From Botrimarina mediterranea (GTDB lineage Bacteria > Planctomycetota > Planctomycetia > Pirellulales > Lacipirellulaceae), in contig NZ_CP036349.1 in assembly GCF_007753265.1 (NCBI RefSeq), forward strand, positions 4,311,363 through 4,375,362: DNA of 64,000 nucleotides, written 5' to 3'. A program made the translations under genes and the position numbers. Of the stretch, positions 1 to 64,000 are shown piece by piece; the first letter of the stretch is position 1, and each line of letters opens with the position of its first letter. Under the pieces are notes generated by a model. It was not told where the DNA came from and did not search any database. It was given only the letters and a program-made list of their open reading frames with translations.

Positions 1-2283
1 GTATGAAAGCACCCGTGAGAATCCCTCCGCGCGATTTCGGTAACCGACCCCCCGCAACTCCACCTTCGTCGGGTCCGCTACTAGCTGGTCGTCTCCCGCC
101 GAATCGTACAGCACCGCTTGGTCGTTACCGCCTCCACCTGTAACGACGGTGTAGTCAATGTTTGACGAACTTGCGGAATAACCGGCGCCTGAGATCGAGC
201 CCCCGGCGCTATTTAGTGTTGCGGCATCGTCACCCACGCCGCCGTTGAGATCCACGCGGTCATACCCACCCACACCTCCGTCCAGCTGAAAGGCGCCGGC
301 ATGAGAACTGGCTATTGTGTAGGTAACACTATTCAAACTTACCGAGTGCGAACCGCCGCCAGCGCTAAACGACAGGGAGTCATCCCCCCCCGTCCCCACC
401 AACGTCGCTACGCCGCCGCTTACTGTCAACGCGTTCGTCATCCGCAGGTTGTAGTCCGCCGAGTTCCCAGTCAGTCGGAGGTAGAGCGTTTCCCCCGCAG
501 TGACTTGCACGTCGGCCCTCGTTCCGTCGGCGGCGAGGGCGCCCATCTGGGCGTCGTAGATCGCGACCGTCGCCGCGCCGCTCTGGGCGATTGTCTCGGC
601 GGTGAAGTAGCCCGTGCGGCCGGCAGTGACTTGGTACCAGGTCTCGCCGTTGACGGAGAGACCGGTGCGGGTTTCTTGTGGGCCGATCGAGCCCCACTCG
701 ACCGCCGCGAAACTCGCTTCGAGATCAACGGAGAGGTCGTAGTAGCCGAGGCCGTCGGAGGTTGCGAGGGAGAACGTGTACGTCTGCCCGGCGACGACAT
801 CGATGACGCACTCGCCCGCTTGATTGACCGTCCAGCTGTTCGCACCCCACACATTCCATTGAGCGGCCAACTCGTGCGACTGCGTCGCGCTGATCGTCAC
901 GGTCCCAGAGGCGCCGGCGACGAACTTGAACGTGTCGGCGTCGTCAAGCGTGCTGATGACGCCGCTCAGGTTCGCTAGGGGCGTCGCGCCCGAGTCGTTG
1001 ATCGTTCCCAGGTTGTAGGCGTTTACCTGCGACGAGGTGAAGTCGTCGGCGGGCATCAGGGCGTCGATCGCCGCGAAGAGGTTGAGCCGTTTGAAGTTGG
1101 TTGAGGTGGCCGAATCGTAGAACGTGTCGGCCGTCGCCATCATGTGGTTGTAAATGTCCCACTGGTCGATTCCGGTCTGGCCGACGAACTCCATCGCCTG
1201 GCGGATCAACACGCTCGCGCCGGCGACGTACGGCGCCGCCATGCTGGTGCCCGACATACTCAGCCAATCGTCGTCGATTGTGTCGGCGTCGTTGGCGGCG
1301 TAGTCGGGGACGGTGCTGGTGATGTATCGGCCCGGCGCGGCGATGGCGTTCTCAGCGCGCTGGCTGAAGTAGCTGAGCTGTCCGTTGCCGTCGGTCGCCA
1401 TTACGGGGACGACGTGATCGCTGGCCGCTGGGTAGCTGAGGCCCTTGGTGTTGTAGTTCGTGAAACTATTGCCGGCCGATACGGAGATAAAAATCCCTAC
1501 CGACTCCAGCTGGGCGAACTCGTTCTCGAGCATTGCCCAGGCGGGGTTGCTCATCGAGTTCCATTCGGTTCCCAGTGAGAGGTTGACCGCCGTGATCGGG
1601 TTGGCGTAGCTGTTGCGGTTGTCATAGGTCCATTGGAGAGCCTGCTCGACCCAGTGGAAGTATCCATTACCGGCGTCGTCGAAGACGCGCAGGCCCACCA
1701 AGTCGACTCCCGTCGAAACGCCCGAATGGTTGCCGGCTCCCTGAGCGCCGATAATGCCAGCAACGTGCGTACCGTGGGCCGATTTGGGGCCCTGGTCGTC
1801 GTAGAAGTTGGCGTCGTTTTCGGTGAAGTCCCAACCCCCGACAACCTTGTAGTTCGCGCCGACGCCGCCCCCCAACGCATTATGGCTGTAGGCGATGCCG
1901 GTATCGATCACCGCGACGGTCTGCCCGACGCCGGTGAAGCCATACTTGGCGAGGACGTCGTCTTGGCCGGTCTGCTGATTCGCTTCGTGGAGCGTCTGCT
2001 CGATGCGTTGGCCAAGGTCGTCCTGCGTTTCGTTGAACAGCCCGTCGCCGGCCCAGAAGTCGGCGTCCGGGTCGTGCGCCGGCGCCGTCTCGACGAGCGC
2101 CCCTTGCACCAAGGAATAGTCGAGCGCGGGCGCGCTGTGCGTGGTCATCGCCGGGACGTCGTCGAGCATCGACAGCGAGCCATGCAAGCTCAACAACGGG
2201 TCGGCCGACATCACGACACGTGATTCGAGCGTCTCGGGCGAGCGTGTCTTCGTGACTTGGCGGCGGGGGGCTCGGCGGGCCAT
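1..2283 (-). CDS. Subtilisin-like (S8) surface protease with LEPR-type N-terminus, 3' end outside window
   Basis: Secreted or surface serine endopeptidase. The frame stays open from the ATG at 2283 to base 1, so at least 761 residues are present and the C-terminus is missing. The catalytic triad is visible: Asp in VIDTG (about residue 127), His in HGTHVAG (about 170) and Ser in SGTSMAAPY (about 347). Before it, an Arg-rich N-terminus leads to [14 protein letters not shown], which matches the 'LEPR-xLL' motif found at the start of large planctomycete surface proteins. That motif is the reason for choosing 2283 over the ATG at 2211. After the catalytic domain come all-beta, Gly/Asp/Thr-rich segments, probably beta-sandwich domains. 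No Shine-Dalgarno sequence is evident. It is divergent from pyrC. Family assignment is secure; the substrate is unknown. Confidence 0.9.
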
Positions 2284-2568
2284 GGCGGTGACGCGAGGAG
2301 GGGGCGTCGCCGGCCTTCGTGGCGCGGGCAACGCACAGCGGGAGGAGGTGGGTGGCGTGAAGCCGTGTCGGTGAGGAGGTTCAGCCCGGAAAGCCCGGGC
2401 CGTGAAAAGCCTAGGTCACGCAATCGATGCGGCCATCAATTACCAGCGGCGAACCCGCCCCTTGCCGACAACCGCCGAGGCGTGTTGCCGGAAAGCCACA
2501 AGGCCGGTCACAATCAGAGGCCCGACCGCAACGCCCTGCCCCATCCCTGTGTCGCCGCCAAGCAACCG

Positions 2569-3921
2569 ATGCGAATCCTCATCCGAAACGCCGCCACGAT
2601 GCTCCCCACCGGCCTCGAACGGGTGGATGTGGTCATCGAAGGGAGCAAGATCGCCGACATCGCCCCGGGCGCCGGCTTAGCGGTCGATGAAACAATCGAC
2701 GCCGCCGGGCTGCACCTCTTGCCGGGCGTCGTTGACGATCAGGTCCACTTCCGCGAACCGGGCCTGACGCACAAAGAGGACCTCGCCACCGCCAGCCGCG
2801 CGTGCGCTAAAGGGGGTGTTACTACCTTCCTCGAAATGCCCAACACCTTGCCGACAACGACCACCGTCGAGCGGCTGCACGAGAAGCTCGCTCTCGCGGC
2901 TAGCAAGTGCCTCGTCAACTACGGCTTCTACATCGGGGCGACGCCCACCAACGTTGAAGAGCTGAAGGCCGCGGAGCGGACGCCGGGCATCAAGGTCTTC
3001 ATCGGCTCCAGCACGGGCGACCTGCTGGTGGACGGGCAGGATGCCCTCGAGCAGATCTTCGCAGAGACGACGCTGCCGCTCACGGCCCACTGCGAAGACG
3101 AGACCACAGTCCGCGCAAACGCCGCCCGCATCGCCGGTACGGCCGACGTAGCGGACCACTCTCGCATCCGTGACCACGCCGCCGCCCGCATCGCCACGGC
3201 CCGAGCCATCGACCTCGCCGAGCGGCATAACCACCGATTCCACGTCTTGCACGTTTCGACGGGGGACGAAACCGACCTGATCCGCGCGGCGATCGGCCGC
3301 GGCCACGGGCTGATCACCGGCGAGGCTTGCCCACACCACCTGCTGTTCACGGTGGATGACTATGCCCGCTTGGGAACGCTGGTGCAGATGAACCCCTCGC
3401 TGAAAACGGCCGCCGACGCCGCCCGACTGTGGGACGCCCTGGCGGCCGGGACGCTCCAGGTGATCGCCACCGACCACGCCCCACACACCCTGGAGGAGAA
3501 GCGGAAGCCCTACCCGCAGTCCCCCTCGGGCCTGCCTGCGGTCGAAAACTCCCTGGCTTTGATGCTCAACGAGGCCCACCACGGCCGCTGTACGCTCCAG
3601 CAGGTCATCCACTGGATGTGCGACGCCCCAGCCCGGACCTGGGACCTGGTGGGCAAGGGCCGAATCGAGGTCGGCTACGACGCGGACCTCGTGCTGGTGG
3701 ACCTAGAGGCCCGCCACACCGTTCGCAACGCCGAACAAATCACAAAAAGTGGCTGGAGCCCCTGGGACGGCGTCGAACTTGTCGGCAGGCCGGTGCGCAC
3801 CATGATCCTGGGGAGGACGGTTTACGCGGAGGGTCGCTTCGACGACTCTGTACGGGGGGCCGAAGCCCGGTACGACCATGCCAGAGGCGGCTATTGGGCG
3901 ACCGGCGGAGGCAAGCCTTGA
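2569..3921 (+). CDS. pyrC: Dihydroorotase (type I, PyrC/AllB-like amidohydrolase)
   Basis: Predicted to cyclise N-carbamoyl-aspartate to dihydroorotate, the third step of pyrimidine synthesis, in the cytosol. The 450 residues match class I dihydroorotase length. The metal-site motifs are in order: [10 protein letters not shown] (about residue 60), EMPNTLP, AHCED (about 173), HVLHVST, and ATDHAPH near residue 300 with the catalytic Asp. The frame is open further upstream, but that part is Arg/Pro-rich low-complexity sequence. The ATG at 2569 begins the typical MRILIRNA strand, so it was chosen. The 285 bases before it, shared with the divergent protease, show no clear promoter. Related cyclic amidases such as allantoinase and hydantoinase are the alternative, but the FREPG motif favours dihydroorotase. 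Confidence 0.88.
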
Positions 3922-4080
3922 GGCACTCCCTGAGCGGCTGTCGTCGATAGGCCCAGCTGAGGAACGGAACAGACGGAACCTACGGAGCGGCTCGGGGTTG
4001 AACGCCCGACGGTCCTGCCAATCAAGCCGAAGCGGCGCTTGCTTCCTGGCGGTTCTGAATCCATACGATTAATTTCGCGT

Positions 4081-4824
4081 ATGACCGAAGAGCTCTGGTA
4101 CCTAAAGCAGTGCGACCTCTTCCGCCGACTCGGGCCGGAAGAGATCGCACGGCTTGAGCCGCTCTGCCGGTCACGGACCTTCCGCCGTGGCGAGCCGATC
4201 TACCTGCCCGCCGACGCCGCCGACGCCGCGATGGTCCTGGCCGAAGGCCGGGTAAAGATCGGCGCCCTCACCAGCGACGGCAAGCAGACCATCCTCGCCT
4301 TCATCGAGCCAGGCGAGCTGTTTGGCGAGCTGGAGGCTCTCGACGGCGGCCCCCGTGAGGAATTCGCCGAAGCGGCCGAGAAATCGACCGTCGTGCTCAT
4401 GCCAGCCGAAGTCCTGCGGCGGCTGATGGAAGCCGACCCGACGCTGGCTCTTGGCATCACGAAGTTGATCGGCCTCCGCCGCCGCCGGATCGAGCGGCGG
4501 CTCAAGTCGCTCCTCTTCCGCTCCAACCGTCAGCGGCTGGTGAGCCTGCTGCTAGAGCTCGCGGAACAGTACGGACAATCGTCAGACGACCCGCCGGGCG
4601 TGCGGCTAGGCATCAAGTTGTCGCACCAGGACATGGCCAGCGTGATCGGCAGCACCCGCGAAACCGTTACGGTTGTGCTGGGCGAACTCCAGAGCGAAGG
4701 CTTGGTCAGCATTGGCCGGCGGAAAATTGTTCTCGCCGACTTGTCGATGCTAGAAAAGGCAGCGGACGGGCCTCTGGAATCGAATCGGCCGGCCACTCCC
4801 CAAGAGACCGCGACCCCACAGTGA
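4081..4824 (+). CDS. Crp/Fnr-family transcriptional regulator
   Basis: DNA-binding regulator of 247 residues. The N-terminal half is a cyclic-nucleotide-binding-like beta-roll (about residues 10-125, with the FIEPGELFGELE turn typical of the family). It is followed by a long dimerisation helix and a winged helix-turn-helix (about 170-225) whose recognition region reads MASVIGSTRETVTVVLGELQ. There is no N-terminal Cys cluster, so it is not an Fnr-type iron-sulfur sensor; the effector is not evident. The ATG at 4081 starts the family-typical 'LWYLKQCDLFRRL' helix. A short AT-rich stretch lies just upstream. A small membrane protein follows 118 bases downstream. Confidence 0.88.
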   Translation: MTEELWYLKQCDLFRRLGPEEIARLEPLCRSRTFRRGEPIYLPADAADAAMVLAEGRVKIGALTSDGKQTILAFIEPGELFGELEALDGGPREEFAEAAEKSTVVLMPAEVLRRLMEADPTLALGITKLIGLRRRRIERRLKSLLFRSNRQRLVSLLLELAEQYGQSSDDPPGVRLGIKLSHQDMASVIGSTRETVTVVLGELQSEGLVSIGRRKIVLADLSMLEKAADGPLESNRPATPQETATPQ

Positions 4825-4942
4825 AGTGGATCACGGACCCCCAGGCTCCTATTGACCAATATTAAAGGCAGCAGGAAAGTTCGTCCCACAATGCAGGCGC
4901 GACGAGCGGGACAACCTGCTATCCTTCCCCCCGCAGACGACC

Positions 4943-5353
4943 ATGAGTACCCCCTTCCGCCCCGCCGATGAGTCGATTGACGACTGGGGGGCGTGCGCGC
5001 CGGGAACGCTCACGGGTCTAGGCCACAGCCTGCGGGCGAACCGCTCACGCCAGGCGACGACCCGAGTAGCGACCCGTCTGGCGAGCGTCGCCGCCGCTTC
5101 GGTGGCGGCCGTGGCGATCTTCGTGCTGACGCTTCAGCCGACCGAGACGCCAGCCGCTGCGACACGGATCAATTGCCGAGCCTGCAACGTGCTGATGCCG
5201 GCCTACTATCAGCAGCTCACGCAAAAAGACGCCGGCGCCCCGCCGATCAAGGCTGAGGAAGCCACCAAGATGACCGAGCACCTCCACCGCTGCGGCGGCT
5301 GCCGGCGCAAGTTCGAGACGAAGTACCCCGGTGCGCTGGCTTCGAATCTCTGA
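4943..5353 (+). CDS. Small membrane protein with C-terminal Cys/His cluster
   Basis: Unrecognised protein of 136 residues. About 55 N-terminal residues are followed by one hydrophobic segment (about residues 48-66, LASVAAASVAAVAIFVLTL). The distal domain carries CRAC and, 40 residues later, HRCGGC. The H-x-x-C-x-x-C arrangement resembles the zinc-binding anti-sigma (ZAS) motif, but no sigma factor is adjacent, so an anti-sigma role is only a guess. The order of the segments suggests a membrane-anchored zinc-binding domain. It lies downstream of the Crp/Fnr regulator in the same direction and might be co-transcribed. Confidence 0.6.
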   Translation: MSTPFRPADESIDDWGACAPGTLTGLGHSLRANRSRQATTRVATRLASVAAASVAAVAIFVLTLQPTETPAAATRINCRACNVLMPAYYQQLTQKDAGAPPIKAEEATKMTEHLHRCGGCRRKFETKYPGALASNL

Positions 5354-5488
5354 AGCGGCAAGAACCGGACGCTAACGCGTGCCGGCTGATCTTGGTGGCG
5401 CCTTATTATCAGCCGCGGGGCCTTAGCCCCCGGTTCGACCGCTATCCGGGCCTCCCACAGCATCGAGTCTCCCCGGTAAACTCAACCG

Positions 5489-6343
5489 GTGGACCTAACC
5501 TCACCCAACCGCGCGAACGCCCCCGTCGCCATCGTCACCGGCGCCGCCAGCGGGATCGGTCGGGCGATCGCCCTACGGCTGGCTGCGCTCGGCTACCGAT
5601 TGGTGCTCTGGGACCTCGACCATGAGGGTTTGCGTCACGTCCAGGCGTCGCTGCTTCCCTCTGAAAGCATTGAGCACGAGCTCGTCGTAGCCGACACGTC
5701 CGACGCCGACATGTGGGCGGGTTTCGCCTCCACGCTTCAGCACGACGGCGCGAGCGTCGCCCTCTTGGTGCAAGCCGCGGGCGTGTTAGTCGCCGGCCGG
5801 CTCGCCGACTGCAAGCCTGTCGATGTCGAGCGGCTGGTGAGCGTCAACCTCACCGGCGTCGTGCTCGGCGCGCAGGCGATGGCGCCGCTGCTCGCCGCTT
5901 CGCAAACCGCGGGGGGCGACGTGCCACTGCCGCGGGGCATGCTGAACATTGCCTCGATCTTCGCCACGGTCGCGCCACCGGGCTTCGCCGCCTACAACGC
6001 CGCCAAGGCGGGCGTCATCGCCCTCACCGAGACACTCAGCGGCGAGTGGGCGCCCGTGGGCCTGACGGCAACGGCCGTCCTGCCAGGCGTCACTCCAACG
6101 GGCCTCTTCACCCACGCCGCTTACGCCGACGATCGTTTCAGAGAGATGGTCCGTCGCCACGTCGGCGCCTCCGAGCTAACCGCGGACGCCGTCGCCGACG
6201 CCGCCCTGGTGGCCTACCGTCGCCGCAAACTCGTCGTCCCGATCGGCCGCCGCGCAACCCGCTACTACTGGCTCAAACGCTGGCTGCCCAAACTCGTGCT
6301 GCGCCGCGTCGCCGAGCAGGCGAACCGCGAACTGGAGAAGTGA
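5489..6343 (+). CDS. Short-chain dehydrogenase/reductase (SDR)
   Basis: NAD(P)-dependent oxidoreductase of 284 residues with a classical SDR layout. The Rossmann glycine motif TGAASGIG is near residue 18. The family NNAG motif is replaced by QAAG near residue 92. The catalytic Ser lies in IASIFATVAPPG and the YNAAK catalytic pair near residue 170. A basic C-terminal tail (RRATRYYWLKRWLPKLVLRR) could sit on the membrane. The start is a GTG at 5489; no internal ATG precedes the Rossmann strand. The substrate cannot be read from sequence. The stop codon abuts a large inverted repeat. Confidence 0.85.
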   Translation: MDLTSPNRANAPVAIVTGAASGIGRAIALRLAALGYRLVLWDLDHEGLRHVQASLLPSESIEHELVVADTSDADMWAGFASTLQHDGASVALLVQAAGVLVAGRLADCKPVDVERLVSVNLTGVVLGAQAMAPLLAASQTAGGDVPLPRGMLNIASIFATVAPPGFAAYNAAKAGVIALTETLSGEWAPVGLTATAVLPGVTPTGLFTHAAYADDRFREMVRRHVGASELTADAVADAALVAYRRRKLVVPIGRRATRYYWLKRWLPKLVLRRVAEQANRELEK

Positions 6344-6512
6344 GGAACCGCCAAGACGCCAAGAGCGCCAAGGCTCGCCAGGAAGAAAAACTAGACAGGA
6401 TCAACAGGATTCACAGGATAAGAAAGGTCCGTATTCAATCCTGTTAGTCCTGTCGATCCCGTCTAGAAAACTTCTTGGCGAGCCTTGGCGCTCTTGGCGT
6501 CTTGGCGGTTCC
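6344..6512. repeat. Large word-type inverted repeat (37-bp perfect arms)
   Basis: Outer arms 6344-6380 and 6476-6512 are perfect reverse complements over 37 bases. They consist of near-tandem copies of the word GCCAAGA/GCGCCAAG. An inner imperfect pair uses a second word, AACAGGATTCACAGGAT and its complement. The element starts on the base after the SDR stop codon and ends 58 bases before miaE. As RNA it would form one very long hairpin. There is no poly-T run, so a simple terminator is unlikely. Confidence 0.9.
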
Positions 6513-6570
6513 CCCTTGAAGCAGTTAAGCCTGTGGGCTGCAATTCGGAGCCACGCCCCCGAGAACTCCC

Positions 6571-7146
6571 ATGCTGCATCTGAAGAGCGAGACCGACGCC
6601 CGCTGGTTCGAGCAGGTCGATCAGGACCTCACCGCCGTCCTTATCGACCATGCCCACTGCGAGAAGAAGGCCGCCGGGACGGCGCTGAACTTGATGTTCG
6701 CCTACGTCGAGGACCTCGAGTTGTGCCGTGAGATGACCGAGATCGTCAACGAGGAACTGGAGCACTTCCACATGGTGGTCGAGCTGCTCGAGCGCCGCGG
6801 CGTACGGTTGCGTCGGCTGACGCCCAGCACTTACGGTCGCAAGCTCAACGACTTAGTCCGTAAGCAGGAGCCGGAGCGGGCCGTTGACCGTCTGCTCGTG
6901 GCGGGACTGATCGAGGCCCGGTCTTGCGAGCGGTTTAGCAAGCTGGCAGAGCATGTCGAAGACCAAGAGCTGGCCGAGTTCTACCGCAGCCTGTTCGAAT
7001 CCGAGGCCCGCCACCACACGACCTACACCCGCTTGGCGAAGCACTTCGCCCCCGCCGAAGAGGTAATGCAGCGGCTGGACGAGCTAGCAATCCTAGAGGC
7101 GGAGATCCTCGCTGCTAGCGAGGATCCGCCACGGATGCACAGCTAA
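6571..7146 (+). CDS. miaE: tRNA-(ms2io6A37)-hydroxylase, MiaE
   Basis: Diiron monooxygenase predicted to hydroxylate the isopentenyl group of ms2i6A37 in tRNAs reading UNN codons. The 191-residue length is normal for the family. The four-helix-bundle ligands are visible: D-HAHCEKKAAG (about residues 26-35), NEELEHFHMV (about 69-78), EARSCERF, and ESEARHHTTYTRLAK with its E-x-x-x-H-H pair near 150. The ATG at 6571 directly precedes the first helix. It stands alone between two palindromic repeats, so it is probably monocistronic. Confidence 0.88.
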   Translation: MLHLKSETDARWFEQVDQDLTAVLIDHAHCEKKAAGTALNLMFAYVEDLELCREMTEIVNEELEHFHMVVELLERRGVRLRRLTPSTYGRKLNDLVRKQEPERAVDRLLVAGLIEARSCERFSKLAEHVEDQELAEFYRSLFESEARHHTTYTRLAKHFAPAEEVMQRLDELAILEAEILAASEDPPRMHS

Positions 7147-7170
7147 AAACTCTGCCCTGCGAGTGTCCGG

Positions 7171-7240
7171 GAGCCCACGACGCCAGTCGTGGGAGTGCTC
7201 CGAGCTCCCAATTCTCTCCCACGACTCGTGTCGTGGGCTC
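7171..7240. repeat. Inverted repeat with 25-base arms (CACGAC/GTCGTG words)
   Basis: Arms 7171-7195 and 7216-7240 match at 23 of 25 positions as reverse complements. Each arm is itself internally palindromic (CCCACGAC...GTCGTGGG), so a cruciform or multi-branched hairpin is possible. It lies 24 bases after miaE in a 307-base gap. The remainder of that gap, to 7453, shows no gene. Confidence 0.85.
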
Positions 7241-7453
7241 ACAGGCGGATGTGATGGCGCCGCAACCCGTTGCTATCACCGGGGTTGGAGGGCCTTCTCT
7301 AAATCCTCACGAAACTTTAACGGGGTATCCACCGCAGACACGCAAAGGCGTAACATAGAGGCCCGATAACATTGAACGTGCGACACGCCGCCAACGGGCC
7401 GCTTAGCGTCACGCCGCCCGGAAGCCGCCTTGCCCCGACGGGTTGAACTCCGC

Positions 7454-8371
7454 ATGTTCCTAGAATCCGGCTGCGATTCAGCGACCGCCGTGCTCGAGGC
7501 CCCCGCCCCGGTCCGCCCGGCGCCGCGACCCCCGGTCGTCCGCCCGGATAGCGTCCGACCCCACCGACCCGAGAACCGCCGCGTGGTTCGCTCCCTGTTC
7601 ATCAGCGACATCCACCTCGGCTGCCGCCACTCGCAGGCCGCCGCCCTGGTCGAGTTGCTGGAACGGTACGAACCGCAGAAGCTCTACATCGTCGGCGACT
7701 TCATCGACGGCTGGAAACTCAAGAACCGCTGGCGTTGGCGCCCAGAGTACGACGCCGTACTCCGCTGCCTGATGGGCTTCAAACGCCGTGGCGTCGAGCT
7801 GTTCTACACGCCCGGCAACCACGACAACTTCCTGCGCGGCTTCCTGGCCAATTTCGGCGTCATCGATATCCAGGATCGCTTTGTCCATACCGCCGCCGAC
7901 GGCCGGCGGTACGTCGTCACGCACGGCGACCAGTTCGACCGCATCGAGCAGTCGGCCCAGTGGTTGTCGCTCGTCGGCTCCTACGCGTACGACGTGCTGC
8001 TGACCGCCAATTGGTTCGGCAACCGCCTGCGGGGCAAGAAGCACAACCCCTACGCGTTCTGTGGCGGCATCAAGGCGCGGGTCAAACGCCTCGTCACGCA
8101 CGTCAGCGAGTTTGAGCAACAACTCGTGACCGACGCCCGCCAGTCGGATTGTGACGGGATCATCTGTGGCCACATCCACGTTCCCAGGATCGACTCGTTC
8201 GAGGACGTGACCTACCTGAACACGGGCGACTGGGTCGAGAACTGCTCGGCCCTCATCGAGAATGCTGACGGTTCGTTCGAGCTGGTGCGATGCGACGGTC
8301 AGGTGATCGACCGGCTGCCAGCCCGTCCGACCCCGTCGCTGCCGCAGCGTCCGATGGCCGGCGCTTGCTGA
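7454..8371 (+). CDS. LpxH-like metallophosphoesterase (UDP-2,3-diacylglucosamine diphosphatase family)
   Basis: Calcineurin-type phosphoesterase of 305 residues. After about 45 Pro/Arg-rich residues the metal-site motifs run SDIHLG, VGDFIDGW, PGNHDN, THGDQFD and GHIHVPR, in the order of the COG2908/LpxH family. In that family the reaction releases lipid X in lipid A synthesis, but many planctomycete members are uncharacterised, so the exact substrate is uncertain. An in-frame TTG at 7430 could extend it by eight residues; the ATG at 7454 is preferred. The following gene pair makes a membrane lipid, which fits an envelope-lipid neighbourhood. Confidence 0.82.
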   Translation: MFLESGCDSATAVLEAPAPVRPAPRPPVVRPDSVRPHRPENRRVVRSLFISDIHLGCRHSQAAALVELLERYEPQKLYIVGDFIDGWKLKNRWRWRPEYDAVLRCLMGFKRRGVELFYTPGNHDNFLRGFLANFGVIDIQDRFVHTAADGRRYVVTHGDQFDRIEQSAQWLSLVGSYAYDVLLTANWFGNRLRGKKHNPYAFCGGIKARVKRLVTHVSEFEQQLVTDARQSDCDGIICGHIHVPRIDSFEDVTYLNTGDWVENCSALIENADGSFELVRCDGQVIDRLPARPTPSLPQRPMAGAC

Positions 8372-8548
8372 GTCCCCAGCACCGATCCAACTTGCGGGTT
8401 CTGCACGCTCGGCCGGCGCAAATCCCCCGAACTATGCGGCCTTCCGCAGGCCAGCATCTTTCCAATCCGGGCTAACTCGCGTACGTTGATGACTTCGCGC
8501 CGGGCCAGGCATTGCCCCGCGCCGTCACGGCGTCATTGAGGACCCCCG

Positions 8549-9928
8549 ATGCTGGCCACCCACATTAGCCGAGCTTTCTTCAAGCTCTGCCACGGGAATC
8601 AACTGGTCTACAACACTTGCTGGGAAGACCCGCGGCTCGACCGCGTCGCCCTGCAGCTTGGCGAAGGCGACCGACTGATTGTTATCACCTCCGCGGGCTG
8701 CAACGCGCTGGACTACGCGCTCGACGGCCCGGCGCGGATCGACACGGTCGACGTCAACCCGCGTCAGAACGCGCTGCTTGACCTCAAGCTCGCCGGCATC
8801 CGCACGCTTAGCTACGAGCAGTTCTTCGACCTCTTCGGTCGTGGCAAGACCGATAACTGGGAGGCCGTCTATACCGACGCCATCCGCGCCGAGCTCCCCG
8901 AGGCGAGCCGCCAGTTCTGGGACAAGCACGGCAAGTTCTTCCTCGGACAAGGCCGGCGCCCGAGCTTCTACTTCCGCGGCACCGCGGGCATGTTCGCCTC
9001 GTGGATCAACTGGTACATCAACCGCTACGCCAAGGTCCGCGACGACATCGAAGCCCTGTTGGCCGCCGACACGGTCGAACAGCAAAGAGAGATCTACGAG
9101 AGCCGCGTGAAGCCCGCCTTCTGGGGCCCGTACATCAAGTGGTTCATGCGGCGTGACGCGGCGCTGTCGCTGTTGGGAGTGCCCCGCGCGCAGCGGAAGC
9201 AGCTCGAGCGCTACTACCCCGGCGGCATCGCCAAGTTTGTCGAAGACAGCCTCGACACGGTGTTCAGCGAGCTGCCGCTCAAGGACAACTACTTCTGGCG
9301 CGTCTACCTGACGGGCGAGTACACCAAGGAGTGCTGCCCCGAGTACCTGAAGGAAGAGAACTTCGCTCGCCTGAAGGGGACGAACGGCCAGCCCGGCCTT
9401 GCCGAGCGCGTCCATACGCACACGACAACGATCCTCGACCACCTCAAGGGCGCCGACTGCAACTACTCGCACTTCGTGCTGCTCGACCACATGGACTGGA
9501 TGGCCGAGCACATGCGCGACGTGCTCGGTCTCCAGTGGCAAGAGATCATCGACCGATCGGACGACGATGCGAAGTACCTGTGGCGTAGCGCCGCGGTGAT
9601 TTGCGAGTTCGTCGATCCGATCACCGTCAATGTCGGCGGCAAGACGCGGCGCCTCGGCGACATCCTCGAATACAACCGTGAGCTCGCCGACGAACTCCAC
9701 CAAGTGGACCGCGTCCACACCTACGGCGGCTTCTCGATCGCAACGCTGCGTCGCGATGGCGTGTCGGCCGAGGCGGCCGCGGCTGCGCAGGGCGCCGGAG
9801 TCCTCGGTTACGCCGCCGGCGGCCGAGCCAACAAGAAAACCAACCGAACAACGGGGACGGCGGCCGATGGGGGCGCTCAGTCAGCTAAAAACGCTGTATC
9901 ACCTGACGCTCTCGCCCATTCGCGGTGA
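8549..9928 (+). CDS. btaA: BtaA: SAM:diacylglycerol 3-amino-3-carboxypropyltransferase (DUF3419)
   Basis: First enzyme of betaine-lipid (DGTS) synthesis: it moves the aminocarboxypropyl group of SAM onto diacylglycerol to give diacylglyceryl-homoserine, probably at the inner membrane. The 459 residues match DUF3419. Visible hallmarks are VYNTCWEDPRLD near residue 25, the SAM-site ITSAGCNALDYALDG (about 47-61), VDVNPRQNALLDLKL, and the C-terminal LLDHMDWM segment. The low-complexity C-terminal tail (Ala/Thr-rich) overlaps the start of btaB by 62 bases in another frame, so the two are translationally coupled. Identification also rests on the adjacent btaB. Confidence 0.87.
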   Translation: MLATHISRAFFKLCHGNQLVYNTCWEDPRLDRVALQLGEGDRLIVITSAGCNALDYALDGPARIDTVDVNPRQNALLDLKLAGIRTLSYEQFFDLFGRGKTDNWEAVYTDAIRAELPEASRQFWDKHGKFFLGQGRRPSFYFRGTAGMFASWINWYINRYAKVRDDIEALLAADTVEQQREIYESRVKPAFWGPYIKWFMRRDAALSLLGVPRAQRKQLERYYPGGIAKFVEDSLDTVFSELPLKDNYFWRVYLTGEYTKECCPEYLKEENFARLKGTNGQPGLAERVHTHTTTILDHLKGADCNYSHFVLLDHMDWMAEHMRDVLGLQWQEIIDRSDDDAKYLWRSAAVICEFVDPITVNVGGKTRRLGDILEYNRELADELHQVDRVHTYGGFSIATLRRDGVSAEAAAAAQGAGVLGYAAGGRANKKTNRTTGTAADGGAQSAKNAVSPDALAHSR

Positions 9929-10592
9929 GACGCATCAGGAGCGCCTCGACAGCTTCTATGGCGGCCAAGCGGACGAGTACGACGCGTTCCGCAAGAAGAT
10001 GCTGCACGGACGTGAGGCGCTGTTCGAGCGGCTCCCCGTGACGCCCGGCGGCTCGTGGATCGACATCGGGGCCGGCACCGCTCGCAACGGCGAGCTGTTG
10101 GGCGACCGCATCCATGAATACGGCGCGGTGACGTTCCTCGACTTGTCGAAGTCGCTGCTCGAAGTCGCCGACCGCCGCATTAAGGATTCGGGCTGGTCCA
10201 ACGCCACGACGCTCTGCGCTGACGCCACGGCGATCCCGCTGCCAGACGCGTCGCTCGATCTGGTGACGTTCACCTACTCGCTAACGATGATCCCCGACTG
10301 GTTCGCGGCGATCGAAGAAGCGCAGCGTCTGCTCAAGCCCGGAGGCGTCATCGGCGTCGTGGACTTCTACGTCTCGCGCAAGTACCCGGCCGACGGGCGG
10401 CGGAAGCACTCGTACTTCAACCGCAACTTCTGGCCGTACTGGTTCAACCACGACAACGTCCACCCGAGCCCCGACCACCTGCCGATGCTCGAACGGCGCT
10501 TCACCGCCGAGTTGGTGGAAGAGTCGCAAGGCAAGCTGCCGCTGCTGCCGATCATCCGCGCGCCGTATTACCGGTTCATTGGAAAGAAGTAG
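9867..10592 (+). CDS. btaB: BtaB: diacylglyceryl-homoserine N-methyltransferase
   Basis: SAM-dependent methyltransferase of 241 residues predicted to trimethylate diacylglyceryl-homoserine to DGTS. It shows the class I motifs WIDIGAGTARNGE (about residues 58-70), FLDLSKSLLEVA (motif II), ADATAIPLPDASLDLVTF (about 115-132) and LLKPGGVIGVVDFYVS. The ATG at 9867 lies inside the end of btaA; upstream reading in this frame is the btaA shadow. Its stop overlaps the first arm of a palindromic repeat. Assignment depends on the btaA-btaB pairing known from alphaproteobacteria. Confidence 0.84.
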   Translation: MGALSQLKTLYHLTLSPIRGETHQERLDSFYGGQADEYDAFRKKMLHGREALFERLPVTPGGSWIDIGAGTARNGELLGDRIHEYGAVTFLDLSKSLLEVADRRIKDSGWSNATTLCADATAIPLPDASLDLVTFTYSLTMIPDWFAAIEEAQRLLKPGGVIGVVDFYVSRKYPADGRRKHSYFNRNFWPYWFNHDNVHPSPDHLPMLERRFTAELVEESQGKLPLLPIIRAPYYRFIGKK

Positions 10593-10694
10593 GAAGTTGG
10601 AAGTGGGAAGTTGGCGCAAGCGATGCAGCGGCCATTACAACACTTCTAACCAAACTTGCTTCCTCCCACTTCGCACTTCCTACTTCCCACTTCC
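10586..10694. repeat. Word-type inverted repeat (GGAAGT words) bridging btaB and the next gene
   Basis: The left arm (about 10586-10612) is near-tandem GGAAGT/GGGAAGT. The right arm (about 10668-10694) is its imperfect reverse complement. The left arm contains the btaB stop codon, and the right arm ends two bases before the GTG start of the glycosyltransferase, so the element occupies the whole gap. Confidence 0.8.
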
Positions 10695-10696
10695 CT

Positions 10697-11767
10697 GTGT
10701 CCCTCCTCTACTACAGCGTGATGGGCGAGGGTCGCGGCCATGCGGCTCGCGCGCGGGCTGTTGTCGAGCGGATGCGGGGGCGGCATCGGGTGGTGCTATT
10801 CACCTCGCACGATGCCCTGGAATTCCTGGCGAAGGAGTACGCAGACGACGCCGAGGTCGACGTCCGTGAGATCCCGGGGCTCAAGTTCCACTACACGACC
10901 TCGGGGATCGACAACCTCAAGACGATCCGCCTTGGATTAGCGTTCTGGGCGTCGATGCGGCGGCACACGAACGAATTGGAAGAGGCGATCGTCGCCGAGC
11001 GTCCAGACCTCGTCATCACCGACTTTGAGCCCCTGCTCCCCCGCGCCGCGCGACGTCAGGGCGTGCCCGTGTTGAGCCTTGATCATCAGCACTTTCTTTC
11101 GACCTACGACCTCTCGACCCTGCCGCGCGAGCTGCGGGATTGGGCATGGCGGATGAGCTGGTCGATCTGGGCCTTCGGCATCCGCCAAGAGCGAACGGTC
11201 GTCTCGGCGTTCTACAAGCCGCCGCTGCGTCGCGGTTGCGAGGACGTCGTGCAGGTCGGCCCGCTGATCCGCAGCGCTGTCGCCAGCCGTCAGCCGACGA
11301 AGGGCGATTTCATCCTCTCCTACGTCCGCCGGGCGACGCCGCAACGGGTGCTCGACTTGCTGGCGGATCTGCCGATGCCGGTCAAGCTCTACGGGCTCGG
11401 TGCACGACCCGCCAAAGGCTCACTGACCTATCACCCCATCGACGAGCAGACCTTCGCCGACGATCTGGCGGGCTGCGACGCAGTGATCGGCGCCGCGGGC
11501 AACCAACTCACCGGCGAATCCCTGTACTTTGGCAAGCCGGTGCTGGTGCTCCCCGAACGTCACCACTACGAGCAACGCATCAATGGCGAGTTCGTCGAGC
11601 AGATGCAGGGCGGCGAACGGCGGATACTGGAACGCGTCACCGCCGACGACATGCAGGGCTTTCTCGGGCGCCGCGAACTCTACCGCGAGCGCCTCGCCCA
11701 AACGCGCCCATGCCCGGACGGCTGCCCGCGCGTGATCGAAGTCATCGAAGAGATGCTCGCATCATGA
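10697..11767 (+). CDS. GT-B fold glycosyltransferase (COG1819-like)
   Basis: Predicted nucleotide-sugar glycosyltransferase of 356 residues. The N-terminal domain opens with SVMGEGRGHAARARAVV, the acceptor-side glycine loop of MurG/UGT-like enzymes. The C-terminal donor domain carries DAVIGAAGNQLTGESLYFGKPVLVLPE (split here as the AAGNQLTGE and GKPVLVLPE motifs). The start is GTG at 10697, immediately after a palindromic repeat. Position behind btaAB suggests, but does not prove, a glycolipid product. No membrane segment is evident, so it is probably peripheral. Confidence 0.75.
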   Translation: MSLLYYSVMGEGRGHAARARAVVERMRGRHRVVLFTSHDALEFLAKEYADDAEVDVREIPGLKFHYTTSGIDNLKTIRLGLAFWASMRRHTNELEEAIVAERPDLVITDFEPLLPRAARRQGVPVLSLDHQHFLSTYDLSTLPRELRDWAWRMSWSIWAFGIRQERTVVSAFYKPPLRRGCEDVVQVGPLIRSAVASRQPTKGDFILSYVRRATPQRVLDLLADLPMPVKLYGLGARPAKGSLTYHPIDEQTFADDLAGCDAVIGAAGNQLTGESLYFGKPVLVLPERHHYEQRINGEFVEQMQGGERRILERVTADDMQGFLGRRELYRERLAQTRPCPDGCPRVIEVIEEMLAS

Positions 11768-11810
11768 GCCGTCGGCGCTAGCCGCGCGTGAATCACGGAC
11801 CGAGCCGCCC

Positions 11811-12416
11811 TCACCAACCACGACCGCGAAGGTCGATTTCACCAATGGGCCAACCCTCACTCGCTGGATAACGCATCAAGACATCATCCCAGAAGGGATT
11901 CGCCTGCGGGTCTTCTTCATTCAGCGAGTTGTAAACGCGGTTTTCGACGAGCTTGCAGCCGATCTGCTCATAGAACGGCTGAACCTTGAAGCTGGTCTGA
12001 AACAGCGCGAATGGAAACACGCCCTGATCGACGCGCGCGAACGCCGCGTGCGTCACCGCGGCGCCGAGGCCTTGGCCGCGGCACTCCGGGTCGGTCGCCA
12101 CGTAAGCGAGCGCCATCACCGTGAGCTCGCCCGCGTTGGCGCCGACCGTGCGGCCGAAAGTCACGGCATGGGCGACGACACGGTCTTCTTGAAGGATGAT
12201 GTGCGACACCGGGCCGCACTCGACAGGCCCGTCATACTCCTGCCCAATCCGCTTGAGCTGCGCAGCCCTTTCAACCGGCCCTTTGTCGGGCTTCGGAAAA
12301 ACCTTGGCCAATAGCCCGCCCACGGCGAGGGCTTCGTCCTCGCTGATCTGCATCAGGCGACAGCTCTTGACCGTGTGCTGCATCATTCTCATCAAGCGAA
12401 TCTCGGAGGTAGACAT
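11811..12416 (-). CDS. GNAT-family N-acetyltransferase
   Basis: Acetyl-CoA-dependent acyltransferase of 201 residues. The GNAT core is visible from about residue 75. The beta4/alpha3 CoA-binding motif appears as LAYVATDPECRGQGLGAAVT, containing the R-G-Q-G-L-G pyrophosphate loop. The FYEQIGCK segment near the C-terminus is the usual motif B end. The substrate is unknown. It is convergent with the glycosyltransferase. Confidence 0.82.
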   Translation of the reverse strand: MSTSEIRLMRMMQHTVKSCRLMQISEDEALAVGGLLAKVFPKPDKGPVERAAQLKRIGQEYDGPVECGPVSHIILQEDRVVAHAVTFGRTVGANAGELTVMALAYVATDPECRGQGLGAAVTHAAFARVDQGVFPFALFQTSFKVQPFYEQIGCKLVENRVYNSLNEEDPQANPFWDDVLMRYPASEGWPIGEIDLRGRGW

Positions 12417-12497
12417 GGTGCATCCCCCAAGTCTAGCTCACACCCCGCCCCCGTCAGATTAGACCTCGAAGCCAAAAAACGGGCTATCGATTTAGTT

Positions 12498-12632
12498 GAA
12501 CCACAAAGGAACGAAGGAACAAAGGATTAAAATAGCCCGCGAATAGCGCGAATGGGCGCGAATAAGACAGTCCATTCGCGCTATTCGCGGGCCCTTAATA
12601 CTTTCCTTTGTTCCCTCGTTCCTTTGTGGTTC
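12498..12632. repeat. Nested word-type inverted repeat (AAGGAAC and GCGAATA words)
   Basis: Outer arms 12498-12525 and 12605-12632 (AACCACAAAGGAACGAAGG and complement) enclose perfect 21-base inner arms, 12535-12555 and 12572-12592 (GCCCGCGAATAGCGCGAATG and complement). The right end overlaps the stop codon of the DNA-glycosylase gene by two bases. Two different words are nested, as in the 6344 element. Confidence 0.9.
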
Positions 12633-13617
12633 ATTTATCAAGCTGCGCTGCGGTGAAGGATGAGCCTACGGTGTCGGCGTCCCAGGTCCAGGCTTCGCCG
12701 CGTTGGCTCTCGTAGTCGCGCCAGAGTTCGAACCAGTACGCCAGGAAGCGGTGCGGGCGGTAGCGCTCGTAATGGGTGATGATCTGTGGGTGCAGCGCGA
12801 GCGGGTTGACGGGTCGCTCGACGCCTTGGCGTTTGCAGTAGAGGCGGTAGGTTTCGGTGTCGATCGGCAGCTCGTCGTCGCGGTCGAGCAGCTGAAGTAC
12901 GTTCGCCGCCGAGTAGGGGCCGAACCCATCGAGCGACAGCAGCTTCTCGCGCAGCTCCTCGGTCGAGCGCTCCGGCGACTCGAACCAAGCGGCTTCGAGC
13001 TGGCCTTTGGCGAACAGCCGCGCGAGGCCGATGATCCGCTTGGCCCGATAGCCGACCCGACAGACTTTCTGTAGCCGCGCCGGCGTCCAGCGGGCGAGGC
13101 GCTCGGCCGAGGGGAAGGCGCCGCCGCCGACGCGCTCGACCAGCAGCTGGTTCATCCGCACCGTGCTCGGCCAGCCGACGTTGCAGCTGGTGATCGTCTT
13201 GACCATGTCCTCCAGCAGCGTCGCCGACCGGATCAGCCGGCCGTAGCCGCGGCGTTTGGCGGCGGGGAGAGCCCGGTGGAGCTGGCGGAGGTCTTTGTCG
13301 AGGCGGAGCATCCGGCCGATCGCCGCCCGCAGGGCCTGGCGGGCCGGCGGCGAGACGACCACGTCGCAGCGGACCCGCAGGGGCGCCCCCCGTCCGGCGG
13401 GTTGGTCGATCGTGGCGTGGAACCGCTCCTCGGGGAGACCGAACTCGGCGGCGTCGAACGATCGCTCCCAAGTGAACTCCTGAGGGCGCCAGCGGTTGGG
13501 CGCCAGCAGGAAGTAGCCGTACGAGCAGACTGCCGTGGGGAGCCACAAATCGGCGGGAACGGCGATCGACAGGCGGCTGGGGCGGGGCATTCGGGCCGAT
13601 TTTTGAGGGAAACTCAT
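12631..13617 (-). CDS. HhH-GPD base-excision DNA glycosylase
   Basis: Predicted to remove damaged bases from DNA. In 328 residues the N-terminal part (about 15-120) resembles the AlkA/OGG beta-domain. The helix-hairpin-helix is LLSLDGFGPYSAANVLQLL (about 233-251), followed by LPIDTETYR, which carries the catalytic Asp of the GPD loop. There is no FCL iron-sulfur Cys set at the C-terminus, so it is closer to AlkA/OGG than to EndoIII/MutY. Base specificity cannot be assigned. The stop codon lies in a palindromic repeat. Confidence 0.8.
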   Translation of the reverse strand: MSFPQKSARMPRPSRLSIAVPADLWLPTAVCSYGYFLLAPNRWRPQEFTWERSFDAAEFGLPEERFHATIDQPAGRGAPLRVRCDVVVSPPARQALRAAIGRMLRLDKDLRQLHRALPAAKRRGYGRLIRSATLLEDMVKTITSCNVGWPSTVRMNQLLVERVGGGAFPSAERLARWTPARLQKVCRVGYRAKRIIGLARLFAKGQLEAAWFESPERSTEELREKLLSLDGFGPYSAANVLQLLDRDDELPIDTETYRLYCKRQGVERPVNPLALHPQIITHYERYRPHRFLAYWFELWRDYESQRGEAWTWDADTVGSSFTAAQLDK

Positions 13618-13816
13618 GGTCCTGCCGCCATGGTGGCGACCTTAACAGACTGGTAAGATGCGCACGGACGCGCCGGTGGCGCCAGCGGCCCCCGCTGCGC
13701 GACGGCTCCGCGTCCTCTGCGAGATTGCTCCCCCTCGCCGTGGGTCTGCCGCGGTCGGGGACGACGCGGCTCTCGTGGCCGCTGAGAAAACAGCTACCCC
13801 CGCCCCGCCTTGCCCT

Positions 13817-14707
13817 ATGTCGATCGGCCAGTCGATCCCGCCCGCCGCCATGACGTCTGACAACCAGACGCCCGAAGACGCCTTGCCGACCCCGGCCGCC
13901 CCGCGCCCCAAGCGCGGCGTCCCGAGCGGATTGTGGCTGCGTTGCGACGACTGCGGCGAGACCGTCTTCCGCAAGGAAGTCGAACAACTGATGAGCGTGT
14001 GCCCGGTCTGCGGCCGGCACATGTATCTCAGCGCGCCCGACCGGGTTCGGTTCATGCTCGACGAGGGGACGTTCGAGGAGTGGGACGGCGACCTGATGCC
14101 GGCCGATCCGCTGCAATTCGCCGACAAGAAGCCCTACGCCGAGCGCGTCATCGCCGAGCAGAAGCGGACCGGCCTGAAGGACGCGGCCCTCACCGGCGCG
14201 GGCATGATCCGCGGCCGCCGGGTGGCGTTCGGCGTCACCGACTCGGCCTTCATCATGGGGAGCATGGGCTCGGTCGTCGGCGAGCGGCTCACCCGGCTCA
14301 TCGAGCGCGCCACCGAGCAGAAGCTCCCCGTCGTGATCGTCAGCGGCTCGGGCGGCGGCGCCCGGATGCACGAGGGCATCCTCTCACTGATGCAGATGGC
14401 CAAGGTCTCCGCCGCGCTGGCGAAGTACGGCGACGCTGGCGGCCTGTTTATTTCGGTGCTCACCAACCCCACGATGGGCGGCGTCGCCGCGAGCTTCGCG
14501 TCGCTGGGCGACCTGGTGTTCGCCGAGCCCAAGGCGCTGATCGGCTTCGCCGGCCCGCGAACGATTAAGGCCACGCTCCGCACCGAACTCCCCGAGGGCT
14601 TTCAGACAAGCGAGTTCCTCCTCGAGCACGGCTACATCGACCGCATCGTCCGCCGCGCGGACTTGAAGAGCGAGATCGCGCGGACGATTGACTACTGCGG
14701 GAAGTAA
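13817..14707 (+). CDS. accD: Acetyl-CoA carboxylase carboxyltransferase subunit beta (AccD)
   Basis: Beta subunit of the carboxyltransferase that makes malonyl-CoA, the first step in fatty acid synthesis. The four-Cys zinc ribbon (CDDC then CPVC, about residues 42-65) precedes the crotonase-like domain with [37 protein letters not shown] and [16 protein letters not shown]. The length of 296 residues is normal. ATGs at 13817 and 13850 are both possible; neither has a good ribosome site, and the longer frame back to 13658 is unlikely. The alpha subunit accA is not in the window. Confidence 0.92.
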
Positions 14708-14736
14708 GCGGCTGTGCGAACGGTTCGTGGCGCCCT

Positions 14737-14803
14737 CCGGGGCTTACGCCACGCGGCTCGCTGAGTTCTCGCGTAAGTGCGAGCCGGGCGGCTTTAGCCC
14801 CGG
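14737..14803. repeat. Inverted repeat (CCGGGGCTTACGCC / GGCTTTAGCCCCGG)
   Basis: Arms of 24 bases (14737-14760 and 14780-14803) are imperfect reverse complements sharing GGGGCT, a central GCC and the CGGCTCG end. A shorter hairpin with the same GGGGCCTTAGCCCC core occurs at about 5417-5430. It lies 29 bases after accD. Confidence 0.75.
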
Positions 14804-14955
14804 AAGCGTGTGCCTTGTAGCGATCAGCCTTCATTGCTGCACACTGACTCCGGTGTCGAATCGGTGGCGCCCACAGCAGGCCCCTGAGGGCCCACAGGAG
14901 GCCCTAGGACGGCTCCAAACACCCCGAGGCGAAGTTGGGGCTCGGGGAGGATCAG

Positions 14956-14996
14956 AACGCCGCTAGAAGGCCGCCAGGAGCCTCTAGCGGGGCGTT
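14956..14996 (+). terminator. Hairpin, possible accD-side terminator
   Basis: AACGCCGCTAGAAGGC and GCCTCTAGCGGGGCGTT form an imperfect stem with an eight-base loop. No strong T tract follows, so termination is uncertain. Confidence 0.35.
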
Positions 14997-15334
14997 ACGG
15001 ATTCCGTGTTTTTCCGATGTTTGCTGACCTTTTCAGTTGCAATTGGCCACCTGTGACCCTTGCCCGACGAGCCCCTTCGCGCGGCCTCGCAAAGAGTTGG
15101 TTTCGCAACGGTCGTACTCAGGTCTTGTTGTGGTTGAAGCCCTTGTTCATCACGTTGTAATAGCCCTCGGTAACTCCGAAATTCGAGAGGGAACAGGGAA
15201 CGCCTCCGTTTGAAGCACCACTCTTCCTTGCAAGTCGCTAAGTACGCCTACTAACGCTTGCTCGTCAGCCGCGTCGCGCTACACTTCTCCGTCCCGCCTC
15301 GCTTCCCCTTCCCTACCCCTCGCCCCCCGCTGCC

Positions 15335-17242
15335 GTGCCCCGTTTGCGTTCGTCCCGCTCGCGTTTCGAGCGGTTCCGTCAGGCTTATCTTGCCGGCAAG
15401 GTCGAGGCCGACCTGCCGCCGGGCGCCGCGGACCCTGAGAAGGACCACAAGCGGGCATCCGCCGACGAGCGGCAGCAGTACCTGCGGCAGTACATCGAGT
15501 GGCTGTGGCCGCACCGTGGCGCCGTTGCGTTGATGATGGGCCTAGCGCTGGCGGTGGCGACCCTGGAAGTCGCGCAGCCACTGTTCATGCGCTACGTCGT
15601 CGATAACGTGCTGCTAGCGGAAGGGCTCACCGACGCCGAGCGGCTCACCAAGCTGCATGTCGCCGGCATCGCGCTGCTGCTGGTGGTCATCGTCGACCGC
15701 ACGCTCGACATCTGGAAGAACTGCCAGCAACGGCTGCTGAATCTGCGGGTCATCCAGGCGTTGCGACGGGCGCTGTTCAGCCGGTTGCTGCGGCTGCCGC
15801 TGGGGCAACTCACCGATATGAAGACGGGCGGCATCCTCTCTCGGCTGTCGGGGGACATCGACCGCACGACGGGGCTCTTGCAACTGGCGGTGATCTCGCC
15901 AGGCGTCTCGGCCGTGCGGCTGGTGATCGCCATCGGCATCTTGCTGGCCGTCAACTGGCGCCTCGCGCTGACGGCGATGATGGTCATCCCGCCGGCGCTG
16001 GTGATCAGCTTGTGGGTCGCGCGGCGCATCCGGCCGATCTACCGTTCGATGCGTAAGGAGAACTCCGAGATCGACGCCCGCGTCAGCGAGACGTTCGGCG
16101 GCATCCGGGTCGTGCGGTCGTTCCAACGCGAGACGCGCGAGCTCGCCGAGTACCTCGTCGGTCGGCACACGATCGCCCGCAAGGAGTACTTCGCCCAGCA
16201 GCGCGAGATGGTGTTGTGGAGCAGTTGGGCGCTGCTGCTGGCGATCGTGAACGTCGTCATCGTCTGGTACGGCGGCTTCTTGAATCTCGCCGGCTCGGCC
16301 TCGATCGGCGACATCATGGCGTTCCAATGGTACACGTTCATGCTGCTCAACCCGGTGTGGCAGATCGTCAACTCGTTCAGCGAGTTGCAGCGGTCGCTCG
16401 CCGGCATGGAGCGCGTCTTCGAGGTGCTGCAGAGCCCCACCGACAAACCGGACAAGCCCGGCGCGATCGAGGCGCCGCAGGTGGTCGAAGAGATCCGCTT
16501 CGACCACGTCACGTTCGAGTATGCGCCGGGACAGCCGGTGATCAGCGATTTCAATCTGACTGCCAAGGGCGGGCAGGTCGTCGCGTTGGTGGGTCGCAGC
16601 GGCGCCGGCAAGACGACGATCACCGACCTCGTGGCGCGGTTCTACGACCCAACCGACGGCGCCGTACGGCTCAACGGCATCGACCTGCGCGACCTGCGGC
16701 TCGATTCATACCGCGGGTTGCTGGGCGTCGTGCAGCAGGACACGTTCCTGTTCGACGGATCGATCCGCGACAACATCGCCTACGGCCGGCAGCACGCCAC
16801 CGACGAAGAGGTTGTCGAAGCCGCCAGGCACGCCAACGCCCACAACTTCATCGCCGAACTCGACAAGGGTTATGAGTCGCTGATCGGCGAACGCGGCGTG
16901 AAGCTCTCCGGCGGGCAGGCGCAGCGGTTGTCGATCGCCCGCGCTCTATTAGCCGACCCGCAGATCCTGATCCTCGACGAGGCGACGAGCAATCTCGACA
17001 GCGAGAGCGAGCAGCTCATCCAGCAGTCGCTGGACGAGTTGATGCACACCCGGACGACCTTCGTAATCGCCCACCGGCTGTCGACGATCGCGGCGGCGGA
17101 CGTGATCATCGTCATGGAGGAGGGGCGGATCGTCGAGCACGGCACGCACGACGAGCTGATGGCCCGGGGAGGCGCGTACCGTGAGATGGTCGCCCGGCAA
17201 CGCGACGCGATGCGCGACGACGCCGCGGTGCTGCTCGAGTAG
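15335..17242 (+). CDS. ABC exporter, MsbA/MDR-like half transporter
   Basis: Fused membrane and ATPase half-transporter of 635 residues, acting as a homodimer in the inner membrane. About 60 polar residues precede six transmembrane segments (about residues 65-330). The nucleotide-binding domain contains Walker A GRSGAGKTT (about 420), the Q-loop VVQQDTFLF, signature LSGGQAQRLSIARAL, Walker B ILILDEATSNLD and the switch His in IAHRLSTI. Lipid A or another lipid is the likely cargo for such members, but sequence does not settle this. The start is GTG at 15335. A GC-rich hairpin follows the stop. Confidence 0.9.
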   Translation: MPRLRSSRSRFERFRQAYLAGKVEADLPPGAADPEKDHKRASADERQQYLRQYIEWLWPHRGAVALMMGLALAVATLEVAQPLFMRYVVDNVLLAEGLTDAERLTKLHVAGIALLLVVIVDRTLDIWKNCQQRLLNLRVIQALRRALFSRLLRLPLGQLTDMKTGGILSRLSGDIDRTTGLLQLAVISPGVSAVRLVIAIGILLAVNWRLALTAMMVIPPALVISLWVARRIRPIYRSMRKENSEIDARVSETFGGIRVVRSFQRETRELAEYLVGRHTIARKEYFAQQREMVLWSSWALLLAIVNVVIVWYGGFLNLAGSASIGDIMAFQWYTFMLLNPVWQIVNSFSELQRSLAGMERVFEVLQSPTDKPDKPGAIEAPQVVEEIRFDHVTFEYAPGQPVISDFNLTAKGGQVVALVGRSGAGKTTITDLVARFYDPTDGAVRLNGIDLRDLRLDSYRGLLGVVQQDTFLFDGSIRDNIAYGRQHATDEEVVEAARHANAHNFIAELDKGYESLIGERGVKLSGGQAQRLSIARALLADPQILILDEATSNLDSESEQLIQQSLDELMHTRTTFVIAHRLSTIAAADVIIVMEEGRIVEHGTHDELMARGGAYREMVARQRDAMRDDAAVLLE

Positions 17243-17256
17243 CAACTGCCAAGATG

Positions 17257-17286
17257 TTGAGCCGCGCCCTAACGGGCGCGGCTCAA
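17257..17286 (+). terminator. GC-rich perfect hairpin after the ABC exporter
   Basis: TTGAGCCGCGCCC and its perfect 13-base complement enclose a four-base loop, 15 bases after the stop. There is no poly-T run, so it may act as a 3' stabilising hairpin instead of a terminator. Confidence 0.5.
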
Positions 17287-17359
17287 ACGGGCGAGAGGTT
17301 GACGGGACGCATCACTACACAGTTGGTAAGCGACTCCCGCGGACGTTAAACTCCGCGGC

Positions 17360-18214
<855 letters not shown>

Positions 18215-18228
18215 GGCGGCTTTCAGGA

Positions 18229-20370
18229 TCAGCGGCGCGGCTTGGTGAACGCCGACAGGGCAAAAGCCAACAACACCAGCGACGCCGGCTCGGGAACGCT
18301 GACGCTCATCGAGACGTTGGTGGCGCCATAATTGTTCTTCCAGTCGGTGTAGTCGGCCTGTGTGTAGACCGAGCCGAGTCCGTCGCGCCAGACGGTGTAG
18401 TCGGCGGCGTTCACCGTGCCGTCGGCGTTGAAGTCGCCGGCTAGGCCTTCGCCAATGACTTCCAACATCAACGATTCGAGACCGTAGATCACTTCCCACT
18501 GGAAGCCGCCGGGGAGATCAAGCGTCGCGAACTCGCCACCCTGGGCCTCGTAGGTCATGAGCTCGAAGAGAGCGCCCACGGCAGGCGTGAAGCCGTTCAC
18601 GAGCGAGACCGACAATTTGCCGGCGAGGGCGGCGTCGCCGTTGATGACGAGTTGGTCGTAGCCCGTGCCCGCAGTCGTGCCACCCAGCTCGAACTGGAAC
18701 TCCGCGCCACCGCTTGTCGCCAGGCGGCCATCGATCGAAAGTGTTCCGACGCCATTGCCCGGCGCAATGACGCCATCGATGACCTCAACTTGGCCGGTGA
18801 TCGGGCCGCTGCCCGTGCGGATGTCGCCGGCGCCGGTGAGCGTGCCGCCGCGGACATCGATGTACTGGGTGTCGAGCGCCGAGTCCTGTAGTTGCACGAC
18901 GCCGCCGTCGTTGACGGTGACGCCCGAGAAGGTCGTCAACTTGCCGCCGCTGGCGATGCGGACCGTCATCGCGCCCGAGGCGCCGCCGACAGTGACGTCC
19001 CACGCTTGCTGCTCACCGGAGACAACGGCTTCTTTGCCGGCGGCGCCGGTGTTCTGCAGCGTCGCCTTGCTGAGATAAGTCGGCGTCGCTGCGGCGTTCC
19101 ACGACCCGCCGGTGGACCAAGCCGCCGAAGCCGCCGCCGTGGTCCAGTTGAACGCCGTTGTGACGGGGTCGCTGATATAGACGCCCGCGCTCTGCCCCCC
19201 GGCGCCGGCCGAGGGATTGGGATCGATGACGATATTGCGACCCGCCAGCAGGTTCGTGCCGATGATTCCTTCGACAACGTTACCGGGGTCGGCAGGGTTG
19301 GTGACGTCGAGGACCAGCACGGGGACATTATTCGCCGTGATGCTTCCGCCGAGAGCCGGGATGGTGAATTGATCGACAAAGAATCCGGGAACGTCTTGGA
19401 GCGTCCCACCAGAACCGACAATAGAGACCGTGAACTCGGGCGAGTCGGTCGTCACATCAAAACCGAGGAGTAGCGCATTGAACTCGGAGACGACCGTCAC
19501 ACTGGCGCCGGTATCGAAGAAGAACTCCTTGTTGCCAAGGCTCGAACCAGCGTTCGTCGCGCTGGCGTTCATGAACAGCGCGCCCTGAATGATCGTCGGG
19601 ATCGTCGGGTTCTCTTCGGGGTTGTCGATATCGAAATTCTGGATGTTTGGCAGATAAGTCGGCGGTTGCGCGAACGCGGCGCCTGGATTCAATAGCAGCG
19701 GCGCCTTGCGAGTGATGCCGTTGCCGCCGCTGCCTCGTGGCAGGAAGTCGATCGACGGCGTGCGGATGGTTTTCCCTTCCAACTCGAAAACCTGCGGCGC
19801 GTCGTTGCGGATCCGCGTGGCGTACTGGCTCGCGAATGGCAAACCAACGATGTTCGGAAGGTCCGACTCGGGCGGCAGCGTGATGGTCGAGGTATTCGTC
19901 TGCCCGCTCAACGCCGCATGGTTCATCGTCAGCGACGCGCCGGCGCTAGATCGTCCCTGCAAGCCGCCAACGTACAACCCGAACGGATCGTTGATATGGG
20001 CGTCGAGCTGCCCCGTGGCGCCGCCGATCGTGACAACCTCGGTTCCAAAGAACCCGTCGCTCTCCCCGGGATAAGGCCCGTCGAGGTTGAAGTCGTCGTA
20101 AGCCTGCGAGGTCAGCACCGAGAAGCCGGCGCCCGTGTCGAGCAATGCGAGGTCGTAGAACGGATTGCCGTTCGGGCCGAGCATCGTGCCGCTTGGCGAT
20201 GACGAGGCGAACGGGAAGAAGTTGAAGTCCTCGTCGAACTCATCGGTGAGCGCGAGGCCCACCATCGGGAAGAACCCATCGATGGGAACTTGGGCAACGG
20301 CGGCGACGCTGATCGATAGCATCAGTAGCGCGCTCAAGGCGCGTAACGTTCTTAAGCCGCCTTGCCGCAT
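18229..20370 (-). CDS. PEP-CTERM protein with two DTGA aspartic-protease motifs, autotransporter-like repeats and dockerin
   Basis: Exported 713-residue protein. A signal peptide (about 1-27) is followed by a region with two aspartic-protease active-site motifs, LLDTGAGFSVL (near residue 76) and FFDTGASVTVV (near 290), spaced like the two lobes of a pepsin-type enzyme. Next come beta-rich segments like autotransporter passenger repeats (about 410-610), then a dockerin-like GDFNADGTVNAADYTVWRDG, and finally VPEPASLVLLAFALSAF-KPRR, the exosortase sorting tail. Purine-rich AGAGAGAG precedes the ATG. Protease activity is inferred from the two motifs only. Confidence 0.8.
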   Translation of the reverse strand: MRQGGLRTLRALSALLMLSISVAAVAQVPIDGFFPMVGLALTDEFDEDFNFFPFASSSPSGTMLGPNGNPFYDLALLDTGAGFSVLTSQAYDDFNLDGPYPGESDGFFGTEVVTIGGATGQLDAHINDPFGLYVGGLQGRSSAGASLTMNHAALSGQTNTSTITLPPESDLPNIVGLPFASQYATRIRNDAPQVFELEGKTIRTPSIDFLPRGSGGNGITRKAPLLLNPGAAFAQPPTYLPNIQNFDIDNPEENPTIPTIIQGALFMNASATNAGSSLGNKEFFFDTGASVTVVSEFNALLLGFDVTTDSPEFTVSIVGSGGTLQDVPGFFVDQFTIPALGGSITANNVPVLVLDVTNPADPGNVVEGIIGTNLLAGRNIVIDPNPSAGAGGQSAGVYISDPVTTAFNWTTAAASAAWSTGGSWNAAATPTYLSKATLQNTGAAGKEAVVSGEQQAWDVTVGGASGAMTVRIASGGKLTTFSGVTVNDGGVVQLQDSALDTQYIDVRGGTLTGAGDIRTGSGPITGQVEVIDGVIAPGNGVGTLSIDGRLATSGGAEFQFELGGTTAGTGYDQLVINGDAALAGKLSVSLVNGFTPAVGALFELMTYEAQGGEFATLDLPGGFQWEVIYGLESLMLEVIGEGLAGDFNADGTVNAADYTVWRDGLGSVYTQADYTDWKNNYGATNVSMSVSVPEPASLVLLAFALSAFTKPRR

Positions 20371-20422
20371 GTCGCTCTCTCTGTGCCGCTAATTGGGGCC
20401 GCAGGCTCCGGCGAACGCCGAG

Positions 20423-20434
20423 ACTACTAGTAGT
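20423..20434. promoter_or_regulatory. 12-bp perfect palindrome upstream of the aspartic-protease gene
   Basis: ACTACTAGTAGT lies 53 bases upstream of the ATG at 20370, with a second CTACTAG copy about 19 bases further from the gene. It is a candidate operator; no known regulator motif was matched. Confidence 0.3.
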
Positions 20435-20545
20435 AAACCTCTACTAGCAAAGTAGATAGGACCGGCCATACGGTCAACGATTTGGCGCCGCGGCGGCGGG
20501 TTCCCGACGGCCCGAAGGCCGCCGGGAACCCCTTAAATTGCCGCG

Positions 20546-21460
20546 TTATCGCCGACGGACGGTCACGAGACCGATCGCGACGAGCCCCAGCACCGCTCCG
20601 GTCGGTTCCGGAACGGTGATGAAGTCGAACGAGAACGGCGCCGAATCGCCGAACTGCGGCGTGTCGCTCAGATCGACCAGCTTGAAGGTCGCACTGAACG
20701 CCGAGCCGGGCGCCGTCAACTCATCCACGGCGAAGTACGGCGTCAGCGACCAGTCGTCGGTCTCACCGAGCGTCAGCACGTCGCCCACGCTGCCGAAGAG
20801 CGAAGCCCCTGCGGCGTCGGCGATTTCGAGACCTGGCGAGATCGCCGTCAGCTCCAAGCCGATCCGCACGCCATCCACCGAGTTCTTGTAGACCCCGCTG
20901 CTGGCGTTGATGAGGTAATGCACCGGGTGCTTCGCGCCATCGATCGCGGGGTTCGGGTCCTCGAGCGCCGGGTTCGGGTGATCGAGCCCGTCGAACGCCA
21001 TCAGCGAATCCATCGGGGCGATGGTCAAGTGACCAAACTCCTGTTCGATGGAATCATTGGGGAGTGCGGCAGGGCCCATCCCCGAGACCAATTTGCCAGC
21101 GAAGACGCCAACGCCAGGCAGAAGAGCGAGGCCGTCATCAAGGTAGTGAGGCTCCGGAACACGATCATTGGTGCTGAGCGCCTCGACAGGGCTTTCAGCG
21201 GGACCCGTATAGCTATAGGAACCGATGCGATGGAAGTGGTTGTTCCAAGGCGTTTCGGCGTAGGTGTGCGTCAGCATAAACGTCAGCCGCTGGTAGTTCG
21301 GATTCGGCTGGCCGAGGTAAGTCCCAAAGGTGACATTCGGCGCGTTGTCGTATGTAACGTGGTACAAGCCGACGCCCGGCTCTGGCGCGGCGAGCGCCGA
21401 CGCGCAGGTCGCCAAGAGGATCGCAATCGCAACACAGGTGCGGATTTGATTAGCAGTCAT
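20546..21460 (-). CDS. PEP-CTERM protein resembling the All3515 (Zur-repressed) family
   Basis: Exported protein of 304 residues: signal peptide to about residue 25 (CASALA), mature start near APEPGVGLYHVTYD, and PEP-CTERM tail VPEPTGAVLGLVAIGLVTVRRR shortened here to its PEP and RRR ends. The N-terminal domain has GQPNPNYQRLTFMLTH and NHFHRIGSYSYTG, a His-rich pattern I associate from memory with cyanobacterial All3515-type proteins repressed by Zur. The ATG at 21460 was chosen because AAAGAGAGA lies just before it and it begins the signal peptide; upstream in-frame sequence is not signal-like. A zinc-related role is inference. Confidence 0.72.
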   Translation of the reverse strand: MTANQIRTCVAIAILLATCASALAAPEPGVGLYHVTYDNAPNVTFGTYLGQPNPNYQRLTFMLTHTYAETPWNNHFHRIGSYSYTGPAESPVEALSTNDRVPEPHYLDDGLALLPGVGVFAGKLVSGMGPAALPNDSIEQEFGHLTIAPMDSLMAFDGLDHPNPALEDPNPAIDGAKHPVHYLINASSGVYKNSVDGVRIGLELTAISPGLEIADAAGASLFGSVGDVLTLGETDDWSLTPYFAVDELTAPGSAFSATFKLVDLSDTPQFGDSAPFSFDFITVPEPTGAVLGLVAIGLVTVRRR

Positions 21461-21625
21461 TCTCTCTTTCTTGGTTGATTGATATCGAATGTTGGAAGAC
21501 GTGTCGCTAGTCCTTGGGCGCAGCCTCTTCACAAAGAGAAGGCGAGACCCAAGGGGCAGAATCTCCGGCTGTCCGTCGAAAGTGCGGACATGGAAGGCGC
21601 TCATGAGACGGAGCGCCGTGCCGGT

Positions 21626-22003
21626 TTAGATCAACCAACCAAGAGGGGGCCCGCGCGGAGCGGGCCAGGTGGCGGCGAATGCATGCAGCCGAGGCCGGGC
21701 CTCAGGTCGCCGTGTCGCCGGCAGAGAGGGAGCGCGAACAACTTCAGGCGTGGGTACGCGGACGAAGCGGTATTGCGATAGCAGGTCGCAAAGAGCACAA
21801 CGCTCGGCCGACTCGAAAGCCGGCGCATCGGGCCGGTCGGCTGCCTTGACGATAGGCGTCGCGCAGCTGGATGTACATCCAAACCAAGCGTGAAACCCCA
21901 GACCAATCGACGACAACAACCCCGCCGTGGTGAGCGTCAAGACGCTCACCACAAGGTGCAGTCGGCGCTCTCGCGCCAGCGGGTTGTTGAAAGCCGGTGA
22001 CAT
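21626..22003 (-). CDS. Small single-pass membrane protein with CxxC-DLL motif
   Basis: Unrecognised 125-residue protein. One hydrophobic segment (about residues 16-40) is followed by GCTSSC and then RCALCDLLSQYRFVRVP. The same CxxC-x-LL-x-Q pattern recurs in the protein at 25026-25481 (CDVCRLLAQL). The C-terminal 35 residues are Pro/Arg-rich and may be unstructured. It starts 21 bases after the stop of the upstream PEP-CTERM gene, so it is probably in the same transcript. A periplasmic metal- or thiol-related role is a guess. Confidence 0.6.
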   Translation of the reverse strand: MSPAFNNPLARERRLHLVVSVLTLTTAGLLSSIGLGFHAWFGCTSSCATPIVKAADRPDAPAFESAERCALCDLLSQYRFVRVPTPEVVRAPSLPATRRPEARPRLHAFAATWPAPRGPPLGWLI

Positions 22004-22024
22004 GGTGTTCTTTGGTGCGTTTCC

Positions 22025-22921
22025 TTAGCGACGGCGGAGTAGGCCTGCGAAGATCGCAGCGAGCGCGAAGGCCGACGGCTCGGGGATCGAGACCGTTGCG
22101 GGCGGCGTCGCCACGGCGCCGTAGTTTTCGCTCCACTGCGAATAAGCGCCCGCCGTGAAGAGGTTGCGCTCGTTGTCGCGGTAGACGGTGTAGTCGGCGG
22201 CGTTGACGACGCCGTCGTTGTTGAAGTCGCCCGGCAGCCCCCCGCCGACGAGCGAATCGAGCCGGTCGTTCACCCACGGGATCGCGACCTGCGCTTGCTT
22301 CAGGGCGTCGGAGTCCGGCGTCCCCCAGACCAGAAAAAACGGGGCCGATGTTTCCAGGCCATCGATACTCAGCTGCATCGAAATCAGGTAGTAACCACTG
22401 AGGGGGAGCGTCGTAATATCGCCGTCGCCGTTGTCATCGAGGAAGAAGAAGCGGTGCTGGTGCAAAGCGCCCGAAGAGCTGGTGATCCCGATCGAAGCGC
22501 CCGGAACGAGCGTGTCGCCGCCGTCGGCCGAAGCGGAACCGTTGCCGCCATATAGCGATAGCGAGTAGTCGGGGGTCGGCGTTGCGCCAAAGTTCGCCGA
22601 CTCGCCTTGCCCATCCCAATAGAGGAGCGTTGACGTGTAGCCGCTCGCGGTCATCGGTAAGAAGTCCCACGACAGCGTCTCGCCGCCGGGAAGCGCGGCG
22701 CCCGTCGAGAGGGCGGTGAATCCCGGGTTGTTCACCGAGTAATAGATAGCGTCGAAACGCCCGCCAAAGACTCGGTTGGCAAGAATGGCGCTTTGCTCGT
22801 AACTGTATTCGCCAACGCCGACCTGCCCGGCATCATCGAACGGGTAGATATCGGAGTGCTGGGCCAGCACCGGCGAGGCGAGCCACACCGCCCCGAGTAG
22901 GGCAATCAAGTTTCGTTTCAT
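22025..22921 (-). CDS. PEP-CTERM 'HSDI' protein with dockerin-like module
   Basis: Exported protein of 298 residues with no recognised function. The signal peptide ends at PVLAQ, and the mature part starts HSDIYPFDDAGQVGVG. The middle region contains PGFTALSTGAALPGGETLSW and a LHQHRFFFLDDNGDGD segment. A dockerin-like GDFNNDGVVNAADYTVYRD (about 232-250) and the tail IPEPSAFALAAIFAGLLRRR follow. It is related to the protein at 23001 (shared HSDI start, GGQV-VG, PGF motif and F-x-VW near the end). The ATG at 22921 is used; the frame also has a TTG three codons earlier. Confidence 0.75.
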   Translation of the reverse strand: MKRNLIALLGAVWLASPVLAQHSDIYPFDDAGQVGVGEYSYEQSAILANRVFGGRFDAIYYSVNNPGFTALSTGAALPGGETLSWDFLPMTASGYTSTLLYWDGQGESANFGATPTPDYSLSLYGGNGSASADGGDTLVPGASIGITSSSGALHQHRFFFLDDNGDGDITTLPLSGYYLISMQLSIDGLETSAPFFLVWGTPDSDALKQAQVAIPWVNDRLDSLVGGGLPGDFNNDGVVNAADYTVYRDNERNLFTAGAYSQWSENYGAVATPPATVSIPEPSAFALAAIFAGLLRRR

Positions 22922-22956
22922 GATCCGCAACCCATAGGACTTCGTTCATCAAAGAG

Positions 22957-22989
22957 CGCCGCGTGCTCGGCCAATCCGAGCACGCGGCG
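22957..22989 (-). terminator. Perfect 14-bp stem hairpin between the two HSDI genes
   Basis: CGCCGCGTGCTCGG and its exact complement flank the loop CCAAT, 11 bases after the stop of the upstream gene. The stem is very strong but no T run follows, so attenuation or mRNA 3'-end protection is as likely as termination. Confidence 0.6.
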
Positions 22990-23000
22990 AAGCGATTGCC

Positions 23001-23798
23001 TCAACGACGACGCATCACGCCGCCGAGGCTTGCCGCCAACATCGCGAGCAACGCGGTCGAAGGCTCGGGGATCGCGCCGACATACTCGACCGCTTCCTCG
23101 AAGAACGCAAAGTTCACGCCGCCGACGATCGGCTCGGGGCCGCCCTCTTCGTAAGCCTCGAGCGCGCCCTCGAGTTGCTCCGCCGTCTCGTCATCCACCA
23201 GCACGCTGTTCGCAAGCCACACCATGTAGAACGGGTCGCTGTCGGCGAGACCCGCCACCGAGACCACGGGGCTCACGAGATAAACGCCGTCCGCGGCGCC
23301 GCCGGTCAGGCCGAACAACGGGTGATCATCCACCGCCCCGGTCGCGTCGGTCGAAGCGAACGACGCCGGACCGAACGCGAAGCTCACGCCCGGCTGCGTC
23401 GCCGACAGCGGCTGGAAGTCCACTTCGCCCGTGCCGTCCCAGTAATACGCCAAGTCATTCGCGGCGCCGATCGAGAATGAAGACAACGACAAGGCGATGT
23501 CGGCGTTGGCCGGCAGATCTTCTCCCTCGGGCAGACCGGGCGCTGAGAAGAAGCCCGGCTCGGTGCGCTCGAAGTCGTAACCGAACGGCGGCGTCGGCAT
23601 CGTCGGATTCAGAAACACGCCTTCGAAGACTTTCTCGTCGAGGTGATAGAACGGCCCGCCCTCTTCGCCCGACAGATCCTCGGCGGCGCCGACGACAACT
23701 TGGCCGCCGTCGGCACGGAGTAGGATGTCGCTGTGAGCCGCCGCGTCCGCGGTGAGGCAAGCGAGGCCGGTCAGGAGAAAGGCTTTGGTGAATCGCAT
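23001..23798 (-). CDS. PEP-CTERM 'HSDI' protein
   Basis: Exported protein of 265 residues. The signal peptide MRFTKAFLLTGLACL ends at ADAAA, and by the A-x-A rule the mature N-terminus is His in HSDILLRADGGQVVVG. Further shared features with the paralogue at 22025 are TEPGFFSAPGLPEGEDL and DPFYMVWL. It lacks the dockerin. The tail IPEPSTALLAMLAASLGG-MRRR is the exosortase signal. The ATG at 23798 gives the cleanest signal peptide; 23807 is an alternative. A free N-terminal His is a metal ligand in some secreted copper proteins, so metal binding is possible but unproven. Confidence 0.75.
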   Translation of the reverse strand: MRFTKAFLLTGLACLTADAAAHSDILLRADGGQVVVGAAEDLSGEEGGPFYHLDEKVFEGVFLNPTMPTPPFGYDFERTEPGFFSAPGLPEGEDLPANADIALSLSSFSIGAANDLAYYWDGTGEVDFQPLSATQPGVSFAFGPASFASTDATGAVDDHPLFGLTGGAADGVYLVSPVVSVAGLADSDPFYMVWLANSVLVDDETAEQLEGALEAYEEGGPEPIVGGVNFAFFEEAVEYVGAIPEPSTALLAMLAASLGGVMRRR

Positions 23799-23885
23799 GG
23801 TTAGCATCTCTAATTCTTGGGTAAGTGCAAAAAGCGACCCGCAGGACGACCTACAGGTCGCCCCGGATGAATGAACGCCGCGCAT

Positions 23886-23916
23886 CCACTGCGGCGATAA
23901 TTAACAGCGCCAGTGG
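23886..23916 (-). terminator. Hairpin directly after the His-rich DUF1559 gene
   Basis: CCACTG and CAGTGG, extended by GCGC/GCG pairing, enclose an AT-rich loop (ATAATTAACA). It begins at the base after the stop codon at 23917. It may terminate or attenuate transcription into the next gene. Confidence 0.5.
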
Positions 23917-24816
23917 TTAACGAAACTCAGGAGGGATCGCGAAATTGAACCCCTCGTCGCACCACTCGCCGATCTGGTCCGCCGAAATCGCCTCGACGTG
24001 ACCATCGACATACAGATAGTTCGCCGTGTTCCCCTGGTGCCGGTCGACGACCAGCTCGGCCGTCACCGCATGCCAGACCTCTCTCTGCCCCGGGCCATTC
24101 GCCGCTAGGTTCTCTTCGCTGAACCAGTCGTACGAATGCACATGGTCGTAATGGACCGCCAGCGAGAACTCCGACGCCTCGACCGCCAGCAGCGTGCCGT
24201 GCGTCTCCTGCAAGCGGTTGATGTTATCGACCTTGCCGTACTGCTCCGCGTTGTGGGCCGCAATCACCGGCGGCGGCGCGCCGACCGGTGGCTTGTCCTT
24301 ACGACTCAAGAACCCATTCAGCGCGTAGCTGGTGTCGATCACCCGCACTTCGACATTCGGATCGAGCGAGCCGGTCGCCTTCGCACGGTCGTACTCGTCA
24401 CGCGTCATCACCAGAGCGGTCTCGATCACGTTGCCGTCCGCGTCCTTACGGCTCACCATCGATTGCTCGATACGGGCGTGGTGCTCGGGGCAGAGACGGA
24501 TCGAATCGACCCCCTCGAGGTACGGCGCGAGCGTCCGGATCCAGGAGATGTCGCGTTCGTCCTCGTGCTCGTCTTCCTCTTCCTCCTCTTCATGCCCGTG
24601 CTCATGGCCCGAGATGAAGGGAAACTGCCCGCGGTGCACGCCGACGTAGCCATGCACGGCGAGGCCGATCTGCCGGAGGTTGTTCGCACACTGGCTGCGT
24701 CGCGCGGTGGCCCGGGCCGCCTGGATGGCGGGCAGGAGCATCGCGACGAGCACCCCGATGATGGCGATCACCACCAGCAGCTCGACAAGAGTGAAACCGC
24801 TACGCTTGAGAGACAT
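23917..24816 (-). CDS. DUF1559 pilin-like protein with His/Glu/Asp-rich metal-binding insert
   Basis: Type IV pilin-like (pseudopilin) protein of 299 residues. The N-terminus [18 protein letters not shown] is the prepilin signal with Glu at +5, followed by the [17 protein letters not shown] helix of DUF1559. Unusually, residues about 69-89 form a His/Glu/Asp run ([17 protein letters not shown]), and further His pairs occur ([19 protein letters not shown]). The C-terminal YLYVDGHVE replaces the usual H-x9-DG region. The acidic His run suggests zinc or nickel binding. It lies among exported metal-type proteins, which supports this, but no substrate is proven. Confidence 0.82.
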
Positions 24817-25025
24817 AATGCGGCCTTGCAGGACACGCTGAGAACGCCGGGTTTCGCGCCGAACCGCCCTAGCGAGCCAACACGGCGCGCGGGGGCGACT
24901 GGAACGATCAACCGGGCTTGCCTACCAACGCCGTGCTGATGCGTAACGTGGTCAGGCGAGAGAGGAACACGGCGAAACACCCTGCGCGCGGCGATGCGCT
25001 GGGGGGCTTCGACGTGACGATCGCA

Positions 25026-25481
25026 CTAGGCGATCGGCGGGCCGCGAGCGCTGGTCGCGGGGAGAACGAGCGAGGGCGCTTTGGGGTCCGACTCGGGGGG
25101 CGCCATCGCGGCGGCCCAGATCACCTGGGCGGGGACTTCGACGGTCGCGGTCGCCGTCTTCAGCTGGGCCAGCAGGCGGCAGACATCGCAGTCGCTGTCA
25201 TGGGGCTGCGGCGATTCCGTGGGGCACGAACCGCACGGCGCAATACCCGTGGACTCAGCTCCCAGGGCCTCGTTACAGCCGCCCTCGTGGTGGCAGAAGA
25301 GGCAATCGCCAGCAACCGACTGGCACTCCACCGATTGGCAGCAAACGGCGTCACAACAGCCGCTCAAGCAGGCAAACCGGTGCAGCCCATCGCCGACCGC
25401 CGCCAAGAAGACATACCCCACCGCGAGCGCAGCCGCCAACGCCCGTAAGGCGAAGCGACGGCGAGCAGTACGAGAGGACAT
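25026..25481 (-). CDS. Cys-rich single-pass membrane protein
   Basis: Unrecognised 151-residue protein. An Arg-rich N-terminus and hydrophobic segment (about residues 13-30) are followed by a dense Cys/His region, CLSGCCDAVCCQSVECQ, CLFCHHEGGC and CGSCP. It then has CDVCRLLAQL, the motif shared with the 21626 protein, and an Ala/Pro-rich tail. The pattern suggests a periplasmic or surface metal-binding protein. The start at 25481 was preferred to 25574 because it begins the membrane segment. It heads the minus-strand block of exported proteins. Confidence 0.6.
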   Translation of the reverse strand: MSSRTARRRFALRALAAALAVGYVFLAAVGDGLHRFACLSGCCDAVCCQSVECQSVAGDCLFCHHEGGCNEALGAESTGIAPCGSCPTESPQPHDSDCDVCRLLAQLKTATATVEVPAQVIWAAAMAPPESDPKAPSLVLPATSARGPPIA

Positions 25482-25702
25482 CGACGGGCCGTAGTAGTCC
25501 GGGGCAGCCATCCGGCAAGAACCCGGCCGGCAGAGGCGCCAGCCGTTATTAGCGTCAACATAGACGCCCCCCAAAGTCCGGGCAACCGAAAAAGCCGAGC
25601 AGAAAAGTCCGAAAGTGTGCCCCGGCGAACCTTCTCGCCCCCCTTCCCGTCCTCAGAGCGAGCCGATAAATTACGGAGCTCAGGGGCAAGCCCCCTGCAG
25701 CC

Positions 25703-25775
25703 GCTCCCTTAGCTCAATCGGCAGAGCAATTGACTCTTAATCAATGGGTTCTAGGTTCGAGTCCTAGAGGGAGCA
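25703..25775 (+). tRNA. tRNA-Lys (anticodon CTT)
   Basis: A 73-base cloverleaf. The acceptor stem GCTCCCT pairs fully with AGGGAGC. The anticodon stem ATTGA/TCAAT has loop CTCTTAA, placing CTT at 34-36 (reads AAG). The T-loop GGTTCGAGTCC is standard and the discriminator is A. The encoded 3' end reads CCT, so CCA is added after transcription. A strong terminator follows at once. Confidence 0.97.
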
Positions 25776-25782
25776 CCTCAGA

Positions 25783-25811
25783 GGCCGGCGTCTAACGCCG
25801 GCCTTTTTTTT
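25783..25811 (+). terminator. Rho-independent terminator of tRNA-Lys
   Basis: GGCCGGCG and CGCCGGCC form a perfect 8-bp stem with loop TCTAA, followed by eight T residues. This is the clearest intrinsic terminator in the window. Confidence 0.95.
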
Positions 25812-26156
25812 GGTCGTAACGACTTATGTCGTGTTGGTGAAGCGACGTCTGCGGCTATCGGCAGCCTGAGATCTGGTTCAACGGAGCGGACTCGCGGCAT
25901 TGGCGCGAGTGTCCGTCGGCCAAGGCAAGGGGATCGTTGGGCCTGCGGTGCGAATGGCTACCGACGTGGGAGACTTGAACTGGCCAGCCTCGAACTCGAC
26001 CCGCAGTTCACTGAGATTGGGCTTGCCTGGATCGAAATAGAGATGGCATGGGCTGAAAAGGGGGAAAACAATAACGCCCTAGGCGGGCTGGGCCGCCTAG
26101 GGCATCGTTCCACCCCGCGACGCCGCGGAAAGTTGTGCGGGTGGCGCCAAATGCTG
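25812..26156. other. 345-base interval without a convincing gene
   Basis: No frame has coding character. Apart from the terminator hairpin at 26076 I see no repeat or RNA gene. Both neighbouring genes end towards it. Confidence 0.5.
26076..26103 (-). terminator. Terminator hairpin after the repeat-rich PEP-CTERM gene
   Basis: GCCCTAGGCGG and its exact complement flank a six-base loop. Read on the minus strand it is followed by GTTATTGTTTTCCCCCTTTT, a T-rich tract. It lies about 50 bases after the stop at 26157. Confidence 0.75.
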
Positions 26157-27644
26157 CTAGCCGAGCTGCGTCGCGTTGCGGCGAACACGCCACGCGGCGG
26201 GAATCACCAAAGCCGCCAGAAGTGATGTCGAAGGCTCGGGCAAATTGACCAAAACGATCTGTGCAGCGTTCCCAGCCCCGAAGTCCCGACGAAAGGTCAC
26301 GTCAAACGGGCTGCCGTCGGCGAGCGTGCCCACGATGTCTCCGGCGACGAATGGAATGGCGCCGAATGGCGCTGGCATGCCGAGCACCGAGAACTCTTTG
26401 CCGAAGATCGTGATGACCGACCCCGAGCGAGCCTCTAGATCGCCACTCGCAAAGACGCCGCCCGAGATAGAAACCTCGCCCGACAGCTCGGCGTAGAGGT
26501 CGATCGAGCCGGCCGCGCCGCCGGCGATCTCGGCAACGCCCGCCAAGACCTCCACGTTTAGCGAATCGGCTACCAAGCCGTCCACCAGCAGCTCGCCGCC
26601 GCTCTGCGCCGAGAGGGCGATTGAATTGGCAGTTCCACCCCGAAGCTCGACGCGTCCATTCAGAGACGCAATGACTTCCGCGCCGAGCTCACCACCGGTC
26701 GCACGAATGGTCCCCCCGGGACCGGCCTGAATAACGTCTTCGACACGCCCGCCACTCATGTTGACGACAGCCCGGTCGCCAGCAATAAGATTGCCGATCA
26801 CGCCGCCTCGATAGTTTGTCGTCGAGTCACCTGAGGCCTCGATCGCGTCGCCGATGGTGATGTAGTCGATATCTGCGACAGCATTGTCCGCGACGACAAG
26901 ATCGTCATCGACATTAGCGCCGTTGAAGTAAGCGGAAGAGTTCTCGTAGAGCTGCAACTCGTCGTCGAATTGTCCTCCGGTTGCTTCGAGCCGTGAGGTC
27001 CCGAAGAAAAAAGCATCGTCATCGACTTTGGCCGACCCGCTGACGAAGACACGGCTAGCACCGGTCGCGTCTTCGATATCATCGATACGACCGCCACTGA
27101 AGCGGAACGTCGCGGTTCCGCCAACTTGGACGGCATCCACCGATCCAGCCGACATCGCGACCACCGCGTTGTCATTGACAAGAACATCGTCGGCGGACCC
27201 ACCGGCGATCGAGATCGATGAATCATGGTTGGCAATGATGTCATCGCCAATAGCGCCGCTCGAAATCGCGATCCGTGAGATGTCGTTGGCGACGACGGAG
27301 TCGGCGGTCTGGCCGCCCGCCATTGCGACGATCGACGTATCGAACACGGCGATGCTCTGGGAACTATTAGAGCTGACGGGTTGGTTCGTTACCGGGTCGA
27401 GGAAGAGCGTGCCGTCGAGATTGAGTTGGTAGCCAACCTGCGACCCGCTATTGACCACGAGGCTAGGCGCACCGCCGACGCCGTCACGCACTTCGATGTC
27501 ATCAATCGGTTGCGTGATGAGGTTCTGGGTTCCGTTGTCGAATATGGTCGTGCCACGAGCCGAAGGGACGGCTGTGTTCAGACCAATAATGGTGAGCACG
27601 AAACCCGCAAGAGCGGAGTTGCGAAGACGCTTGTTGCCGATCAT
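26157..27644 (-). CDS. Repeat-rich PEP-CTERM protein, probable right-handed beta-helix
   Basis: Exported protein of 495 residues with no enzyme motif. A signal peptide (to about residue 31) precedes roughly 300 residues made of degenerate 18-22-residue repeats of the form 'GG-x-x-DD-x-V/I...A-x-V-x-M/I-S'. Examples are SGAIGDDIIANHDSSISIAG, GGSADDVLVNDNAVVAMSAG and GGQFDDELQLYENSSAYFNG. Such spacing fits one beta-helix rung per repeat. The recurring DD pair could bind calcium. The tail LPEPSTSLLAALVIPAAW-RR is followed by six extra residues. GAGGTAGC lies before the ATG. Confidence 0.78.
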   Translation of the reverse strand: MIGNKRLRNSALAGFVLTIIGLNTAVPSARGTTIFDNGTQNLITQPIDDIEVRDGVGGAPSLVVNSGSQVGYQLNLDGTLFLDPVTNQPVSSNSSQSIAVFDTSIVAMAGGQTADSVVANDISRIAISSGAIGDDIIANHDSSISIAGGSADDVLVNDNAVVAMSAGSVDAVQVGGTATFRFSGGRIDDIEDATGASRVFVSGSAKVDDDAFFFGTSRLEATGGQFDDELQLYENSSAYFNGANVDDDLVVADNAVADIDYITIGDAIEASGDSTTNYRGGVIGNLIAGDRAVVNMSGGRVEDVIQAGPGGTIRATGGELGAEVIASLNGRVELRGGTANSIALSAQSGGELLVDGLVADSLNVEVLAGVAEIAGGAAGSIDLYAELSGEVSISGGVFASGDLEARSGSVITIFGKEFSVLGMPAPFGAIPFVAGDIVGTLADGSPFDVTFRRDFGAGNAAQIVLVNLPEPSTSLLAALVIPAAWRVRRNATQLG

Positions 27645-27766
27645 TAGCGCTACCTCTTATCGCGTTGGTGCTTTCGTTAGTTGATCCCGCATCGGTCTAA
27701 TCTCTATGGACCGCGTCGCGTTTCATCGTCGCTTAGAGTGCTTAGTAGGAGCCTGCAGCGACTCCA

Positions 27767-28930
27767 CTAGTACGCTCCCCCTTCAACTACATTTCCGTCA
27801 TTGCGGGCGCCGAGGTTCTCGTACAACTGATCGTCGATATCGTCCCGCAGAAAATGCACCGATCCGTCACAGAAGGCGAAGAACGCGCCGCCGGCGTGCC
27901 AGCTGAAGGCGCAATCGTCATCGAGGACAGCGCCGTCGGTGCCGTCGGTGATATCCACTCCTGGACGGGTGCCGTAGAAGAACTTATCGACGGACTTTGG
28001 TGAGACGCCGCAGTTGATGGGAGCCGAGCCTCTCCCCTTCCCGCCGTTATCGCGACCGCTTCGGGGCGCTGTCTTGAAGATGGTATTTTCGTCACTCGAC
28101 ACCCCGCCCATCCAGATGGGCCAGTCGGAGTTCTTCTCGCCGACTCCCGCAGAAAAATCACGGTTGTAGTAGGCCGATTCCCCGATCAGGATCGTCTGAC
28201 TCAATCCGTCCGTGATGTTCGCGGGCTTGATGGTGATAGGCGAGACGGTAGCTGGTGACGTGTCGGGGTCCTTTCCGAGAAAGCGGATTCTCGCCCGGAT
28301 GTTGTCACAGATATGAAAGAAGATGCCATCGTCCCCCGTACCCCCCGACCCCTTGTAATCGGAGGTGGCGTACCCGTTGGTTTCTTCGGGATGGCATTCG
28401 GTGGCGTGATCGGGCAACTGTGATGAAGGGCACCGATAAGTAGGTAAGACGTAATCCCCCCCCCGCCAAACCTCTTCTCCAATCAGTATGGGCCCCGCCT
28501 GCAGCATGTTTGGGAACGGCCAGTTGTTCTTGATCTGCTCCGGATCGATTCCGGTGCTGTCAAAAACTCGATCGTAGAGAGCCTGCTCCTCTAGGTATGG
28601 GAGCGTGTAAGGGATCCATCCCATACCTCTGTCGCAGAATCCCGTTGAAGGTCCACCGTTCTCCGCCGCTTCCTCACCGGGCACAACACGGCCATATTGG
28701 GGATTACCGCCCCGAACCCCGATGGGGTACTCATCGGCCACATCGACGTAGTTAATCACCGCCAGCGCGTCGTTCTTCAAGTTGCTCTGGCACTGGCTCC
28801 TACGCGCCGCCTCCCTAGCGGATTGAACAGCCGGTAGAAGCAAGGCGACGAGGATGCCGATGATCGCAATGACGACCAGCAACTCAACGAGAGTGAAGCC
28901 TCGGTGATTCCAACGTGATTGGCTTTCCAT
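27767..28930 (-). CDS. DUF1559 pilin-like protein
   Basis: Pseudopilin-like exported protein of 387 residues. The prepilin signal [18 protein letters not shown] (residues about 10-27) and AREAARRSQCQSNLKN helix are standard. A large C-terminal domain ends with FSWHAGGAFFAFCDGSVHFL, the H-x9-DG motif of the family. The start at 28930 was chosen because GAGG lies eight bases before it; the ATG at 28936 overlaps that site. It follows the next PEP-CTERM gene by 40 bases and is probably co-transcribed with it. Confidence 0.88.
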   Translation of the reverse strand: MESQSRWNHRGFTLVELLVVIAIIGILVALLLPAVQSAREAARRSQCQSNLKNDALAVINYVDVADEYPIGVRGGNPQYGRVVPGEEAAENGGPSTGFCDRGMGWIPYTLPYLEEQALYDRVFDSTGIDPEQIKNNWPFPNMLQAGPILIGEEVWRGGDYVLPTYRCPSSQLPDHATECHPEETNGYATSDYKGSGGTGDDGIFFHICDNIRARIRFLGKDPDTSPATVSPITIKPANITDGLSQTILIGESAYYNRDFSAGVGEKNSDWPIWMGGVSSDENTIFKTAPRSGRDNGGKGRGSAPINCGVSPKSVDKFFYGTRPGVDITDGTDGAVLDDDCAFSWHAGGAFFAFCDGSVHFLRDDIDDQLYENLGARNDGNVVEGGAY

Positions 28931-28970
28931 TAGCATTACCTCATCGACTCCGTGCCGGGGTGGGAACAAC

Positions 28971-30029
28971 TCAGGCGCCTAGCGTTCGACGGCGCAACGA
29001 CGATGCGATGACGGCGGCGAGGGCTGCAACCCAGAGGCCACTGGGCTCTGGGATCGAAGCGGCTACAGGTGCAGCAGCCGCAGGCGAAGCGACGGCGCCA
29101 TAGTTACTTGCCCAGGTGTCGTAGCCCGCTTGCGTGCTGTCGGGAGACCCACCGTCACGCCAGACCGTGTAGTCGGCGGCGTCGACACGACCGTCGTTGT
29201 TATAGTCGCCGGGTAGCGAGGCGATCGTCGACGGCGCGAACAGGACTCCGCCGACTAGAGTTCCTAGCCCCGGGACGTGGTACTCCAAGGCGAGGTCCGT
29301 CTCGTCCTCTAGCAAGGTGAGGTCGATTGGAGAGCCGATCGACAGCGAACCGCCGTTGGGAGACAAAAAGGTCGAGCTGAGTAGGTTGCCTTCCGCCAAC
29401 CGATTGGCGGCGCCGGCAGCCTTGCGCCAAGCAGGGTTCGAGTCTTGCAGCGGCTCCCAACCAGTTGGGCTCAGGACTCCCGCGGATGAGCGGATCAGGT
29501 AGGCGTCGAGATCAACACCGAACTCCGACTGATTCTCGAGAGTCGCCTCCCCCGTGGCGGGGTCAACGACGAGCACTACGGTGTTGCGGACGCTGAACTC
29601 GACATCGCCGGTGAAGGAGCCGAGGCCAGGGACACTGTAGGTAAAGTCGAACTCTGGTTCGGCTTCGCCGATCGACGCGGGCTCGATGGGAATGTATGGC
29701 GATCCGATCGAAAGCGAGGCCCCTGGTTGTATCGATGTGGACCCCAGCAGATTGGTGTCGCCGAGGCGATTCGCTGCCGCGGGCCCGTCGAACCATCCGG
29801 AAACCCCTTGCTCGTCGAGGCTGTTCCAAGCGGACGGATCGAAGACGGTCGATCCTGCCCGTAGGAGGTAGCCATCGACATCGATCGGGGCGTTCGAATC
29901 GTTGCGTAGTGATGCAGCGCCGGTTCGAGGATTGACAACGATGGAAAGATCTTCGTCCGCGAAAGTCGGACTGAGAGCGGTGGCGATAACGGCCCAGGCC
30001 GCCAGCGCCGTAGAAACTCGAGTACGCAT
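28971..30029 (-). CDS. PEP-CTERM protein with duplicated domain and dockerin-like module
   Basis: Exported protein of 352 residues. After the signal peptide (ending SPTFA) two homologous halves of about 120 residues follow. Each starts 'VVNPRTGAASLRNDSNAPIDV' or 'VDPATGEATLENQSEFGVDL', continues with DGYLLRAG/DAYLIRSS, W-x-x-L, AANRL, NLL-S, and ends SLSIGSP...VPGLG. This is an internal duplication. A GDYNNDGRVDAADYTVWRDG dockerin-like module and the IPEPSGLWVAALAAV-SSLRRR tail complete it. The function is unknown. AGGA lies nine bases before the ATG at 30029. Confidence 0.78.
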   Translation of the reverse strand: MRTRVSTALAAWAVIATALSPTFADEDLSIVVNPRTGAASLRNDSNAPIDVDGYLLRAGSTVFDPSAWNSLDEQGVSGWFDGPAAANRLGDTNLLGSTSIQPGASLSIGSPYIPIEPASIGEAEPEFDFTYSVPGLGSFTGDVEFSVRNTVVLVVDPATGEATLENQSEFGVDLDAYLIRSSAGVLSPTGWEPLQDSNPAWRKAAGAANRLAEGNLLSSTFLSPNGGSLSIGSPIDLTLLEDETDLALEYHVPGLGTLVGGVLFAPSTIASLPGDYNNDGRVDAADYTVWRDGGSPDSTQAGYDTWASNYGAVASPAAAAPVAASIPEPSGLWVAALAAVIASSLRRRTLGA

Positions 30030-30123
30030 GGTGTGAGATCCTGTGGCTGATCTTGAAGGAAATGCTGGCTTCAGTCGGGTAAGTAACAGAAGCATCCGTC
30101 GGCCGCACACGAGCGGTCGCGGA

Positions 30124-31266
30124 TCAGCGACGACGCCAAGCGCCGCCGATCAGGCCACAGCAGGAAAGCAAGAACAGCGAAGACGGCTCGGGGACAATGG
30201 CGGCCATCGCGTAGGCGAAAGCGCCCGTGCCGTTTACGATGTCGTACTCATTCTTGAAGATCGCGAAGTCGTTCAAGTCAACGTCGCGGTCGAAGTCGAG
30301 GTCGCCGGTCGAACCGGTCGAGATCGGGCCGTCGAGTTCGATGGCCAAGTTGTCGAGGAGGGTTTGATAGTCGTCGAGGTCGACGTCGCCATCAAAGTCG
30401 AGGTCGCCGCGGCCACCGGGGCTCGCAAAGATGACGGTCAATGCTGGACGCAGCAGAGTAGCGTCGATCAATTCACCATTTACATCGACGGTACCTTCAC
30501 CACCGTTAGTGAAGTCGCTGGTGAGGAAGTCCCAGCCGTTGCCGGTGTTGTTGTTGATCGACCAGCCGAAGTTGGGCGCGCCGTTGACGAGCCAGTCGGT
30601 GACGGCCGCCGTTGCGTCGAAGCGGTAGAAAGACTGGGCAATAGCGTCTTGAAATGGGAGGCCGGACGCAAGAAGTTCCCCGAGGACGTCGCTGGAATCG
30701 TTTGACGTGTTGTTGAGAGGATCGATGTCGGGCGTCGCGACGACGAAGTCGGGCGTCGCAGCGGCCTCAGTACCATCCTCCTTGATCGGGTCCCCATCGA
30801 GGAATCCGCCCTGGTCCGGGATCAAGTCGCCGCCGAGCGACGCCCACGTGTCGTCCTCCTGCCAGAAGTCGCCGGAGGTTGAATCCACGCTGACGATGCG
30901 ATTGAAATTGATGACAGCATTTGAATCGGTGTTGCTAGTCACCCAGAGACTCAGCTCAGCAAAGACCAACTCGAACTGCCCGCTGGCGACTTGATCAGGC
31001 ACCAAACCGCCCTGGCTCACCAGGAGGTTCTCGAAGCGAATCGCGCCTTGTGTTTGGAATCCGCCATCGAAGTCGTCGATCGATATGCCTTCGTTGGCGC
31101 TTTGCTCGGTTGTCGGGTTGGCTGCGCGGAACTCGGTGTCGATGGTCCCGTCGTAGATGCCGCCCCCCGGTAGTTCCGAGACACCGTCACGGAACGTGAC
31201 CGCTTGGCCATGAACGGCCGAGGTCGCACTGCATCCGATAGCAATCAAAGCCAGTCTTCGGATCAC
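30124..31266 (-). CDS. PEP-CTERM protein with DNRLRE-like region and two dockerin-type calcium loops
   Basis: Exported protein of 380 residues. The signal peptide ends at AVHG; the mature part from AVTFRDG to RPALTVIF resembles the DNRLRE beta-sandwich often found in planctomycete surface proteins. Two EF-hand/dockerin-type segments follow, GDLDFDGDVDLDDYQTLLDN and GDLDFDRDVDLNDFAIFKNE, then VPEPSSLFLLSCCGLIGGAW-RR. The start is taken as GTG at 31266 since AAGGAG lies seven bases upstream and it opens the signal peptide; an ATG at 31314 would add 16 unlike residues. Confidence 0.76.
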   Translation of the reverse strand: MIRRLALIAIGCSATSAVHGQAVTFRDGVSELPGGGIYDGTIDTEFRAANPTTEQSANEGISIDDFDGGFQTQGAIRFENLLVSQGGLVPDQVASGQFELVFAELSLWVTSNTDSNAVINFNRIVSVDSTSGDFWQEDDTWASLGGDLIPDQGGFLDGDPIKEDGTEAAATPDFVVATPDIDPLNNTSNDSSDVLGELLASGLPFQDAIAQSFYRFDATAAVTDWLVNGAPNFGWSINNNTGNGWDFLTSDFTNGGEGTVDVNGELIDATLLRPALTVIFASPGGRGDLDFDGDVDLDDYQTLLDNLAIELDGPISTGSTGDLDFDRDVDLNDFAIFKNEYDIVNGTGAFAYAMAAIVPEPSSLFLLSCCGLIGGAWRRR

Positions 31267-31702
31267 GGCAAACTCCTTCTTGAATGATGTCTTTTCGCAG
31301 GGTGGGCTAACCAACTACTGCGGCGGGCGCCGCGCTTGGGGTGCGACGTTCAGACGCCGCGTCAGATGCGGGTGTTGTAAACGGGCGCCAGCCGTTTACC
31401 ACCTCTGACTTGAAACATTCACGGTCTCTTCAACTGGTCTGCACAATCGATTGATTTGCGTAACTCTGCAGGTGGGCGCCGGGTGTTAAGTTACGATGTG
31501 GAATGCGCGGAAGAGCAAGAGGATCGCCTTGTAAGGGAAGTGTGAAGAGTTCGGACGGACAACATCCTCTTGAGAAACCTGCATGGAAGAAGCCCTGTCG
31601 CTTCGATTGAAAGATGCTTTACCAATTGGAGGATCTCTGGCAGACTTCGCGCGTCGGACATCTCTGTCATCGTCGATCCTCTGACCGGAACGCTCACGTC
31701 CA
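31267..31702. other. 436-base divergent intergenic region
   Basis: It separates two divergent genes, so it should hold both promoters. The one visible structure is GTAAACGG/CCGTTTAC, an 8-bp perfect stem at 31377-31399 with a seven-base loop. No coding frame is convincing. Confidence 0.5.
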
Positions 31703-33745
31703 ATGGCAATGAACCACTCCCTTGCATTCGCTTGGCTGTCGCTAGCCGCCCTGGCTTCGACGAGTGACTCTTGGGCCCAGGAAGTCACCCGCGGCCCTTA
31801 TTTGCAACTCGCGACGCCTCGCTCGGTGGTGGTCGTCTTGAGAACCAACCAGGCCATTGATCCAGTTGTCCGATACGGAACGTCCCGTGAGGACCTTTCG
31901 CATAGCACGCACTCGGATGCAGTGACGGTGCGTCTGTCTGCCGATGTCGCAGCCACTAGCGACGCCCCCTATGGATCGATTCCCGTTCTCTACGACGAGC
32001 CGGATGCGTACGCCGGAGACCGCAAGCTGTGGGACCGCAACCCTTCGACTCCTGAGGGGACTTGGCAGTACGAGGCAAAGGTCGCCGGATTGAAGCCGGC
32101 AACGAAGTACTGGTATGCCGTCTACGATGGAGACCGCCTCTTGGCTGGCGGCGACGGCGACCACACCTTCACGACGCCGCCCTCGCCCTCAGCCCCGGCT
32201 GACTTACGGCTTTGGGTCGTTGGAGATTCGGGCACCGGCGGGCCCGACCAAAAGCGGGTTTACGAGGCGATGCAGGACTTTGCCGCGACGACCGGCCGAA
32301 CGCCCGACGCCGTCCTGCACGTGGGCGACATGGCGTATGGCGACGGCGCCGATGTCGAGTTCCAACGGCATTTCTTCGACGTCTACCAGCCCACTCTCTG
32401 CAACACCGTCTGCTGGCCGGCGATGGGTAATCACGAAGGGCATACGTCCCGGGGCCTCTCCCAGTTTGGCCCCTACTACGACGCTTACGTCCTGCCGACC
32501 GCCGGCGAGGCGGGTGGACTGGCTTCCGGCAGCGAGGCCTACTACGCCTTCGATTTCGGACGCGTGCATTTTATCTGTCTCGACTCACACGACCTCGACC
32601 GCTCCCCCGATGGCGCCATGGCTCGTTGGCTTGAAGCCGATTTGGAGGAGAACGACTCGGACTGGCTGATCGCGTTCTGGCATCACCCGCCCTACACCAA
32701 GGGGTCGCACGACAGCGACCACGAAACGGCATTGGTGGAGATGCGCGAGCACATCATGCCGCTCTTGGAGGCGCACGGCGTCGATGTGGTCCTCTCAGGC
32801 CACTCTCACATCTACGAGCGGAGCATGCTGATCGACGGCGCCTACGCGACGCCAACGGTTTCCGAAGGTGTCGTGCTCGACGACGGCGATGGTGACCCGA
32901 AGGGAGACGGCGCCTATCGCAAGAGCGCCGGGCTCCGTCCCCACAACGGCTCCCTAGCGATTGTCTCTGGACATGGCGGCGGCGGAGTAGGCCGGAAAGG
33001 AACGATGCCGATCATGCGTGAGATCATTGTCGAGCACGGCTCGCTGCTGCTGGACATCAAGGGTGATACGCTCACCGGGACCATGGTGAACAAGCACGGC
33101 GCTGTCCGCGACGAGTTCCAACTTGTGAAACGGGGTAAAGTTGAGCACACCCCCATCACCAACCCTTGGCGCCCGGCGCACGACCCCGACCTCATCACGG
33201 AGATGCGGTTGCGATGGCGTGAGGGGAAGGGGGGGCAACCGCAAGGATGGTCGGTCCTCTCAGGAGAACCCGGCCGGTTTGAGATTGAGAGGCGAGAAGA
33301 TTTGCGGAGGAATCTGATCGCGGTCACTTCTACCGATCAACCCCTGCTCATCACGAGCGACCGCTTCGAAGGCAAGATAGGCGAGCTCGAAGCACACGTG
33401 CAGTTTACGACGTCCGTCGGCGCCGCGGGGCTTGCCTTCGCCTGCGAAAGCGCCGATCGGCTATTCGCGTACGTTATCTCTCCGGAAACGCGTGAGGCGT
33501 TGTTGGTGCAAGTCATTGACGGCGAAAGAACCGTCGTCGGCCAGCGATCGATTGACCTGCCTTTCGATAAGCCGATCAAGATCGAGCTCGAGCCCAGTCC
33601 CACGGCGCTCGAGGTTCAGCTCAACGACGACCTTGAGTACACCGTGCCACTGCCCGAACCATTCCAAGCGGGTCGGGTTGGTGTCGTGCTCTCCGAAGGG
33701 ACCTCAGTGCAGTTTAGCGATTTGGTCGTGGAGCGAGCAAAATGA
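31703..33745 (+). CDS. Secreted purple-acid-phosphatase-like metallophosphoesterase
   Basis: Exported phosphoesterase of 680 residues. A signal peptide (to about residue 26, DSWAQ) is followed by a fibronectin-like domain with YGTSRED and KPATKYWYAVYDG (about 30-150). The calcineurin-like domain then has VGDSGTGG, LHVGDMAYGDG, AMGNHEGH, WHHPPYTKG and SGHSHIYERS in purple-acid-phosphatase order. The C-terminal 180 residues form a beta-sandwich, probably a laminin-G/lectin-like domain. A periplasmic or surface phosphatase role is likely. Its TGA overlaps the next ATG in ATGA, so the two are coupled. Confidence 0.87.
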   Translation: MAMNHSLAFAWLSLAALASTSDSWAQEVTRGPYLQLATPRSVVVVLRTNQAIDPVVRYGTSREDLSHSTHSDAVTVRLSADVAATSDAPYGSIPVLYDEPDAYAGDRKLWDRNPSTPEGTWQYEAKVAGLKPATKYWYAVYDGDRLLAGGDGDHTFTTPPSPSAPADLRLWVVGDSGTGGPDQKRVYEAMQDFAATTGRTPDAVLHVGDMAYGDGADVEFQRHFFDVYQPTLCNTVCWPAMGNHEGHTSRGLSQFGPYYDAYVLPTAGEAGGLASGSEAYYAFDFGRVHFICLDSHDLDRSPDGAMARWLEADLEENDSDWLIAFWHHPPYTKGSHDSDHETALVEMREHIMPLLEAHGVDVVLSGHSHIYERSMLIDGAYATPTVSEGVVLDDGDGDPKGDGAYRKSAGLRPHNGSLAIVSGHGGGGVGRKGTMPIMREIIVEHGSLLLDIKGDTLTGTMVNKHGAVRDEFQLVKRGKVEHTPITNPWRPAHDPDLITEMRLRWREGKGGQPQGWSVLSGEPGRFEIERREDLRRNLIAVTSTDQPLLITSDRFEGKIGELEAHVQFTTSVGAAGLAFACESADRLFAYVISPETREALLVQVIDGERTVVGQRSIDLPFDKPIKIELEPSPTALEVQLNDDLEYTVPLPEPFQAGRVGVVLSEGTSVQFSDLVVERAK

Positions 33746-36159
33746 AAGCTGGCTCAATCGCTTTGCTGATTCTGATTGTCGGTAGTGGGATCGCTGCAAA
33801 CGGCCACGAGAGCCCCGAGCACGCCATCAAGGCTATCGATCGTAAGTTAGCCGTAGAGGGCGGCAATTCACGCCTGCTCGTACGCCGCGGGGATGAGCTC
33901 CGGGCGATTGGCCACTTTGCTCAGGCAATCGCAAGCTATCGGGACGCCCTTCAATTCGACCCCCATTCGCCGAATGCCAATTTAGGTCTTTCGCGGACAC
34001 TCCTCGCAGCCGGGGACTTCGCCGAATGCCGTGCGGTTGTCGATAGCGCACTGCCGTACTCCGACGACATAACCGCGGCGTCGCTTCACGCCGTCCTCGC
34101 AGAAGCCGCGAGCATGCAAGGCGACAACGTCGCAGCGCTGGCCGCATGGGAGCAGGCCATCCGATCGCCGTCTCCCGAGGTCGATTGGCTGTTGGCTCAC
34201 GCCGAAACCGCTGGCCGTGTTGAGGGACCGAAAGCCAAACGGCTCGCCCTTGAAGCGGCGCGACGCCGAAATCCTAGCGTCGTCCTGCATCGGGAAGCAA
34301 TCGCCACGTTGATTGAGTGCGGCGATACGAGCGCAGCTCGGTCGATGATTCAAGCGGGTCTTCAGCAGAGCCACTGGAAGCGGTCCTGGCTTCTGCTCAG
34401 GGCGTCCGCCTACGAGCGGGATGGCGACCTTGAACACGCTCGACGAGACCTAGCCGTGGCCAATGCCGAAGCGCTCGATCGGCTCGCGAACAGACCCGAG
34501 AATCCCGCGTTGCTGCGCCAACTTGAAGAGGTGCGGATGCGGCAAGCCGCGCTCGCCGCGGACCTCGTGATCGTCAATGCCCGCGTAATAACGATGGACG
34601 AGGAGACGCCCCCCGCCGAGGCCATCGCCATCAAAGATGGCCGAATCACCGCGGTAGGCGCCGACGAAGCGATCCGCGAACATCTTGTCGATGACACAGA
34701 GGTCCTCGACGCCCAGGGTCGCGTCGTTCTCCCGGGTTTCATCGACGCGCACATCCACCCGTCGCCGACCTTTGACGAGTTGTCGCCCTACGGGGTCGTC
34801 GCTTGCGGGCCCGAGGCCGTCTCGTCGATCGATGAACTCATCGAGCGACTGCGGCGAAAGGCCGAGCACACCCCTAGCGGGGAATGGGTGCGCGGGCGAG
34901 GTTACCAAGACACCAAACTCGGCCGTCATCCGACGCGTCTAGACCTCGACCAAGCATCAACAGCTCACCCGATCTACATCGTTCACTCCAGCGGACACGT
35001 CGCCGTTGCCAATTCGTACGCGCTTTCCATAGCCGGCATCACTCGTGAAACCGCCGACCCGCCCGGCGGAGCCTTCGACCGTGACTCCGACGGAGAGCCG
35101 AATGGGGTCCTCCGTGAATCAGCGAAGGGACGCATTTCCGACTCGGGGCCAGAGCCTCCGGAGCCGAGCCTCAGCGAATGGATCGAAGGCATGCGCCGCA
35201 CATTTGCTCGGTACAACCGTGTCGGCATCACCAGCATCCATGACGCCGGCATCAATCCCGACAAGCTGCGCCGCTACCAAGCGTTTCAGAGTGAAGAGCC
35301 CCAAGTGCGAGTGTACGCCATGCTGCGTCGGCGTTACCTCGACGACTTGCAGGAGACGATCGTTCGATCGGGGCGCGGCGACGCTTGGCTGCGAATCGGC
35401 GCCGTGAAGGATTTCCACGGCAACTCCCTCTCCGGCCGGACCTGCTGGCTCTACGGGCCGTACGCCGACCGCCCCGGCTACCACGGCATTCCCCCGGCGA
35501 CATCGCAAGAGAAGCTCAACGCACGCATTCTTGCGATCCATGAAGCGGGCCTCCAAGCCTGCATCCATGCCAATGGCGACCGTGAGATTGATATGGTCCT
35601 CGACGCATTCGAGGCGGCGTTACAGCAATCGCCTCGCGACGATCATCGTCATCGCATCGAGCACGCCAGCGTCGTGAATCAATCCATACTGGAACGCGTC
35701 AAACGTCTCGGCATCGTCTTGGCTCCGCACTCTTACATCTGGGAGCACGGCGACAAGATGGAGGCTTTCGGCGAGTCGCGCTGGCCGTGGATGCACCCCA
35801 ACGGTTCAGCAATCCGTATGGGAATCCCCGTCGCCGGCACCAGCGACTCTCCCGTCAGCGAGGCGCGGCCGATGCTCCGCATCCAAAGCATGGTCACCAG
35901 GACAAGCGCCGAGGGAAAGTGCTACGGACCTGAGCAAGCTGTTACGATTGATGAAGCCATCCGCGCATGGACCTGGGGCGGCGCGTTTGCATCGTTCCAG
36001 GAAGAGGAGAAAGGCTCGCTGAAAGTCGGAAAAATAGCCGATTTGGTTGTGCTATCCCGCGACCCCTGGGCGACGCCCCCGAACGAGTTGAAGGATATTG
36101 AAGTCGATTGCACCGTGGTCGGCGGCAGAATTGTTCACGACGTCACGCGACTTGAATAG
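33742..36159 (+). CDS. Exported TPR-amidohydrolase (YtcJ-like) fusion
   Basis: An 805-residue protein with two parts. A short signal sequence (MKAGSIALLILIVGSGIAA) is followed by about 230 residues of TPR-like helix pairs (such as GHFAQAIASYRDALQFDPHSPNA, cited here by its ASYRDALQFDP core). From about residue 275 comes a YtcJ/COG1574 amidohydrolase: DAHIHPSP metal site, VKDFHGNS, CIHANGD, HRIEHAS and GTSDSPVS. YtcJ proteins normally lack the TPR part. The substrate is unknown. The four-base overlap with the phosphoesterase suggests that both act on one exported or extracellular substrate. Confidence 0.83.
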   Translation: MKAGSIALLILIVGSGIAANGHESPEHAIKAIDRKLAVEGGNSRLLVRRGDELRAIGHFAQAIASYRDALQFDPHSPNANLGLSRTLLAAGDFAECRAVVDSALPYSDDITAASLHAVLAEAASMQGDNVAALAAWEQAIRSPSPEVDWLLAHAETAGRVEGPKAKRLALEAARRRNPSVVLHREAIATLIECGDTSAARSMIQAGLQQSHWKRSWLLLRASAYERDGDLEHARRDLAVANAEALDRLANRPENPALLRQLEEVRMRQAALAADLVIVNARVITMDEETPPAEAIAIKDGRITAVGADEAIREHLVDDTEVLDAQGRVVLPGFIDAHIHPSPTFDELSPYGVVACGPEAVSSIDELIERLRRKAEHTPSGEWVRGRGYQDTKLGRHPTRLDLDQASTAHPIYIVHSSGHVAVANSYALSIAGITRETADPPGGAFDRDSDGEPNGVLRESAKGRISDSGPEPPEPSLSEWIEGMRRTFARYNRVGITSIHDAGINPDKLRRYQAFQSEEPQVRVYAMLRRRYLDDLQETIVRSGRGDAWLRIGAVKDFHGNSLSGRTCWLYGPYADRPGYHGIPPATSQEKLNARILAIHEAGLQACIHANGDREIDMVLDAFEAALQQSPRDDHRHRIEHASVVNQSILERVKRLGIVLAPHSYIWEHGDKMEAFGESRWPWMHPNGSAIRMGIPVAGTSDSPVSEARPMLRIQSMVTRTSAEGKCYGPEQAVTIDEAIRAWTWGGAFASFQEEEKGSLKVGKIADLVVLSRDPWATPPNELKDIEVDCTVVGGRIVHDVTRLE

Positions 36160-36229
36160 CCTGTATCAAATGACTCCCAGAGGCAAGCGCGACATGGCAA
36201 GCAAAGCCAGCGACGTATCGTGCGATCTC

Positions 36230-39200
36230 TCAGAGTCGCTGCTCGTCCCTTTCGCTCACCACCCGCTCACCCTCTTTCCTCCCGAACAACCAGAATAGCG
36301 CCGGGTGAACGAAGAAGTCCAGCAGCGTGCTGCTAATCACGCCGCCGAGGATGACGGTGGCGACGGGGTAGAGAATCTCTTTGCCGGGTTCGCCTGCGGC
36401 TACCACAAGCGGCGCTAAGGCGATGCCCGCGGTGAGGGCGGTCATCAGCACTGGCGCCAGGCGTTCGACGCCGCCGCGGAGGATCATCTCGTGGGTCCAC
36501 GTCTCGCCCTCGTGTTTCACGAGGTGTAGATAGTGCTGCAGCAGCAGGATGCCGTTTCGTGACGCGATGCCCGCTAAGGAGATGAAGCCGACGATGCTGG
36601 CGATCGTCAGCGTTTGGCCGGTGAGCACGAGCGCGGCGACCGAGCCGATAAACGCCATCGGCACGGCGGCCATCACTTGCAGCGCGAGATTAACCGACTT
36701 GAACATGCTGTAAAGAACCAGGAAGACTCCGCCGAGCGAGGCGATAAAGAGCCAACCGATCATCCGCGACGCCTTCTGCTGGCTCTCGAACTGGCCGCTG
36801 AACTCGAAATAGTAGCCCGGCGGCAGCGCCTCTTGGATCGGGCGGAGCCGATCCTTGATGTCCTGCACGACATCCACCAAACCGCGGCCGGCCACGTTGC
36901 ACTGCACTACGATGCGTCGACGCACCTGCTCGCGGTTGACGACATTCGGGCCGGCCGACGTGTAGATACGGGCGACCGACTCCAGCGGCGCCACGCCCCC
37001 GCCGGGCGTTTCGATCGGCAAGCGGCGCAGCACCTCGATATTCTCCCGCGCGTCTTCGTCGAGCCGCACTAACAGGTCGAACGTCCTCTGGCCGATAAGC
37101 ACCTCGGAAACGACACGGCCATTCATGGCGGTCTCGATCATCTGATTAACCGCTTCGACCGACAGACCGTTGAGCAGCAGCTTGTCGCGATCAAGCTCGA
37201 TCCGCAACTGCGGGATGAGTGTTTGTTGCTCGACCAACAAGTCGCGCACTCCAGGCACGTTGGCGATCGCGGCGCGGGTCTTCTCTGCTTCGCGGCGGAG
37301 AACATCTAGATCGTCGCCGAAGATCTTGATCCCGACTTGCGCTTTGACGCCCGATAGCATATGCGAGATGAGGTGGGCGATCGGCTGCTCGGTGGCGGAG
37401 ACGACGCCGGGAAACTCGTCCATCATCGCGCGGATCGCGGCTAGCTGTTCTTCGCGGGAGCGGGGCGACTTGGGGTCGAGATCGATGAGGTATTCGCTGG
37501 CGCTCACGGGCTCGGCGTGTTCGTCAAGTTCGGCGCGGCCGGTGCGACGGGCGAACTGAATAACGTCGGGGTTCTCGGTCAACCGGCGCTCGACTTGTTG
37601 GTTGACGGCGTTGGAAGTGGCGAGCGAAGTGCCCGGCGGCAAGAGCACGTTCAGCTGTACCGTCCCTTCGTTGAACGGCGGGAGGAAGTCCCTTTCGAGT
37701 TGTAGAAGCGTCGCCATCGCAACGACCACTGCAGCGATAACGGCGATAAGATTTAGCCAAGGCATCGCGAGGCTGAACCGGATGACGCCGGTGGCTACCC
37801 ACTTCAGCAAGCGGAGCAACGGCCCGTCCTTCCCGTGACCGATGCTCTTGCTGCGCCCGAGCAACAGGTACGACAGCACCGGCGTCACAGTGAGCGACAC
37901 GCCGAGTGACGCGGCGATGGAAACGACGTACGCCACTCCAAGCGGCGCAAAGAGTCGGCCCTCCATCCCTGTCAAAGCGAACAGCGGCAGGAACGCCAGG
38001 CAGACGATGATCGTGCTGTAGACAATCGAGCTGCGGACTTCGACGCTCGCCTCGTAAACGACCTGAATCGCGGGCCTCGGCTCGGCCTGAGTGCGGTTCT
38101 CCTTGAGCCGACGAAAAATGTTTTCGACATCGACAATCGCGTCGTCGACGAGCTCACCGATTGCGACCGCCAAGCCGCCGAGTGTCATCGTGTTAATCGA
38201 CAGACCGAACCAGTGAAACACGAGCATCGTCACCGCCAGCGACAGCGGGATCGCGGTGAGCGAGATAAACGTCGTGCGGAAGTTCATCAAGAACGCGAAG
38301 AGGATGATCACCACGAGAATGCAGCCGTCGCGCAGGGCTTCGGCCACGTTGTGCAGCGCGCGATCGATGAAGGCACGCTGGGCGTAAACGGGCTCGACGC
38401 GGACATCGGCGCCGAGGGCGCCTCGCATCTCGGCTACCGCTTCCATCACTCCCTGATGGAGCTTGCGTGTATCGGCGCCGGGTTGCTTGCTGATGGTGAG
38501 AATCACGGCGGGACCCCCAGAGAAGGCTCCCCCGGTCTGACGGACGTAAGCGCTGCCGTCGCCGCGCTTGATCTGTGGTCCCTCGACAACGCGCGCCACC
38601 TCGGCGAGCGTCACCGGCCGGCCGTCGCGGACGGTGACCGGGACTTTCTTCAGGTCTTCGATGGATTTCACCCGACCCAGCGCGCGGACGAGCAGTTCGT
38701 TCGGGCCTTGCTGGTCGAGGTAGCCGCCCGTCGCGTTCTGATTCGAGCTGGCGATCGCTTCGCGGATATCGGCTAGCGTCACGCCGTAGCGCCGCTGGGC
38801 TTCGGCGTTCACCAACACTTGGAACTGCTTACGGCCGCCACCCATCGTGAAGACCTGGGCGACGCCGGGAACCGTCAACAGCCGCTGCCGCAGCACCCAG
38901 TCCGCGCGGGTGCGCAGCTCGATAGGGTCGGTGGCCCCCGCCTCGCTCCACATGCCCAGCACGAGAACTTGTCCCATGATGGACGAGATCGGCGCCAACT
39001 GTGGTTGCACCCCTTCGGGCATCCTCTCGGCGACCATCGCGAGCCGTTCGGCGACGACCTGTCGGTCGATGTAGATGTCGGTGCCGTAGTCGAACTCGAC
39101 ATAGATCACCGACAGCCCGATGCCTGAAGCGCTACGGACCGCGATCACGCCGTTGGCGCCGTTGAACGCGGTCTCGAGTGGGAAAGTGATGAGCGACTCG

Positions 39201-39382
39201 ACCTCTTCGGGCGCGAGTCCCGGCGCCTCGGTCATGACGACGACGCGCGGACGATCGAGGTCGGGAAAGACGTCGATCGGCATCAAGGTCGCCGACCACA
39301 CGCCCGCCGCCATGACCGCGCACGCCAAGCCTAGCACCAGCAACTGATTACGCAACGAGAATCGGATAACGGCGTTGAGCAT
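36230..39382 (-). CDS. Heavy-metal RND efflux pump, CusA/CzcA-like
   Basis: Proton-driven inner-membrane pump of the HME-RND family, 1050 residues, exporting monovalent (Cus) or divalent (Czc) cations. Twelve transmembrane segments and two large periplasmic loops are evident. The TM4 region reads GELVDDAIVDVENIFRR, with the Asp/Glu proton-relay residues of the family. The R-x-G-Q-R-M-P-E like substrate residues cannot be placed by eye, so copper versus zinc/cobalt/nickel stays open. It is last in a four-gene operon, 16 bases after the adaptor gene. Confidence 0.9.
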   Translation of the reverse strand: MLNAVIRFSLRNQLLVLGLACAVMAAGVWSATLMPIDVFPDLDRPRVVVMTEAPGLAPEEVESLITFPLETAFNGANGVIAVRSASGIGLSVIYVEFDYGTDIYIDRQVVAERLAMVAERMPEGVQPQLAPISSIMGQVLVLGMWSEAGATDPIELRTRADWVLRQRLLTVPGVAQVFTMGGGRKQFQVLVNAEAQRRYGVTLADIREAIASSNQNATGGYLDQQGPNELLVRALGRVKSIEDLKKVPVTVRDGRPVTLAEVARVVEGPQIKRGDGSAYVRQTGGAFSGGPAVILTISKQPGADTRKLHQGVMEAVAEMRGALGADVRVEPVYAQRAFIDRALHNVAEALRDGCILVVIILFAFLMNFRTTFISLTAIPLSLAVTMLVFHWFGLSINTMTLGGLAVAIGELVDDAIVDVENIFRRLKENRTQAEPRPAIQVVYEASVEVRSSIVYSTIIVCLAFLPLFALTGMEGRLFAPLGVAYVVSIAASLGVSLTVTPVLSYLLLGRSKSIGHGKDGPLLRLLKWVATGVIRFSLAMPWLNLIAVIAAVVVAMATLLQLERDFLPPFNEGTVQLNVLLPPGTSLATSNAVNQQVERRLTENPDVIQFARRTGRAELDEHAEPVSASEYLIDLDPKSPRSREEQLAAIRAMMDEFPGVVSATEQPIAHLISHMLSGVKAQVGIKIFGDDLDVLRREAEKTRAAIANVPGVRDLLVEQQTLIPQLRIELDRDKLLLNGLSVEAVNQMIETAMNGRVVSEVLIGQRTFDLLVRLDEDARENIEVLRRLPIETPGGGVAPLESVARIYTSAGPNVVNREQVRRRIVVQCNVAGRGLVDVVQDIKDRLRPIQEALPPGYYFEFSGQFESQQKASRMIGWLFIASLGGVFLVLYSMFKSVNLALQVMAAVPMAFIGSVAALVLTGQTLTIASIVGFISLAGIASRNGILLLQHYLHLVKHEGETWTHEMILRGGVERLAPVLMTALTAGIALAPLVVAAGEPGKEILYPVATVILGGVISSTLLDFFVHPALFWLFGRKEGERVVSERDEQRL

Positions 39383-39398
39383 CGTGCGAGGCGCCTGA

Positions 39399-40934
39399 TC
39401 AGTGGTTGTGGCCGGCGTGGGGATCGATAGCTCCGCCCGCCTTGTTCTTCAGAGCGAGCTGCATCTGGTGCGCGCCGGTCATCGCGACGGAGTCGCCCGG
39501 GAAGACGGCGCCGTCGTTGGCGACCACCACCGAGCGTCGATCGCGGTAACGCTCGTGGACCGCGATGCGATCGAAGTGGTCGCCGTTCTGCACGAACACA
39601 AAGCTGTCGGGCCCTTCCTTCACGACCGCTCCGGCCGGCAGCACGATCTGGTCGGCCCACTCCTCCACGGGAACGCGCAGTTGCATCCGCTGCCCCGGCC
39701 TGTAGCGCCACGATAAAAATCGTTGACCCGATTCGTTCTGGGTGTCTTCGACAATCTCGTTCTTCAGCGAGACATAGAACGGAAGCGTCCGCGAAGCGGC
39801 GTTCACTTCGTTCGCCAAGTAAGCAATCGATAGACCTGTCAAGTCGCGCTCGGAGCCGAGTTGTTCGACGACCGCTGTCGCCTTCCAACCACGGCGTTTG
39901 GCCTCGGCGACCGCAGTGGCGTCGGTCTCGAAGGCGGCGCCCTCGATATAGAGCTCGCTGTAGTCGGCGAGCACACAAAGCACGTCGCCCGTGTTGACGG
40001 TTTCTCCCTTGTGGATGTCGAGCGATTGGACCACGAGCGGGTCACTCGCCGGCGTATGGTGTGTGGGCTCGTCATCGGTCGCCGCCTCTTCGTCCGTGAA
40101 GAGCGCCTGCTGGACCGGCGGCGTGTTGGAGAGTTGAATGCCATCTCCGTGTGGGTGGCTGTGATCGTCAAGGCTCGGGGCAAAAACCCGCATCTGCGTG
40201 AGGAGCCGTCGGTCCGTAGCGATTCGATCAACCTGTTCCATCGACAGCCCGTGCAACCGCAGGGCTTCGCGCTGCGAAGCAAGCGACGCCAGTAGCTTGT
40301 CGCGCGCGTACTTGCGTTCTAACAGCACCTTTCCCGGCACGGCGCCGCTGGCGCTGACCTCTTCGAGTCGAGCGACCTCTTTCTCCTCGACATCGAGATT
40401 GCCGAGTGTTTGCAAGAACTCCTTCTGAGAGTTCACAAGGTCCTCATGGGTCAAACGTAACTCGAATAGCAGCGTCCCCGGTGTGACAGCTTCCCCCGTG
40501 ACGGCGTGAACATGGGTGACAACTCCCGTCATCGGAGCGCTTACCGGTAGTCGACTGCGACCGGGACGTTCGACGACGACGGCTGGGACCGAAACGCTGC
40601 GTACGTAGGTCGAAGTCTCGACGGGACGGACCGTCTCCGGGCCAAGGCCGAGGTTGGCCATCGCCGCTGCGGAAAGCTCGAGCGAGGCTTCCTCGCTGTG
40701 GCCCTCATGGTTGTGATCGTGGTCATGATCCGCGTGCTCATCGTCATGGACCTCGTGATCGTGACCTTCATGGTCATCGTGATCGTCGTGATCCACGGCG
40801 GTATCACCTCGCCACGCGCGGGCCCAACGGGCCACGGGCGTGTCCAACGATGCGACGACAACGCCACCGGCAAACGCGATCAATGCTAGAGCCAGTCCCA
40901 GCACGGCCGTTACGCCACGAATCGGTGATGGCAT
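39399..40934 (-). CDS. RND periplasmic adaptor, CusB/CzcB-like, with His-rich N-terminus
   Basis: Membrane-fusion protein of 511 residues linking the pump to an outer-membrane channel. The N-terminal anchor (about residues 8-30) is followed by about 35 residues of His/Asp/Glu (HDDHDDHEGHDHEVHDDEHA...) that could capture metal. Barrel-sandwich halves (SAPMTGVVTHVHAVTGEAV; IHKGETVNTGDVLCVLADYS), a helical hairpin and beta-barrels follow. It also ends in DPHAGHNH. The central insert has more His (DDHSHPHGDG; THHTPASD). AAGGA lies seven bases before the ATG at 40934. Confidence 0.88.
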   Translation of the reverse strand: MPSPIRGVTAVLGLALALIAFAGGVVVASLDTPVARWARAWRGDTAVDHDDHDDHEGHDHEVHDDEHADHDHDHNHEGHSEEASLELSAAAMANLGLGPETVRPVETSTYVRSVSVPAVVVERPGRSRLPVSAPMTGVVTHVHAVTGEAVTPGTLLFELRLTHEDLVNSQKEFLQTLGNLDVEEKEVARLEEVSASGAVPGKVLLERKYARDKLLASLASQREALRLHGLSMEQVDRIATDRRLLTQMRVFAPSLDDHSHPHGDGIQLSNTPPVQQALFTDEEAATDDEPTHHTPASDPLVVQSLDIHKGETVNTGDVLCVLADYSELYIEGAAFETDATAVAEAKRRGWKATAVVEQLGSERDLTGLSIAYLANEVNAASRTLPFYVSLKNEIVEDTQNESGQRFLSWRYRPGQRMQLRVPVEEWADQIVLPAGAVVKEGPDSFVFVQNGDHFDRIAVHERYRDRRSVVVANDGAVFPGDSVAMTGAHQMQLALKNKAGGAIDPHAGHNH

Positions 40935-41007
40935 GCTGCAATCCTTATCGAAACGATCCGCCGGGCGCTGGCCGACGCGCCAGCGCCCGGGGACCAATCA
41001 TGACTTA

Positions 41008-41505
41008 TCAGTGCTGGTGACCGCTGTGGTCGTGATGCAGCGTCGTGGAGTACGGCTTTCCAGCGATCCGCAGCGCGAGCTTAGCGACCGCGTTGTGCGA
41101 GTGCAGGTCGTTCATCAACGTCTTGCCAACGGCCGCGTACATCGCCGTTGGGCCAGCGTTCTGTCCGTCGGCGTACAGCGGGGTCAGCTTGTGCTGCCGC
41201 GGCGCACCGCCGCCACGGACGTTGATCAGCATGTGCGGTTCTTGAAGAGCGATCTGCCCTTTGGCGGCGCTGTCCAACACCACAACCGTTACCTGATTCC
41301 GTTCCTCGTCGAACACGAGCTCGGCGTGGTATTCCTCATTCCCAAGAGCGAACAGCACGCCGCCGTGGGGACCCTCCTCGTCGTGGCGATGTCCTTCATG
41401 GGCCGCATGATCGTGATCTTCGTAAACACCTGGCGCGGAAAGGACGCCGTGGGGTACCGCGACAACTGCGGTCGTGTAGAGCGCAATGAACAGGAGGGAA
41501 CGCAT
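41008..41505 (-). CDS. Exported His-rich protein of the metal-efflux operon
   Basis: A 165-residue exported protein of unknown family. The signal peptide (to about residue 23) precedes EDHDHAAHEGHRHDEEGPHGG, and the C-terminus is again His-rich (TTLHHDHSGHQH). Between them lies a compact domain with ALGNEEYHAELVFDEE and QEPHMLINVRGG. The GPHGG-x-L-x-x-L-G-x-x-x-Y-H-x-E pattern recurs beside CzcA/CusA pumps. A periplasmic metal chaperone is the likely role. It is 73 bases ahead of the adaptor gene. GAAGGATCGAAGG precedes the ATG. Confidence 0.76.
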   Translation of the reverse strand: MRSLLFIALYTTAVVAVPHGVLSAPGVYEDHDHAAHEGHRHDEEGPHGGVLFALGNEEYHAELVFDEERNQVTVVVLDSAAKGQIALQEPHMLINVRGGGAPRQHKLTPLYADGQNAGPTAMYAAVGKTLMNDLHSHNAVAKLALRIAGKPYSTTLHHDHSGHQH

Positions 41506-41654
41506 ACCTTCGATCCTTCGATTGAGAGGTGACGGTTGCACGGAGGAGCTGTTGCGCGCTAGCGCAAGCCCGATCGCAACATGACAACGAGGTCAAAGAA
41601 GTCTTCAACGCCGAGAAGGCGCTATTGCGGGGCAGAAGGCCCAAGATGCTCGCA

Positions 41655-42041
41655 TCAAATGCGCAGCAGCGTCCCACAGGCAAAGAGCGATCGCACGCCA
41701 GCCGGCGGCGGGGCCGCGTTGTTCCGCTCGTGCTGGACAACTCCTGACGTCGCCTTAGCGGGTGGCGCCATCCAGACGGTCAGCTCGACGCTGGGACTGC
41801 CGTCCGGGGACGCCGCCATGCGGACGGCCACTGGGTCCCCTTTTTCGCACTCGGCGCACCCGTCGCACGGCTTAGACGGCCGTGAGTCGTCACGATGATC
41901 TTCATGAACCTCGGACAATCCGCCGTGCAGGCAATCGCCGTGCGCCGCTTCGTCATGCCCTTCGTGATGGCAGTGACAGCCAACGGCGAGCTGCGTGTGC
42001 AGCACCGAAGCGACGAGCAGTAGGGCGACAAGAAACCGCAT
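41655..42041 (-). CDS. Exported Cys/His-rich small protein, first gene of the efflux operon
   Basis: A 128-residue exported protein. The signal peptide MRFLVALLLVASVLHTQLA is followed by GCHCHHEGHDEAAHGDCLHG and then KPCDGCAECEKGDP, clearly suited to binding soft metals. The second half lacks Cys and is Ser/Pro/Ala-rich. GGAG lies nine bases before the ATG at 42041; a much longer upstream open frame is a shadow of the divergent gene. It resembles in composition the Cys-rich proteins at 21626 and 25026. It probably senses or buffers metal; the role is inferred. Confidence 0.68.
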   Translation of the reverse strand: MRFLVALLLVASVLHTQLAVGCHCHHEGHDEAAHGDCLHGGLSEVHEDHRDDSRPSKPCDGCAECEKGDPVAVRMAASPDGSPSVELTVWMAPPAKATSGVVQHERNNAAPPPAGVRSLFACGTLLRI

Positions 42042-42275
42042 GACACAACTCTCCGCTTGATTCGTCGTCCGGTCAAGGCGGAAGACTTGACGTAAACCCA
42101 CCTCCCTACCACCGGGAGCCGTCAGAATGCGCGATCGATCGAATGTCTCTCGGTTTCGCAGCAGCCTGATTTGCCAAGTCACCGGGCCCCAATCCTTCGC
42201 GCCGGCAGCGCCACGAGTTAGCTTCTGAGGCGAAACAGGCGCCTCCCATTGCACCGCTACCCCCCACGACCCGCC

Positions 42276-44207
42276 ATGCCCCTGTCGCAGCTTCCCGGGA
42301 TTACCCTCTCCAATAGCGCAATGTCGATTCTGGAGGCGGCCGAAGCGGCTGGCCGCCTGCATCTCGCCGGCAGCGTCGAAGAGCTCGTCGCTCTGGCGAC
42401 GCCCGACGCCTCGCTCGGGCTGGGGGAAGTAGCCCCCGACGGATACTACACGGTCGGCTACGACGTGCCCGGCAACGGCTTCGTCGAGGAGGCCAAGGTC
42501 TGTCAGGTCAAGAACGGCGTCGCCGCCAACTACCTCGAGGCCTACATGCGGCGCCGCGACCCCGACTGCATGGTGGTGGGCGACAACCGGGCGACCGACA
42601 AGCCAACCTACGAGGGCCGATTTGGTGAGCCCTTCGACAAGCTGCGGAACGAGACCATCGAGTGGCTGAAGTCGCAGCCGATCGCCTGCTTCTTCTTCCG
42701 CACGGGCCTTCCGGACGAACCGCTCAACGCCGTGGCGATCGCGCCGGCGAACGCGGGCTTCTTCGCCTTGGGTTTGGCGATGCTGCAAGGCATCGTGCCG
42801 CTGGATGAGATCCGTGCAGCCGGTTCAGACTACTACCACGGCGCCGTGGTGTACGTCGCCCCGCCCTTCCGCCACACGCACTTCGATGGCCGGCAAGTCG
42901 TCGTTCACAACCGACGCCAGGAAGATGTCGGGCTGCACGAACTGTTCAGTTACAACCTTTACCCCGGCCCGTCGGCGAAGAAGGGCGTCTACGGCATGCT
43001 GCTCACGCTCGGCGAGCGACACGAGACGCCGTGGACCACTGCCCATTGCTCGACCGTCGAGGTGATGACGCCTTACGAGAACGCCACGGTCATCATGCAC
43101 GAGGGCGCCTCGGGCGGCGGCAAGAGCGAGATGCTCGAGCAGATGCATCGCGAAGCGGACGGCACTTTGCTCCTGGGCGTCAACACCGTGACGCACGACG
43201 CCCGCAAGCTGGTCTTGCCGCGCGGCTGCGCCTTACGACCCGTGACCGACGACATGGCCCTCTGCCACCCGTCGTTGCAACAGACCGACCAACGCAAGCT
43301 GTCGCTGATCGACGCCGAGAGCGCGTGGTTCCTCCGCGTCAATCACATCGACCGCTACGGCACTGACCCTTACAACGAGCGGCTCACCTGTACGCCACCG
43401 GGGCCGCTGTTGTTCCTCAACATCGAGGCCCACCCCGGGGCCACGGCGCTGATCTGGGAGCACACGATGGACGAACCGGGCAAGCCGTGCCCCAACCCGC
43501 GCGTCGTCGTGCCCCGCAAGTACGTGCCGGACGTGATCAACGGGCCGGTTACCGTTGACATCCGCAGCTTCGGCGTCCGTTGCCCGCCGTGTACGCGCGA
43601 GTTGCCGACTTACGGCATCATCGGCTTGTTCCACGTGCTGCCGCCTTCGCTGGCGTGGCTGTGGCGGCTCGTGGCGCCGCGCGGTCACGGCAACCCCTCG
43701 ATCGTCGATCAGGGGGGTATGCAGTCCGAAGGCGTCGGCTCGTTCTGGCCGTTCGCCACGGGGCGAAAGGTGGACCAGGCGAACATCCTGCTCGACCAGA
43801 TTATGCAGACCGATCACACGCAGTTCGTGCTAATCCCCAATCAAAACCTCGGCGCCTGGAAGGTGGGCTTCGCCCCACAGTGGGTGGCGCGCGAGTACCT
43901 GGCCCGCCGTGGAGCGGCGAAGTTCAAGAACGGCGACCTCAAGGCGTCACGCTGCCCCCTGTTGGGCTACCACAAGGAAACGCTGCAAGTCGAAGGCCAG
44001 ACCATCGGCAAGTGGTTCATGGACGTGTCGCAGCAGCCGGAGGTAGGCGAGGAAGCGTACGACCTCGGCGCCAAGATTCTCACCGAATTCTTCCACACCC
44101 AGCTGCGGGAGTTCACCGTCCCCGACCTCCAGTCCCGCGGCCGCGAAATCATTGAGGCTTGCCTCGGCGGGGCTTCGGTGGAGGACTACGCCAAGCTGGG
44201 GGTTTAA
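42276..44207 (+). CDS. DUF4914 family protein, PEP-carboxykinase-like P-loop fold
   Basis: Cytosolic protein of 643 residues. It has a PEP-carboxykinase-like nucleotide site with MHEGASGGGKSEMLEQ (about residues 280-295, P-loop with Gly-Lys-Ser). Other conserved stretches are FDGRQVVVHNRR, NIEAHPGATALIWEHT and DVIDIRSFG-like VDIRSFGVRCPPC. The length and these motifs match DUF4914. No reaction is established for the family; a kinase or carboxykinase-like activity is inference. The ATG at 42276 is used; the gene is divergent from the metal-efflux operon. Confidence 0.75.
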   Translation: MPLSQLPGITLSNSAMSILEAAEAAGRLHLAGSVEELVALATPDASLGLGEVAPDGYYTVGYDVPGNGFVEEAKVCQVKNGVAANYLEAYMRRRDPDCMVVGDNRATDKPTYEGRFGEPFDKLRNETIEWLKSQPIACFFFRTGLPDEPLNAVAIAPANAGFFALGLAMLQGIVPLDEIRAAGSDYYHGAVVYVAPPFRHTHFDGRQVVVHNRRQEDVGLHELFSYNLYPGPSAKKGVYGMLLTLGERHETPWTTAHCSTVEVMTPYENATVIMHEGASGGGKSEMLEQMHREADGTLLLGVNTVTHDARKLVLPRGCALRPVTDDMALCHPSLQQTDQRKLSLIDAESAWFLRVNHIDRYGTDPYNERLTCTPPGPLLFLNIEAHPGATALIWEHTMDEPGKPCPNPRVVVPRKYVPDVINGPVTVDIRSFGVRCPPCTRELPTYGIIGLFHVLPPSLAWLWRLVAPRGHGNPSIVDQGGMQSEGVGSFWPFATGRKVDQANILLDQIMQTDHTQFVLIPNQNLGAWKVGFAPQWVAREYLARRGAAKFKNGDLKASRCPLLGYHKETLQVEGQTIGKWFMDVSQQPEVGEEAYDLGAKILTEFFHTQLREFTVPDLQSRGREIIEACLGGASVEDYAKLGV

Positions 44208-44409
44208 TCCCACAGCCTCAACGTTTGTCGCTACGTTCCCGTGCTGAACCGGGCCGCTGCTGAGCGTCTGTCCATTTCCAGCGATCTTATTTAGTTGTGT
44301 GGCCGCCTCAGACGATTTATCGTGCCATCACGGCCTTCTTTGAGATTCTTGATGCGGTGATTTGACGCCACATCCGATAGCGGTCAACTAACAAGTTGAG
44401 TTGGAGCTA

Positions 44410-45930
44410 ATGAGCATCACGGCTATAGCACTCCGCGCCATGGCGGCGGGGTGTTTGTTGGCGCCGACTACGGTCAGTGCGCTCGACTTGAGTGTGCCCG
44501 CGATCCACGGTGACATCTCACGGTTAGCTCTTGGCGACGGAACCGGTGTCATTGTTGGCGTTGTTGATAGCGGCGTTGACGACACGCACCCGGCTCTAGC
44601 GGGGTTCGATTCACAGGGGCTCCCGAGACTCGTGGCGGAAGCCAACTTCGTGGCAAGCGAGCCGGGTAACACGGGAGACGATGTCCACGGCCACGGCACT
44701 TGGATCGCCAGCGTCATCGGAAGCAGCGACGCAACTCACACGGGGCTGGCGCCGGATTCCCGCTATATCAACGCACGTGTGCTCGACAACAACAACGGCT
44801 TCCCGAGCGATGTGCAAGTCCGAAACGGCCTCGGGTTCGCCATCGATAACGGCGCCGATGTCGTTAACCTGTCGCTCAACTACTTCGCCACAACGAGCGG
44901 GGGCAATACTCAGTTAGAGTACATGATTGATTGGGCGGCTGATAAACAGGGCGTCGTCTGCGCCATCTGCACTGGCAATATTGGTCAGGGGAACGGCGCC
45001 ACAACGGTGCGTGGCCCAGGGAGCGCTTACAACGGAATCACGGTCGGCAAAACGGACGGTCGCTTCCTCCGAGTCGACAACGATAGCGCAACCTCTTACA
45101 CACAGAACGGGCGGATGAAGCCCGATGTCGTGGCGCCCGGCGTTTCGATCACGATGGCTAATGACGATTGGGAGACGCAATCCGATTTCAACACGGCCAG
45201 CGGCTGCAGCTTCGCCACGCCGCATGTCGCGGGTCTGATTGCCCAGCAGATCGAGGCCGGCCGACGACACGGTCTCAGCGTTGATCCGAAAGTCATCCGC
45301 GCCACCGTTCTGAATTCGGCGTCGAAGCAGGTCCTCGACAAGCAAGGGCAGGCGTGGGCGACCGACGGAGTCACCCGCCCACTCGACCCCGATTCGGGCG
45401 CAGGACAGGTTGACGGCGCCAACCTGGCGACTCAATACCTCGCCAGAGAGCAATCACCTGGAATAGTAGCCGCAGTTGGCTGGGACCTCAGCGAAGCCGT
45501 CGGTGGCGCGTCTGTCGATTACACCTTTGACGCCCCGCTCGTCCTCGGGTCGCACCTCACAGCAACGCTGGCATGGTCGCGGCATATCGGTCGCATAGAC
45601 CGGGGTCGGGTCGGCGTCGACGCCTCTGACAGCTTCTTCCTCGAAGAAGCGCTCGACAACCTCGACCTACAGTTGCTTGCCGACGGGGTCTTAGTCGCCG
45701 AGTCGCGGAGCCAGCTCGACAACATCGAGCATCTGTTCACGCCGATCACCGCGGCGGCTACTTACACGCTGCGGGTCGTCGGCACATCGATCACCGGCGC
45801 GTCACTGAGCGAGGCGTTCGCCATCGCTTGGTCGGCGGTTGCCGTGCCCGAACCCGCATCGAGTATCTTTGTCGCCTTCGGACTGTTTGCCGCTCTGCCT
45901 CTAACCGGACGAAGAGTTGTTCGTGGTTAG
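44410..45930 (+). CDS. PEP-CTERM subtilisin-like (S8) protease
   Basis: Exported serine protease of 506 residues. Signal peptide to about residue 24 (TTVSA). There is no propeptide domain of usual size; the catalytic domain starts almost at once. The triad is Asp53 in VDSGVDD, His95 in HGHGTW and Ser267 in the variant GCSFATPHVAG, where Cys-Ser-Phe replaces the usual T-S-M. A C-terminal beta domain (about 365-480) precedes VPEPASSIFVAFGLFAALPL-GRR. The ATG at 44410 was chosen over the in-frame TTG at 44401. Confidence 0.87.
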   Translation: MSITAIALRAMAAGCLLAPTTVSALDLSVPAIHGDISRLALGDGTGVIVGVVDSGVDDTHPALAGFDSQGLPRLVAEANFVASEPGNTGDDVHGHGTWIASVIGSSDATHTGLAPDSRYINARVLDNNNGFPSDVQVRNGLGFAIDNGADVVNLSLNYFATTSGGNTQLEYMIDWAADKQGVVCAICTGNIGQGNGATTVRGPGSAYNGITVGKTDGRFLRVDNDSATSYTQNGRMKPDVVAPGVSITMANDDWETQSDFNTASGCSFATPHVAGLIAQQIEAGRRHGLSVDPKVIRATVLNSASKQVLDKQGQAWATDGVTRPLDPDSGAGQVDGANLATQYLAREQSPGIVAAVGWDLSEAVGGASVDYTFDAPLVLGSHLTATLAWSRHIGRIDRGRVGVDASDSFFLEEALDNLDLQLLADGVLVAESRSQLDNIEHLFTPITAAATYTLRVVGTSITGASLSEAFAIAWSAVAVPEPASSIFVAFGLFAALPLTGRRVVRG

Positions 45931-46016
45931 CCTCCTCAGGCGAAGCGGGCATGCGAAACCCGACCCAAGTCTTTCGCAGTCGTGCCACTGAGTCCGTTTC
46001 CTACTGTGCAACTCTA

Positions 46017-46631
46017 ATGATTGACGACCCTTCCCACGGCTCTGTCACTTATTGGATCGCCGAGTTGCGTGACGGGGAGGCGTCGTCGGCGCAGCGGGAG
46101 CTTTGGGACCGGTACTTCCGGCGGATCGTCGCCCTAGCGCGGGCGAAGCTCGGCGCGCTGCCGCGCGGGCCGGCGGACGAAGAAGACGTCGCCATCAGCG
46201 CGATGCAGAGCCTGTTCCACGGCTTCGAGCGCGACCGCTTCCCCGATCTGTGCGACCGTCACAACCTCTGGTCGCTCTTGGCGAAGATCACCGCCCGCAA
46301 AGCGATCAACGAACGCCAGAAGCAGACCGCGAAGAAACGCGGCGGCGGCGTCCCGCGGCTGAGCGTCGGCCCCACCGGCGCCGACGACTCGATGCCACGG
46401 TGCGACCCCTCGGACGACGACCTCGGCCCCGAGTTCATCGTCGCGATGGAGGAAGAGATGCGCCGCCTGATGACGATCCTCCCCGACGAAACCCTACGCC
46501 GCATCGCTGGCCGCAAGCTCGAGGGTTATTCGAGCGCCGAGATCGCCACGGAGCTAGGCGTCGTGGAGCGAACGGTGGAGCGAAAGCTCGCCTTGATCCG
46601 GGCGACGTGGGCGCCGGCGGCTGAGGTTTGA
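46017..46631 (+). CDS. ECF-type sigma factor (PF07638-like)
   Basis: RNA polymerase sigma factor of 204 residues of the ECF type common in planctomycetes. Region 2 is AELRDGEASSAQRELWDRYF through ADEEDVAISAMQSLFHGFER. A linker includes the basic QKQTAKKRGGGVPRLS. Region 4 ends with EGYSSAEIATELGVVERTVE and KLALIRATW, a clear helix-turn-helix. No anti-sigma factor is adjacent; the preceding surface protease and the following PEP-CTERM gene suggest, weakly, control of exported proteins. The stop is 15 bases from an inverted repeat. Confidence 0.84.
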   Translation: MIDDPSHGSVTYWIAELRDGEASSAQRELWDRYFRRIVALARAKLGALPRGPADEEDVAISAMQSLFHGFERDRFPDLCDRHNLWSLLAKITARKAINERQKQTAKKRGGGVPRLSVGPTGADDSMPRCDPSDDDLGPEFIVAMEEEMRRLMTILPDETLRRIAGRKLEGYSSAEIATELGVVERTVERKLALIRATWAPAAEV

Positions 46632-46646
46632 GATTCGGGAAGGAAA

Positions 46647-46744
46647 TTAACCACGAAGGACACAAAGCACACGACGGCCTGTCATTGGGACTACCTTGGC
46701 CCCGCCAGAAAGTCCGTCGTGTCCTTTGTGCCCGTCGTGGTGAA
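46647..46744. repeat. Word-type inverted repeat between convergent genes (GGACACAAAG words)
   Basis: Arms 46647-46677 and 46714-46744 (TTAACCACGAAGGACACAAA and complement) match at about 27 of 31 positions. It fills the space from 16 bases after the sigma-factor stop to three bases before the stop of the opposite gene. It could serve as a two-way terminator, though no T tract is present. Confidence 0.88.
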
Positions 46745-46747
46745 CTA

Positions 46748-47758
46748 TCAGCGCCACGAAAAAATCTCTGTCGGGCACGCCCCACGCTTGCGGATCAGCG
46801 GCATGAGAGCGACGGCCGCCATCAGGGCCGTCGCGGGCTCGGGGACCGACAGCGCCGGCGCCGCGATGGTGAACGTGGCGTCGGCGTCGTCCCCGGGCAG
46901 GTTCAGGTCCCGATCCGTGAGGGCGTTGTGCGCCGGTTCATCCAATCCTCCCAGATCCTCGCCGAAACGGACCGTCGTCGCCGCAACGCCCAGCAGTTGC
47001 GAGACCCCCCCAATGTGGTCACGCCAGACCGTATAGTCAGCCGCATCGACGACGCCATCGAGGTTGCCGTCAGCGGCGTGCAAACCCACGGCGCCATATC
47101 CCGCAGTCCAGGTGGCGTGGTCAGGCTGGTCGACAGTCCCCAGCAGATCGTAGTCACCGACCGCGGTTATACGTTCGACGACGCCCCGATCGCCGATTTG
47201 CAGGTGCAGGTCGGCCGACCCGGCGTCGATCGCCGCTGCCTCGAAAGACGCGATCAGCCACGCCGGCTGGCCGTCGCCCGCAACAACGCAACCGATCTCG
47301 CCAGACGCACAAACGGGCCCTGGCCCTCGTGGCGCCGTCGCCGTGAGGTTGAATCCGTTGAGTCCATAAAGCCCGTCCGTCACGCCCCCCAATCCGAGCT
47401 CGAAGGCGTTGTACTCCGAGCCAAGTGTCGGTGTGGTGGTGGAATCGACAACGTACTCGAAGCGGTCGGTCGACCCATCGATCTGGTTGTAGAAGAGAAA
47501 AGAGCCGTCCACGAAATCAACTTCCGGACCGGTCGCCACGACGTTGAGCGAGACCGCCTCGAACTGCCGGCCCGCCGTCGGACGGCCCCAGACGTACAGA
47601 CGCGTCGTGACGCCCAGAGTAGCCCCCACATCGGCGTTAGAGGGCCCTGGCGTGGCCACGGCGCTCGTCGAAAGCCAGAAGTGAGCCGATACGGCCCCGG
47701 CGTCAGACGAAGCCGACAGAGCGATCACAGCGGCTGCTAGGCCTAAAGGCAAACGCAC
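46748..47758 (-). CDS. PEP-CTERM protein with dockerin-like module
   Basis: Exported protein of 336 residues without known enzyme motifs. A signal peptide (to about residue 22) is followed by a beta-rich domain (HFWLSTSAVATPGPSN; RLYVWGRP; FLFYNQIDG) and a dockerin-like DGNLDGVVDAADYTVWRD near residue 230. VPEPATALMAAVALMPLIRKR is the sorting tail, but ten more residues (GACPTEIFSW) follow before the stop. This extension is unusual since PEP-CTERM tails normally end just after the basic cluster; the adjoining palindromic repeat may have displaced the original stop. Start is GTG at 47758. Confidence 0.76.
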   Translation of the reverse strand: MRLPLGLAAAVIALSASSDAGAVSAHFWLSTSAVATPGPSNADVGATLGVTTRLYVWGRPTAGRQFEAVSLNVVATGPEVDFVDGSFLFYNQIDGSTDRFEYVVDSTTTPTLGSEYNAFELGLGGVTDGLYGLNGFNLTATAPRGPGPVCASGEIGCVVAGDGQPAWLIASFEAAAIDAGSADLHLQIGDRGVVERITAVGDYDLLGTVDQPDHATWTAGYGAVGLHAADGNLDGVVDAADYTVWRDHIGGVSQLLGVAATTVRFGEDLGGLDEPAHNALTDRDLNLPGDDADATFTIAAPALSVPEPATALMAAVALMPLIRKRGACPTEIFSWR

Positions 47759-47928
47759 GTCGATCGGCTCCGAAGAGTTAGGGCCCGGAAAAATGGCGCA
47801 ACGGCGCCCCTCTCAAATTACCCGCCGGGTTTGGCCGGGCCAAATGCTGGGGAAAAGTTTCACAATCCGCGTGCCGGCTCTCCCGGCGGCAACGTTATCT
47901 TGATAGCGCCCACTTCTTGAATAACGCC

Positions 47929-49119
47929 ATGCGAAGCCACTCGTCACGCCGAATCCTGCCGATTATCGCCGTCACGGCCCTCGCCACCGGCGCCGGGCCG
48001 TGCTTCGCCGCGACGGTGCTGTTCGCTGAGGACTTCAACAGCGTCACGCTGACTGCCTCGCCAACCTACGGCGTCCCCAACGCCTACTCTCCAGTCCCCC
48101 CTCCGGGCTGGGATGTCTCGAACTCGCTGCCGCCGGGGGGTGTCCCCGAGTGGCGGGGCTGGGCGATGGCCCGCAAGTCGTTCTGGCAGGCGGTCGGCGC
48201 CGCGTCGGGCGACGCCCCGGGCCGCGAACAGTTCACCCGCGGTAGCGGGACCATCGCCGTCGCCGACCCCGACCTCTGGAACTCGCCGCAGATCGGGCAG
48301 ACCGGCGACCCCGCCAACCGAGGGGGTTTCTTCTACAGCTTCCTCCACACGCCGGTGATCGACCTCGACGACCGGCCCGCCGCCGAGGACAGGCTGACCC
48401 TAGCGTTCGATAGCAGTTGGCTCAGCCTCAACTGCTGCGACGACGGCGACTACCTCGACCCGCCCCTCTTCCACCGCAACAACCAAACGGCCGTCGTTCG
48501 CGCCCGCGTCAATGGTGGGGCGCCGATCGAGCTGCTCCGCTGGGAGTCGGCGCCTTACTACGACGGCAACGGCTTCCCGACGATGATGCCGATGTCGCTC
48601 ACCGGCGCGCCCAACACGCCCAACCCCTTTTACCGCCGTTTCGCGCTCGACGAACGCGTGTTCATCGACCTCGCCGCCCTCCTATCGCCCGCTCCGACAA
48701 TCGCGGGAGGCGCGACGCGACTCAAGGGCGACATCCAGATCGAGTTTGCCGTCGAGAACGCCGGCGACGACGGCTGGTGGGCGGTGGACAACATCGAGAT
48801 GACTTCCTACGCTACGCTGCTGGGCGACATGAACTTTAGCGGCGACCTCGATCAAGGGGACTACGACGCCTTCGCCCTGGGGATGCTCGACACGCAGGCC
48901 TACCGCATCGACTTCTGGGGCGCTTACCCGGTCGAGAACGGCAGCCTCGACAGCACGTTCGACTTCGACGACATCCCGTGGTTTCTCGAGGTCATGAAGG
49001 ATGTCGGCGCCCCGGCCTCGGCGTACGCGCAGGCCTTCTTCGCAATCCCCGAACCCACCGGCGCCGCGCTGTCGCTCATTGCGATGCTCTCCTACGCGGC
49101 GCGCCGCCGTCCAGGATGA
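47929..49119 (+). CDS. PEP-CTERM exported protein
   Basis: Exported protein of 396 residues, unknown function. After the signal peptide (to about residue 27) it opens FAEDFNSVTL, the start of a beta-sandwich/jelly-roll like those in secreted lectin-type domains, and later has WWAVDNIEM, which is typical of the end of such a domain. A dockerin-like GDMNFSGDLDQGDYDAFALG and an FDDIPWFLE segment follow. The tail is IPEPTGAALSLIAMLSYAARRR. The ATG at 47929 is used. Its TGA overlaps the ATG of the next pilin-like gene. Confidence 0.76.
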   Translation: MRSHSSRRILPIIAVTALATGAGPCFAATVLFAEDFNSVTLTASPTYGVPNAYSPVPPPGWDVSNSLPPGGVPEWRGWAMARKSFWQAVGAASGDAPGREQFTRGSGTIAVADPDLWNSPQIGQTGDPANRGGFFYSFLHTPVIDLDDRPAAEDRLTLAFDSSWLSLNCCDDGDYLDPPLFHRNNQTAVVRARVNGGAPIELLRWESAPYYDGNGFPTMMPMSLTGAPNTPNPFYRRFALDERVFIDLAALLSPAPTIAGGATRLKGDIQIEFAVENAGDDGWWAVDNIEMTSYATLLGDMNFSGDLDQGDYDAFALGMLDTQAYRIDFWGAYPVENGSLDSTFDFDDIPWFLEVMKDVGAPASAYAQAFFAIPEPTGAALSLIAMLSYAARRRPG

Positions 49120-50093
49120 GCGCCGGCGCCGTCGATCGCTGTCGTGCGTTCACGCTCGTCGAGCTACTGGTGGTGATCGCAATCATCGCGGTGCTGGTGG
49201 GGCTGCTGCTGCCGGCAGTCCAAGCGGCGCGCGAGGCGGCGCGGCGGATGACGTGTGCGAATCACTTGCGGCAACTGGTGCTCGCCGCGCACCTCTATGA
49301 GTCGCGTCACAAGGTGCTGCCGCCCGGCTCACGATTGCACGATGTGCGTCAGCGAGCGGGCGTATCCTGGAGGGCGATCGTGCTCGACGGCATCGAAGAG
49401 TCCGCGTTACAAGACTTCGTTGGCCTGCAAGACGACGGCGGATACGCCAACGCCTACCCGACGCACGTGCCCGAAGTTTTCGTATGCCCCAGTTCGCCCG
49501 ATCGTCCCACGAACAACGGTCCCTACGATCCGGCGACGCCTTCGAGCCTACAACTCGACCGCGGCTGGTCCAACTACGCCGGCGTTAACGGCTCCGGCGC
49601 CACAACCGAGGGCGTGTGGGACCTCACCGGTACTTTCAACGGCGATCTCTACATTGATGGCGTCTTCTACCCCGGGAGCGAGGTTCGATTCTCCCATATA
49701 ACAGACGGCGCCTCCCAAACGCTCGCCATCGGCGAGCGCGTCTATGGCGTTACTCGCTGGGACGCCTTGCTAGAGGGCGCCATCTGGGACGGCCCTCCGG
49801 GCCCGACGCGGCGAATCGACGAAGTAAGGTCCTTCGCCACCAAGAATGTCCGTTACCCGATCAACGCCGATCCCAAACAGTTTGGCTACTACTACCAAGA
49901 CGTCACGGCGCCGCCCGGCGCCGACAAGTCACTCAAGATCAACGACTTCTACTTCGGTAGCCATCACCCCGGCGGGGCCCACTTTGCGATGACCGATGCG
50001 AGCGTGCCGTTCTTGCGCGACGACATCGACATCAACTTGTATCGCGCGCTCGGCAGCCGGAACGGCGGCGAAGTGCGCGACGGGGAGTTTTGA
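49116..50093 (+). CDS. DUF1559 pilin-like protein
   Basis: Pseudopilin-like protein of 325 residues. It has the prepilin signal [18 protein letters not shown] (residues 10-27) and AREAARRMTCANHLRQL. The C-terminal part ends HHPGGAHFAMTDASVPFL, the family H-x-D motif in slightly altered form. The ATG at 49116 overlaps the upstream stop (ATGA), so this gene and the PEP-CTERM gene before it are translationally coupled. A palindromic repeat follows 20 bases after the stop. Confidence 0.88.
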   Translation: MSAGAVDRCRAFTLVELLVVIAIIAVLVGLLLPAVQAAREAARRMTCANHLRQLVLAAHLYESRHKVLPPGSRLHDVRQRAGVSWRAIVLDGIEESALQDFVGLQDDGGYANAYPTHVPEVFVCPSSPDRPTNNGPYDPATPSSLQLDRGWSNYAGVNGSGATTEGVWDLTGTFNGDLYIDGVFYPGSEVRFSHITDGASQTLAIGERVYGVTRWDALLEGAIWDGPPGPTRRIDEVRSFATKNVRYPINADPKQFGYYYQDVTAPPGADKSLKINDFYFGSHHPGGAHFAMTDASVPFLRDDIDINLYRALGSRNGGEVRDGEF

Positions 50094-50112
50094 ACCGTGT
50101 GCGCGACTTTAG

Positions 50113-50199
50113 TGTGGGAGGGGTCTCCAGACCCCGATTACGGTCTCCATTCCAAAACGGCATGGTGCGCCTCATCAGCGTCTGGAGACGCCTCCCACA
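50113..50199. repeat. Inverted repeat (TGTGGGAGG-GTCTCCAGAC)
   Basis: Arms 50113-50134 and 50178-50199 agree at 20 of 22 positions as reverse complements. It lies between the convergent pilin-like and kinase genes. Confidence 0.85.
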
Positions 50200-50230
50200 G
50201 GTCGCCTTTTCAGTAACTAACATGACATCG

Positions 50231-52288
50231 TCACGGTCTATCGAGACCCTCCCCTAGCCCCTCCCTTGAAGGGAGGGGGAGACGACCTTGCTCTTGCTCT
50301 AGGAGCACTTCGGCTAGTGCGACGATGTCGCTTGGTGTGAGATTGCCGGCGGGCAGTTGCGGCGTTGTTACGTCTCTTAATTGCCTTGCCGCTTTCACAC
50401 CGGCGGCGCCGAGACGTTCTTCGCGCACCGCATCGCGTAGGGCTTCGGCTTTGGACAACGCCTCGCGCAGCTGCGTTAGCTCTTTCGATAACTGAGCGGT
50501 GGATGGCTCGCCGATCTCGGACAACAGCATCGCGGCTTCGGCGTCACGTCCGACGGCGAGGAGCAGCCGGGCCATTGCGATGCGGGCTTTAATTCCGCCA
50601 GCCGTTTTCACGGGCAACTGTTGCGTGGTCGCCATGAGACGCTCGCCGTCGTTTGTCAGCAACCGCTCGATCGCCGCCACGCGGATCGGATCGATATCGT
50701 GCCCTCGGACGCGAACGCCCTCGGCGTCCTTCGCCGCTTCGAGCTCATCGACTCGCTTCTCTTGTTGAGCGATCAACTCGTCGCGTTCGTCGAGTTGAGA
50801 CTCCAGCTTCGTCGCTTGCCGTCCGATCACCACCGCCGCGGTGGGCCCAACGATCGCCAGAACCGCTCCCAGCACCAACGCCGCCGCCAACGCCGGACGC
50901 CGCCGCGCCCACCGCCCTGCTCTTCCCCACACCGACAGCGGCCGCGCAAGCACCGGCTCGCCCGCCAGGTACCGCCGCATCTCGGCGGCGACATCGGCCG
51001 CGGTGGCGTAGCGCCCGCCGGGGTCTCGCTCTAGGCACTTCAGGCAGACCGTGGCCAGGTCCATCGGCACGCTGTCGTCGAGGCGCCGCGGGCTCGGGGC
51101 GTCGTCGGTGATCCGCTGCTGGATCTGGCTGGTTGCCGTGCCGCGGAACGGCAACTCGCCCGTCAACAGGCGGAACAACACCACGCCGAGCGAGTACACG
51201 TCCGTGCGGCGGTCGATCCACCGCGCGTTGCCGCTCGCCTGCTCGGGCGACATGTAGGCCGGCGTGCCGAGCACTTGACCGTCCATCGTCATCGTCACTT
51301 CGCCCGCGTCGCGCTTCGCCAGTCCAAAGTCCATCAGCCGCGGGCGCCCGATCTCCGTCAAGCCGACGCGCGCGGTCTCGCCCCCCGACGCGAAACGGTC
51401 GAGCATCACATTCGACGGCTTGAGGTCGCGGTGGATGACGCCACGGCTGTGCGCGTAGTCGAGCGCCTCGGCGATGTCGGCGACGATCGCCGCCGCCTGC
51501 CGGGGCGCCGGGCGCCACTCTTTGATCCGCTCCGAGAGCGGCTCGCCATCAACCAACTCGCTGACGATGTAGATCGAGCCCGTCCCCTCGGGCCCCGTGT
51601 CACGTCCCACTTCGTAGACCGAAACGATGCCCGGGTGCGCGAGCTGCGCCGCGGCTCGCGCTTCACGGAAGAACAGCTCGGCCTCGTGCGGCGCCAGCCC
51701 GCCGCGGCGCGGCAGCTTGAGCGCCACGTCGCGGTCGAGCTCCGGGTCGCGCGCCCGCCACACCGCGCCGAAGCCGCCGACGCCCAGCCGTTGCCTCAAA
51801 GCAAACCGACCGACGCGCGGCGCCGTGATGTCGGCGTTGGGCCCCTCGCTTAATAATCCGAACGAACTGCCGCACGCTTGGCAGGTGATGTCGTCGAGCT
51901 GGGCGTCCACCGGCAAGCCGACCCGGCTCTGGCACTGCGGGCAGCGCAGCTGCAAGGCGCCCGAACTAGAGGGCGTGACGCCGCGCCCAGTGAGCGTCGC
52001 GGCGTCGGCCAGCGATTCGTTCAGCAGGGCTTCAATCGCCGGCCTGCCAACCGCCCAGTCGGCTGCCTGCTCTCCCCGCACGGCCCGGTACTGCCGCTCG
52101 ATCTGGAAAAGCTCCCGCAGAGCCTCCAGTCTTAGCCCTTCCGGCAATTCGGCCTCGGGCAGCTCGGCGGCAAAGTCTTCGCAACGCGGCCCGTCGGCGC
52201 CCGCCGCCTCGCGCCAGGCCGCCTCGTACCGGTCGCAAACCGCGTCAATCGCGGCAAGCACGTCCAGCGGCTGGGTGGGGGTGGGCAT
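50231..52288 (-). CDS. Membrane Ser/Thr protein kinase with N-terminal zinc ribbon
   Basis: Hanks-type kinase of 685 residues. A helical N-terminus is followed by a zinc ribbon CPQCQ...CQACG (about residues 114-139). The kinase domain (about 160-440) shows the G-loop LGVGGFGAVWRA, VALKLPRR with the ATP-binding Lys, catalytic HRDLKPSNV, MDFGLAKRD and the P+1 GTPAYMSPEQA. A transmembrane segment (about 468-490) precedes a coiled coil (LESQLDERDELIAQQEKRVD) and a helical extracytoplasmic region. The last 18 residues, GRLPLPSREGLGEGLDRP, are encoded by a repeat element, not by family sequence. Confidence 0.9.
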   Translation of the reverse strand: MPTPTQPLDVLAAIDAVCDRYEAAWREAAGADGPRCEDFAAELPEAELPEGLRLEALRELFQIERQYRAVRGEQAADWAVGRPAIEALLNESLADAATLTGRGVTPSSSGALQLRCPQCQSRVGLPVDAQLDDITCQACGSSFGLLSEGPNADITAPRVGRFALRQRLGVGGFGAVWRARDPELDRDVALKLPRRGGLAPHEAELFFREARAAAQLAHPGIVSVYEVGRDTGPEGTGSIYIVSELVDGEPLSERIKEWRPAPRQAAAIVADIAEALDYAHSRGVIHRDLKPSNVMLDRFASGGETARVGLTEIGRPRLMDFGLAKRDAGEVTMTMDGQVLGTPAYMSPEQASGNARWIDRRTDVYSLGVVLFRLLTGELPFRGTATSQIQQRITDDAPSPRRLDDSVPMDLATVCLKCLERDPGGRYATAADVAAEMRRYLAGEPVLARPLSVWGRAGRWARRRPALAAALVLGAVLAIVGPTAAVVIGRQATKLESQLDERDELIAQQEKRVDELEAAKDAEGVRVRGHDIDPIRVAAIERLLTNDGERLMATTQQLPVKTAGGIKARIAMARLLLAVGRDAEAAMLLSEIGEPSTAQLSKELTQLREALSKAEALRDAVREERLGAAGVKAARQLRDVTTPQLPAGNLTPSDIVALAEVLLEQEQGRLPLPSREGLGEGLDRP
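50258..50278. repeat. Hairpin repeat inside the kinase 3' end
   Basis: CCCCTCCC and GGGAGGGG flank loop TTGAA. It encodes the LPLPSREGLGEG segment of the kinase C-terminus. Confidence 0.7.
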
Positions 52289-52293
52289 GAAGG

Positions 52294-52441
52294 AGTGGGC
52301 GGTGGGCAGTCGGTAGTGGGCAGGAACACCTAGATTACTTCATCGCAAGGCTCGGAGGATGGCTAGCCGTCGAAAGCTGCCTCTGCGAAAATACCGGTCT
52401 CGCTCAAGAAACTGCCCACTGCCCACTGCTGACTGCCCACT
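52294..52441. repeat. Word-type inverted repeat filling the kinase-hisA divergent gap (GGGCAGT words)
   Basis: The left arm 52294-52323 is near-tandem GTGGGCAGT; the right arm 52412-52441 is its imperfect complement. The element begins six bases from the kinase ATG and ends one base before the hisA ATG at 52443, so both promoters must lie within it. Confidence 0.88.
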
Positions 52442-52442
52442 A

Positions 52443-53177
52443 ATGCAAATCTGGCCCGCCATCGACCTCCGCGGCGGCAAGTGCGTCCGCCTTCGGCAGG
52501 GGGACTACGCCCAGGAGACGGTCTTCAACGACGAGCCCGCCGCTGTTGCACGGATGTTCGCCGACGCCGGCGCCCGCTGCTTGCACGTGGTGGACCTCGA
52601 CGGCGCCCGCGAAGGCGCCCCCGTCAACCTGCCGGCCGTTGAAGAGATTCTCGATGTCTTCAATAGCTACGACGAGCCCTGCCACGTCGAGCTTGGCGGC
52701 GGCGTCCGCGACGAGCAAGCGATCGCCGAGCTGCTCGACTTTGGCCTCGACCGCCTCGTCGTTGGCACGTCGGCCATCAAGCATACCGACTGGTTCGAAG
52801 GGATTGTCGAGCGGTTCCCCGGCAAGCTCGTGCTGGGCGTCGACGCCCGCGACGGCCTCGTGGCGACCGACGGCTGGCTCGAAACCAGCCAGACGAACGC
52901 CGTTGAACTCGCCCAGCGCTTCATCGGTAAGCCCCTCGCCGCGATCGTCTACACCGACATCGCCACCGACGGCATGATGCAGGGCCCGAACGTCGCCGCC
53001 ATGGCCGAGATGCAAGCCGCCATGGGGAGTCTCCCTGTCGTCGCCTCCGGCGGCGTCACGACGCTCGACGACGTGCAGCGGCTCAAAGACGCGGGCCTCG
53101 CCGCCGCCATCATCGGCCGCGCGCTGTACGAGGGGACGATCGACCTATCGAAGGCGATTGCGATCGGGAACTCGTAA
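52443..53177 (+). CDS. hisA: HisA, ProFAR isomerase
   Basis: TIM-barrel isomerase of histidine synthesis converting ProFAR to PRFAR. The length of 244 residues is normal. IWPAIDLRGGKCVRL carries the first catalytic Asp (about residue 8). LHVVDLDGAREG, ELGGGVRD, VGTSAIKH, LGVDARDG and YTDIATDGMMQGPN with the second Asp (about 131-133) follow, then VVASGGVTTLDD and IIGRALYEG. The ATG at 52443 is the natural start; the in-frame sequence before it is repeat DNA. Other his genes are not nearby. Confidence 0.93.
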   Translation: MQIWPAIDLRGGKCVRLRQGDYAQETVFNDEPAAVARMFADAGARCLHVVDLDGAREGAPVNLPAVEEILDVFNSYDEPCHVELGGGVRDEQAIAELLDFGLDRLVVGTSAIKHTDWFEGIVERFPGKLVLGVDARDGLVATDGWLETSQTNAVELAQRFIGKPLAAIVYTDIATDGMMQGPNVAAMAEMQAAMGSLPVVASGGVTTLDDVQRLKDAGLAAAIIGRALYEGTIDLSKAIAIGNS

Positions 53178-53227
53178 GCGATCGGACCAGCCCAACCACG
53201 CGGCTCACACGGGGGCCCTTCGTTCGC

Positions 53228-55660
53228 TCAGCGCCCGCTCACTTCTTTTGCGCGCCGGACGAGGTCGATGAACTCGGCCCGGTACCCCTGCGGGTCGTCG
53301 CCGATCGCGCCGCGGGCCCGTTCGAGAACCGTGTCGAACGATCCGTCGCCGACGTGCCGGGAGTTCCGCAACAACATGCCGAACTCCGCCACCGCCGCGG
53401 CCCAGCGGAAGTCCGCGTCCGCGTCGCTGACGCTCATGTCGTCGCCAGCGTCCTCAAGCGGGAACTCGAGCTTCTTGCTCGCGCCCCCTTCGGGTTGCTT
53501 GTAGCGAATCTTCAGCGTGAGCAACTCGTCAGCAAAGGCGGTCGGCGCCTCGTGAGCCGCGTCGTCCCCGACCGCGACCCCTTGTCGGCTCGCGGTCAGC
53601 TCGACGCGTCTCGCTTCGTCCTCGACCGAGTCGACGACCGATTGGTACTTAAGCCCATCCACCGGCGGCGCCGGTTCTTCCACCCCGACGGGGACCACCT
53701 CGTACAGCGCCGTCACCGTGTGCCCCGCCCCGATGTCGCCGGCGTCCTTCGCGTCGTTGTTGAAATCCTCCGCGGCCATCACGCGGTTCTCGTAGCCGAT
53801 CAGCCGGTACGACGCGACCTTCGCCGGGTTGAACTCGACCTGCAGCTTCACGTCCTTGGCGATCGTCACAAGCGTCTTCGACAGGTCGCTCGAGAGCACG
53901 CGGTGGGCTTCCTTGAAGTCGTCGATGTAGGCGTAGTTGCCGTCGCCGCGGCCGCTGATCTGCTCGAGCATCGCGTCGTTGAGGTTGCCGCGGCCGAAGC
54001 CGAGCACCGTCAGGTAGACGTTCGTTTCCTTGGCCCGGGTCTCGACGCACTTGGCCAGCTCCTCGGTCCCCGTCATGCCAACGTTGAAGTCGCCATCGGT
54101 GCACAGCACGACGCGGTTCACGCCGCCGACAATCTTGTTCCGCTCGGCGATCTCGTAGGCGAGCCGCAGCCCCGCGCCGCCCGCGGTCGAGCCGCCCGCC
54201 GTCATTCGATCGAGGGCCGCCCGGATCGCGTCTTTCTGGTCGCCCCCCGTGCTCGGCAGCACGACCCCCTCGCTGCCGGCGTAGACAACGATCGCCACGC
54301 GGTCGTTCTCGCCGAGCTTGTTCACCAGCGCGTTGAGCCCCGAGATCACCAGCGGCAGCTTGTTCGGCTGGTTCATCGAGCCCGACACGTCGATGAGGAA
54401 CACAAGGTTCGACAGCGGCCGCTTATCGACCGCGACCTCCCGCCCCTTCACGCCGATCCGCACGAGCTTGTGCTCCGGCTTCCAAGGGCAAGCGGAGCAA
54501 CCGAGGTTCGCAGCAAAGGGCGCCTCGCTCTCCGCCTCTTCTTCCGCAGCCTTCGGCGCCTCGTAGCCGTACTCGAAGTAGTTCACGAGTTCCTCAATCC
54601 GCACCGCATTCGCGGGCGGCATCCGCCGCAGGTCGCGCAGGTACTGCCGCACGTTCGCATAACTCGCCGTGTCCACATCGATGCTAAAGGTGCTCAGCGC
54701 GTCCTCGCCGACTGGTTTGACGAAGGCGTTTTCGTGGATGGGCTCGTAGCGGTCGCGGAAAGCCTGATCCACTTCCTTGTACCGACTACGACGACTACTG
54801 CTTAGGTCCCTCCAAGCTTCGGGTTTGGGAAACGCTTCGCCACCACCTGCGAAGCCGTAAGGACCGTTGGACGGCTCTGGCGCGTAGTACTGGAAGTTGT
54901 CCGTTAAGTAATGGGGTGAAGGAGTGCTCTCCGCAGGTTGCATCGCCGGTGTGGCGGGAGCCACCGCCTTCTGATCGATGCTGCTAAAGGATTCCCATCG
55001 CTGCGATTCTCTCGAGGGAGCCTCGGCCTGCTGGCGAGCAAGTTGCTCAAAGAGCTGTTTCTGGGACTGCTCTTGGCTGACGCCAGTGCTCTGAGGTGGC
55101 GCCTCGGCTGACGGAACGGCTTGGATTGGAACCCCAGCAATGGTGTCGCCTGCTTCATTGGGCGCCCTTGTCGGGTACGCCTGCTTTTGTGGAGTGGAGT
55201 TCTCAGGCGCCGTCACATCAACAATGAACTCGCCCTCGGCGGACTCTTTCAACCTGACGGGCGGCGAAGCCTCGTTGGAATCTTTCAGCATCGGCATCGA
55301 CGACTGGTAACGCAGGTCGCTCGAATCCGGCTTGGCGATCGTGACCGTCTCGGGCGCGGATTCTTCTACCGCTCGCGATCTCGTTGCCAGTCGCGCCGTA
55401 TGGACGGTCGGTAGCAGAAGCGTCGCCAGGACGCCCACGACCGACGCGGCGATGGCCAACTCAACAAGGCGGCCCCGGAGACGCCGCGGCTTCTTCGCTG
55501 CGACTTGATCGGCTTGGACGACGGACACTTTCTCCTCCTCCACTTTGTCGAGGATCGCCTGCGACAGATCGGGCGGCCGCTCCTCGCCGAGCGCCTCGGC
55601 GAGCACACGGTCCACCAGCCGGTCGCGGTAGTCGTCGGCGGTTGATTTGGGATCGCTCAT
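53228..55660 (-). CDS. Membrane VWA/DUF3520 protein (YfbK-like) with pilin-like segment
   Basis: An 810-residue protein. Residues 1-60 are cytoplasmic, acidic and helical. Then RLVELAIAASVVGVLATLLL (about 64-83) plus PTVHTARLATRS closely mimic a DUF1559 pilin start. A long Pro/Gln/Ser-rich linker follows. The VWA_N region (SIDVDTASYANVRQYL), VWA domain with MIDAS FLIDVSGSM (about 400-410) and the DUF3520 C-terminus (LKIRYKQPEG; FRWAAAVAEFGMLLR) complete it. The downstream position behind an ECF sigma gene, and a helical N-terminus, suggest an anti-sigma function; this is inference. Confidence 0.86.
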   Translation of the reverse strand: MSDPKSTADDYRDRLVDRVLAEALGEERPPDLSQAILDKVEEEKVSVVQADQVAAKKPRRLRGRLVELAIAASVVGVLATLLLPTVHTARLATRSRAVEESAPETVTIAKPDSSDLRYQSSMPMLKDSNEASPPVRLKESAEGEFIVDVTAPENSTPQKQAYPTRAPNEAGDTIAGVPIQAVPSAEAPPQSTGVSQEQSQKQLFEQLARQQAEAPSRESQRWESFSSIDQKAVAPATPAMQPAESTPSPHYLTDNFQYYAPEPSNGPYGFAGGGEAFPKPEAWRDLSSSRRSRYKEVDQAFRDRYEPIHENAFVKPVGEDALSTFSIDVDTASYANVRQYLRDLRRMPPANAVRIEELVNYFEYGYEAPKAAEEEAESEAPFAANLGCSACPWKPEHKLVRIGVKGREVAVDKRPLSNLVFLIDVSGSMNQPNKLPLVISGLNALVNKLGENDRVAIVVYAGSEGVVLPSTGGDQKDAIRAALDRMTAGGSTAGGAGLRLAYEIAERNKIVGGVNRVVLCTDGDFNVGMTGTEELAKCVETRAKETNVYLTVLGFGRGNLNDAMLEQISGRGDGNYAYIDDFKEAHRVLSSDLSKTLVTIAKDVKLQVEFNPAKVASYRLIGYENRVMAAEDFNNDAKDAGDIGAGHTVTALYEVVPVGVEEPAPPVDGLKYQSVVDSVEDEARRVELTASRQGVAVGDDAAHEAPTAFADELLTLKIRYKQPEGGASKKLEFPLEDAGDDMSVSDADADFRWAAAVAEFGMLLRNSRHVGDGSFDTVLERARGAIGDDPQGYRAEFIDLVRRAKEVSGR

Positions 55661-55665
55661 ATCTC

Positions 55666-55763
55666 GTAGGGTCCGCTGAGCGGACCGTGGTTAACGGTGT
55701 CTGCTTCGAGCGTGTCGCAAGCAGATTCATGCTCTGTCGTGCGGTCCGCACAGCGGACCCTAC
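55666..55763. repeat. Inverted repeat (GTAGGGTCCGCTGAGCGGACCG)
   Basis: Arms 55666-55687 and 55742-55763 match at 21 of 22 positions; each arm is also self-complementary (GGTCCGC/GCGGACC). It starts five bases from the VWA-gene ATG. Confidence 0.9.
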
Positions 55764-55764
55764 C

Positions 55765-55849
55765 GGCGAGCCGGCGACGTTAGTCGTCGGTGGGCGCCAC
55801 GGAAAATCTTCTTGGCTAGTACACCGACGACTAACGTCGCCGGCTCGCC
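55765..55849. repeat. Inverted repeat with 28-bp perfect arms
   Basis: Arms 55765-55792 and 55822-55849 (GGCGAGCCGGCGACGTTAGT... and complement) are perfect over 28 bases. It adjoins the 55666 element and ends two bases before the sigma-factor stop. The two elements together fill the whole gap. Confidence 0.92.
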
Positions 55850-55851
55850 AT

Positions 55852-56463
55852 CTATTCGTTGGGGTCGGCGCTTTGGCGCAGCGCCGCCTCGATACACTCG
55901 CGTAACTTCTCCCGCGTGCGTTTGAGCAGCGTCTTCACGCCGCCGGCGGTCATCTCGAGCTGCGCGGCGATCGCCTCGCGGACCTCGCCCTGCCGGTACG
56001 CTAGGTCGATCGCCTGCCGCACGCGGCCTTCGAGCTTCTCGACACAACCGCGGGCGGCGTCGACGTGGTCTTGCCACTGATCGACGTGCAGGCGGTCCCG
56101 CCACATCGCGTCGGCCCAGACGGTCTCGGCCGTCTCGACGTCCGCCACCTCGCAGCGCCGCGATTGCTTGCGACGCAGCATCAGCAGCTGCCGCCGGGCG
56201 ACCGTCCGCAGGTAGCCCGCCGTCTGCGGCTCGGAAACTTCGACGAAGTCCGAACGCACGACGGCGAGTAACGTCTCCTGCGTGAGGTCGTCCGCTTCGG
56301 CCGGCTTCGCGCCGAGGTACCGCAAGTAGCGCCACACCTCGGCCTGCCGGTCACGCACCAGCCGCGCCCAATCGAGCGTCGACGTTCCCAGCGCAGGCGC
56401 CGCCCTGCCCGGGGGCATGGCGTCGGCGGCGGTGGGCGGGAGGGGCTGGCTCATGACCGTCAT
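55852..56463 (-). CDS. ECF RNA polymerase sigma factor
   Basis: Sigma factor of 203 residues. Region 2 contains VWRYLRYLGAKPAEADDLTQETLLAVVRSDF (cited by its ADDLTQETLLAV core, about residues 56-67) and YLRTVARRQLLMLRRK. Region 4 (about 130-190) has AIDLAYRQGEVREAIAAQLE and GVKTLLKRTREKLRECI. It precedes the VWA/DUF3520 gene on the same strand, an arrangement that suggests sigma/anti-sigma pairing. ATGs at 56463 and 56454 are both possible; GGGGG just upstream slightly favours the first. Confidence 0.86.
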   Translation of the reverse strand: MTVMSQPLPPTAADAMPPGRAAPALGTSTLDWARLVRDRQAEVWRYLRYLGAKPAEADDLTQETLLAVVRSDFVEVSEPQTAGYLRTVARRQLLMLRRKQSRRCEVADVETAETVWADAMWRDRLHVDQWQDHVDAARGCVEKLEGRVRQAIDLAYRQGEVREAIAAQLEMTAGGVKTLLKRTREKLRECIEAALRQSADPNE

Positions 56464-56527
56464 GCCCCCATAGTGCCGCCGGACCCCCAAAGGGGTTCAG
56501 AAATCTCCAAAAGATTTCCAGGAAGGA

Positions 56528-57202
56528 TCAGGCCGCCAGGCGTTCCTGAGTCGTCGGCTCGCTCGTGCTCGCTTCGCTCGGGTCGTATCGCCGTTCCAAT
56601 TCGTTCAGCGACGCCTCAATGCGGCGGCGGAGCGACTCGACCGACTCGCCCGGCTCGGGACGGATCGGCTCGGCGAAGTAGGCGTCGATCCGGCTGAACG
56701 GCAGCGGCGCCTGAAAACGGTCCCATGCCCCGCGGATCACCAGCCGATTGCGGGGCACCGCCAGGACATTGAGCACCGTGGCGCCGGTCCGTTGCGACAA
56801 CGAGGCGATCCCTTTACGGACCTGCCCGCGCGGCCCGCGCGGCCCATCCACCGCAATCAGAGCCGGCCCGGCGCCGCTATCGACGTGCTCGACCATCGCG
56901 TCGAGGGCGTCGGCGCCGCCGCGGCGGTTCGATCCCCGCTTCGGCACGACGCCGAGCACCTGGAAGATCGGCTGCAACAGTTCGCCGTCGGCCGACTGCG
57001 AGACCATCGCCGCCGTCCCGCGTTCAGCGAACGCCGTGATGGCGGTCTGGTGGGCGTGGAGGATCGAGAAGACGTACTTCTCGCCCCGCTCCCGCATCGC
57101 CGGCCGCGGATCGACCCCGTGCAAACGGACCCGGCAGGTCCAACGCAGGACGAGAACGGCGCAGGCGATCGGCCAGCCGATGAGCTTGGGGGGGATCTTC
57201 AT
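56528..57202 (-). CDS. DUF374 lysophospholipid acyltransferase-like protein (copy 1)
   Basis: Membrane-associated acyltransferase-like protein of 224 residues. The hydrophobic start KLIGWPIACAVLVLRWTCRV is followed by FSILHAHQTAITAF, with the H-x-x-x-x motif of the LPLAT superfamily in DUF374 form, then MVSQSADGELL, RGSNRRGGADAL and AVDGPRGPRGQVRKGI. The members of DUF374 are thought to acylate lipid A-type or phospholipid acceptors. It is a tandem paralogue of the next entry; both share FSRIDAYFAEPIRPEP. The ATG at 57202 starts MKIPPKLIGWP. Confidence 0.84.
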   Translation of the reverse strand: MKIPPKLIGWPIACAVLVLRWTCRVRLHGVDPRPAMRERGEKYVFSILHAHQTAITAFAERGTAAMVSQSADGELLQPIFQVLGVVPKRGSNRRGGADALDAMVEHVDSGAGPALIAVDGPRGPRGQVRKGIASLSQRTGATVLNVLAVPRNRLVIRGAWDRFQAPLPFSRIDAYFAEPIRPEPGESVESLRRRIEASLNELERRYDPSEASTSEPTTQERLAA

Positions 57203-57299
57203 AGAAGCTGGTCGAGCGGCGGTGAAACCCTTTGTCGAGAGGTCTGCCGCAGCGTAGCGATTCACCCGTCATCGAGGCTACATCGATCGCTTCGACACG

Positions 57300-58007
57300 C
57301 TAAGCCGCCTTGCCTCGATGGCGTCGGCCGCGCTTGCCGCCACGCGCCTTGCCGGCGGGGGGCAACGCCTCCGACGGGTCGTGTTCAAGCTCCAGAGCGT
57401 TCAGCGCCGTCTCGATCCGGCGGCGGACCGACTCGATCCCCTCGTTCGGCTCTGGTCGGATCGGCTCGGCGAAGTAGGCGTCGATCCGGCTGAACGGCAG
57501 CGGCACTTGGAAACGGTCCCACGACAACGTGATCCGCAGGCGCCAGCGCGGCACCAGGATGACGTTGACGACCGTGGCGTCGGCGCGGAGGGCCAACGCC
57601 GCGATCCCCTTACGGACACGCCCGCGCGGGCCGCGGGGACCATCGACAGCAATGATAGCGGGCGACCCGGCCGAGACGTGGTCCACCAGCGCGTCGAGCG
57701 CCGCCACGCCGCCGCGGTCGCGGCCGCCCTTCTGGCTCGACCCCCGAACCGGAGTCACGCCCAGCGCGCGGAACGCCCTGACCACGAGATCGCCGTCGCC
57801 AGATTGCGACACCATGGCCGCCGTGTCCGGATCGGTGTTGATCGCCGCGGCGAGCTGATGGGCGTGGAGGATCGAGTACGCGAGCCGCTCGCCGCGGCGG
57901 TGCAGCTCGGGCCGTGGGTCGCCGTGGACCCGCAGCCGACAGGTGCGACGGAGCAGCAGCACATAGGCCGCGATTGGCCAAGCAATCAGCCGGGGAGATA
58001 TCTTCAC
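57300..58007 (-). CDS. DUF374 lysophospholipid acyltransferase-like protein (copy 2)
   Basis: Paralogue of the preceding gene, about 235 residues. The motifs are YSILHAHQLAAAI, MVSQSGDGDLV, RGSSQKGGRDRGG, AVDGPRGPRGRVRKGI and RFQVPLPFSRIDAYFAEP. The C-terminus is a basic tail (KARGGKRGRRHRGKAA) not present in copy 1. The GTG at 58007 (V-K-I-S-P-R-L-I-A-W-P) aligns with the ATG of copy 1 and was chosen for that reason; ATGs at 58061 and 58067 would add about 20 residues. The upstream position suggests one transcript for both copies. Confidence 0.8.
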   Translation of the reverse strand: MKISPRLIAWPIAAYVLLLRRTCRLRVHGDPRPELHRRGERLAYSILHAHQLAAAINTDPDTAAMVSQSGDGDLVVRAFRALGVTPVRGSSQKGGRDRGGVAALDALVDHVSAGSPAIIAVDGPRGPRGRVRKGIAALALRADATVVNVILVPRWRLRITLSWDRFQVPLPFSRIDAYFAEPIRPEPNEGIESVRRRIETALNALELEHDPSEALPPAGKARGGKRGRRHRGKAA

Positions 58008-58122
58008 GGGCCGTAGAGACCGAGCGACGTACAAAACGCTCGGACTGTCCGCGCGAGACATAGGCATCTTATCCGAGTTGCGCCCCGGCCGATACGGAGC
58101 AATCGCCTGCCCTACCACGACG

Positions 58123-58158
58123 AAAAAACGAAGCCGCCGGCTTCCGCCGGCGGCTTCG
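58123..58158 (-). terminator. Intrinsic terminator of fliA
   Basis: CGAAGCCGCCGG (58129-58140) and its exact complement (58147-58158) form a 12-bp stem. Read on the minus strand it is followed by six T residues. It lies about 45 bases after the fliA stop. Confidence 0.88.
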
Positions 58159-58204
58159 CTATGGCTGACCGCTGAAAGCTGATGGCGAAGCCGCTAGCGG
58201 CTTC
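58152..58204. repeat. Short palindromic repeat cluster after fliA
   Basis: GAAGCCGCTAGCGGCTTC (58187-58204) is a perfect 18-base palindrome that includes two bases of the fliA stop codon. GGCTTCGC (58152-58159) pairs with GCGAAGCC (58185-58192) around the word GCTGACCGCTGAAAGCTGA. Confidence 0.75.
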
Positions 58205-59063
58205 ACGCCACGCCGAACTCCGGCCGGCGGCGGCCCAGCTGGCCTTGCAGACGCTGGACGATCGCCGAGTGCATCTGGCTGACGCGGCTCTCGGAGAGAT
58301 CAAGAGTCGCGCCGATCTCCTTCATCGTCAGTTCCTCGTAGTAGTAGAGGATGATGATGAGGCGTTCATTGCGATTAAGGCCCTTGGTCACCAGACGCAT
58401 CAGGTCCGACTTCTGGACGCGGCGCGTCGGGTCGTCCGACTTCTTGTCTTCGAGGATGTCGATCTCACGGACATCCTTGTAGCTGTCGGTCTCGTACCAC
58501 TTCTTGTTGAGGCTGATCAGGCCGACGGCGTTCGCCTCTTGGATCATCTTCTCGAGCTCGCCGACGCTCAGCTCCATGTGCTCGGCCAGTTCGATCTCCG
58601 TCGGCGTGCGGCCGTGCCTGGCTTCGAGCGTCTTGACAGCCTCATTCAGTTTCGAGGCCTTCGACCGCACCAAGCGCGGCACCCAGTCCATCGAACGCAA
58701 CTCGTCGAGCATCGCGCCGCGGATACGCGGGACGCAGTAGGTCTCGAACTTCACGCCACGGTCCATGTCGAACGCGTTGATCGCGTCCATCAGGCCGAAG
58801 ACGCCGGCCGAGATCAGGTCGTCGAGTTCAACGCCATCCGGCAGGCGGCTCCAGATCCGCTCGCCGTTGTACTTGACCAGGGGCAAGTACTCTTCAACCA
58901 ATTGGTTGCGGAGCGCCTTACTGTCGGGGTCGGCTTTGTAGGCGCGCCACACGATCGCCATCTCGGCGGCGCGGGCTTCTTTGGCGGCTTCTTTCTTTGG
59001 GTCTTTCGCCGCAGCGTTGGGCTGCGGACGTAGAACCCTCGAGGCGAGCGTCGTCGCTGACAT
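58203..59063 (-). CDS. fliA: Flagellar sigma factor FliA (sigma-28)
   Basis: Alternative sigma factor of 286 residues for late flagellar genes. Region 2 is LVEEYLPLVKYNGERIWSRL and LDDLISAGVFGLMDAINAFD, with region 2.4 VKFETYCVPRIRGAMLDELR typical of FliA/WhiG. Region 3 (RTPTEIELAEHMELSVGEL) and region 4 (MKEIGATLDLSESRVSQMHS) are complete. About 45 charged residues extend the N-terminus beyond the usual family start. GGAGG seven bases before the ATG supports it. It belongs with flhG-like, flhF and flhA upstream on the same strand. Confidence 0.93.
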   Translation of the reverse strand: MSATTLASRVLRPQPNAAAKDPKKEAAKEARAAEMAIVWRAYKADPDSKALRNQLVEEYLPLVKYNGERIWSRLPDGVELDDLISAGVFGLMDAINAFDMDRGVKFETYCVPRIRGAMLDELRSMDWVPRLVRSKASKLNEAVKTLEARHGRTPTEIELAEHMELSVGELEKMIQEANAVGLISLNKKWYETDSYKDVREIDILEDKKSDDPTRRVQKSDLMRLVTKGLNRNERLIIILYYYEELTMKEIGATLDLSESRVSQMHSAIVQRLQGQLGRRRPEFGVA

Positions 59064-59220
59064 GCAAATCCTCCGTGAGTCGCTCTCGCGACGCCTACCG
59101 TGGCGCCGCGGCGTGCGGAATCCTTCCGCTATGTTGTCGCTTTGAGGCTTGAGCCCTAGGGCTTGAGGGTTACCAGGGCGAACCGCCTCGGTGATCCCTC
59201 TAGCCTATTGGCCTCAAATC

Positions 59221-59454
59221 TCAGGTCTGATTAGCTTCTAACTCGTCGAGTTGTCTCTGTAGCCGCTGCCGGGTCGCTTCATCGACGGTCACCTCGGCGA
59301 TCCGTCCCACGATGTACCCGACTCCCGCCAGCGCCGCCATCGCGATGAAGGCCGATTTGGCCGTCCCTTCGATGCCACCGCCCACTAGGGCGCCCCGCGC
59401 GAACGTGACCGCCCAGGCGAGCGAGCCGAGCACCCCGGCGTACGCCCTTCCCAT
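59221..59454 (-). CDS. Small membrane protein in the flagellar cluster
   Basis: A 77-residue protein with two predicted hydrophobic helices (about residues 4-24, with VLGSLAWAVTFARGALVGGG, and 31-50, AFIAMAALAGVGYIVGRIA). A short amphipathic tail follows (VDEATRQRLQRQLDELEANQ). I do not recognise it. Its location between fliA and the flhG-like gene suggests membership in the flagellar operon. The start at 59454 is inferred from the first helix; a longer frame reaches 59508. Confidence 0.55.
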   Translation of the reverse strand: MGRAYAGVLGSLAWAVTFARGALVGGGIEGTAKSAFIAMAALAGVGYIVGRIAEVTVDEATRQRLQRQLDELEANQT

Positions 59455-59604
59455 GACTGACCCATCCCCGAGGCCGCAAACTTTCGACAACCTCCCCATT
59501 TTGCCCAATGCGGGCGCAACGGTTTAGACTCAACAATCATCGGCTGCGTTGTCACGGTGGGTTGAGACGAATTGGTCATTCTTTCCGGCTTGCGAGGCGA
59601 TCGC

Positions 59605-60348
59605 TCAAGCCGCGAAGGCTGCGGTGACGGGGGCATTGGCGGGGTCCTCGATCGTCGTCGGCAACCAGCCCGCTAGCATCGGCGCCGCTGCCAAGAACTT
59701 CTGGCAAGACTCGCTGAGCGAAAGGTGTACGCCGCGGGCCGCGTCTTCGTTCGGGCAGTGATTCACGATCACGCCGACACGGGCCGCGACGGCCCCGAGA
59801 CGTTTGAGGGTCAAGTAGCCATTGACGGTCGAGAGCCGATCACCACCAACGATCAACAGCGGCCTCGCGGCGCGGCTGGCGAGTTCCCTGGCCCAGAGCG
59901 TGTCGCCGACGCCCGCGTCGATGACGATCCAGCCGCCCGCGTCCTCGGTCCACTGACGCGCCGCCCGCAGCAGCCGTTTGGCGGCTTCACCGACGTACGC
60001 GCCCTCTCCCGGAGCCGGCGCCACACCGAGCTTCGCCGCCGTTGTGATCACCAGGCCTGCCGTTGGCGTTTCGTCGGCCGCCGCCATCACCGCCAAGTCA
60101 TTGCGCCCCGCGTGCGCGTCGATCGCCAGGACCGCCACGCCCTCGGGCTGGCTCGTCGAACGCGCGAGGTCCCGGGCCGTGGTTAAGGCGACAGCCGAGA
60201 CGCCGACGCCGCCCTTGGCGCCAAGCACGACAACGACGCGCTCGGCCGTCGGCGGCATGCCGGGCGCCATGCCTTCGGCGACGCGGCGCAGGTGGTTCGC
60301 CTGCTGGCCGTCACCAGAGTGATCTGTCGTTCGTCGAGGATGGCTCAC
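59605..60348 (-). CDS. FlhG/MinD-like ParA-family protein with altered Walker A
   Basis: SIMIBI-class NTPase-like protein of 247 residues, expected to partner FlhF in setting flagellar number or position. The deviant Walker A reads GAKGGVGVSAVA (about residues 43-54), in which the usual Lys after the second Gly pair (G-x-G-K-T/S) is Val. The switch region has AIDAHAGRNDLAVM, and IVIDAGVGDTLWAREL matches the Walker B position. The C-terminal 20 residues are Ala/Pro-rich. Start GTG at 60348 overlaps the flhF stop (GTGA). ATP hydrolysis may be lost. Confidence 0.78.
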   Translation of the reverse strand: MSHPRRTTDHSGDGQQANHLRRVAEGMAPGMPPTAERVVVVLGAKGGVGVSAVALTTARDLARSTSQPEGVAVLAIDAHAGRNDLAVMAAADETPTAGLVITTAAKLGVAPAPGEGAYVGEAAKRLLRAARQWTEDAGGWIVIDAGVGDTLWARELASRAARPLLIVGGDRLSTVNGYLTLKRLGAVAARVGVIVNHCPNEDAARGVHLSLSESCQKFLAAAPMLAGWLPTTIEDPANAPVTAAFAA

Positions 60349-61436
60349 GCAACCTCCTCGCCGAGCAGCCGCGCCGCCAGCGACTTCGCGTCGGCAAGGC
60401 GAATGTCTTCGGGGACGCTCTGGCCGTCGGTCAGGTAACTGACGGGGAGACCCGAATCCAATACCGGCGCCGCGGCGTGACCGAGCGATGGGGCCTCGTC
60501 GAGCTTCGTAAGCAGCAGCGACGTGGGCCGGACCGGGGCGAAGCGCTCCAGGGCGTCTCGCATACCACGCGCCGTGCCGGTGACGGTCGTTACGAGGTGC
60601 GTCTCGTCGGGCGACGCCGCGTCGAGCAGCGTGCGTAGCTCCTCAATGCGGTCGCCGTCGCGCGGGCTGCGTCCGGCCGTGTCGATCAACACCAAGTCGA
60701 GCGCCGCAAGTTTTGTGACCGCTCGCCGCATCTCTTCAGGCGTCGAGACCACTTCCATCGGCAGGTCGATGATCTCGGCATAGGTGCGGAGTTGTTCCAC
60801 CGCTGCGGTGCGGTAGGTGTCCACCGTCACGAGCCCGACGCGAGCGCCGTCGCGGAGCCGGTAATTGGCGGCGAGCTTGGCGAGCGTCGTCGTCTTGCCA
60901 ACGCCTGTCGCACCCACCAGTGCAACGACACGGCGGCCACCCCCCAGACGGATCGGCCCCGTAACAGCGAGCGACTCTCTCACAACGCCCTGCACAACGC
61001 TGCGGAAGTGCTCAACGCCATTGGCGCCCCCCGACAGCCGCGACGCCGCCTCACGCACGAGCGACCGCGCGAGTTCCGGCTGCACGTCCGCGGCGAGCAG
61101 GTCGCTACAAACTTGGAGCTGAGGGTCGTGGGTGATTGCGGATTGTGGATTGCGGATTGTGGATTGCTGCGGTGGCAAGGCTTCTTTCGCTTTCAATCCG
61201 CGATCCGCCATTCGCAATCCGAAATTAGGCGCCAGCCCGCTCCGCGCCGCTTGCTCCGCCAACGGCGACCGGTCCGGCGTCGCCGCGACCTCAACCGCTC
61301 GCCCCCGCAAGAACCGTGCGATCGGCCCCGCATTCACCTCGCGCGAGTGCAGTACGGCCGCCTGCGGACCAAACTCCGCACGCACCATCGCCAGGGCGTC
61401 GCGAAGCGTTCGGGCTCGGAAGGTCTTGATGTTCAT
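60345..61436 (-). CDS. flhF: Flagellar GTPase FlhF
   Basis: SRP-type GTPase of 363 residues that places the flagellum or its export gate. The N-terminal B domain opens MNIKTFRARTLRDALAMVRA. A variable linker (about residues 65-105) is followed by the NG domain with ALVGATGVGKTTTLAKLAA (P-loop near 170), VTVDTYRTAAVEQLRTYAEI, DLVLIDTAGRSPRD and LLLTKLDEAPSLG. The linker includes FGLRMADRGLKAKEA and STIRNPQSAIT, which are the translation of an inverted repeat rather than conserved FlhF sequence. Adjacent flhA and the flhG-like gene support the assignment. Confidence 0.93.
   Translation of the reverse strand: MNIKTFRARTLRDALAMVRAEFGPQAAVLHSREVNAGPIARFLRGRAVEVAATPDRSPLAEQAARSGLAPNFGLRMADRGLKAKEALPPQQSTIRNPQSAITHDPQLQVCSDLLAADVQPELARSLVREAASRLSGGANGVEHFRSVVQGVVRESLAVTGPIRLGGGRRVVALVGATGVGKTTTLAKLAANYRLRDGARVGLVTVDTYRTAAVEQLRTYAEIIDLPMEVVSTPEEMRRAVTKLAALDLVLIDTAGRSPRDGDRIEELRTLLDAASPDETHLVTTVTGTARGMRDALERFAPVRPTSLLLTKLDEAPSLGHAAAPVLDSGLPVSYLTDGQSVPEDIRLADAKSLAARLLGEEVA
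61135..61226. repeat. Word-type inverted repeat within flhF coding sequence (GGATTGC words)
   Basis: The left arm 61135-61166 is near-tandem GGATTGTGGATTGC. The right arm 61194-61226 is its imperfect complement. It lies entirely inside flhF without breaking the frame and encodes the variable linker. Confidence 0.85.
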
Positions 61437-61437
61437 T

Positions 61438-61528
61438 GGAAAGTTGAAAGGGGGAAAGTGGAATGGGGGATGAAGCGCAAGCGAACTCCTGACTCCGGAG
61501 ACTCCGCTTTCCCCTTTCCTCTTTCTTT
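61438..61528. repeat. Imperfect inverted repeat between flhA and flhF (GGAAAG words)
   Basis: GGAAAGTTGAAAGGGGGAAA near 61438 and CTTTCCCCTTTCCTCTTTCT near 61507-61526 are imperfect complements. The element spans the gap from one base upstream of the flhF ATG to the flhA stop codon. Confidence 0.65.
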
Positions 61529-63602
61529 ATTCGTTCACCACGCCATGCGTGACGAGCGTCGTGTCTCTAGTGATTTCATTGAAGCTCATCACTACCAACT
61601 GCGGCAGCGAGGTCTCGGTGAGTTGCTTGACGGCGGCGCGTACCTGGGGGCTCACCAGCAACACCGGGCTATGACCCTGGGTGGCGAGCTTCTCCGCTTC
61701 GGCGCCGATCGCGCGGTTGATCGACTCGATTGCCGTCGGCGCCAAGCGAATAAACAAGCCGCGGTCGGAGTGCTCGAAGCCCGTGCGGATACGGTCCTCG
61801 AGCGTCGGGTCGAGCGCAAGGACATGCAACTGCCCGTCGCGGTCGCGATACCGTGTGCAAAGCTGTCGCGCCAAGCGGTGGCGGACGTACTCGGTGAGCA
61901 GGATCGGGTCCTTCGACTTCGTCGCGTTGTCGCCGAGCGACTCGAGGATCGTCGCCAGTTGTCGGATCGAAACCTGCTCACGCAGCAGCATCTGCAAGAC
62001 GGTCTGCACCTCGGCGAGCGACATAACGCCCGGGATCAGTTCGTTGACCACCGCCGGCGAGGTCTGCTTCAACTCTTCCACCAGCGCCTTGGTGGCGTCG
62101 CGGGTGAGGACCTCGTCGGCGTGGCGGCGGCAGACCTCGGTGAGGTGCGTCGCCAACACCGCGCCGGGCTCGACGACCGTGTAGCCTTGCATCTCCGCTT
62201 CGTCTTGCTTGCTGTGGGCGATCCACAGCGCATCGGTGCCGAACGCCGGGTCCTTCGTCGGGATGCCATCGACGCGCCCGCTCGTCATCCCCGAGTCGAT
62301 CGCCAGCAACATCGCCGGCTGGATCTCCGATTGAGCGACCGGCATGTCGGCGATCTTGATGCGGTACTCGTTCTGACCCAGCCGCATGTTGTCGCGGATG
62401 CGGACCTTCGGCATCACTAGGCCCACCTCGCCGGCGATGTTGTGCCGCACCTTCTGGACGCGATCAAGCAGGTCGCCGCCGCGGTTGGGGTCCGCCAAGC
62501 GGATCAATCCAACACCAAGCTCGACCTCCATCGGATCGACCGCCAGGAAGTCCTCGACGCGTTTCTCCGCTGGCGCCTCATCCTTCTTGTCAGAATCGTC
62601 TTCCTGGGGACGCGACTGTTTCTTCTTCAGTGCTTGAGCGAGTCCGAGGCATGAGCCACCAAGCACCAGCAACGGGATTGTCGGCAGGTTGGTGAACACC
62701 AACACGCCAAGGAACGCCGCCGCCACGACGAGCGCCTGCGGACGGCTGAACATCTGATCGATGAACATGGCGGGCATGTTCGTCTTGCGGCTGCTACGCG
62801 TCACGAGCAAGCCGGCAGCGAGCGAAATCAAGAAGGCCGGCACCTGACTCACCAAGCCGTCTCCGATCGTCAGCCGAGTAAACAGGTCGGCCGCATCGGC
62901 GAACTCCATCCCCTCTTGGCCCACGCCAATCACCAAACCGCCGATGATGTTGATCACCGTGATGATGATGCCGGCCACGGCGTCACCGCGGACGAACTTG
63001 CTGGCGCCGTCCATGGCGCCAAAGAAGTCGGCCTGCTGAGTGATCTCGCTGCGGCGTGACTGCGCCTCACGCTCGTCGATAATGCCGGCGTTGAGATCGG
63101 CGTCGATCGCCATCTGCTTGCCCGGCATGCCGTCCAAGGCAAACCGCGCGGCGACTTCCGAGATACGCGTGGCGCCCTTCGTGATCACCATGAACTGAAT
63201 CACGATGATGATCACGAAGATAATCAGACCGACAACGATCCGGTCGCCCGCCACGAATTCGCTGAACGCGGTGATGACCCCGCCCGCGGCGTCCATCCCT
63301 TTGCTGGTCGCCTGCGTCAGGATGAGCCGCGTTGTGGCGACGTTGAGCACCAATCGAGCGAGCGTCGTCGCTAGCAGCAGCGACGGGAAAACGCTGAACT
63401 CCAGCGGCGTGCGGACATAGATCGTCGTCAGCAGGATGATCACCGACACGGTGATGTTCGCCGCCAAGAAGACGTCGAGCAGGAACGACGGCAACGGGAC
63501 CATGACCACCAGCACGCTGGCGATCATCGCCACCGGCAAGAGGAGATCGCCTAACCGACCCCAGGGGCCGGAAAGCGGGTTGTCGTCCTTCGTGAGCGCC
63601 AT
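61527..63602 (-). CDS. flhA: Flagellar export apparatus protein FlhA
   Basis: Export-gate membrane protein of the flagellar type III system, 691 residues. Eight transmembrane segments occupy the N-terminal half, with the family signatures RTPLEFSVFPSLLLATTLAR, GRFALDGMPGKQMAID-like RFALDGMPGKQMAIDADLNAG, and the long LPLLPTIPLL-type helix near 335. The cytoplasmic domain runs from about 355 (EVELGVGLIRLADP; MPKVRIRDNMRLGQNEYRIK) to the C-terminal LVTHGVVNE. The ATG at 63602 has AGGGA five bases upstream. It heads the flhA-flhF-flhG arrangement. Confidence 0.95.
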   Translation of the reverse strand: MALTKDDNPLSGPWGRLGDLLLPVAMIASVLVVMVPLPSFLLDVFLAANITVSVIILLTTIYVRTPLEFSVFPSLLLATTLARLVLNVATTRLILTQATSKGMDAAGGVITAFSEFVAGDRIVVGLIIFVIIIVIQFMVITKGATRISEVAARFALDGMPGKQMAIDADLNAGIIDEREAQSRRSEITQQADFFGAMDGASKFVRGDAVAGIIITVINIIGGLVIGVGQEGMEFADAADLFTRLTIGDGLVSQVPAFLISLAAGLLVTRSSRKTNMPAMFIDQMFSRPQALVVAAAFLGVLVFTNLPTIPLLVLGGSCLGLAQALKKKQSRPQEDDSDKKDEAPAEKRVEDFLAVDPMEVELGVGLIRLADPNRGGDLLDRVQKVRHNIAGEVGLVMPKVRIRDNMRLGQNEYRIKIADMPVAQSEIQPAMLLAIDSGMTSGRVDGIPTKDPAFGTDALWIAHSKQDEAEMQGYTVVEPGAVLATHLTEVCRRHADEVLTRDATKALVEELKQTSPAVVNELIPGVMSLAEVQTVLQMLLREQVSIRQLATILESLGDNATKSKDPILLTEYVRHRLARQLCTRYRDRDGQLHVLALDPTLEDRIRTGFEHSDRGLFIRLAPTAIESINRAIGAEAEKLATQGHSPVLLVSPQVRAAVKQLTETSLPQLVVMSFNEITRDTTLVTHGVVNE

Positions 63603-63934
63603 ACGTTCCCTCGCAGCGCAGCGACCCTCTTCCCTGAGAGCCACACCGCCATCGCGTCTGCCTCATTGCCTTGCCCCTGGTAGAAGAGCAGCCGAGAAGC
63701 AGAGCGGCGGAAACCTAGAGAAACCCTCAAGTTGGGGGAAGGGAGATGTCGATGAGGGCCCGCTCAGTGGCTTCGCAGGTTCACGAGTCGCTGTGCATCA
63801 CTCGCAACAAGTTTCGCCCGGATAGGCAACCCGCCGGCTGCTAGCATCGCTACCCCGGGGGTGCAATTGCTAGCAACAATCAGCAAGTGAAGTTAGCATG
63901 GCTCGCATTCCCCTGCTCTGGAGAGGTCGCGTCC
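63603..63934. other. 332-base divergent region upstream of flhA
   Basis: No gene is supported. It should contain the flhA promoter and that of the rightward gene. A perfect 10-base palindrome TTGCTAGCAA lies at 63867-63876, with two looser TAGCA copies 25-35 bases on either side. I did not find a convincing sigma-54 or sigma-28 promoter by eye. Confidence 0.4.
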
Positions 63935-64000
63935 ATGCCGATGACCATTGTTAGAGCCGCTATTGGTTTCTCGCTATTGCTCGCTAGCAGCAATGCGCAA
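63935..64000 (+). CDS. Start of an exported protein, truncated by the window end
   Basis: Twenty-two codons are visible from ATG 63935. They spell a typical signal peptide: short basic start MPMTIVRA, hydrophobic GFSLLLASS, and a likely cleavage site near NAQ. A strong ribosome site GGAGAGG sits seven bases upstream, which supports 63935. The rest lies outside the window, so no function can be given. Confidence 0.65.
   Translation, partial: MPMTIVRAAIGFSLLLASSNAQ

Follow-up and report, generated by a model that had tools for sequence, protein, structure and literature searches.

An in-frame palindrome of dispersed seven-base words in the linker-coding part of flhF from Botrimarina mediterranea

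In the planctomycete Botrimarina mediterranea, flhF, the gene for the flagellar biosynthesis GTPase FlhF, contains a palindrome built of seven-base GGATTGC-type words that recur throughout the genome, lying in an intact reading frame at a place where the sister species B. colliarenosi carries a different palindrome. We regard it as very probable that this dispersed palindrome arose within the linker-coding DNA in the species' own lineage and that it persists there as passive filler. A copy would have arisen in the linker-coding part of the gene with a net change in length that keeps the frame, and the linker, being disordered and free to vary, would allow the element to be read through without furnishing any new functional domain. 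The element probably persists because the frame is kept, because no stop interrupts either arm in any of the six frames and because the surrounding linker is disordered and tolerates variation. The arms owe this to seven and three being coprime, which makes a perfect array spell out one cycle of seven residues whichever frame is read. The element is presumably translated, in a FlhF that probably works, and the array would then be harmless to its host.

The window is the whole 64,000-nucleotide stretch of contig NZ_CP036349.1 (assembly GCF_007753265.1) that was analysed, and coordinates are counted from its first letter. The features that concern us are as follows.

60345 to 61436, minus strand: flhF, flagellar biosynthesis GTPase FlhF; intact frame of 363 amino acids with TIGR03499 and SRP54 GTPase domain matches.
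61134 to 61226, minus strand: linker-coding stretch of flhF (coordinates by arithmetic), residues 71-101, within the run 67-101 of pLDDT below 50.
61134 to 61167, plus strand: left arm, tandem GGATTGC/GGATTGT of period 7 (14); the minus strand codes QSTIRNPQSAI, residues 91-101.
61168 to 61193, no strand assigned: spacer, 27 nt if the left arm ends at 61166; unlike the spacers of the other copies compared.
61194 to 61225, minus strand: right arm, its words diverged (complementarity with the left arm 81%); residues 71-81 of FlhF, NFGLRMADRGL, are coded here.
61437 to 61526, no strand assigned: flhA-flhF gap, holding a second word palindrome, of GGAAAGT type, with arrays at 61438-61470 and 61503-61525.
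61527 to 63644, minus strand: upstream neighbour, used for synteny, presumably flhA, to judge by its sequence; the codon-usage caller starts it at 63602.

The original prediction placed a palindromic repeat of GGATTGC words in frame inside flhF at 61135-61226, and the repeat is indeed there: two arms of 32 nt (61135-61166 and 61194-61225), 81% complementary and separated by a 27-nt spacer, are made of GGATTGC and GGATTGT words, with a period of 7/14 at 61134-61167 and of 7 at 61194-61225 (Tandem Repeats Finder), inside a gene open over 363 amino acids. Both peptides that the repeat was said to yield, STIRNPQSAIT and FGLRMADRGLK, occur in the translation, the final K of the latter falling in the spacer. 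Across the whole 93-nt element one of the six frames meets a stop, and across the arms none does. Six-frame openness as a special reason for capture was dropped, since 18 of the 25 words listed read through every frame without a stop and random words do so in ~49-70% of cases, which leaves no clear excess. By itself the palindrome is only moderately unlikely, because 2 of 2000 codon-shuffled versions of flhF hold an equally strong inverted repeat; its period-7 score of 18.2 was reached in none of 1000 shuffles (best 11.8). What settles that it is more than chance is the genome-wide word family: GATTGYGGATTG matches the 5.87-Mb genome exactly at 36 sites, and a reversed control does so at one.

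Merged by hand, the 36 sites make 23 places, 18 of them intergenic and five inside open genes according to a codon-usage gene caller whose gene edges are rough and which shortens flhF at its start. A copy of the family consists of a spacer peculiar to its locus, flanked on both sides by arrays of seven-base words of GGATTGC type that converge on it, and under the word rule of our spacer test 14 of the 23 places have no clear second arm. The 12-mer GATTGCGGATTG was found in 48 of the 59 relatives searched, mostly at low copy number. A literature search, conducted mostly without subscription papers, returned no account of GGATTGC words or palindromes in planctomycetes; the word family in this phylum is new, as are the sharing of one linker by unrelated repeats and the strictness of array polarity, both described below.

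The gene that houses the palindrome bears the marks of a working one. FlhF scores 198 bits against TIGR03499 (cut-off 174.15) and also matches the SRP54 GTPase domain. Compared with B. colliarenosi, the B domain has a dN of 0.047 and a dS of 0.82 and the NG domain a dN of 0.167 and a dS of 0.83; in the linker identity is down to 19% and no meaningful alignment can be made. In an AlphaFold model drawing on nine aligned proteins (mean pLDDT 81.8), pLDDT stays below 50 for at least three residues in one place only, residues 67-101, and the element's residues, 71-101, fall inside it. Across relatives, FlhF linkers vary in both length and sequence. The low dN/dS of both domains, the 19% identity of the linker and its pLDDT below 50 thus make flhF look functional and place the element in a free segment, predicted to be a variable, disordered linker between the B and NG GTPase domains. 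That the repeat keeps the reading frame, as had been proposed, agrees with the open 363-residue frame and the low dN/dS on either side of the linker.

Fifty FlhF genes were compared, that of B. mediterranea included and one (L047) truncated before the linker. The linker peptide is not conserved among them: NPQS occurs in B. mediterranea and in the FlhF of one relative (G046) alone, and in the latter it comes from a one-armed word array, by eye of AATCC words, beside what looks, again by eye, like a diverged relic of another repeat, the CCTCCCTCGCAGGGAGGGG family. None of the remaining 49 genes has the palindrome itself, which is either missing or represented by a palindrome of a different sort. 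Alignment of flhF from related Pirellulales, the check proposed at the outset, shows a different palindrome in B. colliarenosi and none in two congeners (G002 and G003), where no linker palindrome of such strength was found. Inverted repeats in the linker score 17.0 in B. mediterranea and 20.5 in B. colliarenosi, no other linker measured exceeds 13.5, and the NG part reaches at most 13.0; a further gene (L041, from genome G004) scores 30.5 when its whole open segment is used, its linker window being misplaced by a frame change. The simplest reading of these alignments is that the flhF capture was gained after the split from B. colliarenosi.

The event was not a clean insertion relative to the congeners, because the linker of B. 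mediterranea is shorter than those of both congeners aligned, B. colliarenosi and G003, the latter retaining in its longer linker a segment that resembles those of other relatives. No clean empty site at flhF was found among the relatives compared. A replacement, or an older deletion, would therefore have to be added to the account of how the shorter linker came about; that of G002, which looks shorter in alignment and holds no palindrome, suggests that linkers of this kind can shorten without one.

In B. colliarenosi Pla108 the linker holds an unrelated in-frame palindrome, GCTGTTTGACAAGGTTG...CAACCTTGTCAAACAGC, coding LFDKVVHSPQVINLVKQ. Its 14-base core, GTTTGACAAGGTTG, has 14 matches in that genome, read by hand as eight places, none in G000 and G003, and one each in G017, G019 and G020; another copy lies in frame within an AAA-domain gene not far away. 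Seven of the eight places fall within ~11 kb around flhA and flhF (G001:C1:1607578-1618260), as if the core had spread locally. The linker of G017 contains a CCTCCCTCGCAGGGAGGGG element, whose family has 39 sites in that genome (up to 2 mismatches) against one for its control. In G004 the reading frame changes between the B and NG domains just where a CCGCTCGTTGAGCGG palindrome is present twice; as that assembly is fragmented (420 contigs), the change may be an assembly error. The flhF of G062 (L092) was not counted as an array, having three scattered words, two of them in the linker. From these comparisons, the FlhF linker seems to be a spot that collects unrelated genomic repeats.

How the array came to be there is less certain than its position. 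We infer that it was built on site, and growth in place is favoured by the unrelated spacers and the one-armed arrays. The chief competitor is a finished mobile unit, similar to a REPIN or to the palindromic elements of Rickettsia (RPE), pasted in after being moved by a RAYT-type Y1 transposase, an account that we hold possible though doubtful. Other palindromes in the genomes of B. mediterranea and its relatives do share whole units, and spacers of REP controls are alike (mean local score 13.3 against 5.6 shuffled, four sequences), whereas the GGATTGC spacers are on average barely more alike than when shuffled (6.7 against 6.0, with 8 of 23 copies usable under a word rule that misses much of the diverged flhF right arm). 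The best pair of GGATTGC spacers, at 13, does exceed the best of 30 shuffles, at 11; this pair holds leftover pieces of words. Small motifs (CGCAAGCG and AGCGAA) were seen in a few spacers, in small counts. The 14 places with no clear second arm argue against a finished unit, and the absence of GTAG and CGTC tags from both strands of 61121-61240 against one of REP type. RAYT-type genes are nonetheless present, with five Y1_Tnp matches in B. mediterranea, nine in B. colliarenosi and one in G002, a genome without GATTGCGGATTG. Over 23 genomes, hand-entered counts of Y1_Tnp matches and word sites give a weak rank correlation (rho 0.42, P 0.048), but these genomes are related by descent and one with 73 sites (G014) also has 60 control matches. 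With only this weak correlation in its favour, RAYT was not retained as the mover.

It is unlikely that the palindrome is itself functional, whether as an mRNA hairpin in flhF or as a selected linker peptide. Such a role would sit poorly with its absence from, or difference in, the other 49 FlhF genes, with a linker devoid of conservation, and with a single Rfam match that, at 25.2 bits against a gathering score of 100, we take as chance. Two observations made elsewhere lean the other way: the arms of a GGATTGC element in a FadJ-like gene have stayed complementary in two species whose proteins are 82% identical, which could hint at upkeep instead of passive decay, and the strict rule of position and strand obeyed by intergenic arrays (22 of 22) may point to a role at the level of RNA in those places.

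That rule is simply stated. In the 18 intergenic elements (L001-L030, L080, L081), every one of 22 arrays lies within 50 nt of an open reading frame. Upstream of a start the G-rich strand is the antisense one and downstream of a stop the sense one, so that each array points away from the nearest frame, although arrays belonging to one element are not independent in this count. By eye, six elements (L001, L008, L014, L015, L026, L081) have arrays that reach the start codon and overlap it with a word as CGCAATG. In 304 kb of B. mediterranea, a sample that includes stretches picked for their word sites, all 21 word palindromes had a purine-rich left arm, as did 41 of the 53 inverted repeats of other kinds; for 80 kb of B. 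colliarenosi (G001) the figures were 2 of 2 and 11 of 22, and G003, sampled over 80 kb, contained no word palindromes.

One conceivable origin for such regularity, to which we assign a low probability, is that the repair of DNA breaks left the word palindromes behind as scars: a telomerase-like or other templated activity would add purine-rich seven-base words to the 3' strand at each DNA end, and the two ends would then be joined head to head, much as telomeres fuse. If true, it would explain the inward-facing words, the unrelated spacers and the one-armed arrays, as well as the different words at the flhA-flhF gap and the in-frame capture in permissive segments. The purine-rich left arms and the uniform polarity of the arrays are as it would have them, but purine-rich left arms are common in other inverted repeats too, and the polarity may have an explanation at the RNA level. 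Gaps between genes speak on both sides. The flhA-flhF gap contains GGAAAGT words in B. mediterranea and GGATTGC words in B. colliarenosi (L032, upstream of flhF), whereas two other gaps keep, by eye, identical words in both species. The two flhA-flhF spacers have 11 bases in common, in opposite orientation.

Two further readings can be given almost no weight. An ordinary low-complexity coding sequence with a chance likeness to a repeat, which the two matching codon shuffles would allow, is hardly credible where the same words recur in the same convergent arrangement through the genome and the period-7 score escapes every shuffle. An assembly artefact or decaying pseudogene, suggested by the coincidence of linker palindromes and frame change in the 420-contig G004, is just as implausible for a one-contig assembly with flhF open over 363 amino acids and low dN/dS in both domains.

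Capture within genes recurs, the GGATTGC family lying in frame in other proteins too. Near the C-terminal end of a FadJ-like enoyl-CoA hydratase / 3-hydroxyacyl-CoA dehydrogenase is a GGATTGC element that, among 21 aligned sequences, only B. mediterranea and B. colliarenosi possess. An AMP-binding enzyme (L113 1150-3210, plus strand) has undergone at least two different repeat captures at two sites. At one, an insertion of GGATTGC words with a REP-like repeat is common to the same two species and absent from the other usable rows (20 of 21 were usable; L166 proved to be the wrong reading frame and was not counted). At the other, B. mediterranea and G003 have a CCCCTCCC-type element, B. colliarenosi has GGATTGC words, and two further sequences (L154 and L164) have repeat-like remains. 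A signal-peptide-like protein with no Pfam match contains an element in B. mediterranea only, among the 12 orthologues listed, its own included, and a type I specificity subunit has a one-armed array. An array of ACGACGGAC words (L089/L114) was rejected as an in-gene case, because the true start of the gene is probably downstream of it.

These cases bear on two broader claims of the original prediction. That such elements insert or grow inside genes and become protein where variation is tolerated is upheld by the recurrent captures and the variable linker, though not as a clean insertion at flhF, where the linker is shorter. That absence from sister species marks a recent gain holds for flhF, as the simplest reading, and fails for the FadJ-like gene and one AMP-binding site, at which the capture is, on these alignments, older and common to B. 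mediterranea and B. colliarenosi.

Palindromes inside genes and inverted pairs of heptamers are already known kinds of repeat. PMC4692102 describes heptameric arrays of GGGAATC and GGGGA(C/T)T in Xanthomonas and Nostoc, with 70 and 75 convergent inverted pairs in two Xanthomonas. They lie mostly within 50 bp of open reading frames, and their G-rich strand tends to be antisense upstream of starts and sense downstream of stops, all this as a preference and not a rule. Most are intergenic, the intragenic share being 11% and 7% in two xanthomonads and larger in Nostoc (68% intergenic), and 83% of the repeats are kept in the same gene context between two Xanthomonas species (PMC4692102). The family described here likewise consists of seven-base tandem words that are dispersed, mostly intergenic and bound to the same pattern of position and strand (22 of 22), but its word, GGATTGC, has no GGG tracts and its phylum differs (compared with PMC4692102). 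Captured peptides seem untreated in that account, whose main text does not contain the term 'amino acid' (PMC4692102). In the flhF arrays no GGG tracts of G-quadruplex type were found, the words having GG only. The flhF element is thus a relative in manner, one that works in a similar way and is not a shown member of such families, because it has neither GGG tracts nor REP tags.

As to palindromes within genes, those of Rickettsia were reportedly treated by Ogata in 2000 and 2002 and by Claverie and Ogata in 2003; RPE are not known to be made of tandem heptamer words. PMC3733652 and PMC6649704 describe RPE as captured in frame in ordinary proteins, with activity kept and the identity of the repeat lost over time. 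The palindrome described here similarly lies in frame in genes of known function (flhF, 3-hydroxyacyl-CoA dehydrogenase and an AMP-binding enzyme), a likeness drawn by description alone and across different phyla. Genes of several species contain REPs bearing GTAG or CGTC tags, over half of them inserted as dimers or groups and coding for 20-30 amino acids, and GTAG repeats are reported from the Planctomycetes group (PMC3733652). The flhF element has no such tag and is built of word arrays, although the genome does share RAYT genes (the five Y1_Tnp matches) with REP systems. The closest parallel to the shared linker of FlhF is recB, in which two Xanthomonas species have different REPs at about the same site (PMC3733652). 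Enterobacterial RU elements are small repeats with open frames within annotated genes, MITE-like and with units of 103-168 bp (PMC2759123), in contrast to the word arrays of flhF. In Nematomorpha mitochondria, perfect inverted repeats lie inside functional genes and both arms encode conserved protein regions (PMC6649704), whereas the flhF arms lie in a variable linker.

The case shows DNA repeats, selfish or by-products, entering coding sequence in a free-living bacterium, and offers a natural comparison in which one linker has been filled by unrelated palindromes in sister species. Repeat traffic between intergenic DNA and linkers becomes countable and datable because the words are recognisable and are present in 48 of 59 relatives of the order. 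The strict polarity provides a handle on how heptamer arrays, which have been known in bacteria for a long time, are made; it deserves following up, as does the recurrence of unrelated palindromes in a single linker.

Several other repeats were recorded along the way. Word palindromes employ many words besides GGATTGC (GAAGTTG, ACAAAGGA, AGTGGGC and others), as at 10586-10693, 12497-12633 and 52294-52441 of the window and in L079-L090. Inverted repeats of REP type occupy intergenic gaps at 50113-50199 and 55666-55849, where the second pair fills its gap almost exactly, and the type found at 50113 recurs in L081, L083, L085, L087 and L090.
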